This document shows, one piece after another, positions 1 through 64,000 of a stretch of DNA of 64,000 nucleotides. The notes under the pieces were generated by a model. That model did no database searches, was not told the DNA's origin, and worked only from the letters and a program-made list of their open reading frames with translations. The position numbers and the translations under genes were made by a program. The stretch comes from Leptonema illini DSM 21528 (GTDB taxonomy: Bacteria; Spirochaetota; Leptospiria; Leptospirales; Leptonemataceae): contig NZ_JH597773.1 in assembly GCF_000243335.1 (NCBI RefSeq), forward strand, positions 3,280,156 to 3,344,155. Direction: 5' to 3'. Each line of letters opens with the position of its first letter. The stretch's first letter is position 1.

Positions 1-2
1 GA

Positions 3-3000
3 ACGGGGAAGACCTTTACGATTGAGAGACTGGTTGTGCGCGCCATCGTGGAAGAGAAGATCCCTATATCTTCCATCCTCACCGTTACATTTACCGAGAA
101 GGCGACCGGAGAGCTGAAAGATCGCATCCGCGGTCTATTACAGAACATCGTCGACGGAAGCCTTGCAGAAGGCGACAGACAGTGGTTCGAGGAGCAGCAA
201 CGCAAACATGGGGAGCAGGAAGCGAGCAAAACCTTCGCTTTCGTCAAAGAGTCCCTCGATAGATTCGATGAGGCGGCCATATTTACGATTCACGGTTTCT
301 GTCAGTCACTGTTAACCGAGTATTCGTTCGAGCTCGGACGTCTTCTCAAGTACGAGCTTGTGAACGACAACGACCTGCTTGAGACGCTCATCCCCGACGC
401 TCTGCGCAGGCTTCCGGTTTCGGAGTCCCATCTACTGGAGCGGCTTGTCCGATCCGAGTTCTGGAAGGTTACCCATTCCGGGGAGCCCCGCCTGGAAAAC
501 ACGGTGCGCAATCTGCTTCGCATGCTGAAAGGAAACGTCGAGCCGCGCCTCTCTTCTGCATCCGAGGATTCGCCGATGCAGATCGTTCTTCGCATGGTGC
601 GCTCGATTCAGGACAATCTTACCCGTCTCAAGGCGGAGCGCGGCTGGATCAGCTACGACGATATGATCCTGCATGTGCGCGATGCGCTCTGTCCGACTAC
701 AGATCGATTTAAAGATCAAGCGACAGACCGAGCTACAGATCAAAAGAAGGACCCCGATACGAGTCGCAAACTGGCCTCTGCCATAGGCGAACGCTTCCGC
801 TTTGCCATCATCGACGAATTTCAGGATACGGACGCTCTGCAATGGGATATCTTCAGCGCCTGCTTTCTGGACTCCGGCCGTCACGTTAGCCGAACGTCTG
901 ATCGCAAATCCGACGATCGGTCGCCCCGGTTGATTCTTGTCGGCGATCCGAAGCAATCCATCTACGGCTTTCGCGGAGCGGATCTCAACGCCTACTTTAG
1001 AGCAAAGAAGCGCTTTGTTGCGCTTACCGAAAAGGGAGAAGCCCATCTTTATCGAATCAATCGCAATTTTCGATCATCGCCGGAGTATATACAGGCCCTG
1101 AATGCCATCTTCCAGTCGGAGGGTTATCCGTGGAACGTGGCCTCTGGCGACAATGATCTGGCTTACGTTTTGAAAGATTGTCCGACAGGCAATCGATGGG
1201 AAGGCACAGAGCTACCGCAGGGGCGCCGTCCGATGAACCTCTGGAGGCCCGAAAACGCTGACGGTGCCGCTGCCATTCGATTGGCTCATGCCCGTCATAT
1301 CTGTAACGAAATCCGTTTCCTCACGGCAGGCGGACATGAACTCTGCAAAGATGGGAAGCGTCTGCCCGTGAGCTACGGCGACATCTGCATACTGGCCCGT
1401 TCAAAAAAAGAGGCCACAGGAATTCTCGGACATCTTCGCGCAGCGGGCATACCGGCCTCTTTCTATAAACAGGCCGGCGTATTTGAATCCGTCGAAGCGC
1501 TTGAGATTCTCTACGTGCTTGAGGGGCTTGCCGAACCGGCTCGCTCATCGGCAGTGCAGAAGGCGCTCCTCACCCGATTTTTTGGCATCTCTATAGAGCT
1601 GATCCAGGCGATGGATGAATTACCGGTCGACCATCCCTTTCGCGAGCGCCTGCAGCGCTGGCATGAGCTTGCCGGCGAGAATCGATGGCCGCAGCTTTTT
1701 CGCGAGATGATGACGGTCGACGAGTTATTCGCACTCGTACATGCCGATGCCGGAGGCTGGGAACGCAGCCTCACGAACTATGAGCAGATCTTTCATGCTC
1801 TCGAAGAACGGGCCCTTCGTAACGGCCTTGATCTGATCGGAATCGTGAGACAGCTGAAAGAATTGATACGCGAAGGATCTCTCGAAGAAGAAGAGACGCT
1901 GCACAAACAGGAAACCGAAGAGCAACGTGTGCGTGTCATGACCATCCATGCAAGCAAGGGCCTTGAGTTTCCGATCGTCTTTATCTATGGCGGCCTCACA
2001 GAAGGCACGAACATTGACTTCTTTCGCTTCTATGAAGAGGAGCATCCCGTTATCGTGCCTGTTCCATGGTTTGATCCCGATAAAAAGGAGCTCGACCGAT
2101 CCGAATCGGGACTCCGCTATAAAGAGCTACATAAATCGTTTGCCCGGGCCGAGAATGCGCGACTCTACTATGTGGCGCTCACAAGAGCGGCGGTGATGTG
2201 CTATATACCGACCTATCGACCCAATCGCAATGCAGGCCCTGTCGGGACCTTCTTACAGGATGCCCTTGACGAAGCGATGAAACTCAGTCCAAACGTTTTT
2301 GCAGAAGTGAGAGACCAGCACCAGACGATAGCGTCCATAAGCCGGAGCCCTATCGACGGACAGAGCACGGCGCAGTTGCCGGAGCCTGTATTGCCGGCGC
2401 ATCTACAGGAAAGAAAGGCCGATCTCCTCTCATATTCGTCAATTGTTCGACAGCGCGCGGAGCGCATTGATCGCGAAGAGCTTGACCATGACGCTTCTGC
2501 CTCTGAGGTTATCCTTGAGACCTCTGATGTCGATGTTCAGCCGACATCTCTCGACACGATCTTTCGCGGAGCGGAAGCCGGTAACTTCTTCCATGAAATA
2601 CTGGAAAGGCTGGATTTCCAGGATGATGCCTTTCGCGAAGAGCAGCCCTCAGACTCCCTTTTCTCTGAAGATGTTTATCCGTCGCTCTCTACCCGCAATC
2701 GCTCGCTTATCCGACGCAAACTTGATCAATATGGCTACCGGACCGATTCAGATCACGAAGGTCCGGTTGTGCTGCTTTTGCACAGGCTCATGCGCACGCA
2801 GATCCTGCCCGGCTTCCGACTGTGCGATCTGAAACCGGCCGATCGTATCCATGAGATGGAGTTCGTATTCCGATATTCTGAGAATGTCGCCGGCATAAGA
2901 GGTGAGAGGTTCTTTACTGGCTTCATCGACCTGGTCTTTCGACATGAGGGGCGCATCTATCTGCTTGACTGGAAAACCAACCGTCTGCCTGCCTATGATC

Positions 3001-3236
3001 GTCCCCATCTTGACGAGGCCATGCGATCGCATCAGTATGATCTGCAGTATTCCCTCTATGCGCGGGCTCTGAGCGGATGGCTTGAGTCTCGCGGCCATGA
3101 TCCGGTGGCGGAGTTAGGCGGGATGATCTATCTGTTTCTTCGCGGCGTCAGGCCCGGAGCTTCGGACGGTATCTTCTTCGAGACGGCAAGCCTCGAAGAG
3201 GTTAGCAGAAAGCTTGCCCGGGAGATCGGAGCATGA
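3..3236 (+). CDS. recB: RecB-like exodeoxyribonuclease V beta subunit (5' partial)
   Basis: This is the helicase-nuclease subunit of a RecBCD-type recombination and repair complex. The frame is open to the first codon of the window, where it reads TGKTFTIERL, the second half of a Walker A loop, so the true start lies just upstream. UvrD-type helicase motifs follow in order: FTEKAT near 92, DEFQDT near 815, GDPKQSIYGFRGAD near 945, NFRS near 1065, TIHASKG near 1942 and YYVALTRA near 2168. The C-terminal RecB nuclease domain is intact, with a His in NFFHE (near 2585), GFIDL (2919) and DWKTN (2970). Two Asp/Arg/Lys-rich stretches, near 700-770 and 880-920, look like low-complexity inserts. The stop overlaps the recD start by 4 bases, so the two are translationally coupled. 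recC would be expected upstream but is not visible. Confidence 0.95.
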   Translation, partial: TGKTFTIERLVVRAIVEEKIPISSILTVTFTEKATGELKDRIRGLLQNIVDGSLAEGDRQWFEEQQRKHGEQEASKTFAFVKESLDRFDEAAIFTIHGFCQSLLTEYSFELGRLLKYELVNDNDLLETLIPDALRRLPVSESHLLERLVRSEFWKVTHSGEPRLENTVRNLLRMLKGNVEPRLSSASEDSPMQIVLRMVRSIQDNLTRLKAERGWISYDDMILHVRDALCPTTDRFKDQATDRATDQKKDPDTSRKLASAIGERFRFAIIDEFQDTDALQWDIFSACFLDSGRHVSRTSDRKSDDRSPRLILVGDPKQSIYGFRGADLNAYFRAKKRFVALTEKGEAHLYRINRNFRSSPEYIQALNAIFQSEGYPWNVASGDNDLAYVLKDCPTGNRWEGTELPQGRRPMNLWRPENADGAAAIRLAHARHICNEIRFLTAGGHELCKDGKRLPVSYGDICILARSKKEATGILGHLRAAGIPASFYKQAGVFESVEALEILYVLEGLAEPARSSAVQKALLTRFFGISIELIQAMDELPVDHPFRERLQRWHELAGENRWPQLFREMMTVDELFALVHADAGGWERSLTNYEQIFHALEERALRNGLDLIGIVRQLKELIREGSLEEEETLHKQETEEQRVRVMTIHASKGLEFPIVFIYGGLTEGTNIDFFRFYEEEHPVIVPVPWFDPDKKELDRSESGLRYKELHKSFARAENARLYYVALTRAAVMCYIPTYRPNRNAGPVGTFLQDALDEAMKLSPNVFAEVRDQHQTIASISRSPIDGQSTAQLPEPVLPAHLQERKADLLSYSSIVRQRAERIDREELDHDASASEVILETSDVDVQPTSLDTIFRGAEAGNFFHEILERLDFQDDAFREEQPSDSLFSEDVYPSLSTRNRSLIRRKLDQYGYRTDSDHEGPVVLLLHRLMRTQILPGFRLCDLKPADRIHEMEFVFRYSENVAGIRGERFFTGFIDLVFRHEGRIYLLDWKTNRLPAYDRPHLDEAMRSHQYDLQYSLYARALSGWLESRGHDPVAELGGMIYLFLRGVRPGASDGIFFETASLEEVSRKLAREIGA

Positions 3237-5242
3237 ATTCGGCAACGCACATAGATCTGGTCGAGGCTTTGCGGTCGGTGGATGCGTTGGAGCCGGGTTG
3301 CCTCTTTATTGCCGGGGATCTACTCAAGATCTGTGACCTTGAAGCCCGTCGGAGTTCCGACCTGAAATATGTCTCTCTGGAAAATTCCGAAGTACGCAAC
3401 CAGTTGAGGGATTTATTGCTGCTCCTGCAACTCTCGCTTTTCGAAGGCAATCTCTGCATCTCATCCCGCCCTGACGACACGCTGGATTTGCTGTCAAGGC
3501 TGGGCGTACCCACCCAGGTCGGAACTCCGACCGCCGAATCCCTTGCCGGCCTCGTCGCCGACCCCGCTCTCGAATCATATTTGCGTCCACTCTTCCACAC
3601 AGGCATGCTCGTCAGAAAAACCGCCGGCAGCGCCTCATATCTCTTTCCGGGGCGTCAATGGCGGGCCATCGATCGCATCCGTTCTTTCGCCCTGCAATCG
3701 GCAACCCAATCCGCCACGTTCACGGACGACCAGCTCCGGCAGTGGTTCCGCGACGTCCTTGCAGAACGCCCGATCATGGGAGGCGAAAAGCCCGTCGCCT
3801 TCACAGCGCAGCAGCGTCTTGCCCTTCTGCTTGGTTTAACCGAGCCTCTCTTTGTTCTGTCCGGAGGTCCTGGAACAGGCAAGACGACGATCATTCTCAA
3901 TCTGCTCCGGCTGATGATCCGGTCGGGCGTGCCGGCAGAGCGCATTCGCATGGCCGCACCGACGGGAAAGGCCGCCGCACGTATGATGGAGTCCATCGGC
4001 GGCGGTCTGCGTTCTATTGAAAAGGCGACCGATGCCGACAGGACTATCGAAACGCTCAAGGCGTCGACATTACACGGGCTTCTCGGCATCCGCCCCGGCA
4101 TAGCACAGCCCGATTATAATTCAGCTAACCCTATCGATGCCGATGTCGTCGTCGTCGATGAGGTGTCGATGGTTGATGCGGTGATGATGTCGTCTCTTCT
4201 CTCGGCCATCGATCCGCGGCAAACGCGTCTGATACTGCTCGGCGACCGCGATCAGCTGCCGTCCGTGGAATCAGGCGCCGTTCTCGCCGACCTGCTTGCC
4301 CTTCTATCTGAGCAGGGAGAGGCGGCATACACCGAAGATGTTCTACAAAAGGCGGCGGATGTAATCGGCCCCGATGAAGCCTGGAATATGGCCCGTCGCA
4401 AACCCTCGGGGCCGAATCGCTACGTTCACCTGACCTATTCTCATCGGTCCGAGAGAGCTGTGCGCGATCTGGCCGCCTGGGTTAACTCCGGAGGCGAAGG
4501 ACCATCTCCGCTGAAACCGGCCGAGGCTGCGACGCTGGAAGCCGGGCATGAAGGCACGTTTCTTTTTTCGCGGCCCGATGGAGCCGGCAGAGCTCATATA
4601 GAGTCGCTCATTCGCATCTGGGGAGCAAGCGTCTTTCCATCCGAGTGGGAGGCTATGCTTACCGAGCTCTCGCGCAAAGACGCTCCGACAGGAAGAACGA
4701 TCACCGATCCGCAGACGATGGAGCTGGTGCGATCGCTATTTCGAATCTTCGATCGCTCTCGTATCCTGACCGTATTGCGTCGCGGTCCTTTCGGAGCGGA
4801 AAGCGTGCAGCGTATGTTTCAGCGCTATATGCTTTCGCGAGGACTTCGCGAGCGACGCGGACTTTTTTCCGGTCTTCCCGTATTGATTCGACGGAACGAT
4901 CCGCTACGAGGACTGGCTAACGGCGATACGGGGCTCATTCTACAATTTCGGTCGCAGCGTTTTCTTGCGGTTTTTGACGGCAGTCCCATGACGGTCTTCT
5001 CGCCCGATGTGCTGCCGCAATGGGAGCCGGCCTATGCGATGACCGTGCATAAGAGTCAGGGGTCCGAATATGGAAGCGTGCTCATTATTCTGCCCGACGA
5101 GCCCGATCATCCGCTCATGAACCGGCAGATTTTATATACGGGCATCACGAGGGCGCGGAAGTCCGCCTTTCTGTACGGGAGTGACGATGCGATCCGTCAT
5201 GCCTCCGGAAAGGCCTTGCGGCGCATAACCGGATTTGATTAG
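3233..5242 (+). CDS. recD: RecD-like exodeoxyribonuclease V alpha subunit
   Basis: A 669-residue superfamily 1B helicase, the 5'-3' motor of RecBCD. Walker A is GGPGTGKTT (near 3865). It is followed by APTGKAAARM, DEVSMVD (near 4155), GDRDQLPSVESG (near 4240), and the C-terminal VHKSQGSEYGSV (near 5045) and YTGITRARK motifs. Length and motif order fit RecD; the N-terminal region is the usual poorly conserved RecB-binding part. Within it, residues 39-44 and about 95-100 are encoded by two inverted copies of a palindromic element that also occurs between genes elsewhere in the window, so part of this N-terminus is probably inserted sequence. The start overlaps recB by 4 bases. A terminator-like hairpin follows the stop. 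Confidence 0.95.
   Translation: MNSATHIDLVEALRSVDALEPGCLFIAGDLLKICDLEARRSSDLKYVSLENSEVRNQLRDLLLLLQLSLFEGNLCISSRPDDTLDLLSRLGVPTQVGTPTAESLAGLVADPALESYLRPLFHTGMLVRKTAGSASYLFPGRQWRAIDRIRSFALQSATQSATFTDDQLRQWFRDVLAERPIMGGEKPVAFTAQQRLALLLGLTEPLFVLSGGPGTGKTTIILNLLRLMIRSGVPAERIRMAAPTGKAAARMMESIGGGLRSIEKATDADRTIETLKASTLHGLLGIRPGIAQPDYNSANPIDADVVVVDEVSMVDAVMMSSLLSAIDPRQTRLILLGDRDQLPSVESGAVLADLLALLSEQGEAAYTEDVLQKAADVIGPDEAWNMARRKPSGPNRYVHLTYSHRSERAVRDLAAWVNSGGEGPSPLKPAEAATLEAGHEGTFLFSRPDGAGRAHIESLIRIWGASVFPSEWEAMLTELSRKDAPTGRTITDPQTMELVRSLFRIFDRSRILTVLRRGPFGAESVQRMFQRYMLSRGLRERRGLFSGLPVLIRRNDPLRGLANGDTGLILQFRSQRFLAVFDGSPMTVFSPDVLPQWEPAYAMTVHKSQGSEYGSVLIILPDEPDHPLMNRQILYTGITRARKSAFLYGSDDAIRHASGKALRRITGFD
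3348..3531. repeat. Inverted pair of a 17-base palindromic element inside recD
   Basis: GTCGGAGTTCCGACCTG at 3348-3364 and its exact reverse complement at 3515-3531 flank about 150 bases of recD coding sequence. Each copy is itself nearly palindromic (GTCGGA/TCCGAC arms around two bases). The reading frame is kept through both copies. The same 17-mer occurs twice as direct repeats in the intergenic region at 15719-15758. This resembles palindromic elements of other bacteria that insert in frame into genes. Confidence 0.85.
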
Positions 5243-5256
5243 ATGATCTCGAATCG

Positions 5257-5284
5257 ACGTTCAGCGATTGTTGAACGTTTTTTT
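5257..5284 (+). terminator. Rho-independent terminator after recBD
   Basis: ACGTTCA and TGAACGT form a 7-base stem around an 8-base loop, followed by a run of seven T. It starts about 15 bases after the recD stop and separates recBD from the efflux genes. Confidence 0.75.
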
Positions 5285-5359
5285 ACATTTGAGGCGGCTT
5301 TTCGTACAGTTTTTCGGTCGTTTTCGAAGGCTGCCTTTGTTTTTGTGTGAGCAATTAAA

Positions 5360-6730
5360 ATGACGCCAGCTTTAAAGAAACTTTCCTTTCTTCTATTCGC
5401 GCTGGCTCTGTTCCCCTTTCGCGCCGGCGCAGAAACGCCCGAGAAGCCCGGCCTCAAGCTCACGCTGAATCAAGCCTATGAGCTGGCTCTGAACCTGAAT
5501 GAAGATGAGCAGATTCGCAAGCAGGAGCTTGAAATCGCCGAGGCGCGCTACCGACAGGCACTTTCGAATTACTTTCCACAGCTCTCCATCTACTATTCGA
5601 AACAGTATCGCGATCGTATCGATCAGAGTCGTACGCGAAGCTCCGATCCTTCGTCTCTTTTCGCGCAGCAACGTGCGCTTGAATTTGGAAGTTACTGGTA
5701 CCAGTATAACGGTTCTTATGAAACGAGAGCGCAGCAGAATCCGTCACAGGCAGGCGTCAGTCTTACCTGGCCGATTTTTTCTGGCTTTCGCACCTATCAC
5801 GAATCGCTGGCCGCCGACGAAGAGATCAAGGGGAAGGAACAGCTGAACGCCCGGGCGCGAGAACTGCTCTTTCGCGATCTCGCCGAGGTCTTCTATCAGA
5901 CTTTACAGTACGAAGAGGCGGAACTTATTTATCGCGACGAAGCAAACGCCCTTCGCCGCCGTATCGCCGAAGTCGGTCGTCTTATTGGTCTCGGTCGCGC
6001 GCCTCAGGGAGATCTGCTCGTGGCACGATCTGATCTGGCGAATAGCCTTGTTCAGGCCGAGGCGAACAGGGCGCTGCTGATCGCATCAAAAGAGCTTCTT
6101 GGTTTTTTAATCGGTAAGCCTCCAGGAGAATGGACTCTTTCAGACGAGCAAAGTCTGCCGCCGGCACAGGCGCTTGAGGCATATCTGGAACGACTTGAAG
6201 AGCGCAAGGATCTGATCGCTTCATTACAGGCGATTCGAGCCGCAAGGGCTCGCCTCGAAAGCTCGCGCGGAGGATATCTTCCCGACGTCAGCCTTGACGG
6301 AGCCTATCTGCTCAATCAGAGCCCCGATTCGGGTCGCGACTGGAATATGACGCTTCGCATAACGCTGCCCATCTTTCAGGGCGGATCGACGATGGCATCC
6401 GTGCGCGAATCGAAGGCGAATCTGAAGATCAGCGAGTTGCAGCTCGACCGATTGCGTCGGCTGGCCACCTATGAGGTGCGTCAGGCCTATGCAGATTATA
6501 CGGCGTCGGCAGCACAGCTTCTGCTCCTGCGAGAGAACGTCGAGACGGCGCGCGTCGCCTATGCCGTTCAATCGCGCGACTACGGACTGGGCGTCGTGAC
6601 GAATCTTGAAGTGCTGAACGCCCTCAGTCGCTATCATCAGGCCCGGCTTGCACTTGCGCGCACCGAGGCCCTTTTGCGTATCAATCAACTGCGGCTGCAT
6701 GTGGCGGCCGGCCTGGAGGAAGCGAAGTGA
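5360..6730 (+). CDS. TolC-family outer membrane efflux protein
   Basis: A 456-residue outer-membrane channel of the TolC/OEP family. The N-terminus is a Sec signal peptide (a hydrophobic stretch ending FRAGA, cleavage before ETPEK). Two long helical OEP repeats follow, rich in Ala, Arg, Glu and Leu. The segment GLGRAPQGDLLVAR near residue 215 and its counterpart GLGVVTNLEVLNALSRYHQA near 415 are the typical paired helix-strand junctions. The stop overlaps the GTG start of the RND pump by 4 bases, so the two are made together. The substrate cannot be read from the sequence. A separate periplasmic adaptor gene, normally part of such operons, is absent here. Confidence 0.93.
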   Translation: MTPALKKLSFLLFALALFPFRAGAETPEKPGLKLTLNQAYELALNLNEDEQIRKQELEIAEARYRQALSNYFPQLSIYYSKQYRDRIDQSRTRSSDPSSLFAQQRALEFGSYWYQYNGSYETRAQQNPSQAGVSLTWPIFSGFRTYHESLAADEEIKGKEQLNARARELLFRDLAEVFYQTLQYEEAELIYRDEANALRRRIAEVGRLIGLGRAPQGDLLVARSDLANSLVQAEANRALLIASKELLGFLIGKPPGEWTLSDEQSLPPAQALEAYLERLEERKDLIASLQAIRAARARLESSRGGYLPDVSLDGAYLLNQSPDSGRDWNMTLRITLPIFQGGSTMASVRESKANLKISELQLDRLRRLATYEVRQAYADYTASAAQLLLLRENVETARVAYAVQSRDYGLGVVTNLEVLNALSRYHQARLALARTEALLRINQLRLHVAAGLEEAK

Positions 6731-9700
6731 AGTTATCCGACCAGGCGATACGCCGCCCTGTTTTTGCGTGGATGATCTTTTTTGCCCTGATCGTGTTTGG
6801 CGCCGTTTCGCTCGGGCGCCTGGGCGTGAGCTACATGCCCGATATCGACTTCCCCGTTCTTTCGGTAACGGTGAACTGGGAGGGCGTGCCTCCGGAGTAT
6901 ATGGAGTCCGAGGTCGTCGATCGACTGGAGCGTACGATTATCGCCGTCGAAGGGCTCAAAGAGATGAGCTCGAGCGTGCGTCAGGGGACGGCGACGATCA
7001 ATCTCGAATTTCAGATCGATCGCAATATCGACGCCGCCCTGCAAGAAGTGCAATCCGCTATCAGTCGGGTACGCCTGCCAACGGGCATTGATCCGCCTAC
7101 GATCCGCAAGTCGAATCCGGACGATAGTCCCATCCTCTGGATCGGTCTTTCATCGAAGACGCGCTCGGTGCGCGATCTTTATGTCATCGCCGACCAGTCC
7201 ATCCTCGATCGCCTGCAGCTTCTCGAGGGCGTCGGCGAGGTCTTCGCCGGCGGAACGATGGATCGCAACCTGCGCATCTGGATCGATCTTAATCGATTGA
7301 AAAAATATGAGTTAACTATCGTCGACGTTCTCGATGCGATCGCAAACGAACACAGCGAAGGAGCATCGGGTTACCTCGAAAATCCGGAGTTCGAGAAGAA
7401 CCTGCGAGTGCTTGGCGAGGCTTCCACCGTTAAAGAAATCGAAGATATCCGAATCACAAGAAGAGGCGGGCGGCCGGTCTATTATTCCGACATACGGATT
7501 CGCGACGTGGCCCGCGTTGAAGACGGGCTCACCGATATGCGGCGTATTACGCGCGTGAACGGAATCGAAGGCCTGAGCATCGGCATCCGCAAACAGCGCG
7601 GAGCGAACGCCGTCGACGTCGGTAAACTGGCAAAGGCAGAGATCGAAGAACTGAAGGCCGATCTGCCCGAAGACATCGATTTACGAGTGAACTTCGACTC
7701 GACGGTATTCGTTGAAGAGGCGATTGATGAGACGCTTTTCACGCTTGTCCTTTCGGGCGTGCTCACATCGCTCGTTTGCTGGCTCTTTCTCGGGAACTGG
7801 AGCTCTACGCTTAACGTCATTCTCTCTATTCCGAGTTCTATCCTCGGTAGCTTCTTGATTCTCTATTTCATGGGGTTCACGCTCAATCTTTTCACGCTGC
7901 TCGCCCTCTCGCTTGCTATCGGTATCGTCGTCGACGATAATATCATGATCCTGGAGAATATCATCCGGCATTTTGATATGGGCAAGGATCGCGTGAAGGC
8001 TGCCCGAGAAGGAACGCGCGAAATCGCCTTCGCCGCCATCGCCTCAAGCGTCGCCGTCATTGCTATCTTTCTACCGATTGCGTTTATGGAAGGCGTGATC
8101 GGTCGCTTTTTCTTTCAGTTAGGCGTGACCCTGTCCGCGGCGGTCGCCCTGTCGCTTCTGGACGCCGTGACGCTTACGCCGATGCGCGCCTCGCAGATGC
8201 TGGTGCGCACGACTCGCGAGCCCCGTATCGTACAGGGCGTGCGGGCGATCATGGAATGGCTGACGACCGTCTATCGCTGGCAGCTGGAGTTCGCCCTGCG
8301 TCGTCCGCTTTTGATTCTTGCCGGCAGTGCTGCCGTCTTCGGTCTTTCGTTATCTCTTGTTTTCTTTATCAGAACGGAGTTTGTTCCTCCGCAAGATCAA
8401 TCGCAATTCGGCATTCAGTTGCAGGCTCCGGTCGGATCTTCGCTTGCACATACGGTTACGAAGTTCGAAGAGGTGGAAAGGTATTTACAGAAGCGTCCGG
8501 AGGTTGAGCGTTTTCTCGGCATTGCAGGCGGCTTTCAGGGCGGTGAGTCGAACAGGGTAATGATCTTTGTTACACTGAAGCCACGGTCGGATCGCGATCT
8601 AAGTCAGCAGGACTTCATGGTCCAGGTGCGCAAAGATCTGTCGGCGATCAAAGGTGTGCGGGCCTTTCTCTTCGACCTCTCGACACGCGGCCTGACCGCA
8701 CGTCGTTCGCAACCTGTCGAATTCAGTATTCGGGGCGGTGAATGGTCCGTCTTGAATGATAACGCTAAGAAGATCATCTCTAAGATGGAAGAGACGGGGC
8801 TCTATCGAGACATAGATACCGATTACAGAGAAGGCATGCCCGAGGTGCGCATCATCCCCGATCGCAAAGAAGCCTCTCTTCGCGGCGTCAGCATGCAGAC
8901 TCTCGTGCAGACGGTCGGTGCCTCGCTGGGCGGGATTCGCGAAGGACGCTTCTCAAGCGATGGACGCCGGTATGATATTCGCGTGCGTCTCAAACCCGAC
9001 CAATGGAGATCAGAGGCGGACGTTTCAAAGATCGCCGTGCGTAACGTACATGGAGAGCTCGTGCCGTTATCCGAAGTTGCTGAAGTGATCGTCGCTCCGA
9101 CGGTGCAGACGCTGACGCGCATCGATCGTCAGCGCTCGATTCAGGTTACGGCGAATCTGGGCGAAGGCGCTTCACAGGGAGAGGCGCTTTCCGTGACCGA
9201 ACGCATTGCCCGTGAGATTCTTCCGCACGGATACGCCTACTTTCAGGGAGGCGGCAGTCGCAGCTTCGACGAGGCCTTTCTGGGCATCTATACGGCGCTC
9301 TGGATGGGCGTGCTTGTGGCCTACATGGTGCTCGGCGCTCAGTTTAACAGCTTTCTGCATCCGCTGATTGTGCTTCTTGCTCTACCCTTCAGCGTAACCG
9401 GGGCGTTTCTTGCGTTATTCATAACCGATAACTCTCTTAACCTCTATAGCATGATCGGCCTTGTTCTGCTTATGGGTATTGTAAAGAAGAACTCGATCAT
9501 GCTTGTGGAATTCACGAATGAGTTAAGAGCAAAAGAAGGCCTTGATGTGGGCCGGGCTCTGATCGAGGCGGGCACCATCCGACTGCGGCCGATTGTGATG
9601 ACGTCGCTATCGACGATTGCCGCTGCCATTCCGCCTGCTCTTGCCATCGGTCCCGGCGCAGAAAGCCGCATTCCGCTTGCATTGACCGTCATCGGAGGTC

Positions 9701-9789
9701 TGACCGTGTCGACGGCATTCACGCTCTTTGTCGTACCGACGGCGTATAAATTGCTCAGCCGCTTTGAGCGTCGTCCGCCGAGCTTTTGA
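6727..9789 (+). CDS. RND-family efflux pump (AcrB/HAE1-like)
   Basis: A 1020-residue inner-membrane RND transporter with the usual twofold layout: one N-terminal transmembrane helix (residues about 10-30), a large periplasmic loop, six helices near 335-540, a second helix and loop, then six C-terminal helices. Helix 4 has the proton-relay pair in GIVVDDNIMILENI, and the second half has LVLLMGIVKKNSIMLVEF. These residues are typical of proton-driven HAE or related exporters. The start is GTG, overlapping the tolC-like stop. The absence of a nearby HlyD-type adaptor means either a distant adaptor is used or the pump works in an adaptor-independent way. Drug or lipid export are both possible. 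Confidence 0.93.
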   Translation: MKLSDQAIRRPVFAWMIFFALIVFGAVSLGRLGVSYMPDIDFPVLSVTVNWEGVPPEYMESEVVDRLERTIIAVEGLKEMSSSVRQGTATINLEFQIDRNIDAALQEVQSAISRVRLPTGIDPPTIRKSNPDDSPILWIGLSSKTRSVRDLYVIADQSILDRLQLLEGVGEVFAGGTMDRNLRIWIDLNRLKKYELTIVDVLDAIANEHSEGASGYLENPEFEKNLRVLGEASTVKEIEDIRITRRGGRPVYYSDIRIRDVARVEDGLTDMRRITRVNGIEGLSIGIRKQRGANAVDVGKLAKAEIEELKADLPEDIDLRVNFDSTVFVEEAIDETLFTLVLSGVLTSLVCWLFLGNWSSTLNVILSIPSSILGSFLILYFMGFTLNLFTLLALSLAIGIVVDDNIMILENIIRHFDMGKDRVKAAREGTREIAFAAIASSVAVIAIFLPIAFMEGVIGRFFFQLGVTLSAAVALSLLDAVTLTPMRASQMLVRTTREPRIVQGVRAIMEWLTTVYRWQLEFALRRPLLILAGSAAVFGLSLSLVFFIRTEFVPPQDQSQFGIQLQAPVGSSLAHTVTKFEEVERYLQKRPEVERFLGIAGGFQGGESNRVMIFVTLKPRSDRDLSQQDFMVQVRKDLSAIKGVRAFLFDLSTRGLTARRSQPVEFSIRGGEWSVLNDNAKKIISKMEETGLYRDIDTDYREGMPEVRIIPDRKEASLRGVSMQTLVQTVGASLGGIREGRFSSDGRRYDIRVRLKPDQWRSEADVSKIAVRNVHGELVPLSEVAEVIVAPTVQTLTRIDRQRSIQVTANLGEGASQGEALSVTERIAREILPHGYAYFQGGGSRSFDEAFLGIYTALWMGVLVAYMVLGAQFNSFLHPLIVLLALPFSVTGAFLALFITDNSLNLYSMIGLVLLMGIVKKNSIMLVEFTNELRAKEGLDVGRALIEAGTIRLRPIVMTSLSTIAAAIPPALAIGPGAESRIPLALTVIGGLTVSTAFTLFVVPTAYKLLSRFERRPPSF

Positions 9790-9883
9790 GGGCACAGTCT
9801 GTTCCGTAAAAGTGTTGATCAGACGAACAAACAATACATAGTGTACAGAAGCGGGGTTCCGATCGTGCTCCGCTTCCACACAT

Positions 9884-11593
9884 ATGAAATCGCTCACCCT
9901 CAGAACCAGGTTTATCCTCGGATTCCTCACATCCGGTCTTTTCATCATTATCCCTTCGGGCTCGCTCGCTCTCTGGACCGTGCGCGACTTCGCGCAGACC
10001 GAGAATCGTCGTGAGCTGATGGTGCTTGCGCGGCTGGGGGCCTCAGCTCTCGACGGTGACGCTCATTCGCTGATTGCGCCAGGAGACGAAGAGACGGAGC
10101 GGTATCGCAGTATGGTGCAGACTCTGCGCCGCTATCAGAGCCAGTCAGGCCTTGCATATTTTTATACCTATGTTCCGCATGAAAGCGATCCGACGAAGGT
10201 GCGCTTTGTGCTGGATTCTGACTCCGAAGATCCGGCGGCGATCGGTGAAGAATACGAAGCGACTCCCGAGATGCTTGAGGCCCTGAAAGGAGTGGAGGCG
10301 GCGAGTGAAGATCCGTTTACCGATCGCTGGGGAACGTTCGTTACGGGAGCGGCGCCCATACGCGATTCGTCGGGTAAAGTCGTCGCCGCCGTCGGAGCCG
10401 ATCTACCCTATGAGACGGTGAGGCGCATCCAGATAACGATGATCGTCCTTGTCGGCGGAGCGTGTGCCGTGGCGCTTCTCTGTTCTGTCGGATTCGCCGT
10501 GATCGCTTCGCGCACAGTGATGAAGCCCGTGCATGACACGGTGCTTCGCATGGATGCCATTGCAAAGAACTCGGGCGATCTCACGATCCGCATGCCCGTG
10601 AATACGAACGATGAGATGGGCGATCTGGCTCGCAAGACAAACGAGCTCATCGCTAACGTTGCCTCGATAGTAAAGCTCATTCGATTCACGTCAACGCAGA
10701 TCGGCTCTTCCTCTGAAAAGATGCAGGGGCTTCTTGATGAGGCCGCTTCGGCGACAGAAGTGATCGCCCAGTCGATGGAGGAGCTTACGGCCGAATCGGC
10801 GTCCTCAGACGCCCGGCTGCATGACGGCATGCAGTCGGTGAAAGAGCTATCGCGTTCCGTCGACGTTCTGACGGCCGAGTCCACCGCCATACATCGTCTG
10901 CGAAGCCAGGCCCAGAGCAGCGCCGATGAAGGACTGAAAAGCATCGCAGAGTTAAGCGCGCATACCGACGCCGGAACTAAAATCGGAACGGACGTCGTGC
11001 AAGCCGTCTCAAAACTCGAAACGAAATCTGATGAGATCGTGCGCATCATCGACGTCATCACCGAGATCACAAGCCGTACGAATTTACTTGCGCTGAATGC
11101 AGCCATCGAAGCGGCTCGAGCCGGCGAAGCGGGACGCGGATTTGCCGTCGTCGCCGAAGAGATCGGCAAGCTTGCCGACAGCACGACCGTATCGGCGAAA
11201 GAGATCTCGAATCACATTCAGGAGGTACGCACCTCGACCGATGCCGCGGCCCGGGAACTATCTCATCTTGTCGGAACGATTCGCGAACAGGTCGCCTTTG
11301 TCGATCGATCGCAGGAGTCATTCCGACGCATCGCCGATATCGTTCGAGAGATCGGAGTCAGCCTGGATCGCATGAAAGAGGGTATCGAGCATACGTCGGG
11401 CGTGCGAAACGAAGTGCTTTCCGTCATGGACTCCATCAGTCGTTCGTCAGAGGTGTTTGTCTCGACGATTGAAGAAGTGCAGGCATCGGCGCAGGAGCAG
11501 CATCGTACCGCATCGTCCATACAGGATTCGATGCGAGCGCTGAACGAGCTGTCACAGGAATTAACCGACGTCGTCAAATCGTTTCAAGTCTGA
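9884..11593 (+). CDS. Methyl-accepting chemotaxis protein
   Basis: A 569-residue chemoreceptor. Residues about 10-30 form the first membrane helix. A periplasmic Cache-like sensor domain follows (about 35-175), containing YFYTYVP and RWGTFVTGAAPIRD. A second membrane helix lies near 180-205, then a HAMP segment beginning ASRTVMKPV. The cytoplasmic coiled-coil signalling domain carries the receptor hairpin tip TNLLALNAAIEAARAGEAGR, which binds CheA and CheW. No CheB/CheR tethering pentapeptide is visible at the C-terminus. The ligand is unknown; the neighbours give no clear hint. Confidence 0.95.
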   Translation: MKSLTLRTRFILGFLTSGLFIIIPSGSLALWTVRDFAQTENRRELMVLARLGASALDGDAHSLIAPGDEETERYRSMVQTLRRYQSQSGLAYFYTYVPHESDPTKVRFVLDSDSEDPAAIGEEYEATPEMLEALKGVEAASEDPFTDRWGTFVTGAAPIRDSSGKVVAAVGADLPYETVRRIQITMIVLVGGACAVALLCSVGFAVIASRTVMKPVHDTVLRMDAIAKNSGDLTIRMPVNTNDEMGDLARKTNELIANVASIVKLIRFTSTQIGSSSEKMQGLLDEAASATEVIAQSMEELTAESASSDARLHDGMQSVKELSRSVDVLTAESTAIHRLRSQAQSSADEGLKSIAELSAHTDAGTKIGTDVVQAVSKLETKSDEIVRIIDVITEITSRTNLLALNAAIEAARAGEAGRGFAVVAEEIGKLADSTTVSAKEISNHIQEVRTSTDAAARELSHLVGTIREQVAFVDRSQESFRRIADIVREIGVSLDRMKEGIEHTSGVRNEVLSVMDSISRSSEVFVSTIEEVQASAQEQHRTASSIQDSMRALNELSQELTDVVKSFQV

Positions 11594-11629
11594 CGCTTGC
11601 TTCCCGCATGCACTTCGCGCCACCCTGTA

Positions 11630-12196
11630 TCAGAGAAGCGTTTCGCGCAATTGTTCGGCAAGCTCTACGGCGCTCAGACCGACGGGCAGAGCAAGCAGCA
11701 GCCCGTCGCCGTCGTTAAGAAGATAGTAGAAGCCCGTATGGTCGATGCCGTATCCGACGGCGGCGTTCTCAGATTGTTTATACATGACGCCGAAATCTTT
11801 TGCAAGCCTGTCGATCTGATCACGGTCGCCTGTAAAGGCTCGCAGCTTACGTTCATCGAACTGATCACGATAGGCCGAAAGCGTTTCGGGAGTGTCTCGG
11901 GAGGGGTCAAGGCTTATGAAGACGGGAGTTATACGGTTTCCGTCTCGGCCGAGGATTTTCACCGCCTTCGCCAGTTGCGAGAGGGCGGCCGGACACATAT
12001 CGGGACAGTGCGAATAGCCGAAGAATACGACCTTCGGGCGTTCGATGCTTTTCAGAGCGACGGCGGCGCCCGTTTCATCGACAAGCGACGTCATATTCCA
12101 GGAATGAACGGATCTCTGCGGAGCTGTTTCCTTCTTACATGCGGTGAAGGAAAGCATCGCAAGAGATATCAGTATGATTAAACGGCTACGAACCAT
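11630..12196 (-). CDS. SCO1/SenC-family copper chaperone lipoprotein
   Basis: A 188-residue thioredoxin-fold protein. The signal peptide ends in a lipobox (LSFTAC), so it is probably anchored to a membrane. The copper-binding motif is CPDMC near residue 68, and the distal His is in DHTGFYY near 152; these are the three ligands expected for a SCO copper chaperone. The family delivers copper to cytochrome oxidase CuA sites or related copper enzymes. It is the last gene of a four-gene copper operon and its start overlaps the end of the multicopper oxidase gene by 19 bases, so its client is more likely that oxidase or the cupredoxin fusion than a distant enzyme. Confidence 0.93.
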   Translation of the reverse strand: MVRSRLIILISLAMLSFTACKKETAPQRSVHSWNMTSLVDETGAAVALKSIERPKVVFFGYSHCPDMCPAALSQLAKAVKILGRDGNRITPVFISLDPSRDTPETLSAYRDQFDERKLRAFTGDRDQIDRLAKDFGVMYKQSENAAVGYGIDHTGFYYLLNDGDGLLLALPVGLSAVELAEQLRETLL

Positions 12197-13332
12197 CCCA
12201 TTGCTCCTCTTTCTGCCATGTGAATCTGATGCGGATGAAACATATACCTTCCTTTGTAAGGAAGACGGAATTCGAGAATGGCCCTTTCGGTCTGACCGAG
12301 CGTAATGACGTCGGTATGGTCGTCAGGCTGCAGTTTCGTTCCCGATCTGAAAACGTCGAAGGTCTGCGCATGCAGATGAAACGAAGCGACGGGTTCGTAT
12401 TCGAGCATGTTGACGAGATAAACGCGCACAAGCTCGCCGACGTTAACCCTGATCGGGAATCGATCATAAAATCCGGCCAGCCCGTTCCAGGAATAGATGT
12501 CGTTGCGTCCACGGTTCTGAAGATCGTAACCGCTCAGAATCAGAACGACTTCGTGCGCCGGCGGCCGCCCTCCCGGAGGATCGACGATCATCGTTCCGAA
12601 TAACCCCTTCGCCATGTGAAGAGCAAGCGGAGGGACATGACAGTGATACGGATGAACTCCGACAGGACCGGCCTTGATCGTGTAAAGCGTATCGGTGCCT
12701 CCTGGAATGGATTCCCAGCCGTCCTGATTCGGATCATGCGATCCGTGAAAGTGAACGGAATGCGGCTCGTTCGTCAGGTTGCGCAGACGAATGCGCAGCG
12801 TCTCGCCGGCCGTCGCCCGGATAACGGGGCCCGGAACCCTTCCATTGAAGGTCCAGGCGTTGAACGACGTGCCATGCGCTACGTTAACCGGTCGATTTAT
12901 CGTCCGGACTTCGATATCACGAACTCCGGATTTCGCCCGCGAAAACGGCGGCAGGTAGCGGTCTTCCAGTTTTGCGGAGGCTCCATCATTTGAGGTGCCG
13001 GCAAAAAGCCATTCGCCATGTTCTTCTTTAAGAGGGCGCTCAAAACTCGAAAGGTAGTTGCGGTGAAGCCCCGAAGGCGGGTGTACCATGCTGCCGTAGG
13101 CGTTACCCGTGCGGCGCAGAAGCCCGGTTCCGTTACCCATACCGTCATCGCCTAACGCGAATCCCGAACCTGTCGCCGCCGTCGGATCGGTCGGCGCCGG
13201 GCCGAAGCAGAGCGGACCGCTCTGATCGACCGGAGCTCCGCGCAGGCGGGCGATGAGGGCCGGGATGGAGGCGGTGCCGAGCAGACCGACGCCTCCAAGC
13301 CCGAACCATTTAAGAAAGTCCTTCCGGTTCAT
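12178..13332 (-). CDS. Two-domain multicopper oxidase
   Basis: A 384-residue periplasmic copper oxidase. The N-terminus NRKDFLKWFG is a relaxed twin-arginine (RK) signal followed by a hydrophobic segment. Four His-x-His motifs for the type 2/3 trinuclear centre are present: HFHGSH (near 190), YHCH (near 230), FHLH (near 322) and FHPHQIH (near 365). The type 1 site lies only in domain 1: Cys of HCH, then a His eight residues later, then GLFG, where Leu sits at the usual axial position. Domain 2 has no type 1 Cys. This is the pattern of two-domain laccase-like oxidases, not of NirK, which has HCA at that place. The substrate is unknown. It shares one base with the stop of the preceding gene. 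Confidence 0.88.
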   Translation of the reverse strand: MNRKDFLKWFGLGGVGLLGTASIPALIARLRGAPVDQSGPLCFGPAPTDPTAATGSGFALGDDGMGNGTGLLRRTGNAYGSMVHPPSGLHRNYLSSFERPLKEEHGEWLFAGTSNDGASAKLEDRYLPPFSRAKSGVRDIEVRTINRPVNVAHGTSFNAWTFNGRVPGPVIRATAGETLRIRLRNLTNEPHSVHFHGSHDPNQDGWESIPGGTDTLYTIKAGPVGVHPYHCHVPPLALHMAKGLFGTMIVDPPGGRPPAHEVVLILSGYDLQNRGRNDIYSWNGLAGFYDRFPIRVNVGELVRVYLVNMLEYEPVASFHLHAQTFDVFRSGTKLQPDDHTDVITLGQTERAILEFRLPYKGRYMFHPHQIHMAERGAMGWFVAV

Positions 13333-13643
13333 CAGTAACGGGCGATGCTCGCGACGGCGATGAGAAGCACCATGAGGCCGGTACCGCCGAAAACAAGCAC
13401 GTTGCGGACGAAGGCCGGCAGGCTGCTTTTGCCGGCGACGTGATAGGCAAAGGCGCCGACAAACGGCAATCCGATGATGGCCGCCGTCCAGATCGAGCCC
13501 GTACGGGTATCGACGTCGCTGCGACGCGACAGGTCATACAGAGCCAGCGGAGCCCAGATGGCAAGAAGGATGAACGGCACATAGTAGCCGTAGAAGTTGA
13601 TCAGGATGGTGAAAAAACCGGGAGATGCAATCGTTTCGTTCAT
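13332..13643 (-). CDS. Small three-helix membrane protein (PLDc_N-like)
   Basis: A 103-residue integral membrane protein with about three transmembrane helices (near 12-35, 50-70 and 80-100). The centre IWTAAIIGLPFVGAFAYHV matches the C-terminal tail of the upstream fusion protein (LWTALLVLLPFVGSLAYHL), so the two are homologous. The W-x(8)-PFVG-x(3)-Y pattern resembles the PLDc_N membrane domain found at the N-terminus of cardiolipin synthases, but no phospholipase domain is present. The ATG at 13643 was chosen because a GAGGT ribosome site lies just before it and the upstream part of the open frame overlaps the previous gene. Probably a membrane partner of the copper oxidase. Confidence 0.8.
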   Translation of the reverse strand: MNETIASPGFFTILINFYGYYVPFILLAIWAPLALYDLSRRSDVDTRTGSIWTAAIIGLPFVGAFAYHVAGKSSLPAFVRNVLVFGGTGLMVLLIAVASIARY

Positions 13644-13671
13644 AATAATTACCTCGTTACTGTTGTAAATG

Positions 13672-15615
13672 TCAGAGTACCACAAGCACGGCGGCGATAA
13701 GAAAGACGAGGAAGACCCCGGCTCCTGTGGCCAGCATGCTGCGTCGAATATGTGCGGGAATCGTCGATCCGCCGCGCAGATGATAGGCAAGCGATCCGAC
13801 GAAGGGAAGAAGCACAAGAAGCGCCGTCCACAGCGTGCGTCCGTTCGTACAGTCGCGCTGATGCATGTCGACGAAGGCAAGTGAAGTCCAGGCGGCATAC
13901 ACGGTTAACGGCAGCAGGAAGGCAAAGACGTGATACAGCAGACCGAGCACTCCGTAAGGGAGGACGGGCTGAATCGAACCGGCCGTGGCCAGTCGCGAAG
14001 GTCCGTATTCCTTGATATACTGTTCGGTCAAAGGATGATAGTCGGCATTGTCGACGATGCCCTTATTCTGCTCGAAAACGTTAACAGCCGGCTGAAGGCG
14101 ATCTTTGACCGCACCGGGCATCTCGGGTTGGGCGGGCGGCACGGGTTGTGTTTTATAGTCTCCCGTTTTAGCCAGTCCGACCTTCGCTTCGATCATCATG
14201 GCCAGAGCTCCCATCATCATCGACAGATCGCCTCCGCTGATAACGCGGATCGGAGAGTCGCACGAATTCAGAGCAGACAACCCGTACGGAATCTGCGTGC
14301 GGAACTGGTTCCCCTGATAGCAGTTCCCGGTGCTCACCGGACCGACAAGGGCAAGGTCGGCGCGACCCGAATCCAGTACGATGTTGTCTTTAACGGTATT
14401 ATCATACGACAGCCACAGGTTTTCCTGTAGGTTCGGGATGATCAGCACACCGTTATTCGCGTGGCCGAGAATGAGATTCTTTTCGATATCGTTGCGAATG
14501 CCGCCGGCGATCATGATGCCGTTACCGTACGACGGATACGTGAGCGCTTTAGCTGGAGCGTTGCGGTTGTTGTTCGAGACGATGATGTTGCCGATCAGCG
14601 TCGATTCGCGCTCCGGAGGGAGCAGCTCGCTGTCGAGCGTGTTCGGTCCGGCTCCGACCATGTTGTTCTTGAAGATGTTGTTGATCAGATAAAGATCGCC
14701 TCCGGAGTTCGTTCCCGAATAACCCATGGCGTTATTCTCGCCGATGTTGTTATAGAGGATCGCCCGGCACGGATAACACTGGCCGATATAAAAGGATGAA
14801 TCGGGAGAACCCGAAGCATAAGAATGCTCGAAGATCCCATCTACGGAATCGAAGGCATACAGGCCATAGTCGCCGTTATTGTAGGCCGTCAGATACGATC
14901 CGCGGTAGCCTTTCACGCCCGTCCAGAAGAATCCGTTCAGGGTGGCGTTGCGCGCCGTCATGTTTTCGATGACGACTCCGTCCGCTCCGACGACGAGAAT
15001 ACCGTTGCCGCGAACAAACTCGCCGTCGATGATCGTTTCACTGCGGCTAACTCCGCGAAGAATCAAGCCCGGCGTGGTAACGACGACCTCTTCGCGATAC
15101 ACGCCTTTATCGATAAGAATGAGATCGCCCGGCGATGCGGCGTCGACGGCGTTCTGAATGGTCGGATGCTCTTGCGGAACCTTTCGCGTGCGGCCCGACC
15201 ATTTCTCGGGAGCCGGTTCCGCCTTGCCCGTCACCTCGGCCTTATATTCAACGTCGCCGACGACGATTGTGGCGACCATGCCGAGTTTCCCGTCGGGCGT
15301 GGCATGGAACGAACAATAGTAGGGGAAGACGCCGTCAGCCGGATAGGTGACGCGGGTCTTTGCGCCGCCAAGCATCACCAGATCGCCATATGTCGTTTCT
15401 GTCGACCAGCTCTTGTCGACGGCAATCGCATTGTGAGGATTCAAACCTTTATTGAAGAACTCGATCTGTCCGCCTTTATGAATCCTCGAAAGAGGAGGCG
15501 AAAAGAAGTTGTCCATCATGGTTACGTGAGCAAAGCCTCCGCCTTCGCCCGGGGAGCCGCAGCTCGCCAGAAGAAGGAGAAGCGCTGGAATCGCAGTAAG
15601 CGCTGTTTTTCGCAT
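13672..15615 (-). CDS. Cupredoxin / NosD-like beta-helix / membrane-anchor fusion lipoprotein
   Basis: A 647-residue fusion of three parts. A lipoprotein signal ends in LLLASC. Residues about 25-125 form a plastocyanin-like cupredoxin with a complete type 1 copper site: His in NPHN, Cys in YYC, His in SFH and Met in KLGM. Residues about 140-430 form a right-handed parallel beta-helix (NosD/CASH-like), with many NN and GN turns and starting HPTIQNAVDAASPGD. After a linker, three transmembrane helices at the C-terminus are homologous to the next gene. ATG at 15615 was preferred because GGAG lies six bases upstream. It probably passes electrons to or from the multicopper oxidase encoded two genes on. 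I know of no named system with this architecture. Confidence 0.85.
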   Translation of the reverse strand: MRKTALTAIPALLLLLASCGSPGEGGGFAHVTMMDNFFSPPLSRIHKGGQIEFFNKGLNPHNAIAVDKSWSTETTYGDLVMLGGAKTRVTYPADGVFPYYCSFHATPDGKLGMVATIVVGDVEYKAEVTGKAEPAPEKWSGRTRKVPQEHPTIQNAVDAASPGDLILIDKGVYREEVVVTTPGLILRGVSRSETIIDGEFVRGNGILVVGADGVVIENMTARNATLNGFFWTGVKGYRGSYLTAYNNGDYGLYAFDSVDGIFEHSYASGSPDSSFYIGQCYPCRAILYNNIGENNAMGYSGTNSGGDLYLINNIFKNNMVGAGPNTLDSELLPPERESTLIGNIIVSNNNRNAPAKALTYPSYGNGIMIAGGIRNDIEKNLILGHANNGVLIIPNLQENLWLSYDNTVKDNIVLDSGRADLALVGPVSTGNCYQGNQFRTQIPYGLSALNSCDSPIRVISGGDLSMMMGALAMMIEAKVGLAKTGDYKTQPVPPAQPEMPGAVKDRLQPAVNVFEQNKGIVDNADYHPLTEQYIKEYGPSRLATAGSIQPVLPYGVLGLLYHVFAFLLPLTVYAAWTSLAFVDMHQRDCTNGRTLWTALLVLLPFVGSLAYHLRGGSTIPAHIRRSMLATGAGVFLVFLIAAVLVVL

Positions 15616-15718
15616 ATGTTTCTCCATAATCGGATGCCCTTGAGGCACGTTGCAGACTGGATGGTCTGTGAAGATCAGTCAAGCAGAAAAGGATGAACAT
15701 CTGTTTGTCGATTCCTGC

Positions 15719-15758
15719 GTCGGAGTTCCGACCTGAAGTCTGTCGGAGTTCCGACCTG
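15719..15758 (+). repeat. Two direct copies of the 17-base palindromic element
   Basis: GTCGGAGTTCCGACCTG occurs at 15719-15735 and again at 15742-15758, a period of 23 bases, in the gap upstream of the divergent copper operon and membrane protein gene. Both copies match the one in recD at 3348-3364 exactly. Confidence 0.9.
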
Positions 15759-15850
15759 CATCCGCGGACACAGAGGATGGCCGCCGGAAGGCGTGGTCAA
15801 GAAGAATTTCCTTCCGTGAACGTAAGCAAGCGCCCATCCCCGATTAGAAA

Positions 15851-17368
15851 GTGCTTTCCTCGTGCCCCCGAAGCGACTTCGTGAACCTGATGCAGCGCCT
15901 TTCTTTCGGCAAGTTACCCGATCTTTTTCGGTCAGACTACTTCCTGCCTGTGCTTTTTCTGTTTTTTCTCTTCGTGGCCGGGACATCCCTCTGGAACCGA
16001 CCGTTTGATGAGGTCGGTGACGAGGCCCTGATCGGACTGCAAACCGTCAGAGCGGGTCAGTTTGCTGAGGGAGTCGGGCCTTATTCCAGGGTCGGATTTC
16101 ATCACCCAGGCCCGGTCAGCTTCTATTTCTATGCCGCGGCGGACAGGCTCTTTCCCTTTATTCAGGCACCGGGCCAGCGCTATCGGTTTGTCCAGTTTCT
16201 GTTAAATGCGGCGCTGTTGCTCTGGTTCTTCAGCCTGCTGCGCCGACTGATTCCGGGCCGGTCTGCGCTGCTCTATCTTGCGTTTTTTCTCATCGGCATC
16301 GCCCCCGTGTATCGAGATTTCTGGTTCAGTATCTGGGGACCTCTCGCCCTGATCATCCCCTACATGCTTTTCTTTGTTTCCTATATGGGGCTCAGTCGGG
16401 GGCGGCTTGATCATCTTTTGCCCGGCATGGTTGCCGCCGTCTTTATTCTGCATAACCATGTGAGCGGGATAACGCTGCTTGCTCCTCTTGCACTGGTCGC
16501 CTTCTGGAAGCTGTTTCGGCTGCGTTCGCAGTGGGCGCCGGGTCGCCACAGTCTGATTTCTGTCGGCATCGCCGTACTGGTGCTCCTGACCACATCGATC
16601 CCTCCGCTTGTTGATGAGTTTGCGGGAACGGGGAATCTCTCAAATATATACAGGTACTTTACGGGCCATGGGTCGGCTTCGCGTAAGTTCGACATTGTGC
16701 TTGTATACCTGACAGGCTACTATCTCGATCCTGTCAGGCCGTTGATTACCATGAATCCGATTCTCTGGTTCGGCATTCTAACAGGCCTTCCTTTGCTTGT
16801 CTGGAATCGACTTGATCCGATCTGGAGATCGCTTCATGCCAACCTGATGCTTGTCTTTTTTCTGTCGTTAGTCGCAGCCATGCGCATATCGGGCGATCTG
16901 GTTCCCCATCTTTTCTGGCAGCTTTATCCTTTCGTCGCATTCCATCTGCTTCTTGCAGCCGTCTCCATTGCATCGCTGATAACGATCCGGTTGCCTGAAC
17001 CGAGACTCGTCGTTTTGCAAACCGCTCTCGTTTTGCTTGCCCTTGTGATAACGCTCTATCGGCCGAATCCTCTGCCCGCAGGTCCGACGGGCATCGAGAA
17101 GGTTATGGCAGAGATTCGTTCCTATCCGGGGCCATACCGCCTTGTGTTTCCGCGCGGATCAGCCGATCATGATCGCTGGGTCGAGGCAGCCGGGCTCGCC
17201 CTCAAGATCGTTCGCGAAGGGGGAAGCTACTGCGTTGATGAAGAGTGGAGTTTCATGTTTCCACACGGCTCAACATGCGCTGACGACTTCAGCGGAACCA
17301 CTCTACGACTGACATCGTCGGATTCAGGCGCTCTGATCATCCGACGCGAAGACGGGGCGACTCGATAA
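15851..17368 (+). CDS. Polytopic membrane protein, probable GT-C-type glycosyltransferase
   Basis: About 490-505 residues with roughly ten hydrophobic helices. An early extracytoplasmic loop contains WNRPFDEVGDEALIGLQTV, with acidic residues after the first membrane helix as in GT-C glycosyltransferases that use lipid-linked sugars, followed by GFHHPGPVSFY. The short hydrophilic C-terminal domain has Cys residues (YCVDEEW and STCADDF) that could pair in the periplasm. The start is uncertain: GTG at 15851, GTG at 15881 and ATG at 15890 are possible, with no strong ribosome site. A role in envelope polysaccharide or lipid A decoration is a guess from topology only. The HAD gene follows after 14 bases. 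Confidence 0.65.
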   Translation: MLSSCPRSDFVNLMQRLSFGKLPDLFRSDYFLPVLFLFFLFVAGTSLWNRPFDEVGDEALIGLQTVRAGQFAEGVGPYSRVGFHHPGPVSFYFYAAADRLFPFIQAPGQRYRFVQFLLNAALLLWFFSLLRRLIPGRSALLYLAFFLIGIAPVYRDFWFSIWGPLALIIPYMLFFVSYMGLSRGRLDHLLPGMVAAVFILHNHVSGITLLAPLALVAFWKLFRLRSQWAPGRHSLISVGIAVLVLLTTSIPPLVDEFAGTGNLSNIYRYFTGHGSASRKFDIVLVYLTGYYLDPVRPLITMNPILWFGILTGLPLLVWNRLDPIWRSLHANLMLVFFLSLVAAMRISGDLVPHLFWQLYPFVAFHLLLAAVSIASLITIRLPEPRLVVLQTALVLLALVITLYRPNPLPAGPTGIEKVMAEIRSYPGPYRLVFPRGSADHDRWVEAAGLALKIVREGGSYCVDEEWSFMFPHGSTCADDFSGTTLRLTSSDSGALIIRREDGATR

Positions 17369-17382
17369 GGAAATTATTCTAA

Positions 17383-17985
17383 ATGAAGCGCGGCGTTTTC
17401 TTTGATCTCGGGCGAGTCCTTCTCGACTTTGATCTGATACCCTTCTTTGCCGAGATTGCCCGGCAGACGGAATCCGATCTTGCAACGGTAAGGAGCTCGC
17501 TTGCTAATGCCCGCTGGTTCGATCGCTATGAACGCGGGGAGTTTGATGATGACTCATTTTTCGTCGGCTTGCAGAAAATCACCGGATATGCAGGAGACGA
17601 GCAACAGCTGCGACGTCTGTGGACCGACATATTTACTCCGATTGACAAGAACATCGCACTGATGCATGCCCTGCGTGAGCGTTATCCGATCGGGCTCGTT
17701 TCAAATACGTCTCCGCTTCACATTTCCCATATAGAGCAGCGCTTCGATCTTCTCGCTCATATTTCCGTCCGCGTGCTTTCTTACCAGGTCGGCCTTATGA
17801 AACCCGATCGCCGCATCTTCGAGCATGCTTTAAAGCAGCTTGGCGTTCATGCAGAAGGGTCTGTCTTCATCGACGATCTGGAAGTAAATCTTTCGGGTGC
17901 GAAAGAGCTCGGTATGCACGTAATTCACTATCTACCCGAAGTCGATCTCGAACACGAGTTGGTGAAGCTCGGATTCCCGCTTTAG
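17383..17985 (+). CDS. HAD-superfamily hydrolase (YihX-like phosphatase)
   Basis: A 200-residue cytoplasmic haloacid-dehalogenase-family phosphatase. Motif I is FFDLGRVLLDFD, with the nucleophile Asp in the FDLG context seen in YihX-type sugar phosphatases. Motif II is the Ser/Asn region LVSNTSP (near 107). Motif III Lys is in GLMKPDRRIFE (near 145), and motif IV is FIDDLEVN (near 165). The helical cap lies between residues about 18 and 90. The substrate is not determined. It lies 14 bases after the membrane glycosyltransferase-like gene on the same strand and may be co-transcribed with it. Confidence 0.88.
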   Translation: MKRGVFFDLGRVLLDFDLIPFFAEIARQTESDLATVRSSLANARWFDRYERGEFDDDSFFVGLQKITGYAGDEQQLRRLWTDIFTPIDKNIALMHALRERYPIGLVSNTSPLHISHIEQRFDLLAHISVRVLSYQVGLMKPDRRIFEHALKQLGVHAEGSVFIDDLEVNLSGAKELGMHVIHYLPEVDLEHELVKLGFPL

Positions 17986-17992
17986 CGATCCG

Positions 17993-18778
17993 TCATCGTC
18001 GCTTCGCTGTTTTCGTTGTTCTTGTGTCGGATTCGATCCGGCCATCGACCATATGAACCTGTCGACCCGCCGCCCGCGCATAATCAGGATCATGCGTTAC
18101 CATGAGGATCGTCGTTTTCTGCTCTTTATTGATACGACCGAACATCTCGATCACACGGTCTCCGTTCACAGTATCGAGGTTTCCCGTCGGTTCGTCGGTA
18201 AAAAGGATGTCAGGATCCATTATGAGAGATCTGGCAATGGCGCATCGTTGCACCTCACCACCCGACATCTGAGAGGGCAGCTTGTTTATGCAGTGATCGA
18301 GCCCGAACTCAGCAAGTAGGTGCTCGGCCTGCTCGCGCTTTTTTTCGTGAAGGCCGAGTTTACGCGTCGGCATAAGCACATTTTCGACGGCCGTCAGCTC
18401 GGGCAGCAGATAGTGGAACTGAAAAACGAATCCAACATGCTCATTGCGAAACCGATGCTGTTCTTTGCTATCCAGAGAATGTACGGAGCGTCCCTGCAAG
18501 AAAACCTCCCCCTCCGTCGGTTCGTCAAGGCTACTCAATATATAGAGAAGCGTAGACTTGCCCGAACCCGAGCGTCCGGTTAACGAAACGAATTCGCCTG
18601 CAGCTATCGTTAGATCAATGCCTTTCAATATCGGCATGGGGGGATCTCCGAAAGACTTGATCAGATTCCGGCAGCTGATGGCCTCGGCACTCTCACCCGG
18701 CCGCCGGGATTCTGCGGGCTGCACGGATTGACCGGACTGCCCGGATTGCCTGAAAGTGTCACCGCTTCTCTTCGCCAT
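17993..18778 (-). CDS. ABC transporter ATP-binding protein (MacB/LolD type)
   Basis: A 261-residue ATPase. Walker A is GRSGSGKST, the Q-loop is in FVFQFHYLLPELTAVENV, the signature is MSGGEVQR, Walker B is ILFTDEPTGNLD, and the switch His is in VTHD. The pattern matches the LolD/MacB group that drives mechanotransmission across the periplasm. The first 35 residues are a Gln/Ser/Glu/Pro-rich extension from a short GC-rich tandem repeat (near 18715-18760) and are not part of the fold. ATG at 18778 was chosen because it starts one base after the permease stop. It is the last gene of a three-gene operon with an HlyD-type adaptor and a FtsX-type permease. Confidence 0.93.
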   Translation of the reverse strand: MAKRSGDTFRQSGQSGQSVQPAESRRPGESAEAISCRNLIKSFGDPPMPILKGIDLTIAAGEFVSLTGRSGSGKSTLLYILSSLDEPTEGEVFLQGRSVHSLDSKEQHRFRNEHVGFVFQFHYLLPELTAVENVLMPTRKLGLHEKKREQAEHLLAEFGLDHCINKLPSQMSGGEVQRCAIARSLIMDPDILFTDEPTGNLDTVNGDRVIEMFGRINKEQKTTILMVTHDPDYARAAGRQVHMVDGRIESDTRTTKTAKRR

Positions 18779-18779
18779 A

Positions 18780-20042
18780 TCAGGTACCGCTTGACCGAAT
18801 GATTTCGACAGGTGATAACCGGGAGGCCGCTCTCGCCGGAATAAAGCTCGCCACAAAAGAAGAAAGAAATGCCAGGAAAAAGGCCTTCACAAAAATCAAA
18901 TAATCCCAGGAGATGATCATCACTCCCATGGCCGGCCTGATGGAACCAGATTTCGGAGCACTTCCGATCGGCATGCCATCGATAAAGCTGTTGGCTATGG
19001 CGCCGAGAATCAGCCCGAGAAAGGCGCCGATGAAACCGAGCAGTACCCCCTGGATAACGAACAGGCGAATGGTGTCTCCTCTGTCGAAGCCGACGCTTCG
19101 CAGAATGGCGATCTCTTTCTTCTTCTGATTCACGACCATGTTCAGAATATTATAGATGCCGAAGGCGACGACGAGGATGATGGTGAACGTCGTCGTGTTA
19201 CGAACGATATCCTGCATACGAAATACCGATAGAATGCTTTCGTAGGTCTGATCCCAGCTCTGCACCTTATCGCGCGAATAGACCGCCCATTCGGTGGCGA
19301 TACTCGCAGCCTGGGAAACGTCCTGAACACGGATAACGATATCTGATATCTCTCCCGAACTGCCCGTTACACGCTGCACTGTCGTGATTGAGGCGTAGAC
19401 GATGGTTTCGTCGAGCATACGGTTGCCCGTATTGATAACGCCCGCAATGCGAAGAGGATACCGCTGACCGCGAGGCGTGACGATCTGCACATTATCGCCC
19501 TTTCGCGCACCAAGCTTCTCGATGAGACCGGCGCCCATCATAATCGTCGCTCCTCCGCGAATCAGATCGTCGAGATTACCCTCGGTAACCGACGACTCGA
19601 TCGTCGTAACGCGTGTCTGCCGCTTTGGATCAATACCGATGATGCGGCCCGGGATGCTCGTGCTGCCGTTTACATAGATGACCTGCCGTGCAAGCTGCGG
19701 AGCATAAGCGACGACACGCGGATCATGATCGAGCTTTTCGAACCACCCGCTCGCATTCGTTAACTGAGTGCTGTCCGTTCTTCCCGATGGAGGTCTGATC
19801 CAGCGGACCTCGGTATCGGGAAAGAACACTCCGCTGAATGTCTCTTCGGTTAGAGACTCGTCGCGCGGCGAGATGCGGATCTGAGCATCGTTATTGATGA
19901 GCTGATCTGTAATATAGACCTGAAATCCGAGCATGATTCCCGAGAAAGTAACATAGGCGGCCGACCCGAGCATGATGCCGATGAGCGTCAGAATGGTTTG
20001 CTGCGGACGCGAGAGAAGTTGCCTTATAGCGAGAAAGAGCAT
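18780..20042 (-). CDS. ABC transporter permease (FtsX/MacB type)
   Basis: A 420-residue permease. One membrane helix lies at residues about 15-40, then a periplasmic MacB-type domain of about 240 residues, then three helices near 280-305, 325-350 and 380-405, which form the FtsX domain. Typical motifs are QKKKEIAILRSVGF and the C-terminal FIPARAASRLSPVEIIR. With the adjoining adaptor and ATPase it forms a tripartite ABC exporter or lipoprotein-handling system. Genes are separated by a single base on each side, so expression is tightly coupled. The cargo is unknown. Confidence 0.93.
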   Translation of the reverse strand: MLFLAIRQLLSRPQQTILTLIGIMLGSAAYVTFSGIMLGFQVYITDQLINNDAQIRISPRDESLTEETFSGVFFPDTEVRWIRPPSGRTDSTQLTNASGWFEKLDHDPRVVAYAPQLARQVIYVNGSTSIPGRIIGIDPKRQTRVTTIESSVTEGNLDDLIRGGATIMMGAGLIEKLGARKGDNVQIVTPRGQRYPLRIAGVINTGNRMLDETIVYASITTVQRVTGSSGEISDIVIRVQDVSQAASIATEWAVYSRDKVQSWDQTYESILSVFRMQDIVRNTTTFTIILVVAFGIYNILNMVVNQKKKEIAILRSVGFDRGDTIRLFVIQGVLLGFIGAFLGLILGAIANSFIDGMPIGSAPKSGSIRPAMGVMIISWDYLIFVKAFFLAFLSSFVASFIPARAASRLSPVEIIRSSGT

Positions 20043-20043
20043 G

Positions 20044-20859
20044 TCAGTTCTCCGTCGGCTTGCGTTCAGGAACGGAGAGCAGGTCAGTCTCGACGATGTC
20101 TCCTTCGATGAGTTCCCCCCATTCGCCGTTGATCACGCCGAGTTTCACCTGAATACGCTGCGTGCGACCGTCCCGTTTGCGACGAACCCCTCCGTTTTTG
20201 ATGGCTGCAAGCGGTATTAAGAGAACGTTCTCCTTTCGCGCTACCTCGATGGCCGTATCGGCCGTCATATCGGGCAGCACCTCGTCGGGCAGATCGTCTA
20301 CGATGACGCGCACGACAAACTGTCCTTCGTTCGGATAAATACGGTCGACGACTCCAGTCGATCGTTGTCCGCGGATGCTTTCAAAGCTGAGCTCCACCTT
20401 CTGTCCAGGGCGCACCTGGAGCGCCGACTCCTGATCGAGCGAATACTCCACATGAAGGCGCGTGAGATCCTGTAAAACGAGAAGCTGCATTCCGGTCACG
20501 ACAAGCTCTCCAGGATTAACAGTGAGCGAAGTTACCGTCCCATCAAACGGCGCCTTGAATGCGGTGCCTGAATCCGACACAAGAAGCGTCTGCCCCTGGC
20601 GCACGCGATCGCCTTCGGCGACGGCCACCTTCTTTACGGCCATCGGAATGGCAGCCTTGATCTTAAAGACATGGTCGGATTTTACGGTCCCGAGGGCGTA
20701 CACCGCTTCGGTAATGGCGCCTCTTCGCGGAGATACCATCTCACCATTGATGCGAAAAAAGGCGACGGTCAGTACAACGGTGATCAGAAGGCCCGCTGCA
20801 ATGAGCGCATGCCAGCGATAGCGATGAAGGAGAGCGGTCATGATTCGCCAGTCTATCAT
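20044..20859 (-). CDS. HlyD/MacA-type periplasmic adaptor protein
   Basis: About 271 residues. It has a single N-terminal membrane anchor (ALIAAGLLITVVLTVAFF) and then a biotinyl-lipoyl-like half-motif (VAVAEGDRVRQGQTLLV) directly followed by its partner (FKAPFDGTVTSLTVNPGELV), so the alpha-helical hairpin is very short or absent. A beta-barrel (VRPGQKVELSFES) and a membrane-proximal domain follow. A hairpin-poor adaptor suits FtsX-type ABC systems that do not dock tightly with TolC. ATG at 20859 is the first plausible start; ATG at 20841 is also possible. It is the first gene of the three-gene operon. Confidence 0.88.
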   Translation of the reverse strand: MIDWRIMTALLHRYRWHALIAAGLLITVVLTVAFFRINGEMVSPRRGAITEAVYALGTVKSDHVFKIKAAIPMAVKKVAVAEGDRVRQGQTLLVSDSGTAFKAPFDGTVTSLTVNPGELVVTGMQLLVLQDLTRLHVEYSLDQESALQVRPGQKVELSFESIRGQRSTGVVDRIYPNEGQFVVRVIVDDLPDEVLPDMTADTAIEVARKENVLLIPLAAIKNGGVRRKRDGRTQRIQVKLGVINGEWGELIEGDIVETDLLSVPERKPTEN

Positions 20860-21005
20860 GGGAACAGAGGCAGGCAAACGAATCTTTACGCCATGGGATG
20901 CGCTCTTTCGGACACACCAAACATCAGGGATGGATTGACCGGTTTTTTTAAATTCCTGTCAGAAATTTTTTCATCCAATCGGCTCGTTTTAGACCATATC
21001 TTTTC

Positions 21006-21488
21006 ATGAACGAACAGACGCGCCTTGATCAGGAGCCGTATTATCGCACCCGGTCCACTTTGCTGATTCCCGAAGTTTATTTCAAGCGATACTTCTGGCG
21101 AAGCCCTTACATAAAAATAGGGCATTGGGCCCTTGCTTCCTATTTCGCCAGCCTTATGGAAGATCCCCAACTTGAATACAAGCTCAGCTTTCTTGAGGAA
21201 ACAGGAAAGTGGAAGAAGCAGTATCAGGAAGAGGGGCAAAACATGGTGCGCGTTAACTTTTATCCCGACGACAGGGATTGGGGGAAGCTGGCTGCGATTT
21301 CGAATGCGACCGGATATTCCCGTTGCTATATTTTCGTCTTCCTGTTGCTAATCGCTATGGGAGTGATATGCCTTGAGAATGGAGGAACTCAATCATCCTT
21401 TGTGAAGGGTCACTGGAATCCCGTGGTAATTTGCTATGTTTGTGTAGATGCAGTCACCAGAAAACTCACAAGAATCCTGAAAACATAG
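21006..21488 (+). CDS. DUF1564-like protein
   Basis: A 160-residue protein whose first 120 residues match the pattern I know for DUF1564, a family described from Leptospira. These are STLLIPEVYFKRYF, a basic and aromatic helix, MVRVNFYPDDRDWGKLAAIS, then GYSRCYIFVFLLLI. In that family the final segment is thought to resemble a ribbon-helix-helix or HTH protein, but no function is established. Here the tail after residue 120 is extended and irregular (ENGGTQSS...), which may reflect decay at the 3' end. The gene is isolated between two operons that point away from it or towards its end. The family assignment is from memory of sequence pattern. Confidence 0.6.
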   Translation: MNEQTRLDQEPYYRTRSTLLIPEVYFKRYFWRSPYIKIGHWALASYFASLMEDPQLEYKLSFLEETGKWKKQYQEEGQNMVRVNFYPDDRDWGKLAAISNATGYSRCYIFVFLLLIAMGVICLENGGTQSSFVKGHWNPVVICYVCVDAVTRKLTRILKT

Positions 21489-21517
21489 CAGAATGACACG
21501 CCCACCACACAGAATAC

Positions 21518-21542
21518 AAAAAAACCGCCCCTTGCGGGGCGG
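21518..21542 (-). terminator. Rho-independent terminator after glnK
   Basis: On the minus strand CCGCCCC and GGGGCGG form a 7-base stem around a 4-base loop, followed by seven T. It lies about 40 bases past the glnK stop and closes the amtB-glnK operon. Confidence 0.9.
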
Positions 21543-21581
21543 AAGGTAGAGTTTGCAGCAGGTTTAACTGAGGAGAGAGTG

Positions 21582-21923
21582 TTAACCTATCGCTTCTTTT
21601 CCTTTCTCGCCGGTGCGAATGCGGATCACTTCTACCAGATCGCTAATGAAGATCTTTCCGTCACCGATGTTGCCCGTACGGGCTCCGGCGATGATGGCGT
21701 CGATCGTCGGCTGAACATAATCCTCGTTCACCGCGATCTCGATCACGGTCTTCTTCAAGAGATTGACCTCGTGAACGACGCCCCTGTAGGATTCATCGTA
21801 TCCCCGTTGTTGACCGCAACCGAGTGCGGTCGTAACGGTCATTTTTGTTACGCCGGCTTTTGCCAGTGAATCCTTAACATCTTTCAGCTTGTAAGGCTGG
21901 ATGACTGCAGTAATAAGTTTCAT
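21582..21923 (-). CDS. glnK: P-II nitrogen regulatory protein GlnK (no Tyr51)
   Basis: A 113-residue P-II signal protein that binds ATP/ADP and 2-oxoglutarate and controls the neighbouring ammonium channel. It aligns without gaps to E. coli GlnB over the T-loop. Gly37, Gln39, Tyr46, Arg47 and Gly48 are kept, but position 51, the uridylylated Tyr of enterobacteria, is His, and position 49 (the Ser phosphorylated in cyanobacteria) is Val. The ATP-binding [10 protein letters not shown] segment is intact. It lies 23 bases downstream of amtB, the reverse of the common glnK-amtB order, and is preceded by a good AAGGAG site. Control is probably by ligand binding alone. Confidence 0.95.
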
Positions 21924-21946
21924 AGTCTTAACTCCTTACTCCTTTG

Positions 21947-23290
21947 TTACTCGACGGTGTAGAAGGAGAAGCCATGATACGCCTCTGCTCCGTGTTCGCC
22001 GATGTCAAGACCCTTGAGCTCCTCTTCACGAGAGACCCGGATGCCGATCGTATACTTCAGGGCAAGGAAGATAACGAGCATGGTCACGAAAGCCCAGGCG
22101 ATGATCGAGAACGATCCGATCAGCTGGACGACAAGATCCTTATCGGTTCCGAAGATACCGGTGGCAATACCGCCCCACAGGCCGTTCAGGCCATGCACCG
22201 GCCAGGCACCAACCGGGTCGTCGATTTTCAGCATATCAAGCAGCTTCACACCGGCCCATACGAGCACGCCGGCGACGAGACCGATGATGACGGCCTCTCC
22301 GTTCGAAACGGTATCACAGTTCGCCGTAATACCGACAAGGCCGGCAAGCAGGCCGTTAAGGGCCATCGACAGTTCAGGCTTCTTGTAAAGGAACCATGTA
22401 ATCGCCATGGCAGAGACGGCGCCTGCGATCGCAGCCAGCGTCGTGTTGACGGCGATGAGCATGACTAACGCCGTATTCTCCGCTCCAACGATTTTGAGTT
22501 GCGAACCCGGGTTGAACCCATACCAGCCGATCAACAGAATAAAAACGCCGAGTGTCGCGAATCCGAGGTTATGGCCCGGAATGACCTGCGGCTTGCCTTC
22601 GGGAGAGAAGCGACCGATGCGAGGGCCGAGCACGATGGCTGCGGCAAGGCCTGCGAACCCACCGACGGCATGCACGACAAGCGAACCTGCAAAGTCATGG
22701 AATCCCATAACGTTCAGCCATCCGCCGCCCCACTTCCAGTAACCGCTGATCGGATAAACTAGACCGACGATGAGAGCAGTGTAGATCATATAGACGCCAA
22801 ACTTCAGACGACCGGCGACGGCACCCGATACGATCGTCGCAGCGGTGGCAGCAAAGGCTACCTGAAAGAGGAAATCCACCTGCGGATGCAACACACCCGG
22901 GCCTGGAGCAAAATCAGCGCCAGTTTCGTTCAGGAAGAAACCGCCCCATTGGAAGAACCCACCAGGCACACCCGGATACATGAGCTTGTAGGCGAAGAGA
23001 TAGAAGATCAAGCCGCCTACAGAAAAGTCCATAAGGTTCTTGAAAAGAATATTCACCGTGTTTTTCGCCGAGTTCAGTCCCGATTCGACAAGGGCGAATC
23101 CGGCCTGCATGAATATGACAAGCACGGCACAGATGAACAGAAAGAAGTTGTCGATCGCGTATTGCGTGATGGCAATATCGGCAGAGGGGTCTGCGGGGGC
23201 AGGCTCGGACTGTGCATAGAGCCCAACGGCGAATGTCATCGCCATTCCGAGCAGGACCCATAGCAGCCGCTTGGCTTTGATCCGTTTCAT
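21947..23290 (-). CDS. amtB: AmtB-type ammonium transporter
   Basis: A 447-residue ammonium channel of the Amt family. An N-terminal signal-like helix (ending VGLYAQ) precedes eleven predicted membrane helices. The Asp in MGFHDFAGS and the twin His residues in SLVVHAVGG (helix 5) and WPVHGLNGLWGG (helix 10) are in place. The C-terminal cytoplasmic tail, with SREEELKGLDIGEHG, is the region that P-II proteins contact. ATG at 23290 was chosen because AGGAG lies nine bases upstream; an in-frame start 18 bases earlier has none. A sigma-54 promoter lies upstream, and glnK follows. Confidence 0.95.
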   Translation of the reverse strand: MKRIKAKRLLWVLLGMAMTFAVGLYAQSEPAPADPSADIAITQYAIDNFFLFICAVLVIFMQAGFALVESGLNSAKNTVNILFKNLMDFSVGGLIFYLFAYKLMYPGVPGGFFQWGGFFLNETGADFAPGPGVLHPQVDFLFQVAFAATAATIVSGAVAGRLKFGVYMIYTALIVGLVYPISGYWKWGGGWLNVMGFHDFAGSLVVHAVGGFAGLAAAIVLGPRIGRFSPEGKPQVIPGHNLGFATLGVFILLIGWYGFNPGSQLKIVGAENTALVMLIAVNTTLAAIAGAVSAMAITWFLYKKPELSMALNGLLAGLVGITANCDTVSNGEAVIIGLVAGVLVWAGVKLLDMLKIDDPVGAWPVHGLNGLWGGIATGIFGTDKDLVVQLIGSFSIIAWAFVTMLVIFLALKYTIGIRVSREEELKGLDIGEHGAEAYHGFSFYTVE

Positions 23291-23329
23291 TGAGAGATCT
23301 CCTGGCATTGATTATTTTGCCAGTGTTAT

Positions 23330-23345
23330 AGCAAGATCTGTGCCA
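23330..23345 (-). promoter_or_regulatory. Sigma-54 promoter for amtB-glnK
   Basis: The minus strand reads TGGCACAGATCTTGCT, a close match to the sigma-54 consensus TGGCAC-N5-TTGCW, about 40 bases before the amtB start. A TGCACCA half-site of the NtrC type lies about 20 bases further upstream (23364-23370). Nitrogen-limitation control is the natural reading. Confidence 0.8.
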
Positions 23346-23486
23346 GACGCTGAATGTCACGCATGGTGCATGATGTTCAATTTATAGGCACATCCAGAAG
23401 TGGCGGATTCGATACGCGTAAATATTCTGCACCTCAAAATCGCTGCAAACTCGGTACGCTACAGATCAGGATAGTACGATGACAGA

Positions 23487-24266
23487 TCAAACAGCCGATC
23501 GTCCGATAGAGATGGACTCCAGAACAGGCCTTGCCGCTTTAATGGAGTGTGTGACCACTTCTCCGACAATAACCAGCACCGGATCACCGGGCAGAAGGTC
23601 GAGATCATGCTCTTCGATTTCGGCGAGAGTACCGACCCACTGGCTCTGATCGGGAAGCGTTCCTCTGCGCACAACGGCTACAGGCGTGCAGAGCGACCCC
23701 ATATCGAACCGAAAAAAAGCGTCGCGAATCTCCTTCAATCTGGTGCCGCCCATATAGAAGACATGGCTCATGCCATCAGTCGTCAGGTCGCCAAAATCGG
23801 CAAGCGGTTCGTCGCGTTTGCGATGTGCAGAATGAAACCGCAGCGAAGAGGCACAGTCTCGATGCGTGAGCGGTAGCAACAAAGAGGCGGCCACTCCCGA
23901 CGCAGCCGTAACACCGGGCACAACGTCGCATTCGATCCCACGGCTGTGAAGGTATTCGACCTCTTCACCGCCTCGCCCGTAGATATACGGGTCTCCGCCT
24001 TTCAGGCGGCATACAAGCTTATGAGAACAGGCAGCTTCAAAAAGAAGCTCATTGATTTGATCTTGCGGTAACGAATGGCATCCCTTGGATTTTCCGGTGA
24101 ATATCTTCACACAATCCGGACGCGCATAATTCAGGATCGAAGGATCGATGAGACGATCAAAGAGGATGGCGTCTGCCTGCTCGATCATGCGCACGGCGCG
24201 AAGCGTGAGCAGTTCCGGATCTCCGGGACCGGCTCCAACCAGAACAACCTTTCCGTAACGTGTCAT
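23487..24266 (-). CDS. nirE: Uroporphyrinogen-III C-methyltransferase (NirE/CobA type)
   Basis: A 259-residue SAM-dependent methylase that makes precorrin-2, the shared precursor of siroheme and heme d1. The family motifs are VGAGPGDPELLTLRA (residues 9-23), LKGGDPYIYGRGGEE (near 88), VVPGVTAASG and PLTHRD. There is no fused uroporphyrinogen synthase or siroheme oxidase/chelatase domain. Its place at the end of the nir operon indicates a dedicated role in heme d1 synthesis, hence NirE. A strong AGGAGG site precedes the ATG, and a terminator-like hairpin lies between it and nirS, so it is probably expressed below nirS. Confidence 0.93.
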   Translation of the reverse strand: MTRYGKVVLVGAGPGDPELLTLRAVRMIEQADAILFDRLIDPSILNYARPDCVKIFTGKSKGCHSLPQDQINELLFEAACSHKLVCRLKGGDPYIYGRGGEEVEYLHSRGIECDVVPGVTAASGVAASLLLPLTHRDCASSLRFHSAHRKRDEPLADFGDLTTDGMSHVFYMGGTRLKEIRDAFFRFDMGSLCTPVAVVRRGTLPDQSQWVGTLAEIEEHDLDLLPGDPVLVIVGEVVTHSIKAARPVLESISIGRSAV

Positions 24267-24278
24267 ACCGACCTCCTG

Positions 24279-24304
24279 AAAAAAATGGCCGGTCGAAACC
24301 GGCC
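24279..24304 (-). terminator. Terminator-like hairpin between nirS and nirE
   Basis: On the minus strand GGCCGGT and ACCGGCC form a 7-base GC-rich stem around a TTCG loop, followed by seven T within eight bases. It starts 14 bases after the nirS stop and ends only a few bases before the nirE ribosome site, so it probably lets only part of the transcripts pass into nirE. Confidence 0.85.
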
Positions 24305-24318
24305 CAGGTTTACCCTCA

Positions 24319-26289
24319 TCAATAGATGTCGTTTTTACTGTTGTAAACGTTGAACTTGCCTGTGGGCGTAAACACCCAGCTCTCGCTGATTTTCTTTTTC
24401 AGCTTCAGCGTCTTATCATCGTAGATGTAGATGCTGTTGTCGAGCCATCCGGAAATCCAGACCTCGTTCCCGTCCTTGTTGTATTCCATGTGCACGATAC
24501 GATCCGGGCTGACCTTGATGTACTGCATCTTGCCCGTATCAATGTTATACACACCGACTTCGCCGTTCACGCCGGCCTGCGAGGACAGCGGCATATCAAC
24601 CCAGAGGTTGCGCGAATTCGGATGCGTTTTCACAAAGAGCGAACCGGCGGATTTCATCGGGATCTTCTCGACGACCTTCCATGCATGCTGCGGATGTCCG
24701 GCTGGATCGACGCCGATGAGCGTGATCACTTCTTCACTGATATGCGACGTCGCATATACAGGTCCGAATTTCGGATGCACGAAGTTCGCGCCCCGACCCG
24801 GATGCGGACGGTTACCCGTCTCGATACATGGTTTCGCGCCGACCTTCACGAGCTTTTTAGCGACGACGTCGATGACGCAGAGGCTGTTTTTCGCGTTGGC
24901 AGCGACGATGAAGTAGCGCTTTTCTTTCGATCCGGGGAACGATACCCAGCCGCCGTCATGCAGAAAGTTATCCGCAGTGATGCGAGTTTCTTTCGGCTGC
25001 TTCGGATTACGGTAGTCCACAAGATAGACCCAGCCCGACTCTTTCAGGTTGATGACCCAGAGAGGCTCGTGGTCCGAGGCGACGATCGAGGCGACGCGTA
25101 CTTCGGGAAGGGCGTTCCCTGTCTTCCAGTCCTTCGAATCGGCCACCGAGGTGATGCTCAACGGCTCGAGAGTCTGACCGTCCATGATGGCATACTGGAA
25201 CGGAGTGTAGCAGCCGACGATGGCGTACTTATCTTCGTATCCATGGGCCTTCGATCCGTCGACGGAGCGAGCGTCCCAGCAGGTACGACCGCGGGCCACG
25301 ACTTTCGGCTCTTTATACCAGAGGTCGATCAGCGCAAGACGTCCGTCACGGCCGATGACATAGAAATAACGACCCGAATGCGACGAACGCAGAATATGAA
25401 CCGCTTTGCCTGTATCGACGACGGCGATCTTCTTATGCGTCGTTCCGTCGATGATGGCAACCTTGCCCGCATCACGCAGCACGACTCCGAAGTAGTTCAG
25501 GAACTGGCCGCCTGTCGGATCACTCTTCGGACGATCGGCAACAGGAACGATAAGCTCCCATTCTTTTTTCGCCTCTTCCATTCCGAGCTTCGGAACTTCG
25601 GGCGGATCCATCTGCACGTAACGAGCCATCAGGTTGATCTGACGCGCATCGAGAATCTTCTCTTTGCCCCAGGCAGGCATTCCTTTCGGAGAGCCGTTCT
25701 CAAGCATAGCCTCGATAAACTCCTGGCCCTTAGCGCGAGTTCCACCACCCTCCACTTCTTTCGCATCGGCAATATGCGTTGCCGGAAGCAGCGAAGGACC
25801 GGTTGCTCCCCAGCGCTTTGCGCCGTGACAGCCCGAGCAGCGATCGAAATAGATCTCTTTTGCCTCGGTGAATTCCTTATCGCTCAGCGGTTCAAAGGCC
25901 TGGGCCGTTGCTCCCTGCTGATCCTGCCATTTGAAGTACTCGATGACCTGGTCGATCTCTTCGGCCGTCAGACCGAATTTCGGCATGTGGGTCGTGTACT
26001 TCTTGCTCAGCTCCTGCGCCTGCGGATCACTTTTCAGCATGGCAGCCGGATCATCGATCCATTTCTTGATCCAGTCCGCCGTGCGTCGTTCCGTAACGCC
26101 TTTAAGATCAGGCCCGGTGGCCGAATCTCCTCCGCCGAAGTTGTGGCAGGCCACACATCCCTTCGACATAAATACCTGTTTTCCGGGCCCTGTGAATTCA
26201 GCCGTTTCCTTTTTCTTCTCGCATGCGACTGCGAGAACGAAAAGAGCAACAGTTGAAAAGAGGACCGCGAATTGTGTCTGTTTCTTCAC
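24319..26289 (-). CDS. nirS: Cytochrome cd1 nitrite reductase with an extra cytochrome c domain
   Basis: A 656-residue enzyme that reduces nitrite to nitric oxide. The signal peptide ends in a lipobox (LAVAC), which is unusual for the normally soluble NirS. Two class I cytochrome c domains follow: CVACH (near residue 45, Met ligand in HMPKFG) and CSGCH (near 152). Ordinary NirS has one. The d1-heme propeller is well conserved with Pseudomonas NirS from memory: YFYVIGRDGRLALIDLW, DKYAIVGCYTPFQYAIMDG, NFLHDGG, the His-bearing HPGRGANFVHPKFGPVYATS, and the C-terminal TPTGKFNVYNS. Those His residues distinguish it from NirF and support catalysis. It lies in the middle of the operon that makes its cofactor. 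Confidence 0.95.
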   Translation of the reverse strand: MKKQTQFAVLFSTVALFVLAVACEKKKETAEFTGPGKQVFMSKGCVACHNFGGGDSATGPDLKGVTERRTADWIKKWIDDPAAMLKSDPQAQELSKKYTTHMPKFGLTAEEIDQVIEYFKWQDQQGATAQAFEPLSDKEFTEAKEIYFDRCSGCHGAKRWGATGPSLLPATHIADAKEVEGGGTRAKGQEFIEAMLENGSPKGMPAWGKEKILDARQINLMARYVQMDPPEVPKLGMEEAKKEWELIVPVADRPKSDPTGGQFLNYFGVVLRDAGKVAIIDGTTHKKIAVVDTGKAVHILRSSHSGRYFYVIGRDGRLALIDLWYKEPKVVARGRTCWDARSVDGSKAHGYEDKYAIVGCYTPFQYAIMDGQTLEPLSITSVADSKDWKTGNALPEVRVASIVASDHEPLWVINLKESGWVYLVDYRNPKQPKETRITADNFLHDGGWVSFPGSKEKRYFIVAANAKNSLCVIDVVAKKLVKVGAKPCIETGNRPHPGRGANFVHPKFGPVYATSHISEEVITLIGVDPAGHPQHAWKVVEKIPMKSAGSLFVKTHPNSRNLWVDMPLSSQAGVNGEVGVYNIDTGKMQYIKVSPDRIVHMEYNKDGNEVWISGWLDNSIYIYDDKTLKLKKKISESWVFTPTGKFNVYNSKNDIY

Positions 26290-26305
26290 TCTCCACCTCC
26301 GTTTC

Positions 26306-26650
26306 CTATCCGTTTGTCAGATAAAAAATCAGCGCATCCATCTGGCTCTCTGTGAGCCTTGTGCCGAAATCCTGGGGCATGATATCTGTATAACCCGGTA
26401 CTATATCTCGCGAAGGCTCGATAATCGACTGTCGTGCCTCCGTTCCATCCATCGTTATGCGAAATCGATGCAGCGATGGGCCCGTCAGTTTTTCGTCCTC
26501 CATACTGTGGCAGGACTTGCAGTTCATATCAAAGATGACCTGTCCCTGCTGCCACAGCTCTGAATGCGTCGCAACGGATTGCGTCTTCGCCTCGCACGCA
26601 ACGAGCGCAGCGAGCGCATAAAACGCTACCAGGGACAGCGACCATTTCAT
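26306..26650 (-). CDS. Small c-type cytochrome lipoprotein
   Basis: A 114-residue monohaem cytochrome c. The signal peptide ends in a lipobox-like LVAC. The haem motif is CKSCH near residue 44, and the likely Met ligand is in DIMPQDFG near 92. Domain size and position in a nir operon fit a NirC- or NirM-like electron donor to NirS or a helper in d1-heme maturation; I cannot tell which. ATG at 26650 was chosen because it overlaps the stop of the upstream gene by 4 bases and begins directly with the signal sequence. Confidence 0.88.
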   Translation of the reverse strand: MKWSLSLVAFYALAALVACEAKTQSVATHSELWQQGQVIFDMNCKSCHSMEDEKLTGPSLHRFRITMDGTEARQSIIEPSRDIVPGYTDIMPQDFGTRLTESQMDALIFYLTNG

Positions 26651-27663
26651 GCAGGCACTCGCTCCAGATGCCGCTCTCTCCACGCCATCTCGGCTGCCGT
26701 AAAGTAACGCAGCCGGGTCTTCTTGAATTCGCGAGTCGATTCCAGCAGGATGTATTTATCGCAGCCCGAAAGCTCAGAAAGCCGCCGAGCCGCTTCGCCG
26801 ACAAAGGTCATATCGGGACCGTGCAGCATCGTATAAAGGTTATACGGGAAGCCGGGAGCGACGTCTCTCGAATAGCAGTGGCTGACGGCCGTATCGGTGA
26901 GCATCAGGGCGCCGACGTCGGTGATACGACTCTCATCGACCTTCCAGCAGGTCATCGCATTTGACTTCACGCCAAGTTTACGATGATGAAAGGTGGCGAC
27001 GTATTTGCGAACGCTCTTGCCTTTCTGCGAAGATAAGAATTCGAGCAAATCGTCTTCAGCGAGACCATGCTCGGCCGAAAGGCTTTTAAACGGACGACTG
27101 CCCAATGGAAGATTGCTCTGAATGGCGCGAATGATTCTCTGCTGTTTCTCATCGGGCTCAAGCAGCTCCTGCGAGAACGTCAGTGGATGCCCGACCGTTT
27201 TATTGCATCGGTCGATCAGATCAAAGACGACACCGATTTTAAAGGTATGCCTGCGACGCAGCACATGAAAGGGACGTACGCCGGTCAATCGTTCGAGAGC
27301 TTCGATGTGGCTTTCAATCCCTTCGTGTTCAGGAGCTGCAATCGTGAACCAGATGTTATAGAAGTGCCGGCGCTCGTAGTTATGCGTTACAAGCGGATGC
27401 TCTGAGATTACCGACGCCACCTGCTCGACATTTGAGGCAGGTACGGCGCCGCATACAAGGGCTGATTCGTATCCGATACGGTCGCCTTCCATGACGGCGG
27501 AAATCTCGCGCAGGCGTCCGCTATCGCGCCAGTCTTCCATGATGCGCAGGATCTCGCTCTCGCTTACGTTCATCGTATCGGCGAGGGATTGATATGGCCT
27601 TTCCGTAACGGGAAAGCCCTCCTGCACGATTCTGGCTAACCTGTTCTCTTCTTCGGCATTCAT
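26647..27663 (-). CDS. Fused two-domain siroheme decarboxylase (NirDL/NirGH-like)
   Basis: A 338-residue protein made of two Lrp/AsnC-like halves (about 1-165 and 170-338), each with a winged helix and a RAM-like domain. It belongs to the NirD/L/G/H and AhbA/B group, which converts siroheme to 12,18-didecarboxysiroheme in heme d1 synthesis. The family-specific motif appears in both halves as RRHFYNIWFT and GFPYNLYTM. In Pseudomonas four separate genes do this work; here one fused gene is the only copy in the operon. The start overlaps nothing, and the stop overlaps the cytochrome gene by 4 bases. Despite the DNA-binding fold it is probably an enzyme. Confidence 0.9.
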   Translation of the reverse strand: MNAEEENRLARIVQEGFPVTERPYQSLADTMNVSESEILRIMEDWRDSGRLREISAVMEGDRIGYESALVCGAVPASNVEQVASVISEHPLVTHNYERRHFYNIWFTIAAPEHEGIESHIEALERLTGVRPFHVLRRRHTFKIGVVFDLIDRCNKTVGHPLTFSQELLEPDEKQQRIIRAIQSNLPLGSRPFKSLSAEHGLAEDDLLEFLSSQKGKSVRKYVATFHHRKLGVKSNAMTCWKVDESRITDVGALMLTDTAVSHCYSRDVAPGFPYNLYTMLHGPDMTFVGEAARRLSELSGCDKYILLESTREFKKTRLRYFTAAEMAWRERHLERVPA

Positions 27664-27674
27664 AAAAACCTCGT

Positions 27675-28925
27675 TTACAGACCTGTTTGAAAAGCGCGCC
27701 AGACGCCAAAAATGCCCGACGGTGATTCGACGGGCACACGGTGAAGAATACGATAGCTCTTTGCATCCATGACGATCAGCTCGTTCGTCAGATTGCTCGA
27801 AATAAAGGCCATATCTCCTCGCGGAGTAAAGCCCATGTGATAGATACGCTTGCCTGCATCGATAGACTGAACGATCTTCGCCGTCTCAAGATCGACGATC
27901 TCGATATGGCCGTCTTCGGACTCTCCGGCGAAGCTGACCCAGAGATATCGTCCGCCCGGATGCACCATCGCATACACAGGCGATCCGGATAACGCAATAC
28001 GGCCTTTAAAGCGCAGAGTAGAACGATCAAGCATCTTCAGCTCGTTCTCGTCCGCCGCCGGCAGATAAATGGTATCCTCCGAAACCGCCCAGGCCTCCAT
28101 ATGAGGCATTTTAACCGGACGATTCTGCTGTGCGGTTCCGGAGGATAGAGTATCTGACAGAAGTATGTTTTTTGTTTTGCCGTTTCTCAGATCCAGCGCG
28201 GTGATCTCTCTTGAATTAAAATGACCCGTAATATAATAGCGCGCATCGGGTGTAATCAGTGCATCAAACGGAGCCGATGAAGCGGCAGGAAACGACTCCA
28301 CCGTGTATTTCAGGCCCTCGGGATCTCGAACAAGCTTCCAGATCTGCGAGCGATCCATCAGGGCGCCGAGAAAAGCGTTATCCGGAGCATCGACAAGACC
28401 CGTGACGCGTGATTCCTTCTCGCCATCTCTCAGGGTCGGGATCTGCTGTAAAACGGTGAAGGATTCCGTATCGATGAGAGTGATCCCGCCGGGCTTGTAT
28501 CCGGCGACGGCGACGACTCGCGAATCTGAAGAAATAGCAAGGCCGATGGCGTTCTCGGCACAATCGACCGTACCTGCATGGCTCAAATCCTTCATGCGAA
28601 TGCGATGCAGCTTGCCGTCACGGGCGGCGATATAACCGTACTCGAGGGCCTGATCGAACACCATCGAGGCATGACGCATATTGCCGCCGATATTGATGCG
28701 CTTCACCAGCTCGCCGGTTCTGTAATTCACAACGGCGACGTTACCCGCCTCCCTTTCAACGACGAAAAGCAGCGAGCCCGGTCCCGGATAACTCTCGGTG
28801 CATCGGGCGTTCAGAGCGAAAAAGAATGCGACCGCAGCGAGCAGCGAGAATCGGCGGGCCATACGACGCGCCGTTCGGATGAAGGATTTCTGCGCCTGCA
28901 CATCTGACTCCAAAGTCCTGTTCAT
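27675..28925 (-). CDS. nirF: NirF-like heme d1 biosynthesis protein
   Basis: A 416-residue protein with an N-terminal membrane or lipoprotein signal (FALNARC) and one cytochrome-d1-type eight-bladed propeller; it has no CxxCH motif. Characteristic segments include FVVEREAGNVAVVNY, a conserved blade with RHASMVFDQALEYGYIAARD, and HPGGRYLWVSF. NirF is the last-step enzyme of heme d1 synthesis, a dihydro-heme d1 dehydrogenase in the periplasm. The absence of cytochrome c and the position next to nirJ separate it from NirS and NirN. The start overlaps the nirJ stop by 4 bases. Confidence 0.92.
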   Translation of the reverse strand: MNRTLESDVQAQKSFIRTARRMARRFSLLAAVAFFFALNARCTESYPGPGSLLFVVEREAGNVAVVNYRTGELVKRINIGGNMRHASMVFDQALEYGYIAARDGKLHRIRMKDLSHAGTVDCAENAIGLAISSDSRVVAVAGYKPGGITLIDTESFTVLQQIPTLRDGEKESRVTGLVDAPDNAFLGALMDRSQIWKLVRDPEGLKYTVESFPAASSAPFDALITPDARYYITGHFNSREITALDLRNGKTKNILLSDTLSSGTAQQNRPVKMPHMEAWAVSEDTIYLPAADENELKMLDRSTLRFKGRIALSGSPVYAMVHPGGRYLWVSFAGESEDGHIEIVDLETAKIVQSIDAGKRIYHMGFTPRGDMAFISSNLTNELIVMDAKSYRILHRVPVESPSGIFGVWRAFQTGL

Positions 28926-30070
28926 CGCTTTGCCTCCACACGCGAAGCCGACTCCGCCGCGATGTCTTCTTCGGTTAAATAGCAGGAAGGATCGTCGCCC
29001 CAGATAGATCCACCGGCAGCAAGAGCGCGCTCTCTATGAGAACCGCGGCAGACGGAAAGATAGCGACAGCGAGCACAGCGCCCCGTTAACAGAGTCTCGC
29101 GTTGCCGCAGATCGGCAAAGAGCGGACGGCTCATAATCTCAGCAAGAGGCAGTTCAAGCAGGTTCCCGCTTGCCGTGCCTCTCCAGAACTGATCCGGATG
29201 AACGGCGCCTTTATGATCTACGTTAATGATCTTTTCGCCGGCAGAGTTGCCGCCGCGACGCAGAAGCGCCTGCCAGACGACAGAAGCGGCCTCATCGCCA
29301 AGATGCGTCTTAACGAATGAATACAGCGCCGGGCCGTCGGCGTCGTTTCCGCCTGAAACAAGCTTGAGGCCGGACTGGCGGCGCAGCAGATCAAGGGCCG
29401 TCGCAAAGAAGCCTTCGATTCTAAATCCGCATTCCTCGGCCTGGACGTCGTCGGCCATCATATCGACAGCGCGACCGCCATAAACAAGATGCGAGAGATA
29501 GAACCGATCCACGCCATGCGTCTCGGCCAGCTCAAGAAGGGCGTCCAGATGCGCCGCATTGGCCGACGTAAGCGTCATCCGCATACCGGTACGCATGCCG
29601 ACCTGACGGGCGTTTTCGATGCCGGCCAGTGCCCGCTCAAAGGCATTGCGCAGTCCGCGATAGCGATCGTTGAAATCGGGCAGGCCGTCGACGCTGACCC
29701 CCGCATACACGATGCCGGCGTCTCTCAGCGATCGAGCCCGTTCGGGCGAAAGCAGAACGCCGTTCGTCGAAAGATGACACGATATACGGCGCTCTTTCAA
29801 GAAAACGGCTAACTCTTCGACGTCGTTGCGCAGAAGCGGCTCGCCGCCCGACAGGATGACGACGCGCACTCCGGCCTCTTCAAGTCGGATACCGATCGAT
29901 TTTAGATCATCAAGGCAGAGCCCGTATTCGCTTCGACCCTTTACGGCCGACGAATAGCAGTGCGGACAGCTCATGTTGCAGCTATTGGTAACGTTCCAGA
30001 CGACGACAGGGGCGGCGCCACCGTTCCTTTCAGGAGAGGAGAAGGAAAAGAGGTCCTTCGCAGAGGCCAT
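28922..30070 (-). CDS. nirJ: Radical SAM protein NirJ
   Basis: A 382-residue radical SAM enzyme that removes propionate side chains in heme d1 synthesis. The SAM cluster motif is CNMSCPHC near residue 32, and the GGEP motif is in VVILSGGEPLLRND. A C-terminal SPASM-like cluster region carries Cys residues in GRCARCRYLSVCRG and DDPSCYL. ATG at 30070 was preferred over an upstream GTG because GAGG lies five bases before it. It is the first gene of the nir operon, and an AT-rich promoter region precedes it. Confidence 0.93.
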   Translation of the reverse strand: MASAKDLFSFSSPERNGGAAPVVVWNVTNSCNMSCPHCYSSAVKGRSEYGLCLDDLKSIGIRLEEAGVRVVILSGGEPLLRNDVEELAVFLKERRISCHLSTNGVLLSPERARSLRDAGIVYAGVSVDGLPDFNDRYRGLRNAFERALAGIENARQVGMRTGMRMTLTSANAAHLDALLELAETHGVDRFYLSHLVYGGRAVDMMADDVQAEECGFRIEGFFATALDLLRRQSGLKLVSGGNDADGPALYSFVKTHLGDEAASVVWQALLRRGGNSAGEKIINVDHKGAVHPDQFWRGTASGNLLELPLAEIMSRPLFADLRQRETLLTGRCARCRYLSVCRGSHRERALAAGGSIWGDDPSCYLTEEDIAAESASRVEAKR

Positions 30071-30113
30071 GCTGGCCTCGAGAATTTCCGTTACTGGTAA
30101 CACCGCGAATATA

Positions 30114-30141
30114 TATTTAATACTCCCGAATACTAATTCAA
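30114..30141 (-). promoter_or_regulatory. Candidate promoter of the nir operon
   Basis: On the minus strand TTGAAT and TAAATA are separated by 16 bases within an AT-rich stretch about 45 bases before the nirJ start. No FNR/NNR palindrome (TTGAT-N4-ATCAA) was found next to it. Confidence 0.4.
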
Positions 30142-30185
30142 GCGGAAAAAATATTTTAGAACAGGAATTCCGATATTTTTGCAGG

Positions 30186-30200
30186 GAATGAGAACCATTC
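30186..30200. promoter_or_regulatory. Fur-like inverted repeat upstream of nirJ
   Basis: GAATG-AGAAC-CATTC is a 5-5-5 inverted repeat resembling a Fur-family operator core (compare AATGAGAATCATT). It lies about 45 bases upstream of the candidate -35 element of the nir operon. Confidence 0.3.
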
Positions 30201-30418
30201 TAAACTCGCGAGGCCATACCCCCCTCGGGCATTTTAACATTGAAAACAAAGGAGACGGCTCGAATGCAGGCTGCGAATATTTAGAGGGGACTATGCTTTC
30301 TCGATTCCAGAGCGCCAGGGTTATACGCGCCGACGCCGATCAGCGACCGGCAGATTCTTTTTGTGTGCCTGAACTAAGAGCCGTCCCAGAACGGATTCAG
30401 CAACGAAGGAAGCGGTGC

Positions 30419-30452
30419 CCTGTCCTGAAACTCAAGAGGGGTTCAGGACAGG
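30419..30452. repeat. Perfect 11-base inverted repeat near the end of purB
   Basis: CCTGTCCTGAA and TTCAGGACAGG flank a 12-base loop. On the minus strand a run of ten T (30469-30478) right after the purB stop comes before this hairpin, so it is not a classical terminator. It may protect the 3' end or belong to another transcript. Confidence 0.55.
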
Positions 30453-30480
30453 TTCTAAGAAGTGACTCAAAAAAAAAACT

Positions 30481-31779
30481 TCATTGAAGGCCGAGACGCG
30501 TGTAGATGGCCCCGATATTACGCAGAAAATACTGCACGTCGAAGATGCGCTCCACGTCTTCGGCCGAGAGCAGCTCGGTAAACTCCGGCTGTTGCAGCGC
30601 CTTCTGCTTCAGGCTTGTGGCCGGATCGGCCCATACTTCCATGCTTGCCGTCTGTACGCGACGATAGGCCTCTTCGCGCTCCAGGCCACGGTCGATGAGA
30701 TTGAGCATCAGCCGCTGCGAGAAAACAAGTCCACGGGTGTGATTGAGCACACGATCCATGTTGTCGGGGTAAACGTTCAGGTTGCTCAGAACGTAGAACA
30801 TCTTATCGAGAATATAATCGAGTGCGATGGTGCTATCGGGAAGCACAACACGCTCAGCGGACGAATGCGATATATCGCGCTCATGCCACAGAGGCATATC
30901 ACGGAATCCGGTCATGGCATTGGATTGTATAACGCGAGCAAGGCCGCAGATGCGTTCGCAGATCACGGGGTTACGTTTATGCGGCATGGCGCTTGAGCCT
31001 TTCTGCCCTTTTGCGAAGGGCTCTTCGACTTCGCGTCCCTCTGACTTCTGTAGAAGGCGAATCTCCTGCGCCATGCGATCGAGACCGCCGGCGATAACGC
31101 CGAGCACCGAAAGATAGAAGGCGTGCCGGTCTCTGTTGATGACCTGTGTGGCGACTGGCTCGGGCTCAAGACCGAGCGAACGGCAGACCTCTTCTTCAAG
31201 GGCCGGTTCAATATTCGAGAACGTACCGACGGCGCCTGAGAGCTTGCCGACGGCAACCTGACGCCGCGCCTCGATCAATCGCTCTTCATTGCGCTTCATC
31301 TCGGCATAGAAATGCGCGAACTTCAGGCCAAGCGTCGTCGGCTCGCCATGAATGCCATGCGTGCGTCCGACCATTACCTGATCTTTGTATTTGATCGCGA
31401 GCAGGCGTGAAGCCTCGATAACCTTGCGAAGGCGAACAAGCAGCAGATCGGCGGCGCGCACCATCTGCAAACAGAGCGCCGTATCGCCGACGTCAGAGCT
31501 CGTCATACCGTAGTGCACCCAGCGTCCGGCAGGGCCGACATGCTCTTTTACACTTGTAAGGAAGGCGATCACATCATGCTGCACTTCCTTCTCGATCTCT
31601 TCGATACGCTGCAGATCAAAGCCCGCCTTAGAGCGGATGGCCTGCATATCTTCGGCGGGGATCAGTCCACGCTGATGCCAGGCCTCGCATACGGCAATCT
31701 CTACCTCAAGCCAGATGCGGAACTTATTCTCAAGAGACCAGAGGCCCGAGATTTCAGGATTACTGTAGCGATCGATCAT
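30481..31779 (-). CDS. purB: Adenylosuccinate lyase
   Basis: A 432-residue enzyme of purine synthesis that splits SAICAR and adenylosuccinate. The fumarase/aspartase signature is in GQKGSSAMPHKRNP near residue 260. Other active-site segments are the N-terminal MIDRYSNPEISGLWS, HYGMTSSDVGDTA (near 87) and VMVGRTHGIHGEPTT (near 135). ATG at 31779 was chosen because it begins at the usual family N-terminus and has an AGGAAA ribosome site; the longer open frame upstream encodes a hydrophobic stretch foreign to PurB. It is transcribed alone, between the nir operon and the CRISPR locus. Confidence 0.95.
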   Translation of the reverse strand: MIDRYSNPEISGLWSLENKFRIWLEVEIAVCEAWHQRGLIPAEDMQAIRSKAGFDLQRIEEIEKEVQHDVIAFLTSVKEHVGPAGRWVHYGMTSSDVGDTALCLQMVRAADLLLVRLRKVIEASRLLAIKYKDQVMVGRTHGIHGEPTTLGLKFAHFYAEMKRNEERLIEARRQVAVGKLSGAVGTFSNIEPALEEEVCRSLGLEPEPVATQVINRDRHAFYLSVLGVIAGGLDRMAQEIRLLQKSEGREVEEPFAKGQKGSSAMPHKRNPVICERICGLARVIQSNAMTGFRDMPLWHERDISHSSAERVVLPDSTIALDYILDKMFYVLSNLNVYPDNMDRVLNHTRGLVFSQRLMLNLIDRGLEREEAYRRVQTASMEVWADPATSLKQKALQQPEFTELLSAEDVERIFDVQYFLRNIGAIYTRLGLQ

Positions 31780-32064
31780 GGGAACAGTTTCCTGATACGG
31801 GCCAGGCAAGCAATATCTTTCAGGGAGAGTGGCCGGCCATCGAGCTGACGGGATCAACCATACTCCAACAGAGACTCCGATAAAAAATATTGATTCAAAT
31901 AAGCTCATGCAGCCCTATTTCATTTCAGCGGCATGAAACTGGCACTACTCGACCAATTCGTGCTTGCCGTATATGCGGACGAAGCTTTACGCTTCGAGAA
32001 TGTCCCGGCGGCGTGTTAGGAAGATGGGATGAGCGAGTACATAGGGCGACGATAAGGATGGAAG

Positions 32065-33477
32065 ATGGCACAATCAGAATATGACAGAGTAAAAGAATGG
32101 CTGGACCGGGCCCCCCGTGAACTGCTGGTTCGCCTGCTCTGGGATCAGGCCCTGTCTAACGATGAGTTCTTCGAGCGACTCAGTGATCACGTCACCCTGG
32201 CGCAGTCATCGGACGGAGATTCGGCAATCGCTCTCATGATACGCACCGCTCTGACAGTGGATGGCTTCCTCGATTATCATGCAATGCGACCATTCGTGCG
32301 TGTAGCACAGCAGGTAGCCGATCTTCTTGCCAGCCACCTGACCGGTGAAGGGGCCGCGGCGACTCTGCCTCTGGCGCATCTGGCCATGAAGCTGGGCATT
32401 GAGGCCTACCAGAAGGGCGACGACTCAAGCGGTCGCTTTGGCGAGGTTCTGCGATTGATGGCCGCAACACACCTTGAAGCGGCTACAGGCGCCCAACCTG
32501 ATCCGGTGGCCTTTGCCGAAGACCTCTTTGAGCTTTCTATCATCGATGACTGGAGATTCTTTCCTTTCAAATCGTATTCTCCTCTATTGAAAGAGGATGG
32601 TCTTAACCGCTACCGTCAGCTTGTGCAAGAGGAATGGGATGGCCTGTCATCCTTAGAGCCGGATCAGCGTCCGGCCCGTGGAAGCCGCTTTATCGTTACA
32701 AGTATGATGGAAGAGATGGCACGTCAGAGCGGAGACGTCGATGGCCTGATTGATATCAAGATAAAAAGCCAGAGTTTGAGCCACGCTTTCGGGTACCTGG
32801 AAATCGCTCAAATTCTTCACGAAGCCAATCGGAGCGATGAGAGTCTGGATTGGGCCGAGCGTGGTCTGGCCGCCTTTCCGGATCGCCCGGACAGCAGGCT
32901 CATCGAGTTTCTTGCAGCCGAGTACGCTCGTCGCGGCCGACACAACAATGCCATCGCCGTGGTGTGGACGTTGTTTAACGACAGGCCTGACGTCGAGTCC
33001 TATGGCATGCTCAAAACCCAGGCCGAAGCGGTCGGAGAATGGGCGAAGTGGCGAGAGAGGGCCTTCTCTTATGTGAGAAAGAACAGGACGGGGCAACAGG
33101 AAAGCAAGCCTTCATACCATCTTGAAGAAGCGACATCGACCATTGTCAGGATTCTGCTCTTTGAAGGAGATCCGCTTGCAGCCCTCAAGGAAGCCCGTGC
33201 AGGGAAATACGATGGCCATCTCTGGTTTGATATCGCCGAGGCCCTCGAGCCGATTATTGCTACGGAGTCCGTTCGCATCTATCAGGAGCGTATCGACGAC
33301 ATTATCGACCTCAAGGGCAATCGTGCCTATGACAGGGCAGCTGATCTCGTACGCCATATTCGTAAGCTCATGACCCGGCTCCATCGGCAAGAGGAATTCC
33401 TGCCCTGGCTTGATACGGTGCGGCGTCGGCATAAGGCGAAGAGCAATTTCATGAAGCGCATCGAAGGGATTAGGTAG
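32065..33477 (+). CDS. TPR-like helical-repeat protein at the head of the cas operon
   Basis: A 470-residue, mainly alpha-helical soluble protein with no signal peptide. Tandem helical hairpins of TPR type lie near residues 250-330 (DESLDWAERGLAAFPDRPD, then EYARRGRHNNAIAVVWTLF). The C-terminal part, YDRAADLVRHIRKLMTRL followed by RRRHKAKSNFMKRI, resembles from memory the C-terminal region of SWIM zinc-finger-associated or DUF6880-like proteins, but no CxC-x(n)-CxH zinc motif is present. It ends 6 bases before the cas3 start and is therefore almost certainly in the cas transcript. It is not a core type I-C gene. No function can be assigned. Confidence 0.75.
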   Translation: MAQSEYDRVKEWLDRAPRELLVRLLWDQALSNDEFFERLSDHVTLAQSSDGDSAIALMIRTALTVDGFLDYHAMRPFVRVAQQVADLLASHLTGEGAAATLPLAHLAMKLGIEAYQKGDDSSGRFGEVLRLMAATHLEAATGAQPDPVAFAEDLFELSIIDDWRFFPFKSYSPLLKEDGLNRYRQLVQEEWDGLSSLEPDQRPARGSRFIVTSMMEEMARQSGDVDGLIDIKIKSQSLSHAFGYLEIAQILHEANRSDESLDWAERGLAAFPDRPDSRLIEFLAAEYARRGRHNNAIAVVWTLFNDRPDVESYGMLKTQAEAVGEWAKWRERAFSYVRKNRTGQQESKPSYHLEEATSTIVRILLFEGDPLAALKEARAGKYDGHLWFDIAEALEPIIATESVRIYQERIDDIIDLKGNRAYDRAADLVRHIRKLMTRLHRQEEFLPWLDTVRRRHKAKSNFMKRIEGIR

Positions 33478-33483
33478 GGCATC

Positions 33484-35715
33484 GTGTTTATAGGGCATGT
33501 GAGGCAGGAGGATGGGGGTCAGTGGCGAATTCAGCCACTGGCAGATCACCTGATCGGAACGGCACGACTGTGCCGCAAGTTTGCATCAGCCTTCGGGATG
33601 GGAGGCCTCGGGCACGTGATTGGACTACTGCACGATCTGGGTAAGTATAAAGCGGCGTTTCAGGAGAGGATTAAGGGAAGGTCCGGCTATGATCCGGAGG
33701 CCCATGTCAGCCGCGTCGATCACGCAACGGCCGGTGGGCTGTGGGCCTGTAAACATCTTGGCAGCGGAATCGGGACACTGGCCGCCTTCCCCATTATAAC
33801 ACATCATACAGGCCTCCAGAACCTCATGGATATGAGGCATCGTCTATCGGATGAAGGCCGCGAGAACCAAGCTCTCGCAGAAGTTGAGAATGTTATGGAA
33901 GAGTCGGTGGCTGCTCAGGTTAAGCAGACGGATATTGAGCAGGAAAATATCAGCCGATTTGGAAGCAACAAGGCGTTACTGGTCCGCATGCTTTTTTCTG
34001 CTCTTGTTGATGCGGATTCGCTTGATACGGAAGCCTTCATGGCACCGATGAAGTCCGATTTGCGTCTCAGTTCTGTGCATGTATCTGCGGATGCCCCCTC
34101 ACAGATAAGTCATCTGCACAAACATCTTATCGCTTCCATCGAACGATTGGAAGGCGGATCGCAAGATACATCCGTTAACCGCTTGCGACGTGAAATTCGA
34201 AAGGAAGCCCTGAGCAAAGCAGCCCTGGTGCCCGGCTTCTTTTCTCTGACGGTACCAACTGGTGGAGGGAAGACCCTGACCTCTCTGGCTTTCGCCTTAG
34301 CGCATGCCTGCTTGCACGGCAAACGACGCATCATCTACTCTATTCCATTCACAAGCATCATCGAACAGACGGCCGATGTCTTTCGTCGAGCCCTCGGTGA
34401 TGCTGGTGATGACGCCATCCTCGAACATCATTCGAGCGTTGAACCCGAGACGGAAAACGCACGCAGCCTGTTGCTGTCTGAGAACTGGGAAGCGCCGATC
34501 ATCGTCACAACCAATGTTCAGTTCTATGAATCTCTATTCGCCAACAAAAGATCACGGGCACGAAAAATCCACAATATCGTCAATAGTGTTGTAATTCTGG
34601 ACGAATGCCAGACGATTCCACCGGACTATGTGAACCCCATTCTTGCGCTGCTTAAAGAGCTTGTTCGCAACTACGGCGTAACGGTAGTATTTTGTTCTGC
34701 CACACCTATCGCCTTTCAACCTGTTAAGACTGCAAACCATTCGTATGAGGGAGTGGTTAACGTACGTGAGATTATTCCAAACCAGCAGGCTCTGTTTGAT
34801 CAACTGAAACGATTTGATCTGCACCTGCCTTCTGATTGGACAACACCGACTCCTCTCGAAGAGTTAGGAGATGCCATTAATGCAGAACGTCAGGCGCTGG
34901 CTATAGTGAACCGGAAGGCCGATGCCAGAGAACTCTTCGAGCATATTATCGGAACGAAGGTCCACCTGTCAACATTCATGTGCCCTGCTCATCGCAAGCT
35001 AAAGTTGGCCAAAGTGCGTTCGCTGTTGAACAACGATCAGCCGATTCGCGTTGTCAGTACGCAATTGATCGAGGCCGGAGTGGATATCGATTTTCCTGTC
35101 GTGTATCGAGCCCTATCGGGCCTTGATAGCATTATGCAGGCCGGAGGCCGCTGTAATCGCGAAGGACTCATGACAGAACCGGGCAGAGTCAATGTATTCG
35201 TCCCGCCGAAACCATCGCCACCGGGCTATCTTCGTGTAACCGAAGAGATCGGTCGTATCGTTTTACAGGAATCCGGTGGTGAGATAGGGCCGCAACAGAT
35301 CGAGAACTACTTTGAACGGCTCTTCTGGCGAAGAGGAGGCCATGACGGCGGCCTTCTGGATAAACACCAGATTCAGCGCAAATCCGACGCCCTCTTATTT
35401 GAAGATGTTGGCAAAATGAGGATTATCGACGAAGATACTGTTCCCGTTCTTATGCCGTTCGGTCGGGGAAAAGAACTGCGCAGTGAATTAAAACGATTGC
35501 GAACGGATCAGCTGGAGCGGGGCTTTGTTCGTCAGCTACAGCTTTATTCCGTCTCTCTAAATCGGGAAATCTTCAATCGATTCAGTGCGGCCGGAGTTAT
35601 TGAAACACTGCACGGCGCCTTTCATGTTCTGACCAATGATGATCTTTATTCTGATGATACCGGTCTATCGGTGGATGATCCCGCCGAGCATGATCCGGCC
35701 AGTCTTATAGTATAG
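33484..35715 (+). CDS. cas3: CRISPR-associated helicase-nuclease Cas3 (HD domain included)
   Basis: A 743-residue fusion of the HD nuclease and the superfamily 2 helicase that degrades DNA marked by Cascade. The HD domain is N-terminal, with His in LADHL, HDLGKYK (near residue 50) and HATAGG and THHTG further on. Helicase motifs are VPTGGGKTL (near 258), DECQT (near 374), CSATP, and QLIEAGVDIDFPVVYR with QAGGRCNREG near 545-560. The start is GTG at 33484, six bases after the preceding stop. Gene order and size fit type I-C. Confidence 0.95.
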   Translation: MFIGHVRQEDGGQWRIQPLADHLIGTARLCRKFASAFGMGGLGHVIGLLHDLGKYKAAFQERIKGRSGYDPEAHVSRVDHATAGGLWACKHLGSGIGTLAAFPIITHHTGLQNLMDMRHRLSDEGRENQALAEVENVMEESVAAQVKQTDIEQENISRFGSNKALLVRMLFSALVDADSLDTEAFMAPMKSDLRLSSVHVSADAPSQISHLHKHLIASIERLEGGSQDTSVNRLRREIRKEALSKAALVPGFFSLTVPTGGGKTLTSLAFALAHACLHGKRRIIYSIPFTSIIEQTADVFRRALGDAGDDAILEHHSSVEPETENARSLLLSENWEAPIIVTTNVQFYESLFANKRSRARKIHNIVNSVVILDECQTIPPDYVNPILALLKELVRNYGVTVVFCSATPIAFQPVKTANHSYEGVVNVREIIPNQQALFDQLKRFDLHLPSDWTTPTPLEELGDAINAERQALAIVNRKADARELFEHIIGTKVHLSTFMCPAHRKLKLAKVRSLLNNDQPIRVVSTQLIEAGVDIDFPVVYRALSGLDSIMQAGGRCNREGLMTEPGRVNVFVPPKPSPPGYLRVTEEIGRIVLQESGGEIGPQQIENYFERLFWRRGGHDGGLLDKHQIQRKSDALLFEDVGKMRIIDEDTVPVLMPFGRGKELRSELKRLRTDQLERGFVRQLQLYSVSLNREIFNRFSAAGVIETLHGAFHVLTNDDLYSDDTGLSVDDPAEHDPASLIV

Positions 35716-35739
35716 CATGTTCGAAGTGAGGAGGCAAAG

Positions 35740-36426
35740 ATGGCAAAATCGAAAACGCTAAAAATAAAGGTTTGGGGTGAAAACGCCTGCTTTACCCGAC
35801 CTGAGATGAAAGTGGAGAGGGTTTCGTATGACGTTATGACTCCCTCAGCTGCAAGAGGAATCCTCGAAGCTATTCTCTGGAAGCCCGCCATCTCATGGCG
35901 TATAGAACGGATCGATGTGTTGAACGAGATTCGCTGGCAATCTGTGCGGCGAAACGAACTCGGGAGCAAGATTCCATTCAGCAACGTCACGAAAGCAATG
36001 AAGGACGGCAAAGGTTCTCTCGCCCTCTACATCGAAGAGGAGCGACAGCAGAGAGCCGGCCTCTTCTTGAGAGATGTAGCCTATGTCATTCATGCACACT
36101 TCAGCCTTTCAGACAGGAAGGGGCCTGCCGACAACATCAAGAAGTTCGAAGAAATGTTCGAACGGCGAGTCAGCAAAGGGCAATGTCATCATTTCCCTGT
36201 GATGGGGAATCGCGAGTTCCCGGCCTTTTTCGCACCGGCGGACGACGGTGAACGGCCACACCCCGTCGATCGAGATCTCGGCTTCATACTTTACGATATG
36301 GAATTTGGAGTTTGGGATGAGAACTCCAGCGACTATGAATCGGCACGGCCACGCTTTTTCAGAGCACGACTTGAAAGTGGAAGCATGGTCGTTCCCGCAT
36401 GGGATTCAGCGGAGGTGCTCGGATGA
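35740..36426 (+). CDS. cas5c: Cas5 of type I-C (Cas5d, pre-crRNA nuclease)
   Basis: A 228-residue RAMP protein. In type I-C, Cas5 replaces Cas6 and cuts the repeat RNA, then stays bound to the crRNA 5' handle. The N-terminus LKIKVWGENACFTRPEMKVE and the following YDVMTPSAARGILEAILWKP are typical of Cas5d. Catalysis in this family uses Tyr, Lys and His residues of the first fold; candidates occur in YDVMTPSAARG and nearby, but I do not assign them. No cas6 gene exists in the locus, in line with this role. The stop overlaps the cas8c start by 4 bases. Confidence 0.93.
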   Translation: MAKSKTLKIKVWGENACFTRPEMKVERVSYDVMTPSAARGILEAILWKPAISWRIERIDVLNEIRWQSVRRNELGSKIPFSNVTKAMKDGKGSLALYIEEERQQRAGLFLRDVAYVIHAHFSLSDRKGPADNIKKFEEMFERRVSKGQCHHFPVMGNREFPAFFAPADDGERPHPVDRDLGFILYDMEFGVWDENSSDYESARPRFFRARLESGSMVVPAWDSAEVLG

Positions 36427-38174
36427 TCCTACAGAGACTTAACCAGTATTACGAGCGTAAGTTAGCCGAAGAGGACATTGCTCCACCGGGGTATGAGTAT
36501 CGTGAGATCCCCTACTTGATCATCCTGACGAACAAAGGCGCATTTGTCCGCTTTGAAAGCCAATATTTGGACGAGAAACGCAAGAGGTCCCGTAGATATT
36601 TAGTGCCAAAGTCCGTGGAGCGAAGCAGCAATACGAATCCGAACCTCCTCTGGGATAACGCCAAATACATCCTAAAGGAGCCAGACAAGCAGGCTGCTTT
36701 TCTGGTTCGGCTAAAGTCCTTTCGTGCATACTGCGATGACGATGCTCTGGATGCCTTAATAAGGCTTTTGGGAAATAATGGTGACGGCTGGCAAAAAGAC
36801 CCTCTCTACTCAGAGATCATCGCTGAGAAGAATGATCCAGCCCTGACATTCAAATTGGACAATGATTCGGATATTATCTGCGTTCGGCGGAGAATTATGG
36901 ATTCTCGCTTTACCAATCCCTACGATTTTGATGAACAGTTCGACAATCCCTCCCTTCCCGTTGATGGATTTTGTATTGTCGATGGTAACAATGCCTCGAT
37001 AGCAAAGATTCATCCGACTATTACCGGTGTTCGCGAAACAAACCAGAACCGCGGAAACATCGTTTCCTTCAACAAGGATAAGGGAGCTTTCGATTCATTT
37101 GGCAAACAACAGGGATTCAACGCCCCCATCTCAAAAAAAGCTGCCTTTGCGTATACGACGGCCTTGAATACGATGCTGAGTAGCGAACGACGTCAACGGA
37201 TGTACGTCGGTGATACTACGATTGTGTTCTGGGGAGAAAAAGGAAGCAAGCTTGAGGAAGATGGATTCCTTGGCCTGTTTACCGATCCAGAGCATGAAAA
37301 AGGCCGACAGAAAGAGGCTGAGTTACAGAGGCTTGAATCTCTGCGCTTCTTGCTCGAATCGCCTAAATCCGGGAAGCGGCCGCTTGATGAAGAAACCACA
37401 GGCTTCTATGTGCTGGGCCTCGGACCGAATAGCGCCCGTATTTCAATTCGTTTCTGGTATGAAGGAAGCGTTGCTCAAACGGCGGCAAACCTTCGACAGT
37501 ATTTTCAAGATCTTCAGATAGTGAAGCCCGAGTTTGAAAGCGGCTTCCTTTCGCTGAAGAGGCTTCTGAGAAGCACGGCCGTGCGCGAAGAAGAAAAAAA
37601 TATCGTGCCCGAACTATCGAGCCGGCTGTTTCAGGCCATTCTGCGATCTGAACCATTTCCGCGCATCGTACTCGACCGAGCGCTTGCGCGCATCAAGGCA
37701 GATCATTCCGAATTCGCTGAACGGAACCTGTTTCCGCGTGTGGCGTTGATCAAAGCATATCTCAATCGAATGGGACGTACCGGGCGCATTCCCGGATTTC
37801 AGGAGGTAACAACCGATATGGATGAGGAAAATCAGAACATAGGTTATAACCTGGGCCGGTTCTTTGCTGTGCTGGAAAGAGCTCAGGAGGCGGCGAATCC
37901 AGGAATCAATACAACGATCCGGGATCGCTACTTCACATCTGCATGCACACGACCGGGTACTGTATTCCCCGTTCTTGTGAATCTCAGCATGCATCACGTT
38001 TCTAAAGCTGGCGGCGGATTGGAGGTCTACTTCGAAAAGCTGAAGGCTAAGGTGCTCGGCAATGTTTCAAGATTCCCGCTTGTACTGAGTCTTGAAGATC
38101 AGGGACATTTTGCTCTGGGGTATTATCACCAGAGGCAGGCATTTTTCACGAAGAAAGAAGGAGGAAAGGAATGA
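36423..38174 (+). CDS. cas8c: Cas8c (Csd1), large subunit of type I-C Cascade
   Basis: A 583-residue large subunit that recognises the PAM and recruits Cas3. Typical Csd1 features are the N-terminal [20 protein letters not shown] followed by [15 protein letters not shown], the segment [20 protein letters not shown] near residue 235, [11 protein letters not shown] near 268, and the C-terminal [21 protein letters not shown] at 36423 overlaps the cas5 stop and matches the family N-terminus; the frame is open for eight more codons upstream. An internal start may make the small subunit Cas11c as in other I-C systems, but I did not identify a specific site. Confidence 0.95.
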
Positions 38175-39070
38175 GCGCTATTTCGAATCGATATGAGTTT
38201 GTTTACCTGTTCGATGTAAAGGACGGGAATCCAAATGGAGATCCTGATGCCGGCAACATGCCGCGCATCGACTCCGAAACGGGACATGGGCTCGTTACGG
38301 ATGTAAGCCTCAAGCGGAAGGTACGCAACTATGTGGGTATTACAAAAAGGTACGAGCCACCTTACGATATCTATATTAAAGAGAAGGCTGTGCTCATTGA
38401 AGCACATGAGAAGGCATACAAAGAGCTCGGAGTAGATCTTGAAAAGGATGATAAGAAGCGAAAAGGCGGCGATCGCGTCCCTGAAGCGAGAAGCTGGATG
38501 TGTAAAAATTTCTACGACGTCCGCAGCTTTGGCGCCGTAATGGCGCTCAAGGTCAATGCCGGTGTCGTTAAAGGGCCGGTTCAGTTGTCTTTTGCAAGAA
38601 GTGTTGATCCAGTTCTTCAATTCGAACACAGCATTACGCGAATGGCCGTGGCAACGAAAGAAGAAGCCGAATCTCAGGGTGGCGACAATCGCACTATGGG
38701 CAAGAAGCACACGGTTCCCTATGGTCTTTACCGATCCCACGGATTCATCTCTGCCTTCTATGCCGAAGATACAGGTTTCACTGAAGAGGACCTCCAGCTA
38801 TTCTGGAACTCCCTGACAAATATGTTCGATCACGATCGTTCGGCCGCTCGGGGTGAGATGTCCGCTCGTAGACTTATTGTTTTCAAGCACATCGGCGAAG
38901 GCGAATCTGCGCGACTTGGCACACATCCGGCGCATAAACTGTTCGATACCGTTACGGTTCACCGCAAATCCGACGGCCCACCCCGCTCCTACGCCGACTA
39001 CGAGGTCAAGATCGACGAGGCGGCCATCGAGAAGCTCAAGGGTAAAATCGAGCTACTTGATTTGATCTGA
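38171..39070 (+). CDS. cas7c: Cas7 of type I-C (Csd2), Cascade backbone
   Basis: A 299-residue RAMP protein that polymerises along the crRNA spacer. The N-terminal segment [20 protein letters not shown] is characteristic of Csd2/Csh2 proteins, followed by [16 protein letters not shown]. The central part carries ARSVDPV and a conserved [14 protein letters not shown] near residue 180. The start overlaps the cas8c stop by 4 bases. An inverted repeat follows directly after the stop, then the MNT/HEPN pair, so this ends the effector half of the operon. Confidence 0.95.
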
Positions 39071-39078
39071 TAATTGAA

Positions 39079-39124
39079 ACAGGAGCTTTTCACGTTTTGC
39101 TTGAAAAATGGGAAAAGCTCCTGT
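39079..39124. repeat. Perfect 13-base inverted repeat between cas7 and the MNT gene
   Basis: ACAGGAGCTTTTC at 39079-39091 and GAAAAGCTCCTGT at 39112-39124 pair perfectly around a 20-base loop. The eight bases ATTGAAAC at 39073-39080, overlapping the left arm, equal the last eight bases of the CRISPR repeat. There is no T run after the stem, so it is not a classical terminator. Confidence 0.8.
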
Positions 39125-39192
39125 AACCTGGAATGCAGCCGTCTGTAGCCGCAGACGCTCTGCGAATACACATCAATGCCGAGGGGGAGCCG

Positions 39193-39489
39193 ATGACTCT
39201 GGAAGCGGAAGCAAGAAAAAGAATGGTCGCTTGCCTCACCGAGACGCCGATTGAATCGGCCTATCTGTTCGGCTCTTATGCAACGGGGCAGGCCGAGGCC
39301 GACAGCGATGTCGATATCCTCGTAAAGTTGCCGCCGGAAGTAAACCTGCTGCAGCTTGCGAAGATCAAACGGTCCCTTGAGAAAGCAACAGGGAAAAGGG
39401 TCGATCTTCTAACCGAAGAGGGCATTGCACCTGATATAAGGCCTTTCGTGAATCGTCAGAAGATCCTGATTTATGAACGACATAGATAA
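39193..39489 (+). CDS. MNT-type minimal nucleotidyltransferase (antitoxin of a HEPN/MNT pair)
   Basis: A 98-residue nucleotidyltransferase of the MNT/DNA-polymerase-beta fold. The motif FGSYATGQAEADSDVDILV contains the GSxxxG-x(5)-SDxD signature of an active enzyme. In HEPN/MNT modules this protein modifies and silences the HEPN RNase. ATG at 39193 is preferred because a strong AGGGGG site lies five bases upstream; an in-frame ATG 60 bases earlier (39133) has none. The HEPN gene start overlaps its end. It is inserted between the effector and adaptation genes of the cas operon. Confidence 0.88.
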   Translation: MTLEAEARKRMVACLTETPIESAYLFGSYATGQAEADSDVDILVKLPPEVNLLQLAKIKRSLEKATGKRVDLLTEEGIAPDIRPFVNRQKILIYERHR

Positions 39490-39804
39490 GGTTCCGGGCA
39501 TATCCTTGAATCGATCATCGAACTGGATTCTTTCCTGTCCGGGATCGATAGCAGTAAAACGTTTCAGGAGAACAGGCTTGTTCGAAGTGCATGCGTTCGA
39601 CAGCTTGAAGTGATCGGTGAGGCCTGTGGTGCCCTGTCGCCAGAGTTTGTTGAAGAGAATTCTATAGAAGATTGGCAGGCATGGAAAGCTATGCGTAACA
39701 TTCTCATCCATCAGTATTTTGGCGTGGATTATCACAGAGTCTACTCCGTGATAATTGAAGAAATCCCGCGACTGAAGAGCCTTGTCGCCTCCCTGCTTGA
39801 ATAA
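39473..39804 (+). pseudogene. HEPN-domain toxin gene (DUF86 type), frameshifted near its start
   Basis: ATG at 39473 encodes MNDIDKV, the usual start of DUF86 HEPN proteins. After base 39493 the family sequence continues only in another frame: HILESIIELDSFLSG from 39499, then LEVIGEA, and MRNILIHQYFGVD (near 39692) with the RNase motif Arg-x(4-6)-His, ending at 39804. The shifted frame has no ATG, GTG or TTG before 39610, and the stop of the MNT gene blocks it upstream. Two extra bases or one missing base near 39493-39498 would explain this. Either the toxin is dead here or the assembly has an error; the rest of the gene is well preserved. Confidence 0.8.
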
Positions 39805-39833
39805 GCCGTACGATCCAAACATCCCATCGCGCC

Positions 39834-40508
39834 ATGCATGAATTCACAGACAACGAGATCGTGCCCATATCGGCCATCAGCCATCATCTGTACTGCCCGC
39901 GGCAGAATGCGCTGATTCATACGGAGGGAGTCTTTCTCGACAACGACCTCACCGTTTCGGGAAACATCGGTCATACCTTTGTCGATGAAGAGAAAGGCTA
40001 CGACGATCACGGGATTCGCAAAGAGACAAGCCTGCGAGTCTACAGCGACCGCTACGGACTTTCCGGTATTGCCGACATTGTGGAGTTTCCAACAAAAGGG
40101 CCGCCGTTTCCGATCGACTACAAAAACGGTCGCATCGCATCCTGGAAGAATCAGGAGGCCCAGCTCTGCGCCGTTGCCATCTGCCTCGAAGAGAGGCTTG
40201 GAGTCGAAGTACCCGCCGGCGCTATTTATCATGTTCAATCAAAGAAGCGGCATACGGTCCGTTTCGACGAAGAACTGCGCGTCATTACGTTAACCGCCGT
40301 CGAAGAAATTCGATCCGCCCTGACTTCCAATACCGTACCGGAGGCCCGTCCGGGCAAGATCTGCCGTCGTTGCAGTCTACAATCCCTCTGCCTGCCCACG
40401 CTGGGCGGCCACTCAAGGGATGACATCTTCCTGCCGGCAGCCTCTGAAGAAGCGACGACGGAGTCTGTGCAAAAGCGAGCAAAGAAGAGCACGAAAAAAA
40501 GGAAGTAG
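39834..40508 (+). CDS. cas4: CRISPR-associated exonuclease Cas4
   Basis: A 224-residue RecB-like nuclease with an iron-sulfur cluster that trims prespacers and helps choose PAM-containing ends. The cluster Cys residues are in HLYCPRQ (near residue 20) and CRRCSLQSLC (near 182). The nuclease core has GIADIVE (near 79), PIDYKNG (near 90) and the QLCAVA helix. A Lys-rich tail of about 15 residues (KRAKKSTKKRK) is an addition to the usual length and may bind nucleic acid. It starts 30 bases after the HEPN remnant and ends 3 bases before cas1. Confidence 0.93.
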   Translation: MHEFTDNEIVPISAISHHLYCPRQNALIHTEGVFLDNDLTVSGNIGHTFVDEEKGYDDHGIRKETSLRVYSDRYGLSGIADIVEFPTKGPPFPIDYKNGRIASWKNQEAQLCAVAICLEERLGVEVPAGAIYHVQSKKRHTVRFDEELRVITLTAVEEIRSALTSNTVPEARPGKICRRCSLQSLCLPTLGGHSRDDIFLPAASEEATTESVQKRAKKSTKKRK

Positions 40509-40511
40509 CCT

Positions 40512-41543
40512 ATGCCGAGCATCCGACTGAATACCCTCTACGTAACGACCGATGGACTCTATGTACACCATGAAGGGGATCTTGTTCTCGTCGAACGCAA
40601 GCGCGAGACGCTTCTCAAGATACCGCTGCATCATCTTGAAGGGATAACACTGCTCGCACATTCTTCAGTGAGCCCCTCTCTATTACAGAAGTGTATGAAG
40701 AAAGGAGTTCCGGTCACTTATCTTACCGAGCGCGGACGATTTCTTGGCAGATTGGAAGGAGCGCATCCCGGTAACGTTCTCTTACGCAAGGAGCAATTCC
40801 GTCAGTCCGAACACGACAATAGAAAGCTGGTTTTCGCGCGCTCGTTTATCGCGGGGAAAATCCAGAACTCTCGCCTGAACCTTCTGCGATCGGCAAGAGA
40901 TTCGTCGAATGAAGAAGCGCAGGCGGCGCTGAGGTCTGTGGCATCCGACCTGGAGCGCCGGTTAACGATGCTGGCCGCGGCATCGGACGTAAATTCCGTG
41001 CGCGGATACGAAGGCGATGCGGCCAGGGTCTATTTCTCGGCCTTCAGTCACTGTATTCTGCAGCAGAAAGACGATTTTCATTTCGACAGGAGGACGCGAA
41101 GGCCGCCTCGCTCACGTCTGAACGCCCTTCTCTCCTTCGGCTACGCTCTGATTACCAGTGATTGCGTCTCGGCCTGTCAGGCTGCCGGCCTTGATCCGTA
41201 TGTCGGCTTTCTGCATGAAGAACGTCCGGGTCGGCCGTCGCTTGCCCTTGATCTTGTCGAGGAACTCCGACCGTTTGTGGATCGGTTCGTTTTTACTCTG
41301 ATTAACCGCAAGCAGATCCAAGCCCAGGACATCATCGAAAAACCCGGCAGCGTCTACACGCTGAGCGACTCGGGCCGCAAGATCTTTTTAACGGCCTACC
41401 AGACGCGCAAGCAGGAAGAGATCACGCATCCGCTGCTTGAGATGAAATGCCGCGTCGGCGAGATATTTGTCCTGCAAGCCCGCATTCTGGCCCGCGCTAT
41501 TCGCGGCGATATCGAAGGTTACATCCCGTTTGTCTGGAGGTGA
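40512..41543 (+). CDS. cas1: CRISPR integrase Cas1 (type I-C)
   Basis: A 343-residue integrase. The N-terminal beta domain starts IRLNTLYVTTDGLYVHHEGD. The metal-binding residues of the helical domain are the Glu in RGYEGDAAR (near 157), the His in GFLHEERPGR (near 231) and the Asp/Glu in LALDLVEELRP (near 245). All active-site residues are present, so spacer acquisition should be possible. The gene is followed after 2 bases by cas2. Confidence 0.96.
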   Translation: MPSIRLNTLYVTTDGLYVHHEGDLVLVERKRETLLKIPLHHLEGITLLAHSSVSPSLLQKCMKKGVPVTYLTERGRFLGRLEGAHPGNVLLRKEQFRQSEHDNRKLVFARSFIAGKIQNSRLNLLRSARDSSNEEAQAALRSVASDLERRLTMLAAASDVNSVRGYEGDAARVYFSAFSHCILQQKDDFHFDRRTRRPPRSRLNALLSFGYALITSDCVSACQAAGLDPYVGFLHEERPGRPSLALDLVEELRPFVDRFVFTLINRKQIQAQDIIEKPGSVYTLSDSGRKIFLTAYQTRKQEEITHPLLEMKCRVGEIFVLQARILARAIRGDIEGYIPFVWR

Positions 41544-41545
41544 AG

Positions 41546-41836
41546 ATGTTTTTTCTCGTCTGTTATGACGTTGAGACCGTGACAAAAGAAGGTCGACGAC
41601 GATTGCGTCGAGTAGCGAAGGTCTGTGAAAGTCACGGCCAGAGAGCTCAGAAATCCGTTTTTGAGTGCCGCATGGAGCTATCTCTCTATCTACAATTTGA
41701 AGAGCGCCTGCGTTCCATCATTGACACCGAAAGCGATAGTCTGAGGATCTACCAGATCGATGAGGACTCTGTTCGAAAGATCAAGCAGTTCGGGCAAACC
41801 GGCCTGCGAGACTTCGAAGAACCTCAGATCGTATAA
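41546..41836 (+). CDS. cas2: CRISPR-associated protein Cas2
   Basis: A 96-residue ferredoxin-fold protein that bridges two Cas1 dimers. It starts MFFLVCYDVETVTKEGRRRL, with the metal-site Asp in YDV, and continues QRAQKSVFECRM. ATG at 41546 was chosen because it has a GGAGG site directly upstream and gives the standard Cas2 length; the longer open frame lies inside cas1. It is the last cas gene, 230 bases before the first repeat. Confidence 0.95.
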   Translation: MFFLVCYDVETVTKEGRRRLRRVAKVCESHGQRAQKSVFECRMELSLYLQFEERLRSIIDTESDSLRIYQIDEDSVRKIKQFGQTGLRDFEEPQIV

Positions 41837-42066
41837 CGCAGGCCAATTTGCTTCTGCGTTAGTGAACGAAATGCGAACATGGGTCTCCCGGAAAAACCCG
41901 GGGGGTTCGCAGCGAAGCAAAACGTGCTTTTTCTCGAGGAAAACCGACAAAATGCAAATGGAAACTCCCCTAAAAACGCATATCCTGTCAGGGTTCGCAA
42001 TGAGGGGTATAAATATGCCCTCAGAGCTATCCAGAAGCCCCGTAGAGACACGCCAGGCCGCCCGCC
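41837..42066 (+). promoter_or_regulatory. CRISPR leader
   Basis: This 230-base AT-containing gap lies between cas2 and the first repeat, at the end opposite the ATTGAAAC termini, so it is the leader. It contains two imperfect copies of GGGTTCGCA (near 41903 and 41991). A candidate promoter is CTGTCA (41985-41990), 17 bases, TATAAA (42008-42013), which would start transcription roughly 45 bases before the first repeat. Confidence 0.75.
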
Positions 42067-44110
42067 CTTTCATCCTTCCTTCGGGAAGGATGTGGATTGA
42101 AACTCAGGCTACCTCCGAGGAGTCGGTAAAGCGGAAACTTTCATCCTTCCTTCGGGAAGGATGTGGATTGAAACTCTATAACGACGCCACGTAGTCGGCG
42201 AGCTGCTCTTTCATCCTTCCTTCGGGAAGGATGTGGATTGAAACAAGCTCCGCTTTTGCCATCGCACTTGCAACTGCGCTTTCATCCTTCCTTCGGGAAG
42301 GATGTGGATTGAAACATATCAAGTAGACGCTATTTGCCCGATCTGTCAACCCTTTCATCCTTCCTTCGGGAAGGATGTGGATTGAAACTTCAGACGGCGT
42401 GCATCTCACTGCAACCGGTTTCCTTTCATCCTTCCTTCGGGAAGGATGTGGATTGAAACTTCTCGGACTCCGATGATCTTAAGCCCATATTCGCTTTCAT
42501 CCTTCCTTCGGGAAGGATGTGGATTGAAACTCTCCGGCGAGCGAGGATGCGTCTCGCTACAGGGCTTTCATCCTTCCTTCGGGAAGGATGTGGATTGAAA
42601 CCTAACGATCAGGAAGAGTATGCGGAAACCGTGCGCCTTTCATCCTTCCTTCGGGAAGGATGTGGATTGAAACATACTGTCTATTGTATGGCCTTGGTTT
42701 ACTACTACGGCTTTCATCCTTCCTTCGGGAAGGATGTGGATTGAAACCAAACTTCCTGTTCGCTAAGACCGGCGAATTCAGGCTTTCATCCTTCCTTCGG
42801 GAAGGATGTGGATTGAAACATAAACCTCGATGTAAGTCCCGATACCACCGACCTTTCATCCTTCCTTCGGGAAGGATGTGGATTGAAACATCCCTTCTCG
42901 AACCATTACGACCTACGTATTGTCTTTCATCCTTCCTTCGGGAAGGATGTGGATTGAAACCGGACGAATCTGTATACACGGAAGAAACTGTCCTCGACCT
43001 GACTTTCATCCTTCCTTCGGGAAGGATGTGGATTGAAACCACCTCGTTAAGATCTGACAGACTCGATCGGCGTCCTTTCATCCTTCCTTCGGGAAGGATG
43101 TGGATTGAAACATTTTTGTGCTCATCTTTTCCCCCGTGAATCAGAGCCTTTCATCCTTCCTTCGGGAAGGATGTGGATTGAAACTTGCCTATAACCTTAG
43201 CGCGAATCTGCATCCAGTACTTTCATCCTTCCTTCGGGAAGGATGTGGATTGAAACGGGGCTAACTCTGTTCTCACGTCGATTGACTATCTTTCATCCTT
43301 CCTTCGGGAAGGATGTGGATTGAAACCAGATAAAAAATACGTATAACCCGGCGCAGCAACTTTCATCCTTCCTTCGGGAAGGATGTGGATTGAAACAGTG
43401 TGTCCCTCGGCTTGATCCGTTCGCTGTACAGACTTTCATCCTTCCTTCGGGAAGGATGTGGATTGAAACTGGTGTGCGTTATACAGAGTTTTTGAGAGCT
43501 GTATCTTTCATCCTTCCTTCGGGAAGGATGTGGATTGAAACGACGATTAAACTCGTTTAGCGCCATCGACGGTGCTTTCATCCTTCCTTCGGGAAGGATG
43601 TGGATTGAAACGCTGCTGCTATGGGCCTTGGTCAGGCCTTTAACTCTTTCATCCTTCCTTCGGGAAGGATGTGGATTGAAACTACTCCAGGAGCTGGTAC
43701 GAAACCGGGATTTTGCTTTCATCCTTCCTTCGGGAAGGATGTGGATTGAAACGCCAAGATAAGGGTGCTTGCAGTTCATTTTGTTTCCTTTCATCCTTCC
43801 TTCGGGAAGGATGTGGATTGAAACATAGAATTCGGCCACATGTTGCTTAAATGTATTTTCTTTCATCCTTCCTTCGGGAAGGATGTGGATTGAAACAAGG
43901 ACGCAAGAGCAATCGGCGTCGCGTACGCAGCTTTCATCCTTCCTTCGGGAAGGATGTGGATTGAAACAGCGCCCCGTCCATATCGAGATGAGCCTGTCTC
44001 CCCTTTCATCCTTCCTTCGGGAAGGATGTGGATTGAAACACCGTCATAGGGGTGGGCGAATTGGCTGAGGTCGCTTTCATCCTTCCTTCGGGAAGGATGT
44101 GGATTGAAAC
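42067..44110 (+). CRISPR. Type I-C CRISPR array, 29 repeats and 28 spacers
   Basis: Counted by hand: 29 repeats of 37 bases beginning CTTTCATCC and ending GGATTGAAAC. They appear identical throughout, with no degenerate last repeat. The first C could be attributed to the spacers, but it is present every time. Inside each repeat ATCCTTCC and GGAAGGAT pair around TTCG, giving an 8-base stem with a C(UUCG)G tetraloop. Spacers are 33-37 bases except one of 42 (42961-43002). Transcription is left to right, by the repeat end and the adjoining cas2. The many small open frames across the array on both strands are artefacts of the repeat. Confidence 0.98.
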
Positions 44111-44387
44111 GGATTACAGGGACGTTACGATGAATACCGTTCGACGGTTTCCTTTTCGCGGCTTTCGCGCTTTTCGCGGTCAAATTCTTACTCCAACAGA
44201 ACCGTGAAAGACGCGAGCCGCCCGCGCACTCCTGCCCGATTAACTGATATTATAGAAACTTCTCATCATCCTTCACCCATTCACGACGGCTTTGCTCGGC
44301 GCCCTCGGTGTCCTCTGCGGTTTACAACTCCGCACAGGTCTTCCCTCTCCGGATTGACAGCACAGTCCGGCTCGCCAAACTCACACC

Positions 44388-45677
44388 GTGTCGCATTCAA
44401 CACACATCCTGCTTGTGGAGCCCGACGACACGTTACGCTTCACGATGGAAAAGCAGATCGGCTATTTCGGATTTTCCGTTCAGTCGATCACAAGCGTGGA
44501 TGAGCTGCGATCGGTCGAAGAGGCGCCGGCCGTGCTTGTGATCAGCCTCGGCGAAGAAGAAGGCAATGCGGCGATGGCCGTTTCAGAATTCAAGTTCAGG
44601 CTTGGCCACCTTCCCATCCTATTTCTCTCTGATAAGTCGGACTTCGAAACCAGGCTGCAAATCGTGCGGCTTGGCGGAACGGCCTTTTTACAGAAGCCCG
44701 CCGCCATCCATCAGATCGTCGAAGAACTCGATCGCTTAAGCGCCCCCGCTCCCGACTATGAAGGCAGAATCCTGTTCGTCGAGAACGGCAATCCGTTTAC
44801 CGACGCCTATGCAAAGGCGCTGCGCGAGGCGGGCCTGGACGTCTATTCGCTCTTTGATCCGGCCGATATTGACGTCATCATCGACGACTTCGTTCCCGAT
44901 CTGATTCTTTTAAACCTCTACTACCCGGAATGCCTCGGCATGGAGATGGCCGCCATCCTCAGACAGAAGCCGTCGAACGCCTCGGTGCCCATCGTCTTTC
45001 TTTCGCGCGAGCAGAACCTTTCGCGACATCTGGCCGCCATTCAAAGAGGAGGCGACGACTTCTTTATCCATCCCGTCGATACCGATCATCTTGTGACGTC
45101 TCTGATGGCGCGCATCCGCCGCACGCGAGTGCTGCGAGAACTGACGATTCGCGACGCTATGACGGGCCTTCTCAATCATTCGACGTTCAACGAGCGACTC
45201 GAACAGGCGATCCGGCAGCACGGTCGGAACTCCGCCCCGTTTGCCTTTGCCATGGTCGATATCGACAACTTCAAACGCATCAACGACGGCTACGGACATG
45301 CGGCCGGCGACCAGGCCATACGTAACCTGGCGCGCACGCTGAAGCAGAGCCTGCGTCCCGTCGATACGCTCGGACGCTTCGGCGGAGAGGAGTTCGCCAT
45401 CCTCATGCCTGTTGAAGAGCCGGGTGAGGCCTTCCGCATAATGGACGGCATCAGACAGAAGTTTTCGCGCATCCAGCACAGCCACGGCGGACATACGTTT
45501 CAATGCACGTTCAGCTGCGGCATCGCTATGTACCCGGATTTTTCGGGCATGGCGGAGCTTGGCGAGACGGCCGATGAAGGCCTTTATATAGCGAAAGATA
45601 AAGGACGCAATAGCGTCATCCTGATACAAAAGCAAAACGGAAATCTTCTCGTCAGCACGGGAAGCGTCGGAAACTGA
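44388..45677 (+). CDS. Diguanylate cyclase with two degenerate receiver domains
   Basis: A 429-residue cytoplasmic protein: REC (about 5-120), REC (about 125-245) and GGDEF (about 255-420). The GGDEF domain carries FGGEEF, DIDNFKRINDGYGHAAGD and DAMTGLLNH, so it should make cyclic di-GMP. The first receiver has VISLGEEE where the phosphorylated Asp is expected, although its Lys (LQKP) is kept. The second has LLNLYYPE, with Asn for Asp, and IHPVD with His for Lys. Neither can be phosphorylated in the usual way, so the input may be protein binding. The layout recalls PleD. The start is GTG at 44388. Confidence 0.92.
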   Translation: MSHSTHILLVEPDDTLRFTMEKQIGYFGFSVQSITSVDELRSVEEAPAVLVISLGEEEGNAAMAVSEFKFRLGHLPILFLSDKSDFETRLQIVRLGGTAFLQKPAAIHQIVEELDRLSAPAPDYEGRILFVENGNPFTDAYAKALREAGLDVYSLFDPADIDVIIDDFVPDLILLNLYYPECLGMEMAAILRQKPSNASVPIVFLSREQNLSRHLAAIQRGGDDFFIHPVDTDHLVTSLMARIRRTRVLRELTIRDAMTGLLNHSTFNERLEQAIRQHGRNSAPFAFAMVDIDNFKRINDGYGHAAGDQAIRNLARTLKQSLRPVDTLGRFGGEEFAILMPVEEPGEAFRIMDGIRQKFSRIQHSHGGHTFQCTFSCGIAMYPDFSGMAELGETADEGLYIAKDKGRNSVILIQKQNGNLLVSTGSVGN

Positions 45678-45681
45678 TCCC

Positions 45682-46299
45682 ATGATCGTCGATCTTTCTT
45701 CTCTCTCGCCCAATCAGGTCTATCATACGTTCACGCAAACGCTCATTCCGCGTCCGGTCGCCTGGGTGCTTTCGGATAACGGCGACGGCTCACACAACCT
45801 CGCTCCGTTCTCGTACTTTACGGGCGTCTCAAGCGCTCCGCCGATTCTCATGATCTCGGTCGGCAAGAAGCCCGACGGCAGTATTAAAGACACGTGGCGC
45901 AACGTCGATGAGCGCGGTCATTTCGTCGTTCATATCGCGCATCGCGAGCTTGCGAAGCCCGTTTCGGATTCGGCTGCCAGCCTGCCCCATGGCGAGTCGG
46001 AGCTCAAACAACTGCAGCTTGAGACCGTTCCTTTTGAAGAAGGCATCAGTCCTTTACCCCGGCTAAAAGACTGTCGTATCGCCTTCGTTTGCGAAAAAGA
46101 ACGCATCATCGAAATCGGTAACGTTCCTCAGGGCCTCATCTTCGGGCTGGTGCGTTATATCTACATCGACGATTCCGTCGCCTCGCTTGAAGACGGTCGC
46201 CTCACCGTCGATGCGACGAAGGTCGATCCGCTTTCGCGACTGGGCGGAATTCAATTCGGCCTTTTCGGAGACGTCATCTCCGTACCACGGCCGAAGTGA
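45682..46299 (+). CDS. Flavin reductase-like (split-barrel flavoprotein) protein
   Basis: A 205-residue protein of the flavin-reductase-like FMN-binding split-barrel family. Motifs are TLIPRPVAWVLSDNG near residue 21, NLAPFSYFTGVSSAPPILM near 39, and ISVGKKPDGSIKDTWRN with FVVHI. These line the FMN site in relatives annotated as flavoprotein oxygenases or reductases. The partner or substrate cannot be read from the sequence. It begins 4 bases after the diguanylate cyclase stop and overlaps the next gene by 4 bases, so it is in one operon with both. Confidence 0.85.
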   Translation: MIVDLSSLSPNQVYHTFTQTLIPRPVAWVLSDNGDGSHNLAPFSYFTGVSSAPPILMISVGKKPDGSIKDTWRNVDERGHFVVHIAHRELAKPVSDSAASLPHGESELKQLQLETVPFEEGISPLPRLKDCRIAFVCEKERIIEIGNVPQGLIFGLVRYIYIDDSVASLEDGRLTVDATKVDPLSRLGGIQFGLFGDVISVPRPK

Positions 46300-47207
46300 A
46301 GCGATTCCTGAAAGCGCTGCTGCGACAGATCGATGAAAGCGATCTGCTTGCTCTGGCCGCCGAGATGGCCTTCGGGCTCCTGCTTGCTCTCTTTCCCGGC
46401 ATGCTCATCTCGGTCAGTCTGCTCGGCCTCGTACAGAACGCGTATAACGTGCAGTATATCACGGGATTGCTCTCGGCCTTTCTGCCGGCCGACATATACG
46501 CCTCTCTCGGCCCTGCATTGAAAAGCCTAGCCTCCTCCGGGCGAGAACGTTCCATTCTGACGATCACGATGGTGACAGGCTTTCTGTCTATTGCATCGGT
46601 CTTTTTAACGGTGATCAAGGCGCAGGAGAAGATTCATGCGGCGCCGCCCACTTCGTTCGTGAAGCGAGCCGGACGCTCTCTCATCATCACCGTCGTCATC
46701 ATGTCGGCGCTTCTCGTCGTCGTAAACGCCATCTTCTACTATATAATGGCGCAGTACCATATCGTTAGCCGCTTTCAGCTATGGGCGCTTTCGCCTTATA
46801 TTCTCAAGGCCCGCTTTGTGCTGGCCTTTGGAATTATGTTCTTCGCTACGATTCTGATCTATCGTTATTCAGCGCCTCTCAGTCGGTCTCGCTTCTATCG
46901 CGGATTTCGTCTGCACTGGAAAGGAGCGGCCTTTCTTGCGCTGAGCTGGATTCTTCTCTCGGTGAGCTTCGGCCTGATCGTGCGCTATCAGACGCCGTCG
47001 GGCAGCCTGCGCGACGCCTACAGCTACGTCGGGCGTATGTCGGCGATGATGCTCTATCTATATGTAAGTTCCTTCCTCTTCCTGGTAGGAGCCGCCATAA
47101 ATCAGATCGACGCCTCCCCCATCAGCGACGAAGGGCCTCAGCCGGAAGCCAGCCCAGATCCGGAGCATGAAGAGACTGAATATACAGACGATCCTCCGTC
47201 TCGGTAA
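46296..47207 (+). CDS. YihY/BrkB-family membrane protein
   Basis: A 303-residue integral membrane protein with about six helices, of the YihY/BrkB (UPF0761) family. Typical features are the N-terminal LALAAEMAFGLLLALFPGML and the C-terminal YSYVGRMSAMMLYLYVSSFLFLVGAAINQ. The last 35 residues are hydrophilic, rich in Pro and Glu. The family was once called ribonuclease BN, but this is not supported; a transport role has been proposed. The start is GTG, overlapping the previous stop. Its last 86 bases overlap, on the other strand, the end of the beta-propeller gene. Confidence 0.88.
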   Translation: MKRFLKALLRQIDESDLLALAAEMAFGLLLALFPGMLISVSLLGLVQNAYNVQYITGLLSAFLPADIYASLGPALKSLASSGRERSILTITMVTGFLSIASVFLTVIKAQEKIHAAPPTSFVKRAGRSLIITVVIMSALLVVVNAIFYYIMAQYHIVSRFQLWALSPYILKARFVLAFGIMFFATILIYRYSAPLSRSRFYRGFRLHWKGAAFLALSWILLSVSFGLIVRYQTPSGSLRDAYSYVGRMSAMMLYLYVSSFLFLVGAAINQIDASPISDEGPQPEASPDPEHEETEYTDDPPSR

Positions 47208-48258
47208 CGGCCGTCGTTTCGGGGTAGGCGCCCGTCGGATCCTGCAGGCTTGCGACGATCGTGCCGTCTTCAAGAAAGGCGACCACATGGCCGTAAGGAA
47301 CGGGCACCGGCCACATCGACCGCGGCAGACGCAGGGTTAGACGACGCAGGAACGGCTTCTCGGCCATGCCATCGACCGTCGGATTGCGCGGCTTCACAAG
47401 TCCGACCCAGATGCGGCCCTTTTTACCGCGCATCAGGTTATCGGGGTATCCGGGCAGGTTATCCAGTAAAATACCTGCCTGCGACGATTCGGCGGCCACA
47501 GTCGAGAGATTCAAATCGCGCACCGACGCATCGATCCACCAGATGCGATAACGTCCCGTTTCGGCGACGAAAAGATTACGGCCATCGGAACTGAGCGCTA
47601 TCCCGTTTGCAAACGACATTCCCTTCGCCACGATCTCTGTCGTTTTCGAAGCCGGATCATAGACAAGCACGCGACCCGTTGCCGACTGTTCGAGAATATC
47701 AAGCACGCTGGCCTCGAATGTGCCGCCCCATTGCTTTGCTCCGAATCGAGTCGAGGCATCGGTGAAATACATGCGACCGTCGGCTGCGACGATCACAGAG
47801 TTCGTAAATTGGATGGGCGAGGATCCGACATGATCGGTTAATACCGTAACGACGCCGGCCCGGTCGATGGAAAGCAGGCCTCGCTCAGAATCGGCAGCGA
47901 TGAGATTTCCCGCCCGGTCAAAATCAAAACCGAGGACGCGACCGCCCGTTTCGGCAAAGCTCTGGACCTGCGTTCCGTCGGGCTGCATGCGCAGGATTCG
48001 TCCCGATGCGACCGTCGTATAAAGCAGGCCGTCGGGACCAAGGACGATATGTTCGGGGCCCTCTTCTTTGATGCCGTCATGATCTAAAGAGATTCGGTTA
48101 AGGCCTTTCAGTCGTTCGTTCGGCGCGAAGGCTCCTGTATAGCCTGCATCGGACGGCGGATGCCAGACGACGGGATCGACGGGCACAGGCCAGGTTAACA
48201 GATAGAGCAGGGCTGCAAGCAGCATCCCGGCAAGAGACAGAGGTATTGTTTTTCGCAT
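47122..48258 (-). CDS. Strictosidine synthase/SMP-30-like beta-propeller protein
   Basis: A 378-residue secreted or membrane-anchored six-bladed propeller. An N-terminal hydrophobic helix (LAGMLLAALLYLLTW) is followed by blades with GPEHIVLGPDGLLYTT, DFDRAGNLIAAD, FTNSVIVAADGRMYFTDAS and FANGIALSSDGRNLFVAET. These match the strictosidine synthase-like/APMAP group within the SMP-30/gluconolactonase superfamily, whose members are often lactonases or esterases. The substrate is unknown. It lies 40 bases after the alpha/beta hydrolase and probably belongs to the marR operon. Confidence 0.85.
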   Translation of the reverse strand: MRKTIPLSLAGMLLAALLYLLTWPVPVDPVVWHPPSDAGYTGAFAPNERLKGLNRISLDHDGIKEEGPEHIVLGPDGLLYTTVASGRILRMQPDGTQVQSFAETGGRVLGFDFDRAGNLIAADSERGLLSIDRAGVVTVLTDHVGSSPIQFTNSVIVAADGRMYFTDASTRFGAKQWGGTFEASVLDILEQSATGRVLVYDPASKTTEIVAKGMSFANGIALSSDGRNLFVAETGRYRIWWIDASVRDLNLSTVAAESSQAGILLDNLPGYPDNLMRGKKGRIWVGLVKPRNPTVDGMAEKPFLRRLTLRLPRSMWPVPVPYGHVVAFLEDGTIVASLQDPTGAYPETTAVTETEDRLYIQSLHAPDLGWLPAEALRR

Positions 48259-48298
48259 GGGTTATCAGCGGATTAGCGCCAGGCGAAGATGGCAAGCA

Positions 48299-49306
48299 TT
48301 ATCGGCGAAAAAATCCCCTGACCAATGCGATGGCGGCATCGGGTCGCACGGTGAACATCGTGTGCCCGTTCTGCGCGACCTTAACATGCTCGGTCTGAGC
48401 GGGCAGATAGGAGCGATGATACTGTTCCTGATAATCGTAGCCGATAAACGAGCATTCGCTGCTCAGAAGCAGAAGCGGCCGATTGTACCGATTCAGGCCG
48501 TCGGTCAGATCGACGTTAAAGACCGACGGATCATCCATCATGGGCATCGTCGTCGCTTTCATCACCGCATAGCCCGAGCGCCTTGAGAAGTCGGCCGGCA
48601 TGCGATCGCCAGGGCAAAGATACGGAGGCCCCTCAGACCTGCCCGACATAGCCGTCAGCACATAGTCGGTGCGTTCATGGCCATCGACGGAGGCCACGAA
48701 TATCATCTTCACAAATGCGGGTACGATCCCCAGCATCGCCGAAATCGACTGGCTCTCTTTCAGCTTCTTAACAAAGACCGGTGCAACCTCGGGCCTGAGA
48801 ATGCCCGGCTCTGCGATAACGGCATGACTCACTTTCTCGGGATGACGGCCAAGATAGGCCGAAACGAGCATGCCGCCCCAGGAGTGGCCGATGAGACGTA
48901 CCGGTCTGCCCTGTCCGAAATGATCGACAAGCCCGTCGAGATCGGCGATCTGTCTGTCCACAAAGTCGCGAAACGATGCCGGCACGCTCTCGCGGGCGGA
49001 TAACCCCGTTCCTCTCTGATCATAGAGTACGACGCGATATTCATCTGAAAGAGCAGAGAGCGACTGCAAGTACTTAGAATCCCCTCCCGGGCCGCCATGC
49101 ACGACAATCACGACATCGGGACGATCGCCGTACTGCTCGGTATAGAGCGGGTAACCGTCAACGATGGTGCGCGGCAGATCGGCATCAAACGCCGTCGTTT
49201 GCGGTATATGGATGCAGCCTTGAAAAAACATTGAAACCCCCAGCATTGATAGCCAGCCGAACTTTCGGCCGCCGATGATTGGCTTCGCCACATAGTCCGT
49301 GTTCAT
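48299..49306 (-). CDS. Alpha/beta hydrolase (proline iminopeptidase-like) lipoprotein
   Basis: A 335-residue hydrolase. A signal segment ends in a lipobox-like FFQGC near residue 31, so the enzyme is probably anchored outside the cytoplasm. The oxyanion motif is VVHGGPGGDS, and DQRGTGLS follows. The nucleophile Ser is in LIGHSWGGML (near 145). The catalytic His is in AQNGHTMF near 315. HGGPGG plus DQRGTG places it with the prolyl iminopeptidase and epoxide hydrolase group. It lies 2 bases after marR, which suggests control by that regulator and possibly a detoxifying role. Confidence 0.87.
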   Translation of the reverse strand: MNTDYVAKPIIGGRKFGWLSMLGVSMFFQGCIHIPQTTAFDADLPRTIVDGYPLYTEQYGDRPDVVIVVHGGPGGDSKYLQSLSALSDEYRVVLYDQRGTGLSARESVPASFRDFVDRQIADLDGLVDHFGQGRPVRLIGHSWGGMLVSAYLGRHPEKVSHAVIAEPGILRPEVAPVFVKKLKESQSISAMLGIVPAFVKMIFVASVDGHERTDYVLTAMSGRSEGPPYLCPGDRMPADFSRRSGYAVMKATTMPMMDDPSVFNVDLTDGLNRYNRPLLLLSSECSFIGYDYQEQYHRSYLPAQTEHVKVAQNGHTMFTVRPDAAIALVRGFFRR

Positions 49307-49308
49307 GT

Positions 49309-49770
49309 TCAGTTCTCGTCTGGCTCAAAGGCCCTGCATATCTTCTCAGTTATTTCTGAATACCGACGCAACTCTTCTTTAGTCAGGATATGGCCTATAT
49401 CACCGGCCAGAGCCTTGAAGGCCCCCTCCTGTACCGAGAGCAGACGATGCCCCTTTTCTGTAAGGGTGATGTGCTGGATGCGGGCATCATCGGCATCGAT
49501 CTTCTTTCGAATCAATCCCTGATCTTCAAGCCTGCGCACGATCACCGTCGCCGTAGGAGGGGTGACGCTGAAATACTCTGCCAGACGACCGACCGTCGGC
49601 CGATCCATGCGCGAGATCGCCTGTACATACTGAAACTGCTGCACCGAAACCGACGAGAGCAGCTTCGATCCAGGCTGATCCTTCTTATGCTCCTGCAAAC
49701 GACGCCCGTAGCTTTCTGAAACGCGACGCACAAGCTGCCAGAGCGGCATACTCTTCCCTGAAGTGGCCAT
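49309..49770 (-). CDS. MarR-family transcriptional regulator
   Basis: A 153-residue winged-helix repressor. The helix-turn-helix lies at about residues 58-85 (PTVGRLAEYFSVTPPTATVIV), and the wing contains RKKIDADDARIQHITLTEKG with the conserved Asp-x-Arg. The flanking N- and C-terminal helices form the dimer interface. It is the first gene of an operon with a hydrolase and probably a beta-propeller protein. An inverted repeat 36-55 bases upstream could be its operator. The ligand is unknown. Confidence 0.93.
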   Translation of the reverse strand: MATSGKSMPLWQLVRRVSESYGRRLQEHKKDQPGSKLLSSVSVQQFQYVQAISRMDRPTVGRLAEYFSVTPPTATVIVRRLEDQGLIRKKIDADDARIQHITLTEKGHRLLSVQEGAFKALAGDIGHILTKEELRRYSEITEKICRAFEPDEN

Positions 49771-49805
49771 ATTCTCTATTGCATCCCCGCGGGGATATAA
49801 ACTCC

Positions 49806-49825
49806 ATTAGATTGAACTAACTAAT
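49806..49825. promoter_or_regulatory. Inverted repeat upstream of marR, candidate operator
   Basis: ATTAG and CTAAT bound a 20-base AT-rich site, ATTAGATTGAACTAACTAAT, with an inner TTAG/CTAA pair. Its size and its place just upstream of a marR gene suit autoregulation. Confidence 0.4.
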
Positions 49826-49950
49826 TTTGCAAGCTTTTCTCTGATCCGGCGGCGGACCGCCAGGCGACCGGGCGTTCTGGCTGCCATTTCGGAACGGATG
49901 ACCGTTCTGCCGATCACGTGCCCCGGAAGCAAAATTTTGCGATACTAATC

Positions 49951-50475
49951 TCAATGCTCGAACTTCACCCGGACTCGACCTTCATCGATTTTCTGTACTT
50001 CGATGGACTCCCCGTACTTGCGCCCCAGGGCATGGATGCCTCCGATCAGATAATCGATCATATTGCGCTGCGATGAATAATGGAGTACAAGCGTTCGCTC
50101 ATCCTCCCATTCGTAGTGAAGTCTCGGAGGCGTGGCGCCTTCGATATTCTTTGTTACAGTCAGATGGATACGGTCCAGATCAAGTAAGAGCTCTCGCGCA
50201 GATTTGTGTCCGATATAATAGGCGCCATAGACTCTCGGAGTAAACACGTTCACCCAGGTTTCGCCGAACTTCAGGCCCATCTGTTCAGAGGACAGCCCGG
50301 TCTCTATTTCAGCGGCCTTTCGTAACTGCTGCCACAGGCCCTCGTCAACATCGCTGATCGGTAGCAGGATGCGATCGGCGCTCATGCCGCACCGAGCAGC
50401 AATCCTCTGCCAGACGTCATCGCCAAACTCGGCGCGAATCATCTCTCGCATGGCCACGGCAACGGCTGCTTTCAT
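49951..50475 (-). CDS. Stand-alone H-NOX heme gas-sensor protein
   Basis: A 174-residue heme NO/O2-binding protein. It aligns over its length, from memory, with Thermoanaerobacter H-NOX. The proximal His is in LDRIHLTVTK (residue 104), followed by GATPPRL, and the heme-propionate motif Tyr-x-Ser-x-Arg is YSSQR (residues 133-137). The Tyr that stabilises bound O2 in the Thermoanaerobacter protein (Tyr140) has a counterpart at residue 142, while its Trp9 and Asn74 are Met and Trp here. ATG at 50475 was chosen for the GGAGG site and family N-terminus. No kinase or cyclase gene adjoins it, so its signalling partner is unknown. Confidence 0.9.
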   Translation of the reverse strand: MKAAVAVAMREMIRAEFGDDVWQRIAARCGMSADRILLPISDVDEGLWQQLRKAAEIETGLSSEQMGLKFGETWVNVFTPRVYGAYYIGHKSARELLLDLDRIHLTVTKNIEGATPPRLHYEWEDERTLVLHYSSQRNMIDYLIGGIHALGRKYGESIEVQKIDEGRVRVKFEH

Positions 50476-50648
50476 GATCATCCCTCCACGGCCAGACACA
50501 GGCCGATTTATTATTTAGTAGTACTTAATCTGAATCTCAATATAAGTGCGGGGGATATTCTGGCTACTTACTTTTTCAGAGAAGCGGGGATACAGGCAGT
50601 CAGTTCATTTTTCACCGAAGAGGAAGGCACCCCCTCCGCCCTCACTAT

Positions 50649-50662
50649 CAGTAATTTTATTA
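50649..50662 (+). promoter_or_regulatory. Candidate zinc-responsive operator before the CobW-type gene
   Basis: CAGTAATTTTATTA lies 35 bases before the start of the CobW-type gene. Thirteen of its 14 bases recur 28 bases before the second zinc operon (56357-56370). Extended by three bases it reads GTAATTTTATTATTTAC, with GTAA/TTAC ends. Confidence 0.45.
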
Positions 50663-50697
50663 TTTACGATTAATACGGTTTATGCTTTCCTGGCCTC

Positions 50698-51894
50698 ATG
50701 CTTCCTGTGACCGTCCTTTCCGGATTTCTTGGTGCCGGTAAAACAACCGTCCTCAACCATGTACTCAATAATCGAATGGGCCTGCGCGTCGCCGTCATCG
50801 TTAACGACATGAGCGAGGTCAATATCGATGCCTCTCTTATTAATAAGGGCGAAGGAGCCCTCTCGCGCACCGAAGAGAGGCTCGTCGAGATGTCAAACGG
50901 CTGCATCTGCTGTACTTTGCGCGACGACCTGCTCGCTGAGGTCTCGAAGCTTGCTCACGAAAAGCGCTTCGACTACCTGCTCATAGAATCTACGGGCATC
51001 GGAGAGCCTTTGCCTGTAGCGATGACTTTTTCATTTGAAGATGAGTCCGGCCGCTCTCTATCGAGTGTAGCGCAGCTGGATAATATGGTAACCGTCGTGG
51101 ACGGAGCAAACTTCTTGCGACACTATCGCTCCCGAACCGACCTGGCCGATCTCGGGCTCGCCGCAGGCGAGGAAGACGATCGCTCCCTTGTCGATCTTCT
51201 TACCGAACAGGTGGAGTTCGCCAATACGATTGTGATCAACAAAACCGACCTGATGCGCGGCGAAGAACACGAAGAGCTGAGATCCATCTTGAAAACCTTG
51301 AATCCCGGAGCCGTTCTTTTATCGGCGGTAAATGGCAAAGTCCCGCTTGATGAGCTACTGAAAACCGGCCGATTCGATATGGAAACGGCGCAAAGCTCGG
51401 CGGGATGGGCCCGCGAGCTTGCCGGGGAACATACTCCGGAAACGGAGGAATATGGCATATCGAGCTTCGTGTTCCGGGCGCGAAGGCCGTTTCATCCTCA
51501 AAGACTGTGGTCTTTTTTCAAAGAAGATTGGCAAGGGACGCTACGCTCCAAGGGCTTCTTCTGGACGGCAACCCGTCCAGAATGGGTAGGCATCTGGTCC
51601 CAGGCCGGTGCATCCTGTCGCGTTGAAGTGGGTGGAAAATGGTGGGTCGCCGTTCCCGATGAATTCTGGCCTGTCGATCCCGATGAACGCAGTATGATTC
51701 TCGATTCGTTCGACACCGAAAACGGCTTCGGAGACCGACGTCAGGAGCTTGTCTTCATAGGTCAGCAGATGAACAGAACTGAAATGGAGCGTGCTCTGAC
51801 CGAAGCGCTGTTAACCGACGCCGAGCTCGATGCCGGGCCGGAGGCATGGATGACGATGACTGATCCTTTCCCCTCGTTTGAGGTCGATGAATAA
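50698..51894 (+). CDS. CobW/COG0523-family GTPase, probable zinc metallochaperone
   Basis: A 398-residue G3E GTPase. Walker A is FLGAGKTT near residue 10, the metal-binding motif CICC is near 75, the G3 region is IESTGIGEPLP near 98, and NKTD is the guanine-binding motif near 180. The C-terminal CobW domain contains RARRPFHPQRLW and GFFWTATRPEW, as in the YjiA/ZigA subgroup. These proteins deliver zinc to enzymes under zinc shortage. It heads a run of zinc-related genes. The ZIP transporter start overlaps its end. Confidence 0.92.
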   Translation: MLPVTVLSGFLGAGKTTVLNHVLNNRMGLRVAVIVNDMSEVNIDASLINKGEGALSRTEERLVEMSNGCICCTLRDDLLAEVSKLAHEKRFDYLLIESTGIGEPLPVAMTFSFEDESGRSLSSVAQLDNMVTVVDGANFLRHYRSRTDLADLGLAAGEEDDRSLVDLLTEQVEFANTIVINKTDLMRGEEHEELRSILKTLNPGAVLLSAVNGKVPLDELLKTGRFDMETAQSSAGWARELAGEHTPETEEYGISSFVFRARRPFHPQRLWSFFKEDWQGTLRSKGFFWTATRPEWVGIWSQAGASCRVEVGGKWWVAVPDEFWPVDPDERSMILDSFDTENGFGDRRQELVFIGQQMNRTEMERALTEALLTDAELDAGPEAWMTMTDPFPSFEVDE

Positions 51895-52645
51895 TACCAT
51901 GCAGTCTATGCTCTACCCTCTTCTGGCCGGCTCAGTGACGGCCTCCGTTTCGCTCTCTGCGCTCGCATTTCGCGGAGTCAGACCGGAACGCCTGAAGGTA
52001 TGGGCTCCGATCCTTGCCTCTTTTTCTGCGGGGATTCTACTGGCCGATGCCCTGCTGCATCTGCTGCCCGAAAGTCTGCACGTTGTTCACCCTCGACAGG
52101 CATTCCTCTTCGCGCTCGGGGGGTTCTCGATATTTCTTATTCTGGATCTGACGCTTCGTTCTCTGTCTCCCCGGCATGGAGGCATAACCGTGCTCATCGT
52201 CGGTGATGGTGTTCATAACTTTCTCGATGGAATTCTGATCGCGCTGTCCTTTTCTGTGGACACGACGACCGGGCTTTTTATCACTCTTGCCATACTTGCA
52301 CATGAGTTTCCGCAAGAGGCGGGCGATGTCGGTGCCCTCATCCAATCAGGAGCCGATATCCACAGTGTCATCCGCTGGAATATGATCGCCTCACTGGCCG
52401 TTATTCCTGGAGTGCTGACGGCTCCGTTATTCGGCAGTATCGGCGTCGCCGGCGGCAGCATCATGGCTCTGACGGCAGGGTCTCTCCTTTACATTGCCAC
52501 CGTTAACATACTGCCATCGGTTAAATCGGGAGCACGCCCGATACCGGCCGCGATCGCCTTTCTTTTCGGGATATCCGTCTTACAGGGTCTGGAACTACTT
52601 CCTCATACTCATATAGAACATACGATCACGGAAGGTCTGGAATGA
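51887..52645 (+). CDS. ZIP-family metal transporter
   Basis: About 252 residues with eight predicted membrane helices. The helix 4 motif is VGDGVHNFLDGILIALSF and the helix 5 motif is LAHEFPQEAGDVG; together they form the binuclear zinc site of ZIP importers such as ZupT. The His-containing loop after helix 3 is short (SPRHGG). ATG at 51887 overlaps the GTPase stop and has GAGG just before it; ATG at 51899 is an alternative. Zinc uptake into the cytoplasm is the likely role. Confidence 0.9.
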   Translation: MNNTMQSMLYPLLAGSVTASVSLSALAFRGVRPERLKVWAPILASFSAGILLADALLHLLPESLHVVHPRQAFLFALGGFSIFLILDLTLRSLSPRHGGITVLIVGDGVHNFLDGILIALSFSVDTTTGLFITLAILAHEFPQEAGDVGALIQSGADIHSVIRWNMIASLAVIPGVLTAPLFGSIGVAGGSIMALTAGSLLYIATVNILPSVKSGARPIPAAIAFLFGISVLQGLELLPHTHIEHTITEGLE

Positions 52646-53076
52646 ATCGCCATATACTTGCCCTGCTTTTACTCATGCCGGTATCGCTTGCAGCCGCACC
52701 CGTAGCGCGCTGGAAGGATCTTGCCGGGCTCAGCCTTCGAACGGGAAAACCGTCACAATCCCTTGCAAAACTCCTGAACAAACCCGTAAGAGTAGCCGGC
52801 TTCATGATCCCCCTTGAGGATTCTGAAGCGGCCGTTAACGAGTTCCTCCTTGTTCCGTATCCGCTGGCCTGCGTGCATGTTCCCGCTCCTCCGGCGAACC
52901 AGATCGTACACGTTAAAATGGCAAAGAACAAAAGGATTCCCGTCCAATGGTATGAGCCCATCTACGTAGAAGGGCTGCTACGGGCGCAGAAGATGCAGAG
53001 CATATACGCCGATACCTCATTTCAGATGGCCGGCTTCAAAATACTACCGTACAAAGGCGAAGGAGAACTTGAATGA
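52642..53076 (+). CDS. DUF3299-family periplasmic protein
   Basis: A 144-residue exported protein with a signal peptide ending in LAAA. The body carries the DUF3299 pattern: VRVAGFMIPLE near residue 51, FLLVPYPLACVHVPAPPANQ near 69, and a C-terminal F-x-MAGFKI segment. The family is often found beside zinc-responsive MacB-like ABC genes, as here, but has no proven biochemical role. The Cys and His in ACVH might bind metal. Both ends overlap neighbours by 4 bases. Confidence 0.85.
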   Translation: MNRHILALLLLMPVSLAAAPVARWKDLAGLSLRTGKPSQSLAKLLNKPVRVAGFMIPLEDSEAAVNEFLLVPYPLACVHVPAPPANQIVHVKMAKNKRIPVQWYEPIYVEGLLRAQKMQSIYADTSFQMAGFKILPYKGEGELE

Positions 53077-53579
53077 AACGATACGCCACACCGCTGCTAA
53101 CCATGCTGCTGGCCGCTCATTGCGAAAAGGAACATGTCCACTCGCACGTTCCAGGCGCCCACGTTCACGGACGGGCCGAAATACAGATCGCAGTAGAGAA
53201 AATCGACGGCATCGCCTACTTCATACGTTTCGAGGCGCCGGCAAAGGATCTGCTGGGTTTTGAACGAGATCCGGTTAACGACGACGAGCGCAAGAAAAAA
53301 ACCGATCTGCTCTCATCTCTGAAAGAAGGCTCCGGTCTGGTGTCGGGAAAAGACTGCACGACCGAGTTCGTCGCTTCGGAAGAAGAAAAGGAAGGCGAGC
53401 ATCGGTCTATTGTGGCGCAATACCGGCTGAGTTGTTCAAAGCCGCTTTCTTCTATCCAGATAAGATTTCTGACGGCTTTCCCGTCGATCAAAGATGCCGC
53501 CGTTACGATCGTCGGCGAAAACGGTCAGTCAATCAAGCCGCTGGCTCCAGGCCAGACGACTCTTGAACTCCCGGAATGA
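53073..53579 (+). CDS. DUF2796 (ZrgA-like) zinc-binding protein
   Basis: A 168-residue exported protein. After a short signal sequence and a Cys (AAHC, perhaps a lipobox), the mature N-terminus has a His cluster, HVHSHVPGAHVHGRAEI, that should bind zinc. The following FIRFEAPAKDLLGFE is typical of DUF2796/ZrgA proteins, known as zinc-regulated periplasmic factors. It probably captures zinc for the ABC pair encoded next. It is unusually short in the His-rich linker that some relatives have. Translationally coupled at both ends by 4-base overlaps. Confidence 0.9.
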   Translation: MKRYATPLLTMLLAAHCEKEHVHSHVPGAHVHGRAEIQIAVEKIDGIAYFIRFEAPAKDLLGFERDPVNDDERKKKTDLLSSLKEGSGLVSGKDCTTEFVASEEEKEGEHRSIVAQYRLSCSKPLSSIQIRFLTAFPSIKDAAVTIVGENGQSIKPLAPGQTTLELPE

Positions 53580-54325
53580 AAAAGCTCCGAAAACGATCCA
53601 TCGTAGCGATTCGTGAACTGGAGTTTCGTTATGCGAACGGCGAATATTCGCTTCGCATTCCCGAACTCACAATAGCTGAAGGCGAAAAGCTCTTCCTCTA
53701 CGGACCGAGTGGATCCGGAAAATCCACTCTTCTCTCTCTCATAGCAGGAATCCTTATTCCTCAGCATGGAACGATCAACGTTCTCGACCGGGATCTTAAG
53801 ACGATGTCATCACGGGAAAGAGATCGATTTCGCGGCGAGCATTTGAGCATCATCTTTCAAGAATTCAATCTGCTGCCGTTCTTATCGGTCCGCGACAACG
53901 TCAGATTGCCGCTTGATCTTTTTCCTTCGCGCATGGGGCCCGCAACGAAAATCAGTCAAACGCCTGATGCTCATATCGTAGCGAAATCCGACGATGCAAA
54001 AGGCGTTCTGTGCGACCTCATGCTGCAACGCCTCGGACTGTCAGATATCGCCCATCGAAAGGCGTCCGACATTTCGCGCGGACAGGCGCAAAGAGCGGCC
54101 GCCGCCAGGGCTCTCATCGGTCGACCCAACTTAATACTGGCCGACGAGCCGACCTCTTCACTTGATACTGATGCGACAGAATCATTTCTCGCAACGCTTT
54201 TCAAACAGATGCAACAATCGCGTGCCGCCCTGATCTTCGTCAGTCATGACCGATCGTTGAAGAAAAGATTCGACCGCGCCGTTGATCTGACGTCGCTGAT
54301 CTCCAGTCAAACGAGGAATGTATGA
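53576..54325 (+). CDS. ABC transporter ATP-binding protein of the zinc operon
   Basis: A 249-residue LolD/MacB-type ATPase. Walker A is GPSGSGKST, the Q-loop is FQEFNLLPFLSVRDNV, Walker B is LILADEPTSSLD, and the switch His is in VSHD. The signature is ISRGQAQR in place of LSGGQ, a change at its second Gly position. A stretch of about 25 residues near 125-145 (ATKISQTPDAHIVAKSDD) is an insert relative to LolD. With the following permease it forms an exporter-type or mechanotransmitting ABC system, often zinc-regulated beside DUF2796 and DUF3299 genes. Confidence 0.9.
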   Translation: MKKLRKRSIVAIRELEFRYANGEYSLRIPELTIAEGEKLFLYGPSGSGKSTLLSLIAGILIPQHGTINVLDRDLKTMSSRERDRFRGEHLSIIFQEFNLLPFLSVRDNVRLPLDLFPSRMGPATKISQTPDAHIVAKSDDAKGVLCDLMLQRLGLSDIAHRKASDISRGQAQRAAAARALIGRPNLILADEPTSSLDTDATESFLATLFKQMQQSRAALIFVSHDRSLKKRFDRAVDLTSLISSQTRNV

Positions 54326-55605
54326 AATCAGCCATCGTCGTGCGTCTTGCCTGTCGATCCCTGCTGGCCAGGCGATTCACAGCAGCTCTTACCGTTATCA
54401 CCGTTGCCATCAGCGTCGCCCTCTTTGCCGCTACAGAGCAGGTGCGCAGCGGAGCTCGCAGCGGCTTTGAAGGCGCCATCAGAGGAGTCGATCTTGTCGT
54501 CGGCGCACGCACCGGGCCTGTTAACCTTATCCTCTACTCCGTCTTTCGCATTGGCAGCCCGACATCGAACATGACGATGAAAAGCTACGAGCGGTTTGCG
54601 GCGCATCCGGCCGTGCAGTGGAGCATACCCATATCGCTCGGTGATAGCTTCCGCGGCTTTCGCGTAGCGGGAACGACGCCGGCCTTTTACGAACGCTACC
54701 GATTCGGCGACGATCGCCAGATTCAGTTCAAGGAAGGAAACGGCCCTCAGAGGCTTTTCGATGCAGTTATCGGCGCCGATGTCGCCGATCGACTCGGTTT
54801 GAATTCGGGCCGCAAGATCGTCCTTACGCATGGAATCTCGCAGAGTGCCGGTATTCTCGATCATGAAGAGCTTCCGTTCCTGATAACAGGAGTCATCCAA
54901 CGGACCGGTACTCCGGTCGACCGAACGGTTTTCATTTCACTGGAAGCCCTGGAAGCCATCCATCTGGACTGGTACTCGGGTGCTCCTCCGGCTGAGGGAG
55001 AAGAGACTCCTCGCGAAAAGATAGAGGAGATGTATCGAAAGGGCGAGTTGAAGCCGAAACAGATCACCGCATTCTACATACGAACAAAGAATCGTTTCGA
55101 GGTGCTGCGCCTGCAGCGGGAGATACAGGATTATAGCGACGAGGCTCTCACGGCCGCTCTGCCCGGAGTCGCCCTTCAGGAACTATGGCAATCCGTCTCG
55201 ATCCTTGAAACGGCGCTACGCATCATGAGCCTTTTCATCGTCGCCGGAGGGTTATCCGGAATGATGCTATCGCTTTTCATGCTGCTGGATCGGCGAAGAA
55301 AGGAGATGGCCGTTCTGCGAGCTCTTGGAGCCGGGCCCGGTCTACTCGCCATGCTCATGATCGCCGAGGCGGCTTTGCTCAGTGCGACAGGGGCCACGCT
55401 CGGGCTCCTTGTCTCACGGATAACGCTATCTCTGCTTGCCGAACCGTTCGGCATGCAGACGGGTTTCTTCGTCCGTATAGTGCCGCCCGGAACAATCGAG
55501 CTGTTAACCATCCCGATTGTTACCGTTCTGGGGATGCTGGCCGGCCTCTTCCCGGCTATGCAGGCCGTCCGACGATCGATGCAGGACGGCCTGTATGCGC
55601 CCTGA
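54322..55605 (+). CDS. FtsX-type ABC permease of the zinc operon
   Basis: A 427-residue permease with one N-terminal helix (near 20-40), a periplasmic domain of about 240 residues, and three C-terminal helices (near 295-320, 340-365 and 390-410). Motifs include LDRRRKEMAVLRALGAGPG and the C-terminal GLFPAMQAVRRSMQDGL. It starts with a 4-base overlap with the ATPase. A role in envelope remodelling or metal handling under zinc limitation is inferred from neighbours, not from the sequence itself. Confidence 0.9.
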   Translation: MKSAIVVRLACRSLLARRFTAALTVITVAISVALFAATEQVRSGARSGFEGAIRGVDLVVGARTGPVNLILYSVFRIGSPTSNMTMKSYERFAAHPAVQWSIPISLGDSFRGFRVAGTTPAFYERYRFGDDRQIQFKEGNGPQRLFDAVIGADVADRLGLNSGRKIVLTHGISQSAGILDHEELPFLITGVIQRTGTPVDRTVFISLEALEAIHLDWYSGAPPAEGEETPREKIEEMYRKGELKPKQITAFYIRTKNRFEVLRLQREIQDYSDEALTAALPGVALQELWQSVSILETALRIMSLFIVAGGLSGMMLSLFMLLDRRRKEMAVLRALGAGPGLLAMLMIAEAALLSATGATLGLLVSRITLSLLAEPFGMQTGFFVRIVPPGTIELLTIPIVTVLGMLAGLFPAMQAVRRSMQDGLYAP

Positions 55606-55625
55606 GGCCGGGCGCTCGCTACCTC

Positions 55626-56174
55626 TCAGCCCTTCTTCAGTGCGACCTTAAAGACAAGCTTCACTTCGTCTTTAATCGGATTTATCATGCTGCTATAGGT
55701 GATCCCGAAATCGCTGCGCTTGATCATCGTCTCGCCGCTGAGCTCGGCGCTGTTTCCCGAGACGGTTCGTTTCAGGTCGAGCGTAAGCGGCTTTGTGACT
55801 CCGACCATCGTCAGCTTGCCGGTGAGGACCAGTCGGTCGCCTTTCAACTCAGCCTTCTCGATCGTGAAAACCGCTTCAGGGTGCTTCTCAACGTTAAAGA
55901 AATCCTCGTTTTTCAGATGAGCGTCGCGCTTAGCATTCGCCGTGTCGATCGAGGCCGTCTTGATAACGATCTTGCCCGTTCCCGTCCAGTTATCGCTGAT
56001 CTTGCCGTCGAAGGCCCACTGCTTGAAAAGCCCGTCGGCGTCGTGCATGCGGCTGTAGGCGGTGAAGGCGATTTTCGATGTCTCGGGCTGCACCTTCCAT
56101 TCGGCAGAAAGGGCGCCTGCCGTAAGCAAGAAGGCCGCTGCGATTATCATGAGATGCTGTGTTCTGAGTTTCAA
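55626..56174 (-). CDS. YceI-family periplasmic lipocalin-like protein
   Basis: A 182-residue secreted protein with a signal peptide ending in GALSA. The mature part, WKVQPETSKIAFTAYSRMHDADGLFKQWAF, and the later KNEDFFNVEKHPEAVFT and GVTKPLTLDL are diagnostic of YceI proteins, which bind isoprenoids such as polyisoprenyl or quinone lipids in a beta-barrel. It is a single gene, opposite in direction to the zinc genes on both sides, and probably unrelated to them. Confidence 0.95.
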   Translation of the reverse strand: MKLRTQHLMIIAAAFLLTAGALSAEWKVQPETSKIAFTAYSRMHDADGLFKQWAFDGKISDNWTGTGKIVIKTASIDTANAKRDAHLKNEDFFNVEKHPEAVFTIEKAELKGDRLVLTGKLTMVGVTKPLTLDLKRTVSGNSAELSGETMIKRSDFGITYSSMINPIKDEVKLVFKVALKKG

Positions 56175-56323
56175 TGTTGTGCTCCTGAATGCTTCATAGT
56201 GAAAGTCTTAGGAATCCTGTCATTCCTGCCCTGTATTCTACACCTTCCTGCTTTTGGTTGCATGAGCAAATGTTCAATGTACGTAAATTTTTGTGAATCC
56301 ATCTACATCCCGGACAATTCTGC

Positions 56324-56370
56324 TTGACCACAAACAGGAAAATTCCTATCTGTTAACAGTAATTTTCTTA
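56324..56370 (+). promoter_or_regulatory. Promoter with candidate zinc-responsive operator
   Basis: TTGACC (56324-56329), 17 bases, TATCTG (56347-56352) is a good sigma-70-type promoter. Directly downstream, CAGTAATTTTCTTA (56357-56370) matches 13 of 14 bases of the motif before the CobW-type gene and would cover the transcription start, a good place for a repressor. Confidence 0.5.
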
Positions 56371-56398
56371 ACTAAGAAGAATCTAAACAGGAGATTTT

Positions 56399-56989
56399 AT
56401 GAAAAGAGCCTTCCTTCTACTATCACTACTTCTATTCAGCCAGTGCTCTCTATTGAACAAACCAGAAAACAACGACGGCGACACAGCCCTGGCGCTGCTG
56501 CTCGGCATATCGGCAGGCTGCGTGATCGGAGGCCAGGCATTCACTCCGTCTGCCGGCGTGACCTGCTCGGGCGGCACGGCCAGCGGCACCGGCACGCTAA
56601 CGGCAGTCGGCAATAAGGATGAGATCTTTATGCAACTATCGCCTTCTATTGGAGCCGGCGGCTTTCTTCGTGTGTTTACATACGCACCATCAGGTAATAT
56701 TACCGATGCTTCCAGTGTAAGTATAAATATCAGCGCAGAGGGACAGATGAGCAACCACCAGAACTTTTCTGGAATCGGCGTTCCGTTCTCCACATCGGGC
56801 AGTACATTCTGCCTTGAATTCCACGGCGAGCACGATCACATACTGTATAAGAATGCCGCCTGTTCGGCGACAACCGGCGACGAAGCAGAATTCGTCAAAA
56901 CCGGCTCTCAGGAGGCCTGGGGATTTGAATTGAACAACGCAACCCTGACCAATGTCACCTTCTTCTCAGAAGGAAGGCTGACGGAATAA
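56399..56989 (+). CDS. Lipoprotein of unknown function in the zinc region
   Basis: A 196-residue protein with a lipoprotein signal ending in LFSQC. I do not recognise the family. The mature protein is Gly/Ser/Thr-rich with four Cys besides the lipid anchor (GCVIGG, GVTCSG, FCLEF, NAACSA), which could form disulfides. A central FHGEHDH segment could bind metal. It is the first gene after a strong promoter with the shared zinc-region motif and is followed by an outer-membrane protein and znuACB, so a role in zinc capture at the cell surface is plausible but unproven. Confidence 0.65.
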   Translation: MKRAFLLLSLLLFSQCSLLNKPENNDGDTALALLLGISAGCVIGGQAFTPSAGVTCSGGTASGTGTLTAVGNKDEIFMQLSPSIGAGGFLRVFTYAPSGNITDASSVSINISAEGQMSNHQNFSGIGVPFSTSGSTFCLEFHGEHDHILYKNAACSATTGDEAEFVKTGSQEAWGFELNNATLTNVTFFSEGRLTE

Positions 56990-57024
56990 TCATTGTGTGA
57001 AACGTGGCCGTAGCGGTGTCCTCC

Positions 57025-58257
57025 ATGAAACGATGCTTACTCCTCTCTGTCCTGCTGCTCTCTGGCCTGCATTCGCTACAGGCCGAGGAGATCGACGATC
57101 TCTTCAACTCCGAACAGGCAAAGGATCAGGAGGCGATCGAAAACGAACGCGATACAAAGACTGAGAAGAAGCATCCGTCCGGTGAGCCCGCTCAGTTTCA
57201 GTTTAACGATAGCGCCGGACGTACCTATTCGCTCGACATGATGGCGGCCGTCGATACGGTCCTTGAATGGTATAAGAATACGCCGCACTCTACAGGGAAC
57301 AAATACTACGTGCGTACGGGCGAGTTCGGATTCTACGCGGCCATCGATCATCTTGCCGAGGGCGTTCTTACCTTTGCCGCGCACGACGAGGGCGGCGAAT
57401 TGATGGCCGAGGTACACGAGGCCTATCTACAGATGCCCGGCACGCTGATTCCGCGAACGACGATCCGGCTCGGAAAGATGTTCCCTCAAGCAGGACGTTT
57501 GAACGGCATCCATCAGCATGACTGGGCCTTTGTGACGCCTCCCGTCGTTCACGAGAAGTTGCTTGATTACGAGGGCATCCTCGATACGGGTGCGGAGTTT
57601 TCCTTTCTCATGCCGTGGCCGTTCTGGCAGGAGTTGACTGTCGGCGCCTTTAACGGCCGCACGTTCGGACACGCACATGACGACGGCGAACAGAAGAATA
57701 ACCCGCTCTTTAACGGACGACTGAAACAGTTCTTTCCGTTAGGCGACAGATGGGGAACTCAGTTCGGATTCAGCTATCTGCGCTGGCATCCTGAAACCGT
57801 ATCGACGAAGGTATCACATCAATATGGCTTCGATTTTCTACTCAAATACAAAAGAGGCAAACTTGCTTCTTTTCAATGGCAGACAGAGGCCTGGTATCGC
57901 GAAACACGCATGAAGAACGAGCGCAAGCTTGATCCGCCGGCCGATCCCGTCGAAACGCATGCGGGCACGTACACGTTCCTTGAGTGGCAGCCCTTCGAAC
58001 AGTGGGCCTTCGGAGCCCGCTACGACTACTATACGATTCCGACGCTGCGCGAGTCCAATCAATACACCGGGCTCGATCAGGCGAAGAAAAACGGCCTTGA
58101 AGAGGTTTCGATGATCGTAACCTTCCGCCCGTCTGAGTTTTCCTTTTTTCGTGGACAGGCGTCGACCCGGGTGGATTTTGAAACGGGCCTTCGCACGTGG
58201 CAGTACTATCTACAAGCGACGTTTATTCTGGGCAAGCATCCGGCGCACGTCTATTAA
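57025..58257 (+). CDS. Outer-membrane beta-barrel protein, probably zinc-related
   Basis: A 410-residue exported protein. A signal peptide ends in SLQA, followed by a charged linker (about 20-65) and a barrel-like domain with alternating aromatic and polar residues (FGFYAAIDHL, FGFSYLRWHPE), ending in a final aromatic residue (PAHVY) as porins do. His-rich loops GIHQHDWAF and FGHAHDDGEQ could bind zinc. There is no TonB box or plug domain, so it is porin-like and not a TonB receptor. ATG at 57025 was preferred over GTG at 57004 because the signal peptide begins there. Position before znuA suggests zinc entry through the outer membrane. Confidence 0.72.
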   Translation: MKRCLLLSVLLLSGLHSLQAEEIDDLFNSEQAKDQEAIENERDTKTEKKHPSGEPAQFQFNDSAGRTYSLDMMAAVDTVLEWYKNTPHSTGNKYYVRTGEFGFYAAIDHLAEGVLTFAAHDEGGELMAEVHEAYLQMPGTLIPRTTIRLGKMFPQAGRLNGIHQHDWAFVTPPVVHEKLLDYEGILDTGAEFSFLMPWPFWQELTVGAFNGRTFGHAHDDGEQKNNPLFNGRLKQFFPLGDRWGTQFGFSYLRWHPETVSTKVSHQYGFDFLLKYKRGKLASFQWQTEAWYRETRMKNERKLDPPADPVETHAGTYTFLEWQPFEQWAFGARYDYYTIPTLRESNQYTGLDQAKKNGLEEVSMIVTFRPSEFSFFRGQASTRVDFETGLRTWQYYLQATFILGKHPAHVY

Positions 58258-58270
58258 TCTGAGGACAGCA

Positions 58271-59197
58271 ATGAAACACTTCAAACTTCGCATTCTGTTC
58301 GCCGCTCTGGCATTCGTATCTCTCACTTTGCAATCGGGCGTTTCGGCTGAGGATCGCAAGCTTCGCGTCGTGACGACGACATCCGATCTTGCCTACCTTG
58401 CGCGAGAGGTCGGCAAGGATCGCGTGCAGGTGGAGTATCTGCTTCCGCCGACGGCTGATCCACATTTTTCTGACGCCCGCCCCGACTTCATCGTTAAGCT
58501 GAGCCGGGCCGACGTTCTCGCTATCGTCGGCATGGACCTCGAGGTGGGATGGCTGCCTCCGATCGTGCAGCAGTCGCGAAACCCGAAGATCTTCGTCGGA
58601 GCAAACGGCTACTGTGACGCCTCCGTGGGTATTCACGTTCTGGAAAAGCCGACGGGCAAGGTGGATCGCTCGATGGGCGACATCCACGTATTCGGCAATC
58701 CGCATTACTGGATGGATCCGCTGAACGCCGCAATCATGGCGCGCAATCTGCGTGACGCCATGATCCGCGTCGATCCCGACCACCGGCAGAGCTACGAAAA
58801 GAATTATGGCGCGCTGTTCGAACGACTGCGCGCCTTCACAAAAGAGCAGATGAATCGTTTTGCGCCGGCAAAAGGCATGAAGGTCGCCGTCTATCATAAG
58901 GAGTTCAGTTATCTGGCCCATCGATTCGCTTTCGACCCGGCCATATCGATCGAAGAGAAGCCTGGCGTTCCGCCTTCTGCCGCTTATTTAAAGAAGGTCG
59001 TCGAAGATATGAAGCGCGAGAAGATCAAAGTGATCCTGATCGCTCCTTATAACAATCCGCGTTATGCGAACTCCGTCGCAGAGAAGACAGGAGCAAAGGT
59101 TCTCGTCATGCCCACATCGGTCGGTACGATAGCAGGCATTGATAGCCACGAAGCAAGCATAAGCCGCATGCTGGATCTTATTCTTCAGAATCGATGA
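58271..59197 (+). CDS. znuA: ZnuA-like zinc ABC transporter substrate-binding protein
   Basis: A 308-residue periplasmic cluster A-I metal-binding protein. After a signal peptide ending in GVSA, the metal ligands are the His in ADPHFSDARP (near 60), the His in GNPHYWMDP (near 140) and the His in YHKEFSYLAHRF (near 210), with a C-terminal Asp or Glu. The His-rich loop typical of many ZnuA proteins is missing. ATG at 58271 follows a GAGGA site; the longer frame overlaps the previous gene. The ATPase and permease genes follow. Manganese binding cannot be excluded, but the neighbours favour zinc. Confidence 0.88.
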   Translation: MKHFKLRILFAALAFVSLTLQSGVSAEDRKLRVVTTTSDLAYLAREVGKDRVQVEYLLPPTADPHFSDARPDFIVKLSRADVLAIVGMDLEVGWLPPIVQQSRNPKIFVGANGYCDASVGIHVLEKPTGKVDRSMGDIHVFGNPHYWMDPLNAAIMARNLRDAMIRVDPDHRQSYEKNYGALFERLRAFTKEQMNRFAPAKGMKVAVYHKEFSYLAHRFAFDPAISIEEKPGVPPSAAYLKKVVEDMKREKIKVILIAPYNNPRYANSVAEKTGAKVLVMPTSVGTIAGIDSHEASISRMLDLILQNR

Positions 59198-59204
59198 GGG
59201 CGCC

Positions 59205-59861
59205 GTGAGCGAAGAGTTATCCAGACTTGCCTTCTCTTCAGCTCGCATCGGAATCGGTGATCTGCTTCTGATCGACGATCTGAATATCACGCTTGATAGA
59301 GGAGACCGGCTGCTGCTTCTCGGCCCGAACGGAAGCGGCAAATCGACGCTGCTGTCGGTCATCCTCGGGAATCGGCAGATTCAAGCCGGGAACTTTACAT
59401 CGACCTTTTCGAGAATCGGCTATGTTCCTCAGTGGAAAAAGGTGGAGTTTCAGTATCCGTTAACCGTCGAGCGATTGCTCTCGCTGGCCTTTCCGTTGCC
59501 GGCCTTTTCGGGCTCCGAAAAAAAGCGACGCAGCGAGAGAATCGAACGCATGCTATCGATGGTAAAGATGGATGATCGACGCCACAGGCTTCTTCGCGAA
59601 TGCTCGGGCGGTGAATTGCAGCGGGCCTTTCTTGCGCGGGCCTTCTTGCTGAATCCCGACCTGCTGATACTTGATGAGCCGATCAGCGCCGTCGATCAGG
59701 AAGGCCGGAATCAGATTCTCGATCTTCTGCGCATCTATTGTGAGGAACGCAATCCGGCGGTGATCCTGACCATACATGACAGCGAGCCAGACTGGCAGGA
59801 GTTCTTCACGCGCAGAGCTCATATCTCGGGACGCCGGCTTGTAGAAGAGAGGGAATCATGA
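59205..59861 (+). CDS. znuC: ZnuC-like zinc ABC transporter ATPase
   Basis: A 218-residue ATPase. Walker A is GPNGSGKST, the Q-loop region is IGYVPQWKKVEFQYPLTVER, the signature is CSGGELQRAFLARAF, Walker B is LLILDEPISAVD, and the switch His is in LTIHD. The VPQ-x(n)-F-P-x-T-V pattern is typical of metal-chelate ABC ATPases. The start is GTG at 59205. It overlaps znuB by 4 bases. Confidence 0.92.
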   Translation: MSEELSRLAFSSARIGIGDLLLIDDLNITLDRGDRLLLLGPNGSGKSTLLSVILGNRQIQAGNFTSTFSRIGYVPQWKKVEFQYPLTVERLLSLAFPLPAFSGSEKKRRSERIERMLSMVKMDDRRHRLLRECSGGELQRAFLARAFLLNPDLLILDEPISAVDQEGRNQILDLLRIYCEERNPAVILTIHDSEPDWQEFFTRRAHISGRRLVEERES

Positions 59862-60685
59862 ACACAGAAAACGAAATCCTCTCGGCCCTTTTCTTTTATA
59901 AGGCTCAGATCCTTACAGGCGCTCTGATCGGCGTACTCACCGCACTTCTGGGAGTCTTCGTGATTCTGCGCCGCATGATCTTCTCGGGCATCGCCCTATC
60001 ACAGGCGGCATCGGCTGCCGTCGTGCTCACCCTGCTCGTTCAGCTTCACAGCGAACCGGTCGTCTTTGCCGTCACGCTCGCCCTGTTCAGTCCTTTCTAT
60101 TTTCTACAACAGAAAGCGGAGCGCAATCCAGACGCCGTTCTGGCAGGCGCCCTCGTCTTCTTCGCCGCTCTGGGTCAGGTGCTTCTTGCTTTCGGCGCCG
60201 GAGCGCAGAATCATCTTATCACGGCCTTTTTCGGGAATATTCTGACGATGCCCGAAGACGAATGGAAACATCTGTGGATGCCGTTAACCGTCGGCTCGAT
60301 CGCCTTCGCCTATCTCTATCGTCCTCTGCTTGCCGTCTCGTTTGACCGGGTGTATGCGAAGAATTCAGGACTTCGCCCGGCTCTGATCGAGCTGCCGTTC
60401 TTTCTACTGTTAACGGCCTGCCTGACGACAGCCATCTATCTCATGGGCTCTTTTTACAGCATCGCACATCTTGTCATTCCCGGATTGATCGGGCTGGCCT
60501 TCGCCCGAAGTATGGGGCGGGCCTTTGCCATTGCCGCCGTCGTTTCCCTTGTCGGAACCTTTCTCGGCTTCCTGATCAGCCTGATCCCGATTGAGGTGGC
60601 CGGTACGACGATCAACCTGCCCACCTCAAGCACCGTGGTTATGGTTCTTGCGGCGTTTCTTCCGCTCCTGCTCGCATCAGAGTGA
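59858..60685 (+). CDS. znuB: ZnuB-like zinc ABC transporter permease
   Basis: A 275-residue permease of the ABC-3 family with about eight membrane helices. The conserved segment RRMIFSGIALSQAASAAVVL near residue 38 corresponds to the LGDALSHA-type motif of ZnuB/MntB proteins, and HLVIPGLIGLAFARSMGRAF near 205 is the coupling region. It completes the ZnuABC importer. Its last 47 bases overlap the end of the convergent copper ATPase gene. Confidence 0.92.
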   Translation: MNTENEILSALFFYKAQILTGALIGVLTALLGVFVILRRMIFSGIALSQAASAAVVLTLLVQLHSEPVVFAVTLALFSPFYFLQQKAERNPDAVLAGALVFFAALGQVLLAFGAGAQNHLITAFFGNILTMPEDEWKHLWMPLTVGSIAFAYLYRPLLAVSFDRVYAKNSGLRPALIELPFFLLLTACLTTAIYLMGSFYSIAHLVIPGLIGLAFARSMGRAFAIAAVVSLVGTFLGFLISLIPIEVAGTTINLPTSSTVVMVLAAFLPLLLASE

Positions 60686-63197
60686 GAGAATTCAAAACGA
60701 CGCATATAGAGCTGAGAGACATGAAAATCGCGCCAAGCAGCGGCGTGATATAACCGAAAAACGCCAGAGGCAGAAGTAATACGTTATAGCCGAACGATAT
60801 CGAAAGGTTCTGCACGATCTTCATTCTTGTACGACGCGAAAGCCTGGTCATAAACGTCAGAAGTCGCAGATCGGGTTTCAACAGAAGAATGTCGGCCGAA
60901 TAAAGTGCAAGACGCGAAGCCTCGGCAAAGGTAATACCCACGTGAGCGGCCGAAAGGGCCACCGTGTCGTTTACTCCGTCGCCGAGCATTACGGTGACGC
61001 CAGTCTTGCGTAGCTCTGCGATACGGTCTCGCTTCTGCTCGGGCGTCATCGACGCCTGGAACGATCGCAGACCGGTTCCCTGCGTCACAAGGGCCGCCGT
61101 CTGCTCTCCGTCGCCGGTTAACAGCTCGGTGTCGCCCGCTTTATTCAGTTCTGCGACGACGGAGGCGGCCTCCGGTCGAATAGTATCCTGCAATTGAAAG
61201 ACGCAGAGCAGCTCCTTCTGGCCGTTCATCGTTCGGCCGAAGCCCACCGGCGTAGCAATGCCGTCGAGCGAAACCGCCCCGATACCGTATCCAAGCTCTT
61301 CCAGATAAGGAAGCGAACCGAGATGATAGGCGGCCTTAGCGAAAGAATCCGCACCCCCACCTGCAATGTTAACCGGAACGAGTGCCTGCACGCCGCGGCC
61401 TGTAAGATACGTCGTCTCGATGTCGTCACGGCGCAGCCTCTGATGCTTCGGCGCCGATTCGATAAAGGCCGTCGCAAGCGGATGCTCGATGCCCGTCGAG
61501 GCCTGGATCTGTGCTGCAAGTAGAAGATACTCCGGCGCTTTACCGGCAGAGCAGCCGTCGATGCGCGAAACATGCATCTTACCGGTCGTAATCGTTCCCG
61601 TCTTATCGAAGGCGAAGTGCTTTGCCTTTGCGAGAATCTCAAGGTGTTCGGCCTTATGAATCAGACATCCGCGCGAAAACGAGTGTTGCATCGCCACAAG
61701 GATCGCCGTCGGAATGGATAACGAAAGGGCGCACGGACAGGCGACGATCAAAAGCGAGAGCGTATGCAGAATCGCTCCGGGAAGATCATTGCGTATCTCA
61801 AACCAGTAAAAGAAAGTCGCCACTCCGGCAAGAAGAACGAAGCCGATGAAGATAGCGGCCGCTCTGCTGGCGATGCGCTCGGATCGCGGCCGGTCGCGAA
61901 GACTCTCTTCGGCCATGCTCATGATTCTTGTCAGCGTGCTTGTTGCATGCGTGCTCGTCGCCTCAAGCACGATCGCCTTTTCGCCCGCCGCCCGCGACCC
62001 GGCCGTAAGAATCTCGCCCGCCTTGCGCTGTCTCGGACGAAACTCGCCCGTTAATGCCGATTCGTCGGTTTCGGCCGATTCGCTGAGAAGACGTCCGTCG
62101 ACGGGCAGCGCCTCGCCGTTACGCACAACAAAACGATCCCCTATTTTTACGTCTTCAAGCGGAGCGATTCTCACCTGCGACTCCTCGTCGAGGTCGTCGA
62201 TATCGACGCCGGCGTTCAGAAGGCGTGCGAAATCTGGAATATGACTGATGAGGTTATGCGTATAATACCAGGTCTTCAAGCGGATGCGGCTTTCCAGAAA
62301 GCGTCCGATTAAAATGGCGAAGACGACGAAGCAAACGGCGTCGAAAAAGACTTCTCCCTTGCCGGTTAACGTCACATAGACGCTGTAAAAATAGGCAAGC
62401 GAAAGCCCCGACGCCGTCAGTATATCCATGCCGAGCACACGGTTGCGAATCGACGCCCAGGCGGCCTTGAAGAATTCAGAGGCGGAATAGAGATAAACGG
62501 GTGTGGCCATCAGCCAGGCGACGAAATGAAAGAACTGCTTCGTCAGCTCGTCCATGAAACTGAACATGCCCGCATACAGCGAAAAGCTGATCAGCATGAT
62601 GTTGCCGGTGAAGAATCCGGCGACGGCCATTTTTTTAAGAAGGCTGACCGAGGCCTTTTTCAGCTCGACGTTTTCCTTCTCCTGAACGGGTAGAAGTCGG
62701 TATCCGACCTTTGAAACGGCCCGCGCAAGTCGCGCCAGATCCGTCTTCTCGGGATTCCACTTCAGATGAACGCGACTTGTTACCAGCTGCACTTCGGCCG
62801 AGATCACTCCGTCGATATTCCGTAATATCTTCTCGTTCAGCCATACGCAGGAGGCGCAGTGGATTCCGCGAATCAGGAAGGTTCCTTCAAGAAAGCTCTG
62901 CTCTCCGTCCTGTCCCTTCGATGCGATGCGATCTTCGAGCGCTCGATAAAGGGCCTCTTCGGGCATCTGCTTCTCGTCGGGCCGTGAGGCAAAGTCCGTG
63001 CGCGATTGATAATAGCTGCCGAGGCCTTCCTGTTGAATCAAGAGATAGGCGTTCTTGCAACCATTACAGCAGAAATGCAGCTCTTCAGCGGCGCTCTGCA
63101 AGCGAAAGGAATCGGTTTCAACGGGCAGGCCGCAGTGATAGCAGCCGTCTATCTTCCGGGACGAGTTGCCCGCAGTCTCACGAATCGGAGAGGTCAT
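60639..63197 (-). CDS. ccoI: Copper-translocating P-type ATPase for cbb3 oxidase assembly (CcoI/FixI)
   Basis: An 852-residue P1B ATPase. The N-terminal Cys-rich domain (CYHCGLPV and FCCNGCKNAY) is specific to the CcoI/FixI/CopA2 group, and a single HMA domain follows with GIHCASCVW near residue 113. Transport and catalytic motifs are TGEF, ACPCALSLS, DKTGTIT, and MLGDGVNDTVALS near the C-terminus. This group exports copper to the periplasm for insertion into cbb3 cytochrome oxidase. The ccoS and fixH-like genes upstream support this. The 3' end overlaps znuB by 47 bases in the opposite direction. Confidence 0.95.
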   Translation of the reverse strand: MTSPIRETAGNSSRKIDGCYHCGLPVETDSFRLQSAAEELHFCCNGCKNAYLLIQQEGLGSYYQSRTDFASRPDEKQMPEEALYRALEDRIASKGQDGEQSFLEGTFLIRGIHCASCVWLNEKILRNIDGVISAEVQLVTSRVHLKWNPEKTDLARLARAVSKVGYRLLPVQEKENVELKKASVSLLKKMAVAGFFTGNIMLISFSLYAGMFSFMDELTKQFFHFVAWLMATPVYLYSASEFFKAAWASIRNRVLGMDILTASGLSLAYFYSVYVTLTGKGEVFFDAVCFVVFAILIGRFLESRIRLKTWYYTHNLISHIPDFARLLNAGVDIDDLDEESQVRIAPLEDVKIGDRFVVRNGEALPVDGRLLSESAETDESALTGEFRPRQRKAGEILTAGSRAAGEKAIVLEATSTHATSTLTRIMSMAEESLRDRPRSERIASRAAAIFIGFVLLAGVATFFYWFEIRNDLPGAILHTLSLLIVACPCALSLSIPTAILVAMQHSFSRGCLIHKAEHLEILAKAKHFAFDKTGTITTGKMHVSRIDGCSAGKAPEYLLLAAQIQASTGIEHPLATAFIESAPKHQRLRRDDIETTYLTGRGVQALVPVNIAGGGADSFAKAAYHLGSLPYLEELGYGIGAVSLDGIATPVGFGRTMNGQKELLCVFQLQDTIRPEAASVVAELNKAGDTELLTGDGEQTAALVTQGTGLRSFQASMTPEQKRDRIAELRKTGVTVMLGDGVNDTVALSAAHVGITFAEASRLALYSADILLLKPDLRLLTFMTRLSRRTRMKIVQNLSISFGYNVLLLPLAFFGYITPLLGAIFMSLSSICVVLNSLTLMRAGAEETPQEP

Positions 63198-63248
63198 GAC
63201 TGTCAGATCCTTGCATGAATGCGCCCGGCAAAGTGAAAAAGCATAATA

Positions 63249-63455
63249 TCATCGAATCACGAGCCTTACGTATGCGGTCATAGCGGCGATAAACGCAGCT
63301 GAAAGAAGAACGAGCAACAGCACAAGGCGAGCACGCAACCATCGCCTCTGCCATAGCTGCCGCCTCTCTGCCTGACGACGCTCTCGTTCGAGTCGGCCGC
63401 CTCTAACGACTCGCAACGCAGGAATGCCTGACTTCTGTGAACTGCTGACGCTCAT
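63249..63455 (-). CDS. Small single-helix membrane protein between ccoS and ccoI
   Basis: A 68-residue protein: a short Ser-rich start, a very basic segment rich in Arg (near 20-42), then one membrane helix (LVLLLVLLSAAFIAAMTAYV) at the C-terminus, so it is probably tail-anchored with the basic part in the cytoplasm. I do not recognise a family. It could be an assembly factor given its place among cbb3 maturation genes, but a terminator lies between it and ccoS. The start at 63455 is the first ATG; TTG at 63470 is less likely. Coding status is moderately sure. Confidence 0.5.
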   Translation of the reverse strand: MSVSSSQKSGIPALRVVRGGRLERERRQAERRQLWQRRWLRARLVLLLVLLSAAFIAAMTAYVRLVIR

Positions 63456-63468
63456 ACCGTTCACAGAC

Positions 63469-63495
63469 AAAAAAGGCAGAGCGTTAAGCTCTGCC
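63469..63495 (-). terminator. Terminator overlapping the end of ccoS
   Basis: GGCAGAGC and GCTCTGCC form an 8-base stem around a 5-base loop, followed on the minus strand by six T. The ccoS stop codon lies in the loop. It may reduce or end transcription before the small membrane protein and ccoI. Confidence 0.85.
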
Positions 63496-63678
63496 TTCCT
63501 TTTTGGCGGATTTCTTTTTTATCGAAGTATCGACATCGTCTTCTTCATCAAGAACCATACGATGCCCTGGCATCTCGGGATCGTTATAATCTCCGTTCTT
63601 AACGCTCCAGAAAAAGAAAACCAGGAATCCCAGAGCGATGATCACGGCAATGGGAAGCATGATGAGAAGGCCCGGCAT
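63484..63678 (-). CDS. ccoS: Cbb3 oxidase maturation protein CcoS
   Basis: A 64-residue membrane protein with one N-terminal helix (LLIMLPIAVIIALGFLVFFF), then the family motif WSVKNGDYNDPEMPGHRMVL, which corresponds to the W-x-v-k-x-GQFDDL-x-P-x-x-R-iL pattern of CcoS. The tail is acidic, then Lys-rich. CcoS is needed to load haem and copper into cbb3 cytochrome oxidase. It begins one base after the stop of the fixH-like gene. Confidence 0.93.
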   Translation of the reverse strand: MPGLLIMLPIAVIIALGFLVFFFWSVKNGDYNDPEMPGHRMVLDEEDDVDTSIKKKSAKKEGRA

Positions 63679-63679
63679 A

Positions 63680-64000
63680 TTACTGCACCGTCAGCTTTTT
63701 CGAGATATGGATGGCCGAATCGGCGTCGGGGCGAACCTCTACCGAAACCTCAACCACGCCTTTCAGCGAAACGTCGACCTTCTTGCTCATCTGCATCGTG
63801 TTGCCCGATCGCACAAAATCCGATGCCGGGAATTGAAGTTGCTTACGTCCCTCAACCGACGCCGGATGCGAAATCGTTACCAGCACGGCGTCACGGTCTG
63901 CCGGACCGAACTCGCCCGCCGGCTTCGACGGATCTTTCTCAAGCACGACATTCAGCGTATTCTCTCCCGCTTGAATCGATTCTGCATCGAAAAGATTGAT
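63680..64000 (-). CDS. FixH/YtkA-like domain protein (5' partial)
   Basis: The frame is open to the window edge; 106 C-terminal residues are visible. The segment AESIQAGENTLNVVLEKD, then VLVTISHPASVEGRKQ and VEVSVEVRPDADSAI, has the beta-sandwich pattern of FixH/YtkA-like periplasmic domains. Position directly before ccoS and ccoI agrees with FixH (CcoH), which takes part in cbb3 oxidase assembly. The membrane-anchoring N-terminus is outside the window, so the assignment rests on the domain pattern and context. Confidence 0.65.
   Translation of the reverse strand: MNLFDAESIQAGENTLNVVLEKDPSKPAGEFGPADRDAVLVTISHPASVEGRKQLQFPASDFVRSGNTMQMSKKVDVSLKGVVEVSVEVRPDADSAIHISKKLTVQ

Follow-up and report, generated by a model that had tools for sequence, protein, structure and literature searches.

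What does a spirochaete do with a protein that joins a predicted copper site, a beta-helix and a membrane anchor, encoded beside a multicopper oxidase and a copper chaperone? The operon that raises this question lies in a 64,000-nucleotide stretch (hereinafter designated the window; C1:3280156-3344155) of Leptonema illini DSM 21528, an aerobic organism that uses long-chain fatty acids as growth substrate and whose genome around the window comprises 4,522,760 bp in three contigs. To our knowledge, little is known of which natural electron donors serve the two-domain multicopper oxidases of type C or of what these enzymes do in the cell, and the role of many bacterial NosD-related beta-helix proteins is unclear. 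An earlier note on the window had described a four-gene copper operon and suggested that it could be a dedicated electron-transfer and copper-delivery system in the envelope. Here we dissect the genes, their relatives and their neighbourhoods, and weigh what the operon may do.

Results

Operon layout and gene boundaries

The four copper-protein genes run on the minus strand from 15615 to 11630 in the order fusion, tail gene, multicopper oxidase (MCO) and SCO, and all are real at these coordinates, as the earlier note had it. The fusion starts at the ATG at 15615, with the SD-like sequence ATGGAGAAACAT ahead of it and a lipobox (LLAS-C19) behind it. The features are as follows.

13672-15615, minus strand: fusion lipoprotein, 647 aa (ORF, SD-like site, Pfam, NCBIfam, full-length relatives)
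15235-15534, minus strand: cupredoxin domain, plastocyanin-type, residues about 28-127 (PF00127, PDB profile, ligands)
14251-15189, minus strand: right-handed parallel beta-helix, residues about 143-455 (PF13229, TIGR03805)
13981-14235, minus strand: linker, residues about 461-545, with a Met-rich stretch, GGDLSMMMGALAMM (alignments)
13675-13968, minus strand: C-terminal three-helix membrane tail of the fusion, residues 550-647 (hydropathy, homology to the next gene)
13332-13643, minus strand: free-standing tail homologue, membrane protein, 103 aa (SD-like GAGGT, ATG at 13643)
12178-13332, minus strand: two-domain MCO, 384 aa (PF07732, PF07731, 3gdc, ligand columns)
11630-12196, minus strand: SCO1/SenC lipoprotein, 188 aa (PF02630, motifs)

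A 28-nt gap separates the fusion stop codon from the ATG of the tail gene, the tail and MCO genes have 1 nt in common (TGATG), and the SCO gene starts inside the MCO gene with an overlap of 19 nt. The real tail gene is 13643-13332, and the longer ORF from 13898 is an artefact of mechanical ORF listing. We also considered a double palindrome upstream as an operon-specific operator and rejected it, since its sequence is found 39 times across the genome, for the most part at a distance from the operon.

The fusion protein and its free-standing tail homologue

From its N-terminus, the fusion comprises the lipobox (C19), the cupredoxin, the beta-helix, the linker with its Met-rich stretch and the three-helix membrane tail. 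The cupredoxin scores barely above the PF00127 cut-off (21.9 versus 21.2 bits), and a profile of six sequences matches plastocyanins, amicyanins and the 'Blue (Type 1) copper domain protein' 5fc9 in the PDB, at best with 3.7e-9. In an alignment, the type 1 ligands H61, C101, H104 and M113, arranged in a C-x2-H-x8-M loop, are invariant in eight relatives. Score and His-Cys-His-Met ligands together place the domain, by sequence, in the type 1 cupredoxin family (plastocyanin/azurin, PF00127), in agreement with the complete type 1 cupredoxin of the earlier note. The His-Cys-His-Met site is common to this domain and to plastocyanin, amicyanin and 5fc9, whereas the leptospiral cupredoxin has a longer C-x2-H-x8-M ligand loop and is fused to a beta-helix and a tail.

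The beta-helix is recognized by PF13229 at 4.9e-11. Its best NCBIfam model is TIGR03805 (E 1.9e-20), with 73 bits against a curated cut-off of 141.5 bits, which marks it as a relative of that family yet no member by the curators' rule. The helix had been called NosD-like; the beta-helix itself is real, but the NosD label is only partly apt, given the better TIGR03805 match and a score against NosD (TIGR04247) of 36.7 bits (cut-off 300) that covers positions 1-67 only (32.4 bits in the genome search). A right-handed beta-helix, the envelope and a copper context are alike in NosD and the fusion, whereas the fusion falls far below the NosD cut-off, has a cupredoxin and a membrane tail in addition, and comes without NosFY.

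The closest helix relatives found are TIGR03805 proteins and free-standing proteins of Haladaptatus (43% identity) and Streptomyces clavuligerus (38% identity). Unlike the fusion, the Haladaptatus and Streptomyces proteins examined have neither cupredoxin nor membrane tail; no MCO was found in the annotated neighbourhood of the former, and none was recognized among the ORFs adjacent to the latter. A QC-YP-C motif in the beta-helix is kept in Leptospirales, and the CxxC is absent from the Haladaptatus relative. The Met-rich stretch of the linker is not conserved outside Leptospirales or in G100, the module-bearing genome of a second family, and its loss in G100 rules it out as an essential copper site.

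Hydropathy gives three hydrophobic segments in the fusion tail (residues 550-582, 595-613 and 623-647), consistent with the three membrane helices described before. The next gene encodes a free-standing homologue of this tail, again as first noticed, with 37% identity over 87 aa (E 6e-13) and a NFYGYYVPFILLA-W-P motif. The tail protein is 48-61% identical among relatives and, across 393 Spirochaetota genomes, restricted to those that bear the fusion. In Pfam searches of the tail region, PLDc_N (PF13396) reached 20.8 and 19.6 bits, below its cut-off of 23.3 bits. AlphaFold models were too poor for use (mean pLDDT 36.8 for the fusion and 49.2 for the cupredoxin alone), probably owing to thin alignment depth, and a PHROGs search returned one plastocyanin-like match and a weak neck-protein match.

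The multicopper oxidase and the SCO chaperone

The MCO consists of two cupredoxin domains (PF07732 and PF07731), and its best PDB match, 3gdc, extends across both (2.4e-68). Domain 1 holds the predicted T1 ligands H191, C231 and H239, with L244 at the axial position, and domain 2 has HPH without the Cys. In 13 sequences the T1 ligands are invariant, the axial position is either L or M, and all eight trinuclear histidines (194, 196, 230, 232, 319, 321, 366 and 368) are invariant. Type C of the two-domain MCOs is defined by T1 placement in the N-terminal domain (PMC13151041). Two domains, T1 in the N-terminal domain only and eight histidines make the enzyme, by ligand placement, a type C two-domain MCO. 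It has all of these features in common with 3gdc, 7rab and their relatives, but carries an extra N-terminal region of ~130 aa with a conserved YGSMVHPP motif, and its operon has the cupredoxin/beta-helix fusion where the others have a ZIP-like transporter. An identity as copper nitrite reductase was rejected: the enzyme scores 87 bits against TIGR02376 (cut-off 296) and has eight trinuclear histidines in place of a nitrite-reductase type 2 site, so that the nitrite angle of the earlier note is not supported. The N-terminal RKDFLK resembles, in sequence, a Tat signal in which the second Arg is replaced by Lys.

MCOs related to the leptospiral enzyme are coupled to ZIP-like metal transporters at five other loci. 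The nearest relatives seen outside Leptospirales sit in such ZIP-like operons, several of them near DtxR-type regulators, Rieske proteins or heavy-metal pumps. In the MCO tree (support 50/16), the fusion-linked enzymes are neither robustly apart from nor robustly inside the ZIP-linked group.

The last gene product matches PF02630 at 121 bits and has a C-x3-C motif (CPDMC, 64-68) and a DH (from 152); score, CxxxC and His together argue that it is a SCO1/SenC protein. Like the fusion it is a lipoprotein, a trait of both that the earlier note had overlooked, although its two-domain oxidase and SCO1-type chaperone with overlapping ends were correctly described. PF02630, CxxxC and the conserved His are as in other SCO1/SenC copper chaperones, but the operon SCO is coupled to an MCO and not to cytochrome oxidase. 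Three further SCO genes are present in the Leptonema illini genome, one of them beside coxB.

Distribution and conserved gene order

Of 393 Spirochaetota genomes, nine carry the fusion, the tail gene and a close MCO (at least 56% identity), and none of the three occurs in any other; the nine span four genera and two families of Leptospirales. Each of them has the genes in the order fusion-tail-MCO; it is thus not unique to Leptonema illini, a possibility that the earlier note had wished to see checked. Eight genomes of the Leptonema illini family (three genera) carry the fusion at 60-65% identity to the Leptonema illini copy, and G100 does so at 48-50%; full-length fusion relatives overall are 48-65% identical. 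The G020 copy is divided among contigs. In G100 the assembly breaks between fusion and tail, and the two contigs concerned are joined by an exact overlap of 149 bp that spans the end of the former and the start of the latter. A SCO gene adjoins the module in seven of the nine, and the remaining two (the g10 genomes) carry SCO genes elsewhere. G332 has an MCO at 52% identity beside a ZIP-like gene, without fusion and tail.

The gene order is beyond chance because it is repeated in nine genomes, although these are related and do not represent nine independent events. The flanks of the module vary between genera, so that it is the module that is conserved and not the region, as expected for a self-contained unit. 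When 84,980 species genomes were scanned with two narrow peptide patterns, matches fell in Leptospirales only. Relatives of the helix part alone were recovered from plasmids, and those aligned had neither cupredoxin nor tail; a search of viral contigs gave no match. Judged from the sequences, the parts are present, their metal sites are complete, and fusion, tail and oxidase are in fixed association.

Searches of the open-licence literature brought up no account of these four genes together, and one in a subscription journal could exist. Within the literature searched, the set matched neither a named pathway, as the earlier note had anticipated, nor an already characterized system; every part belongs in or near a known family, and the combination appeared in none of the papers searched.

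Discussion

A tentative mechanism

We tentatively favour a reading in which the gene products form a periplasmic unit at the inner membrane that transfers electrons through copper sites and is complete in itself, although we would put this somewhat short of probable. Electron-flow direction, donor, docking and physiological role would fit together as follows. A lipid at the N-terminus and three helices at the C-terminus would keep the fusion at the membrane, with the tail protein as a probable anchor partner. The cupredoxin, whose copper site is predicted, would accept electrons from a donor, and the beta-helix would provide a rigid frame for docking. Azurin and pseudoazurin are electron donors to copper nitrite reductase, and nitrite reductases have their T1 copper in the N-terminal domain and accept electrons from cupredoxins. 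By analogy, electrons would pass from the cupredoxin to the T1 copper in MCO domain 1, and the predicted eight-histidine trinuclear site would reduce O2 to water. The SCO lipoprotein would load copper into the oxidase, the cupredoxin or both.

Co-occurrence in nine genomes, the kept order, the differing flanks, the invariant ligands, the T1 placement and the adjacent SCO in seven of nine would all be expected of such an electron-transfer unit. It would be less expected that the two g10 genomes are without an adjacent SCO and that the operon has no electron donor gene nearby. Furthermore, the ZIP coupling of related MCOs suggests that enzymes of the wider clade act on metal ions. The dedicated envelope system of the earlier note fits the order, the co-occurrence, the complete sites and the extra SCO; the split between electron transfer and copper delivery is the conjectural part of it.

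Alternative readings

The cupredoxin may instead purely store or deliver copper. If the beta-helix were a membrane-held, NosD-like platform from which copper passes, by way of cupredoxin and SCO, to the MCO as sole end product, the position of a broadly NosD-related helix beside a SCO chaperone and a copper enzyme would be explained, as would the QC-YP-C and Met-rich stretches kept in most members. We consider this copper-loading scaffold unlikely, although plausible in outline: the NosD score lies far under its cut-off, the operon has no NosF/NosY ABC partner, the Met-rich stretch is missing from G100 and the CxxC from Haladaptatus, and a full plastocyanin ligand set including the axial Met favours electron transfer over storage.

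A function in copper defence or metal oxidation, in which the MCO would oxidize Cu(I), or else Fe(II)/Mn(II), in the periplasm while the cupredoxin binds copper or relays electrons, is rather doubtful. Such a role gains weight because related MCOs are coupled to ZIP-like genes, several of these nearest outside relatives with metal-handling neighbours as described above. However, the leptospiral operons contain no recognizable metal pump, metalloregulator or transporter, and the low tree support means that a substrate is not transferable from the ZIP-linked MCOs.

The NosD-like and SCO-like parts could also point to assembly of nitrous-oxide reductase or cytochrome oxidase, which we regard as very improbable. 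Leptonema illini encodes NosZ in a nos cluster apart from the operon, together with a true NosD, which scores 400 bits where the fusion scores 32; nosZ itself (C1:2565884) is about 0.73 Mb from the operon, and no nosZ, nosF or nosY lies next to the fusion. Genomes G005, G007, G010, G014 and G021 have nosZ without the module, and no nosZ match was found in the module genomes G016, G017 and G018, which are drafts in which single absences are soft. The occurrence of nosZ is independent of the module, and the N2O angle of the earlier note is as little supported as the nitrite one. Cytochrome-oxidase assembly is probably not the function because another, separate SCO adjoins coxB.

Significance

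Returning to the electron-transfer unit, an unlikely but more specific form of it is a periplasmic O2-reducing branch, in which a cupredoxin carried on a beta-helix mast, with a small membrane partner, passes electrons to a type C MCO that has its own SCO. If true, the branch would amount to a terminal oxidase, or a module for O2 or redox protection, built from copper proteins alone. Since fusion and gene order tie cupredoxin, beta-helix and MCO to one another, the donor question becomes directly testable with purified proteins. Were the electron-transfer reading correct, the respiration of leptospiral spirochaetes would gain a redox module based on copper.

MCO relatives and other side observations

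Upstream of the operon lie two copies of a perfect palindrome, GTCGGAACTCCGAC, with two more near 3.4 kb of the window. A genome-wide search lists GTCGGAACTCCGAC at 39 places, compared with 0 for the reversed control, and the genomic copies cluster strongly at 3.1–3.43 Mb.

Palindrome GTCGGAACTCCGAC in the window
15719–15732, 15742–15755: copies upstream of the operon
3348–3361, 3518–3531: other copies

The first membrane helix of the tail protein (window 13643–13332, minus strand) carries an almost invariant NFYGYYVPFILLA-W-P stretch, a degree of conservation that would seem to exceed the need of a plain anchor. The beta-helix of the fusion belongs to a subfamily that crosses domains of life: Haladaptatus and Streptomyces clavuligerus encode free-standing proteins with this type of helix (extracted loci L017, 5929–7143, and L018, 5776–7218). 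Despite being described as aerobic, Leptonema illini carries a nos cluster encoding NosZ, a NosL-like lipoprotein and a true NosD (contig C1, about 2563009–2566093; locus L083).

Type C-like relatives with 35–40% identity to the MCO of the window are followed by a directly downstream or overlapping gene for a ZIP-like transporter. This pair is present in Chroococcidiopsis, Rhodococcus, Sutcliffiella, Deinococcus and one spirochaete, and DtxR-type regulators and Rieske proteins are encoded close by at several of the loci.

MCO and ZIP-like loci (locus-internal coordinates)
L019: 5935–8626
L042: 4782–7010
L043: 4812–7027
L045: 4713–7054
L076: 6751–8921

The MCO and ZIP-like pair appears to be a bacterial equivalent of the paired oxidase and transporter of yeast.
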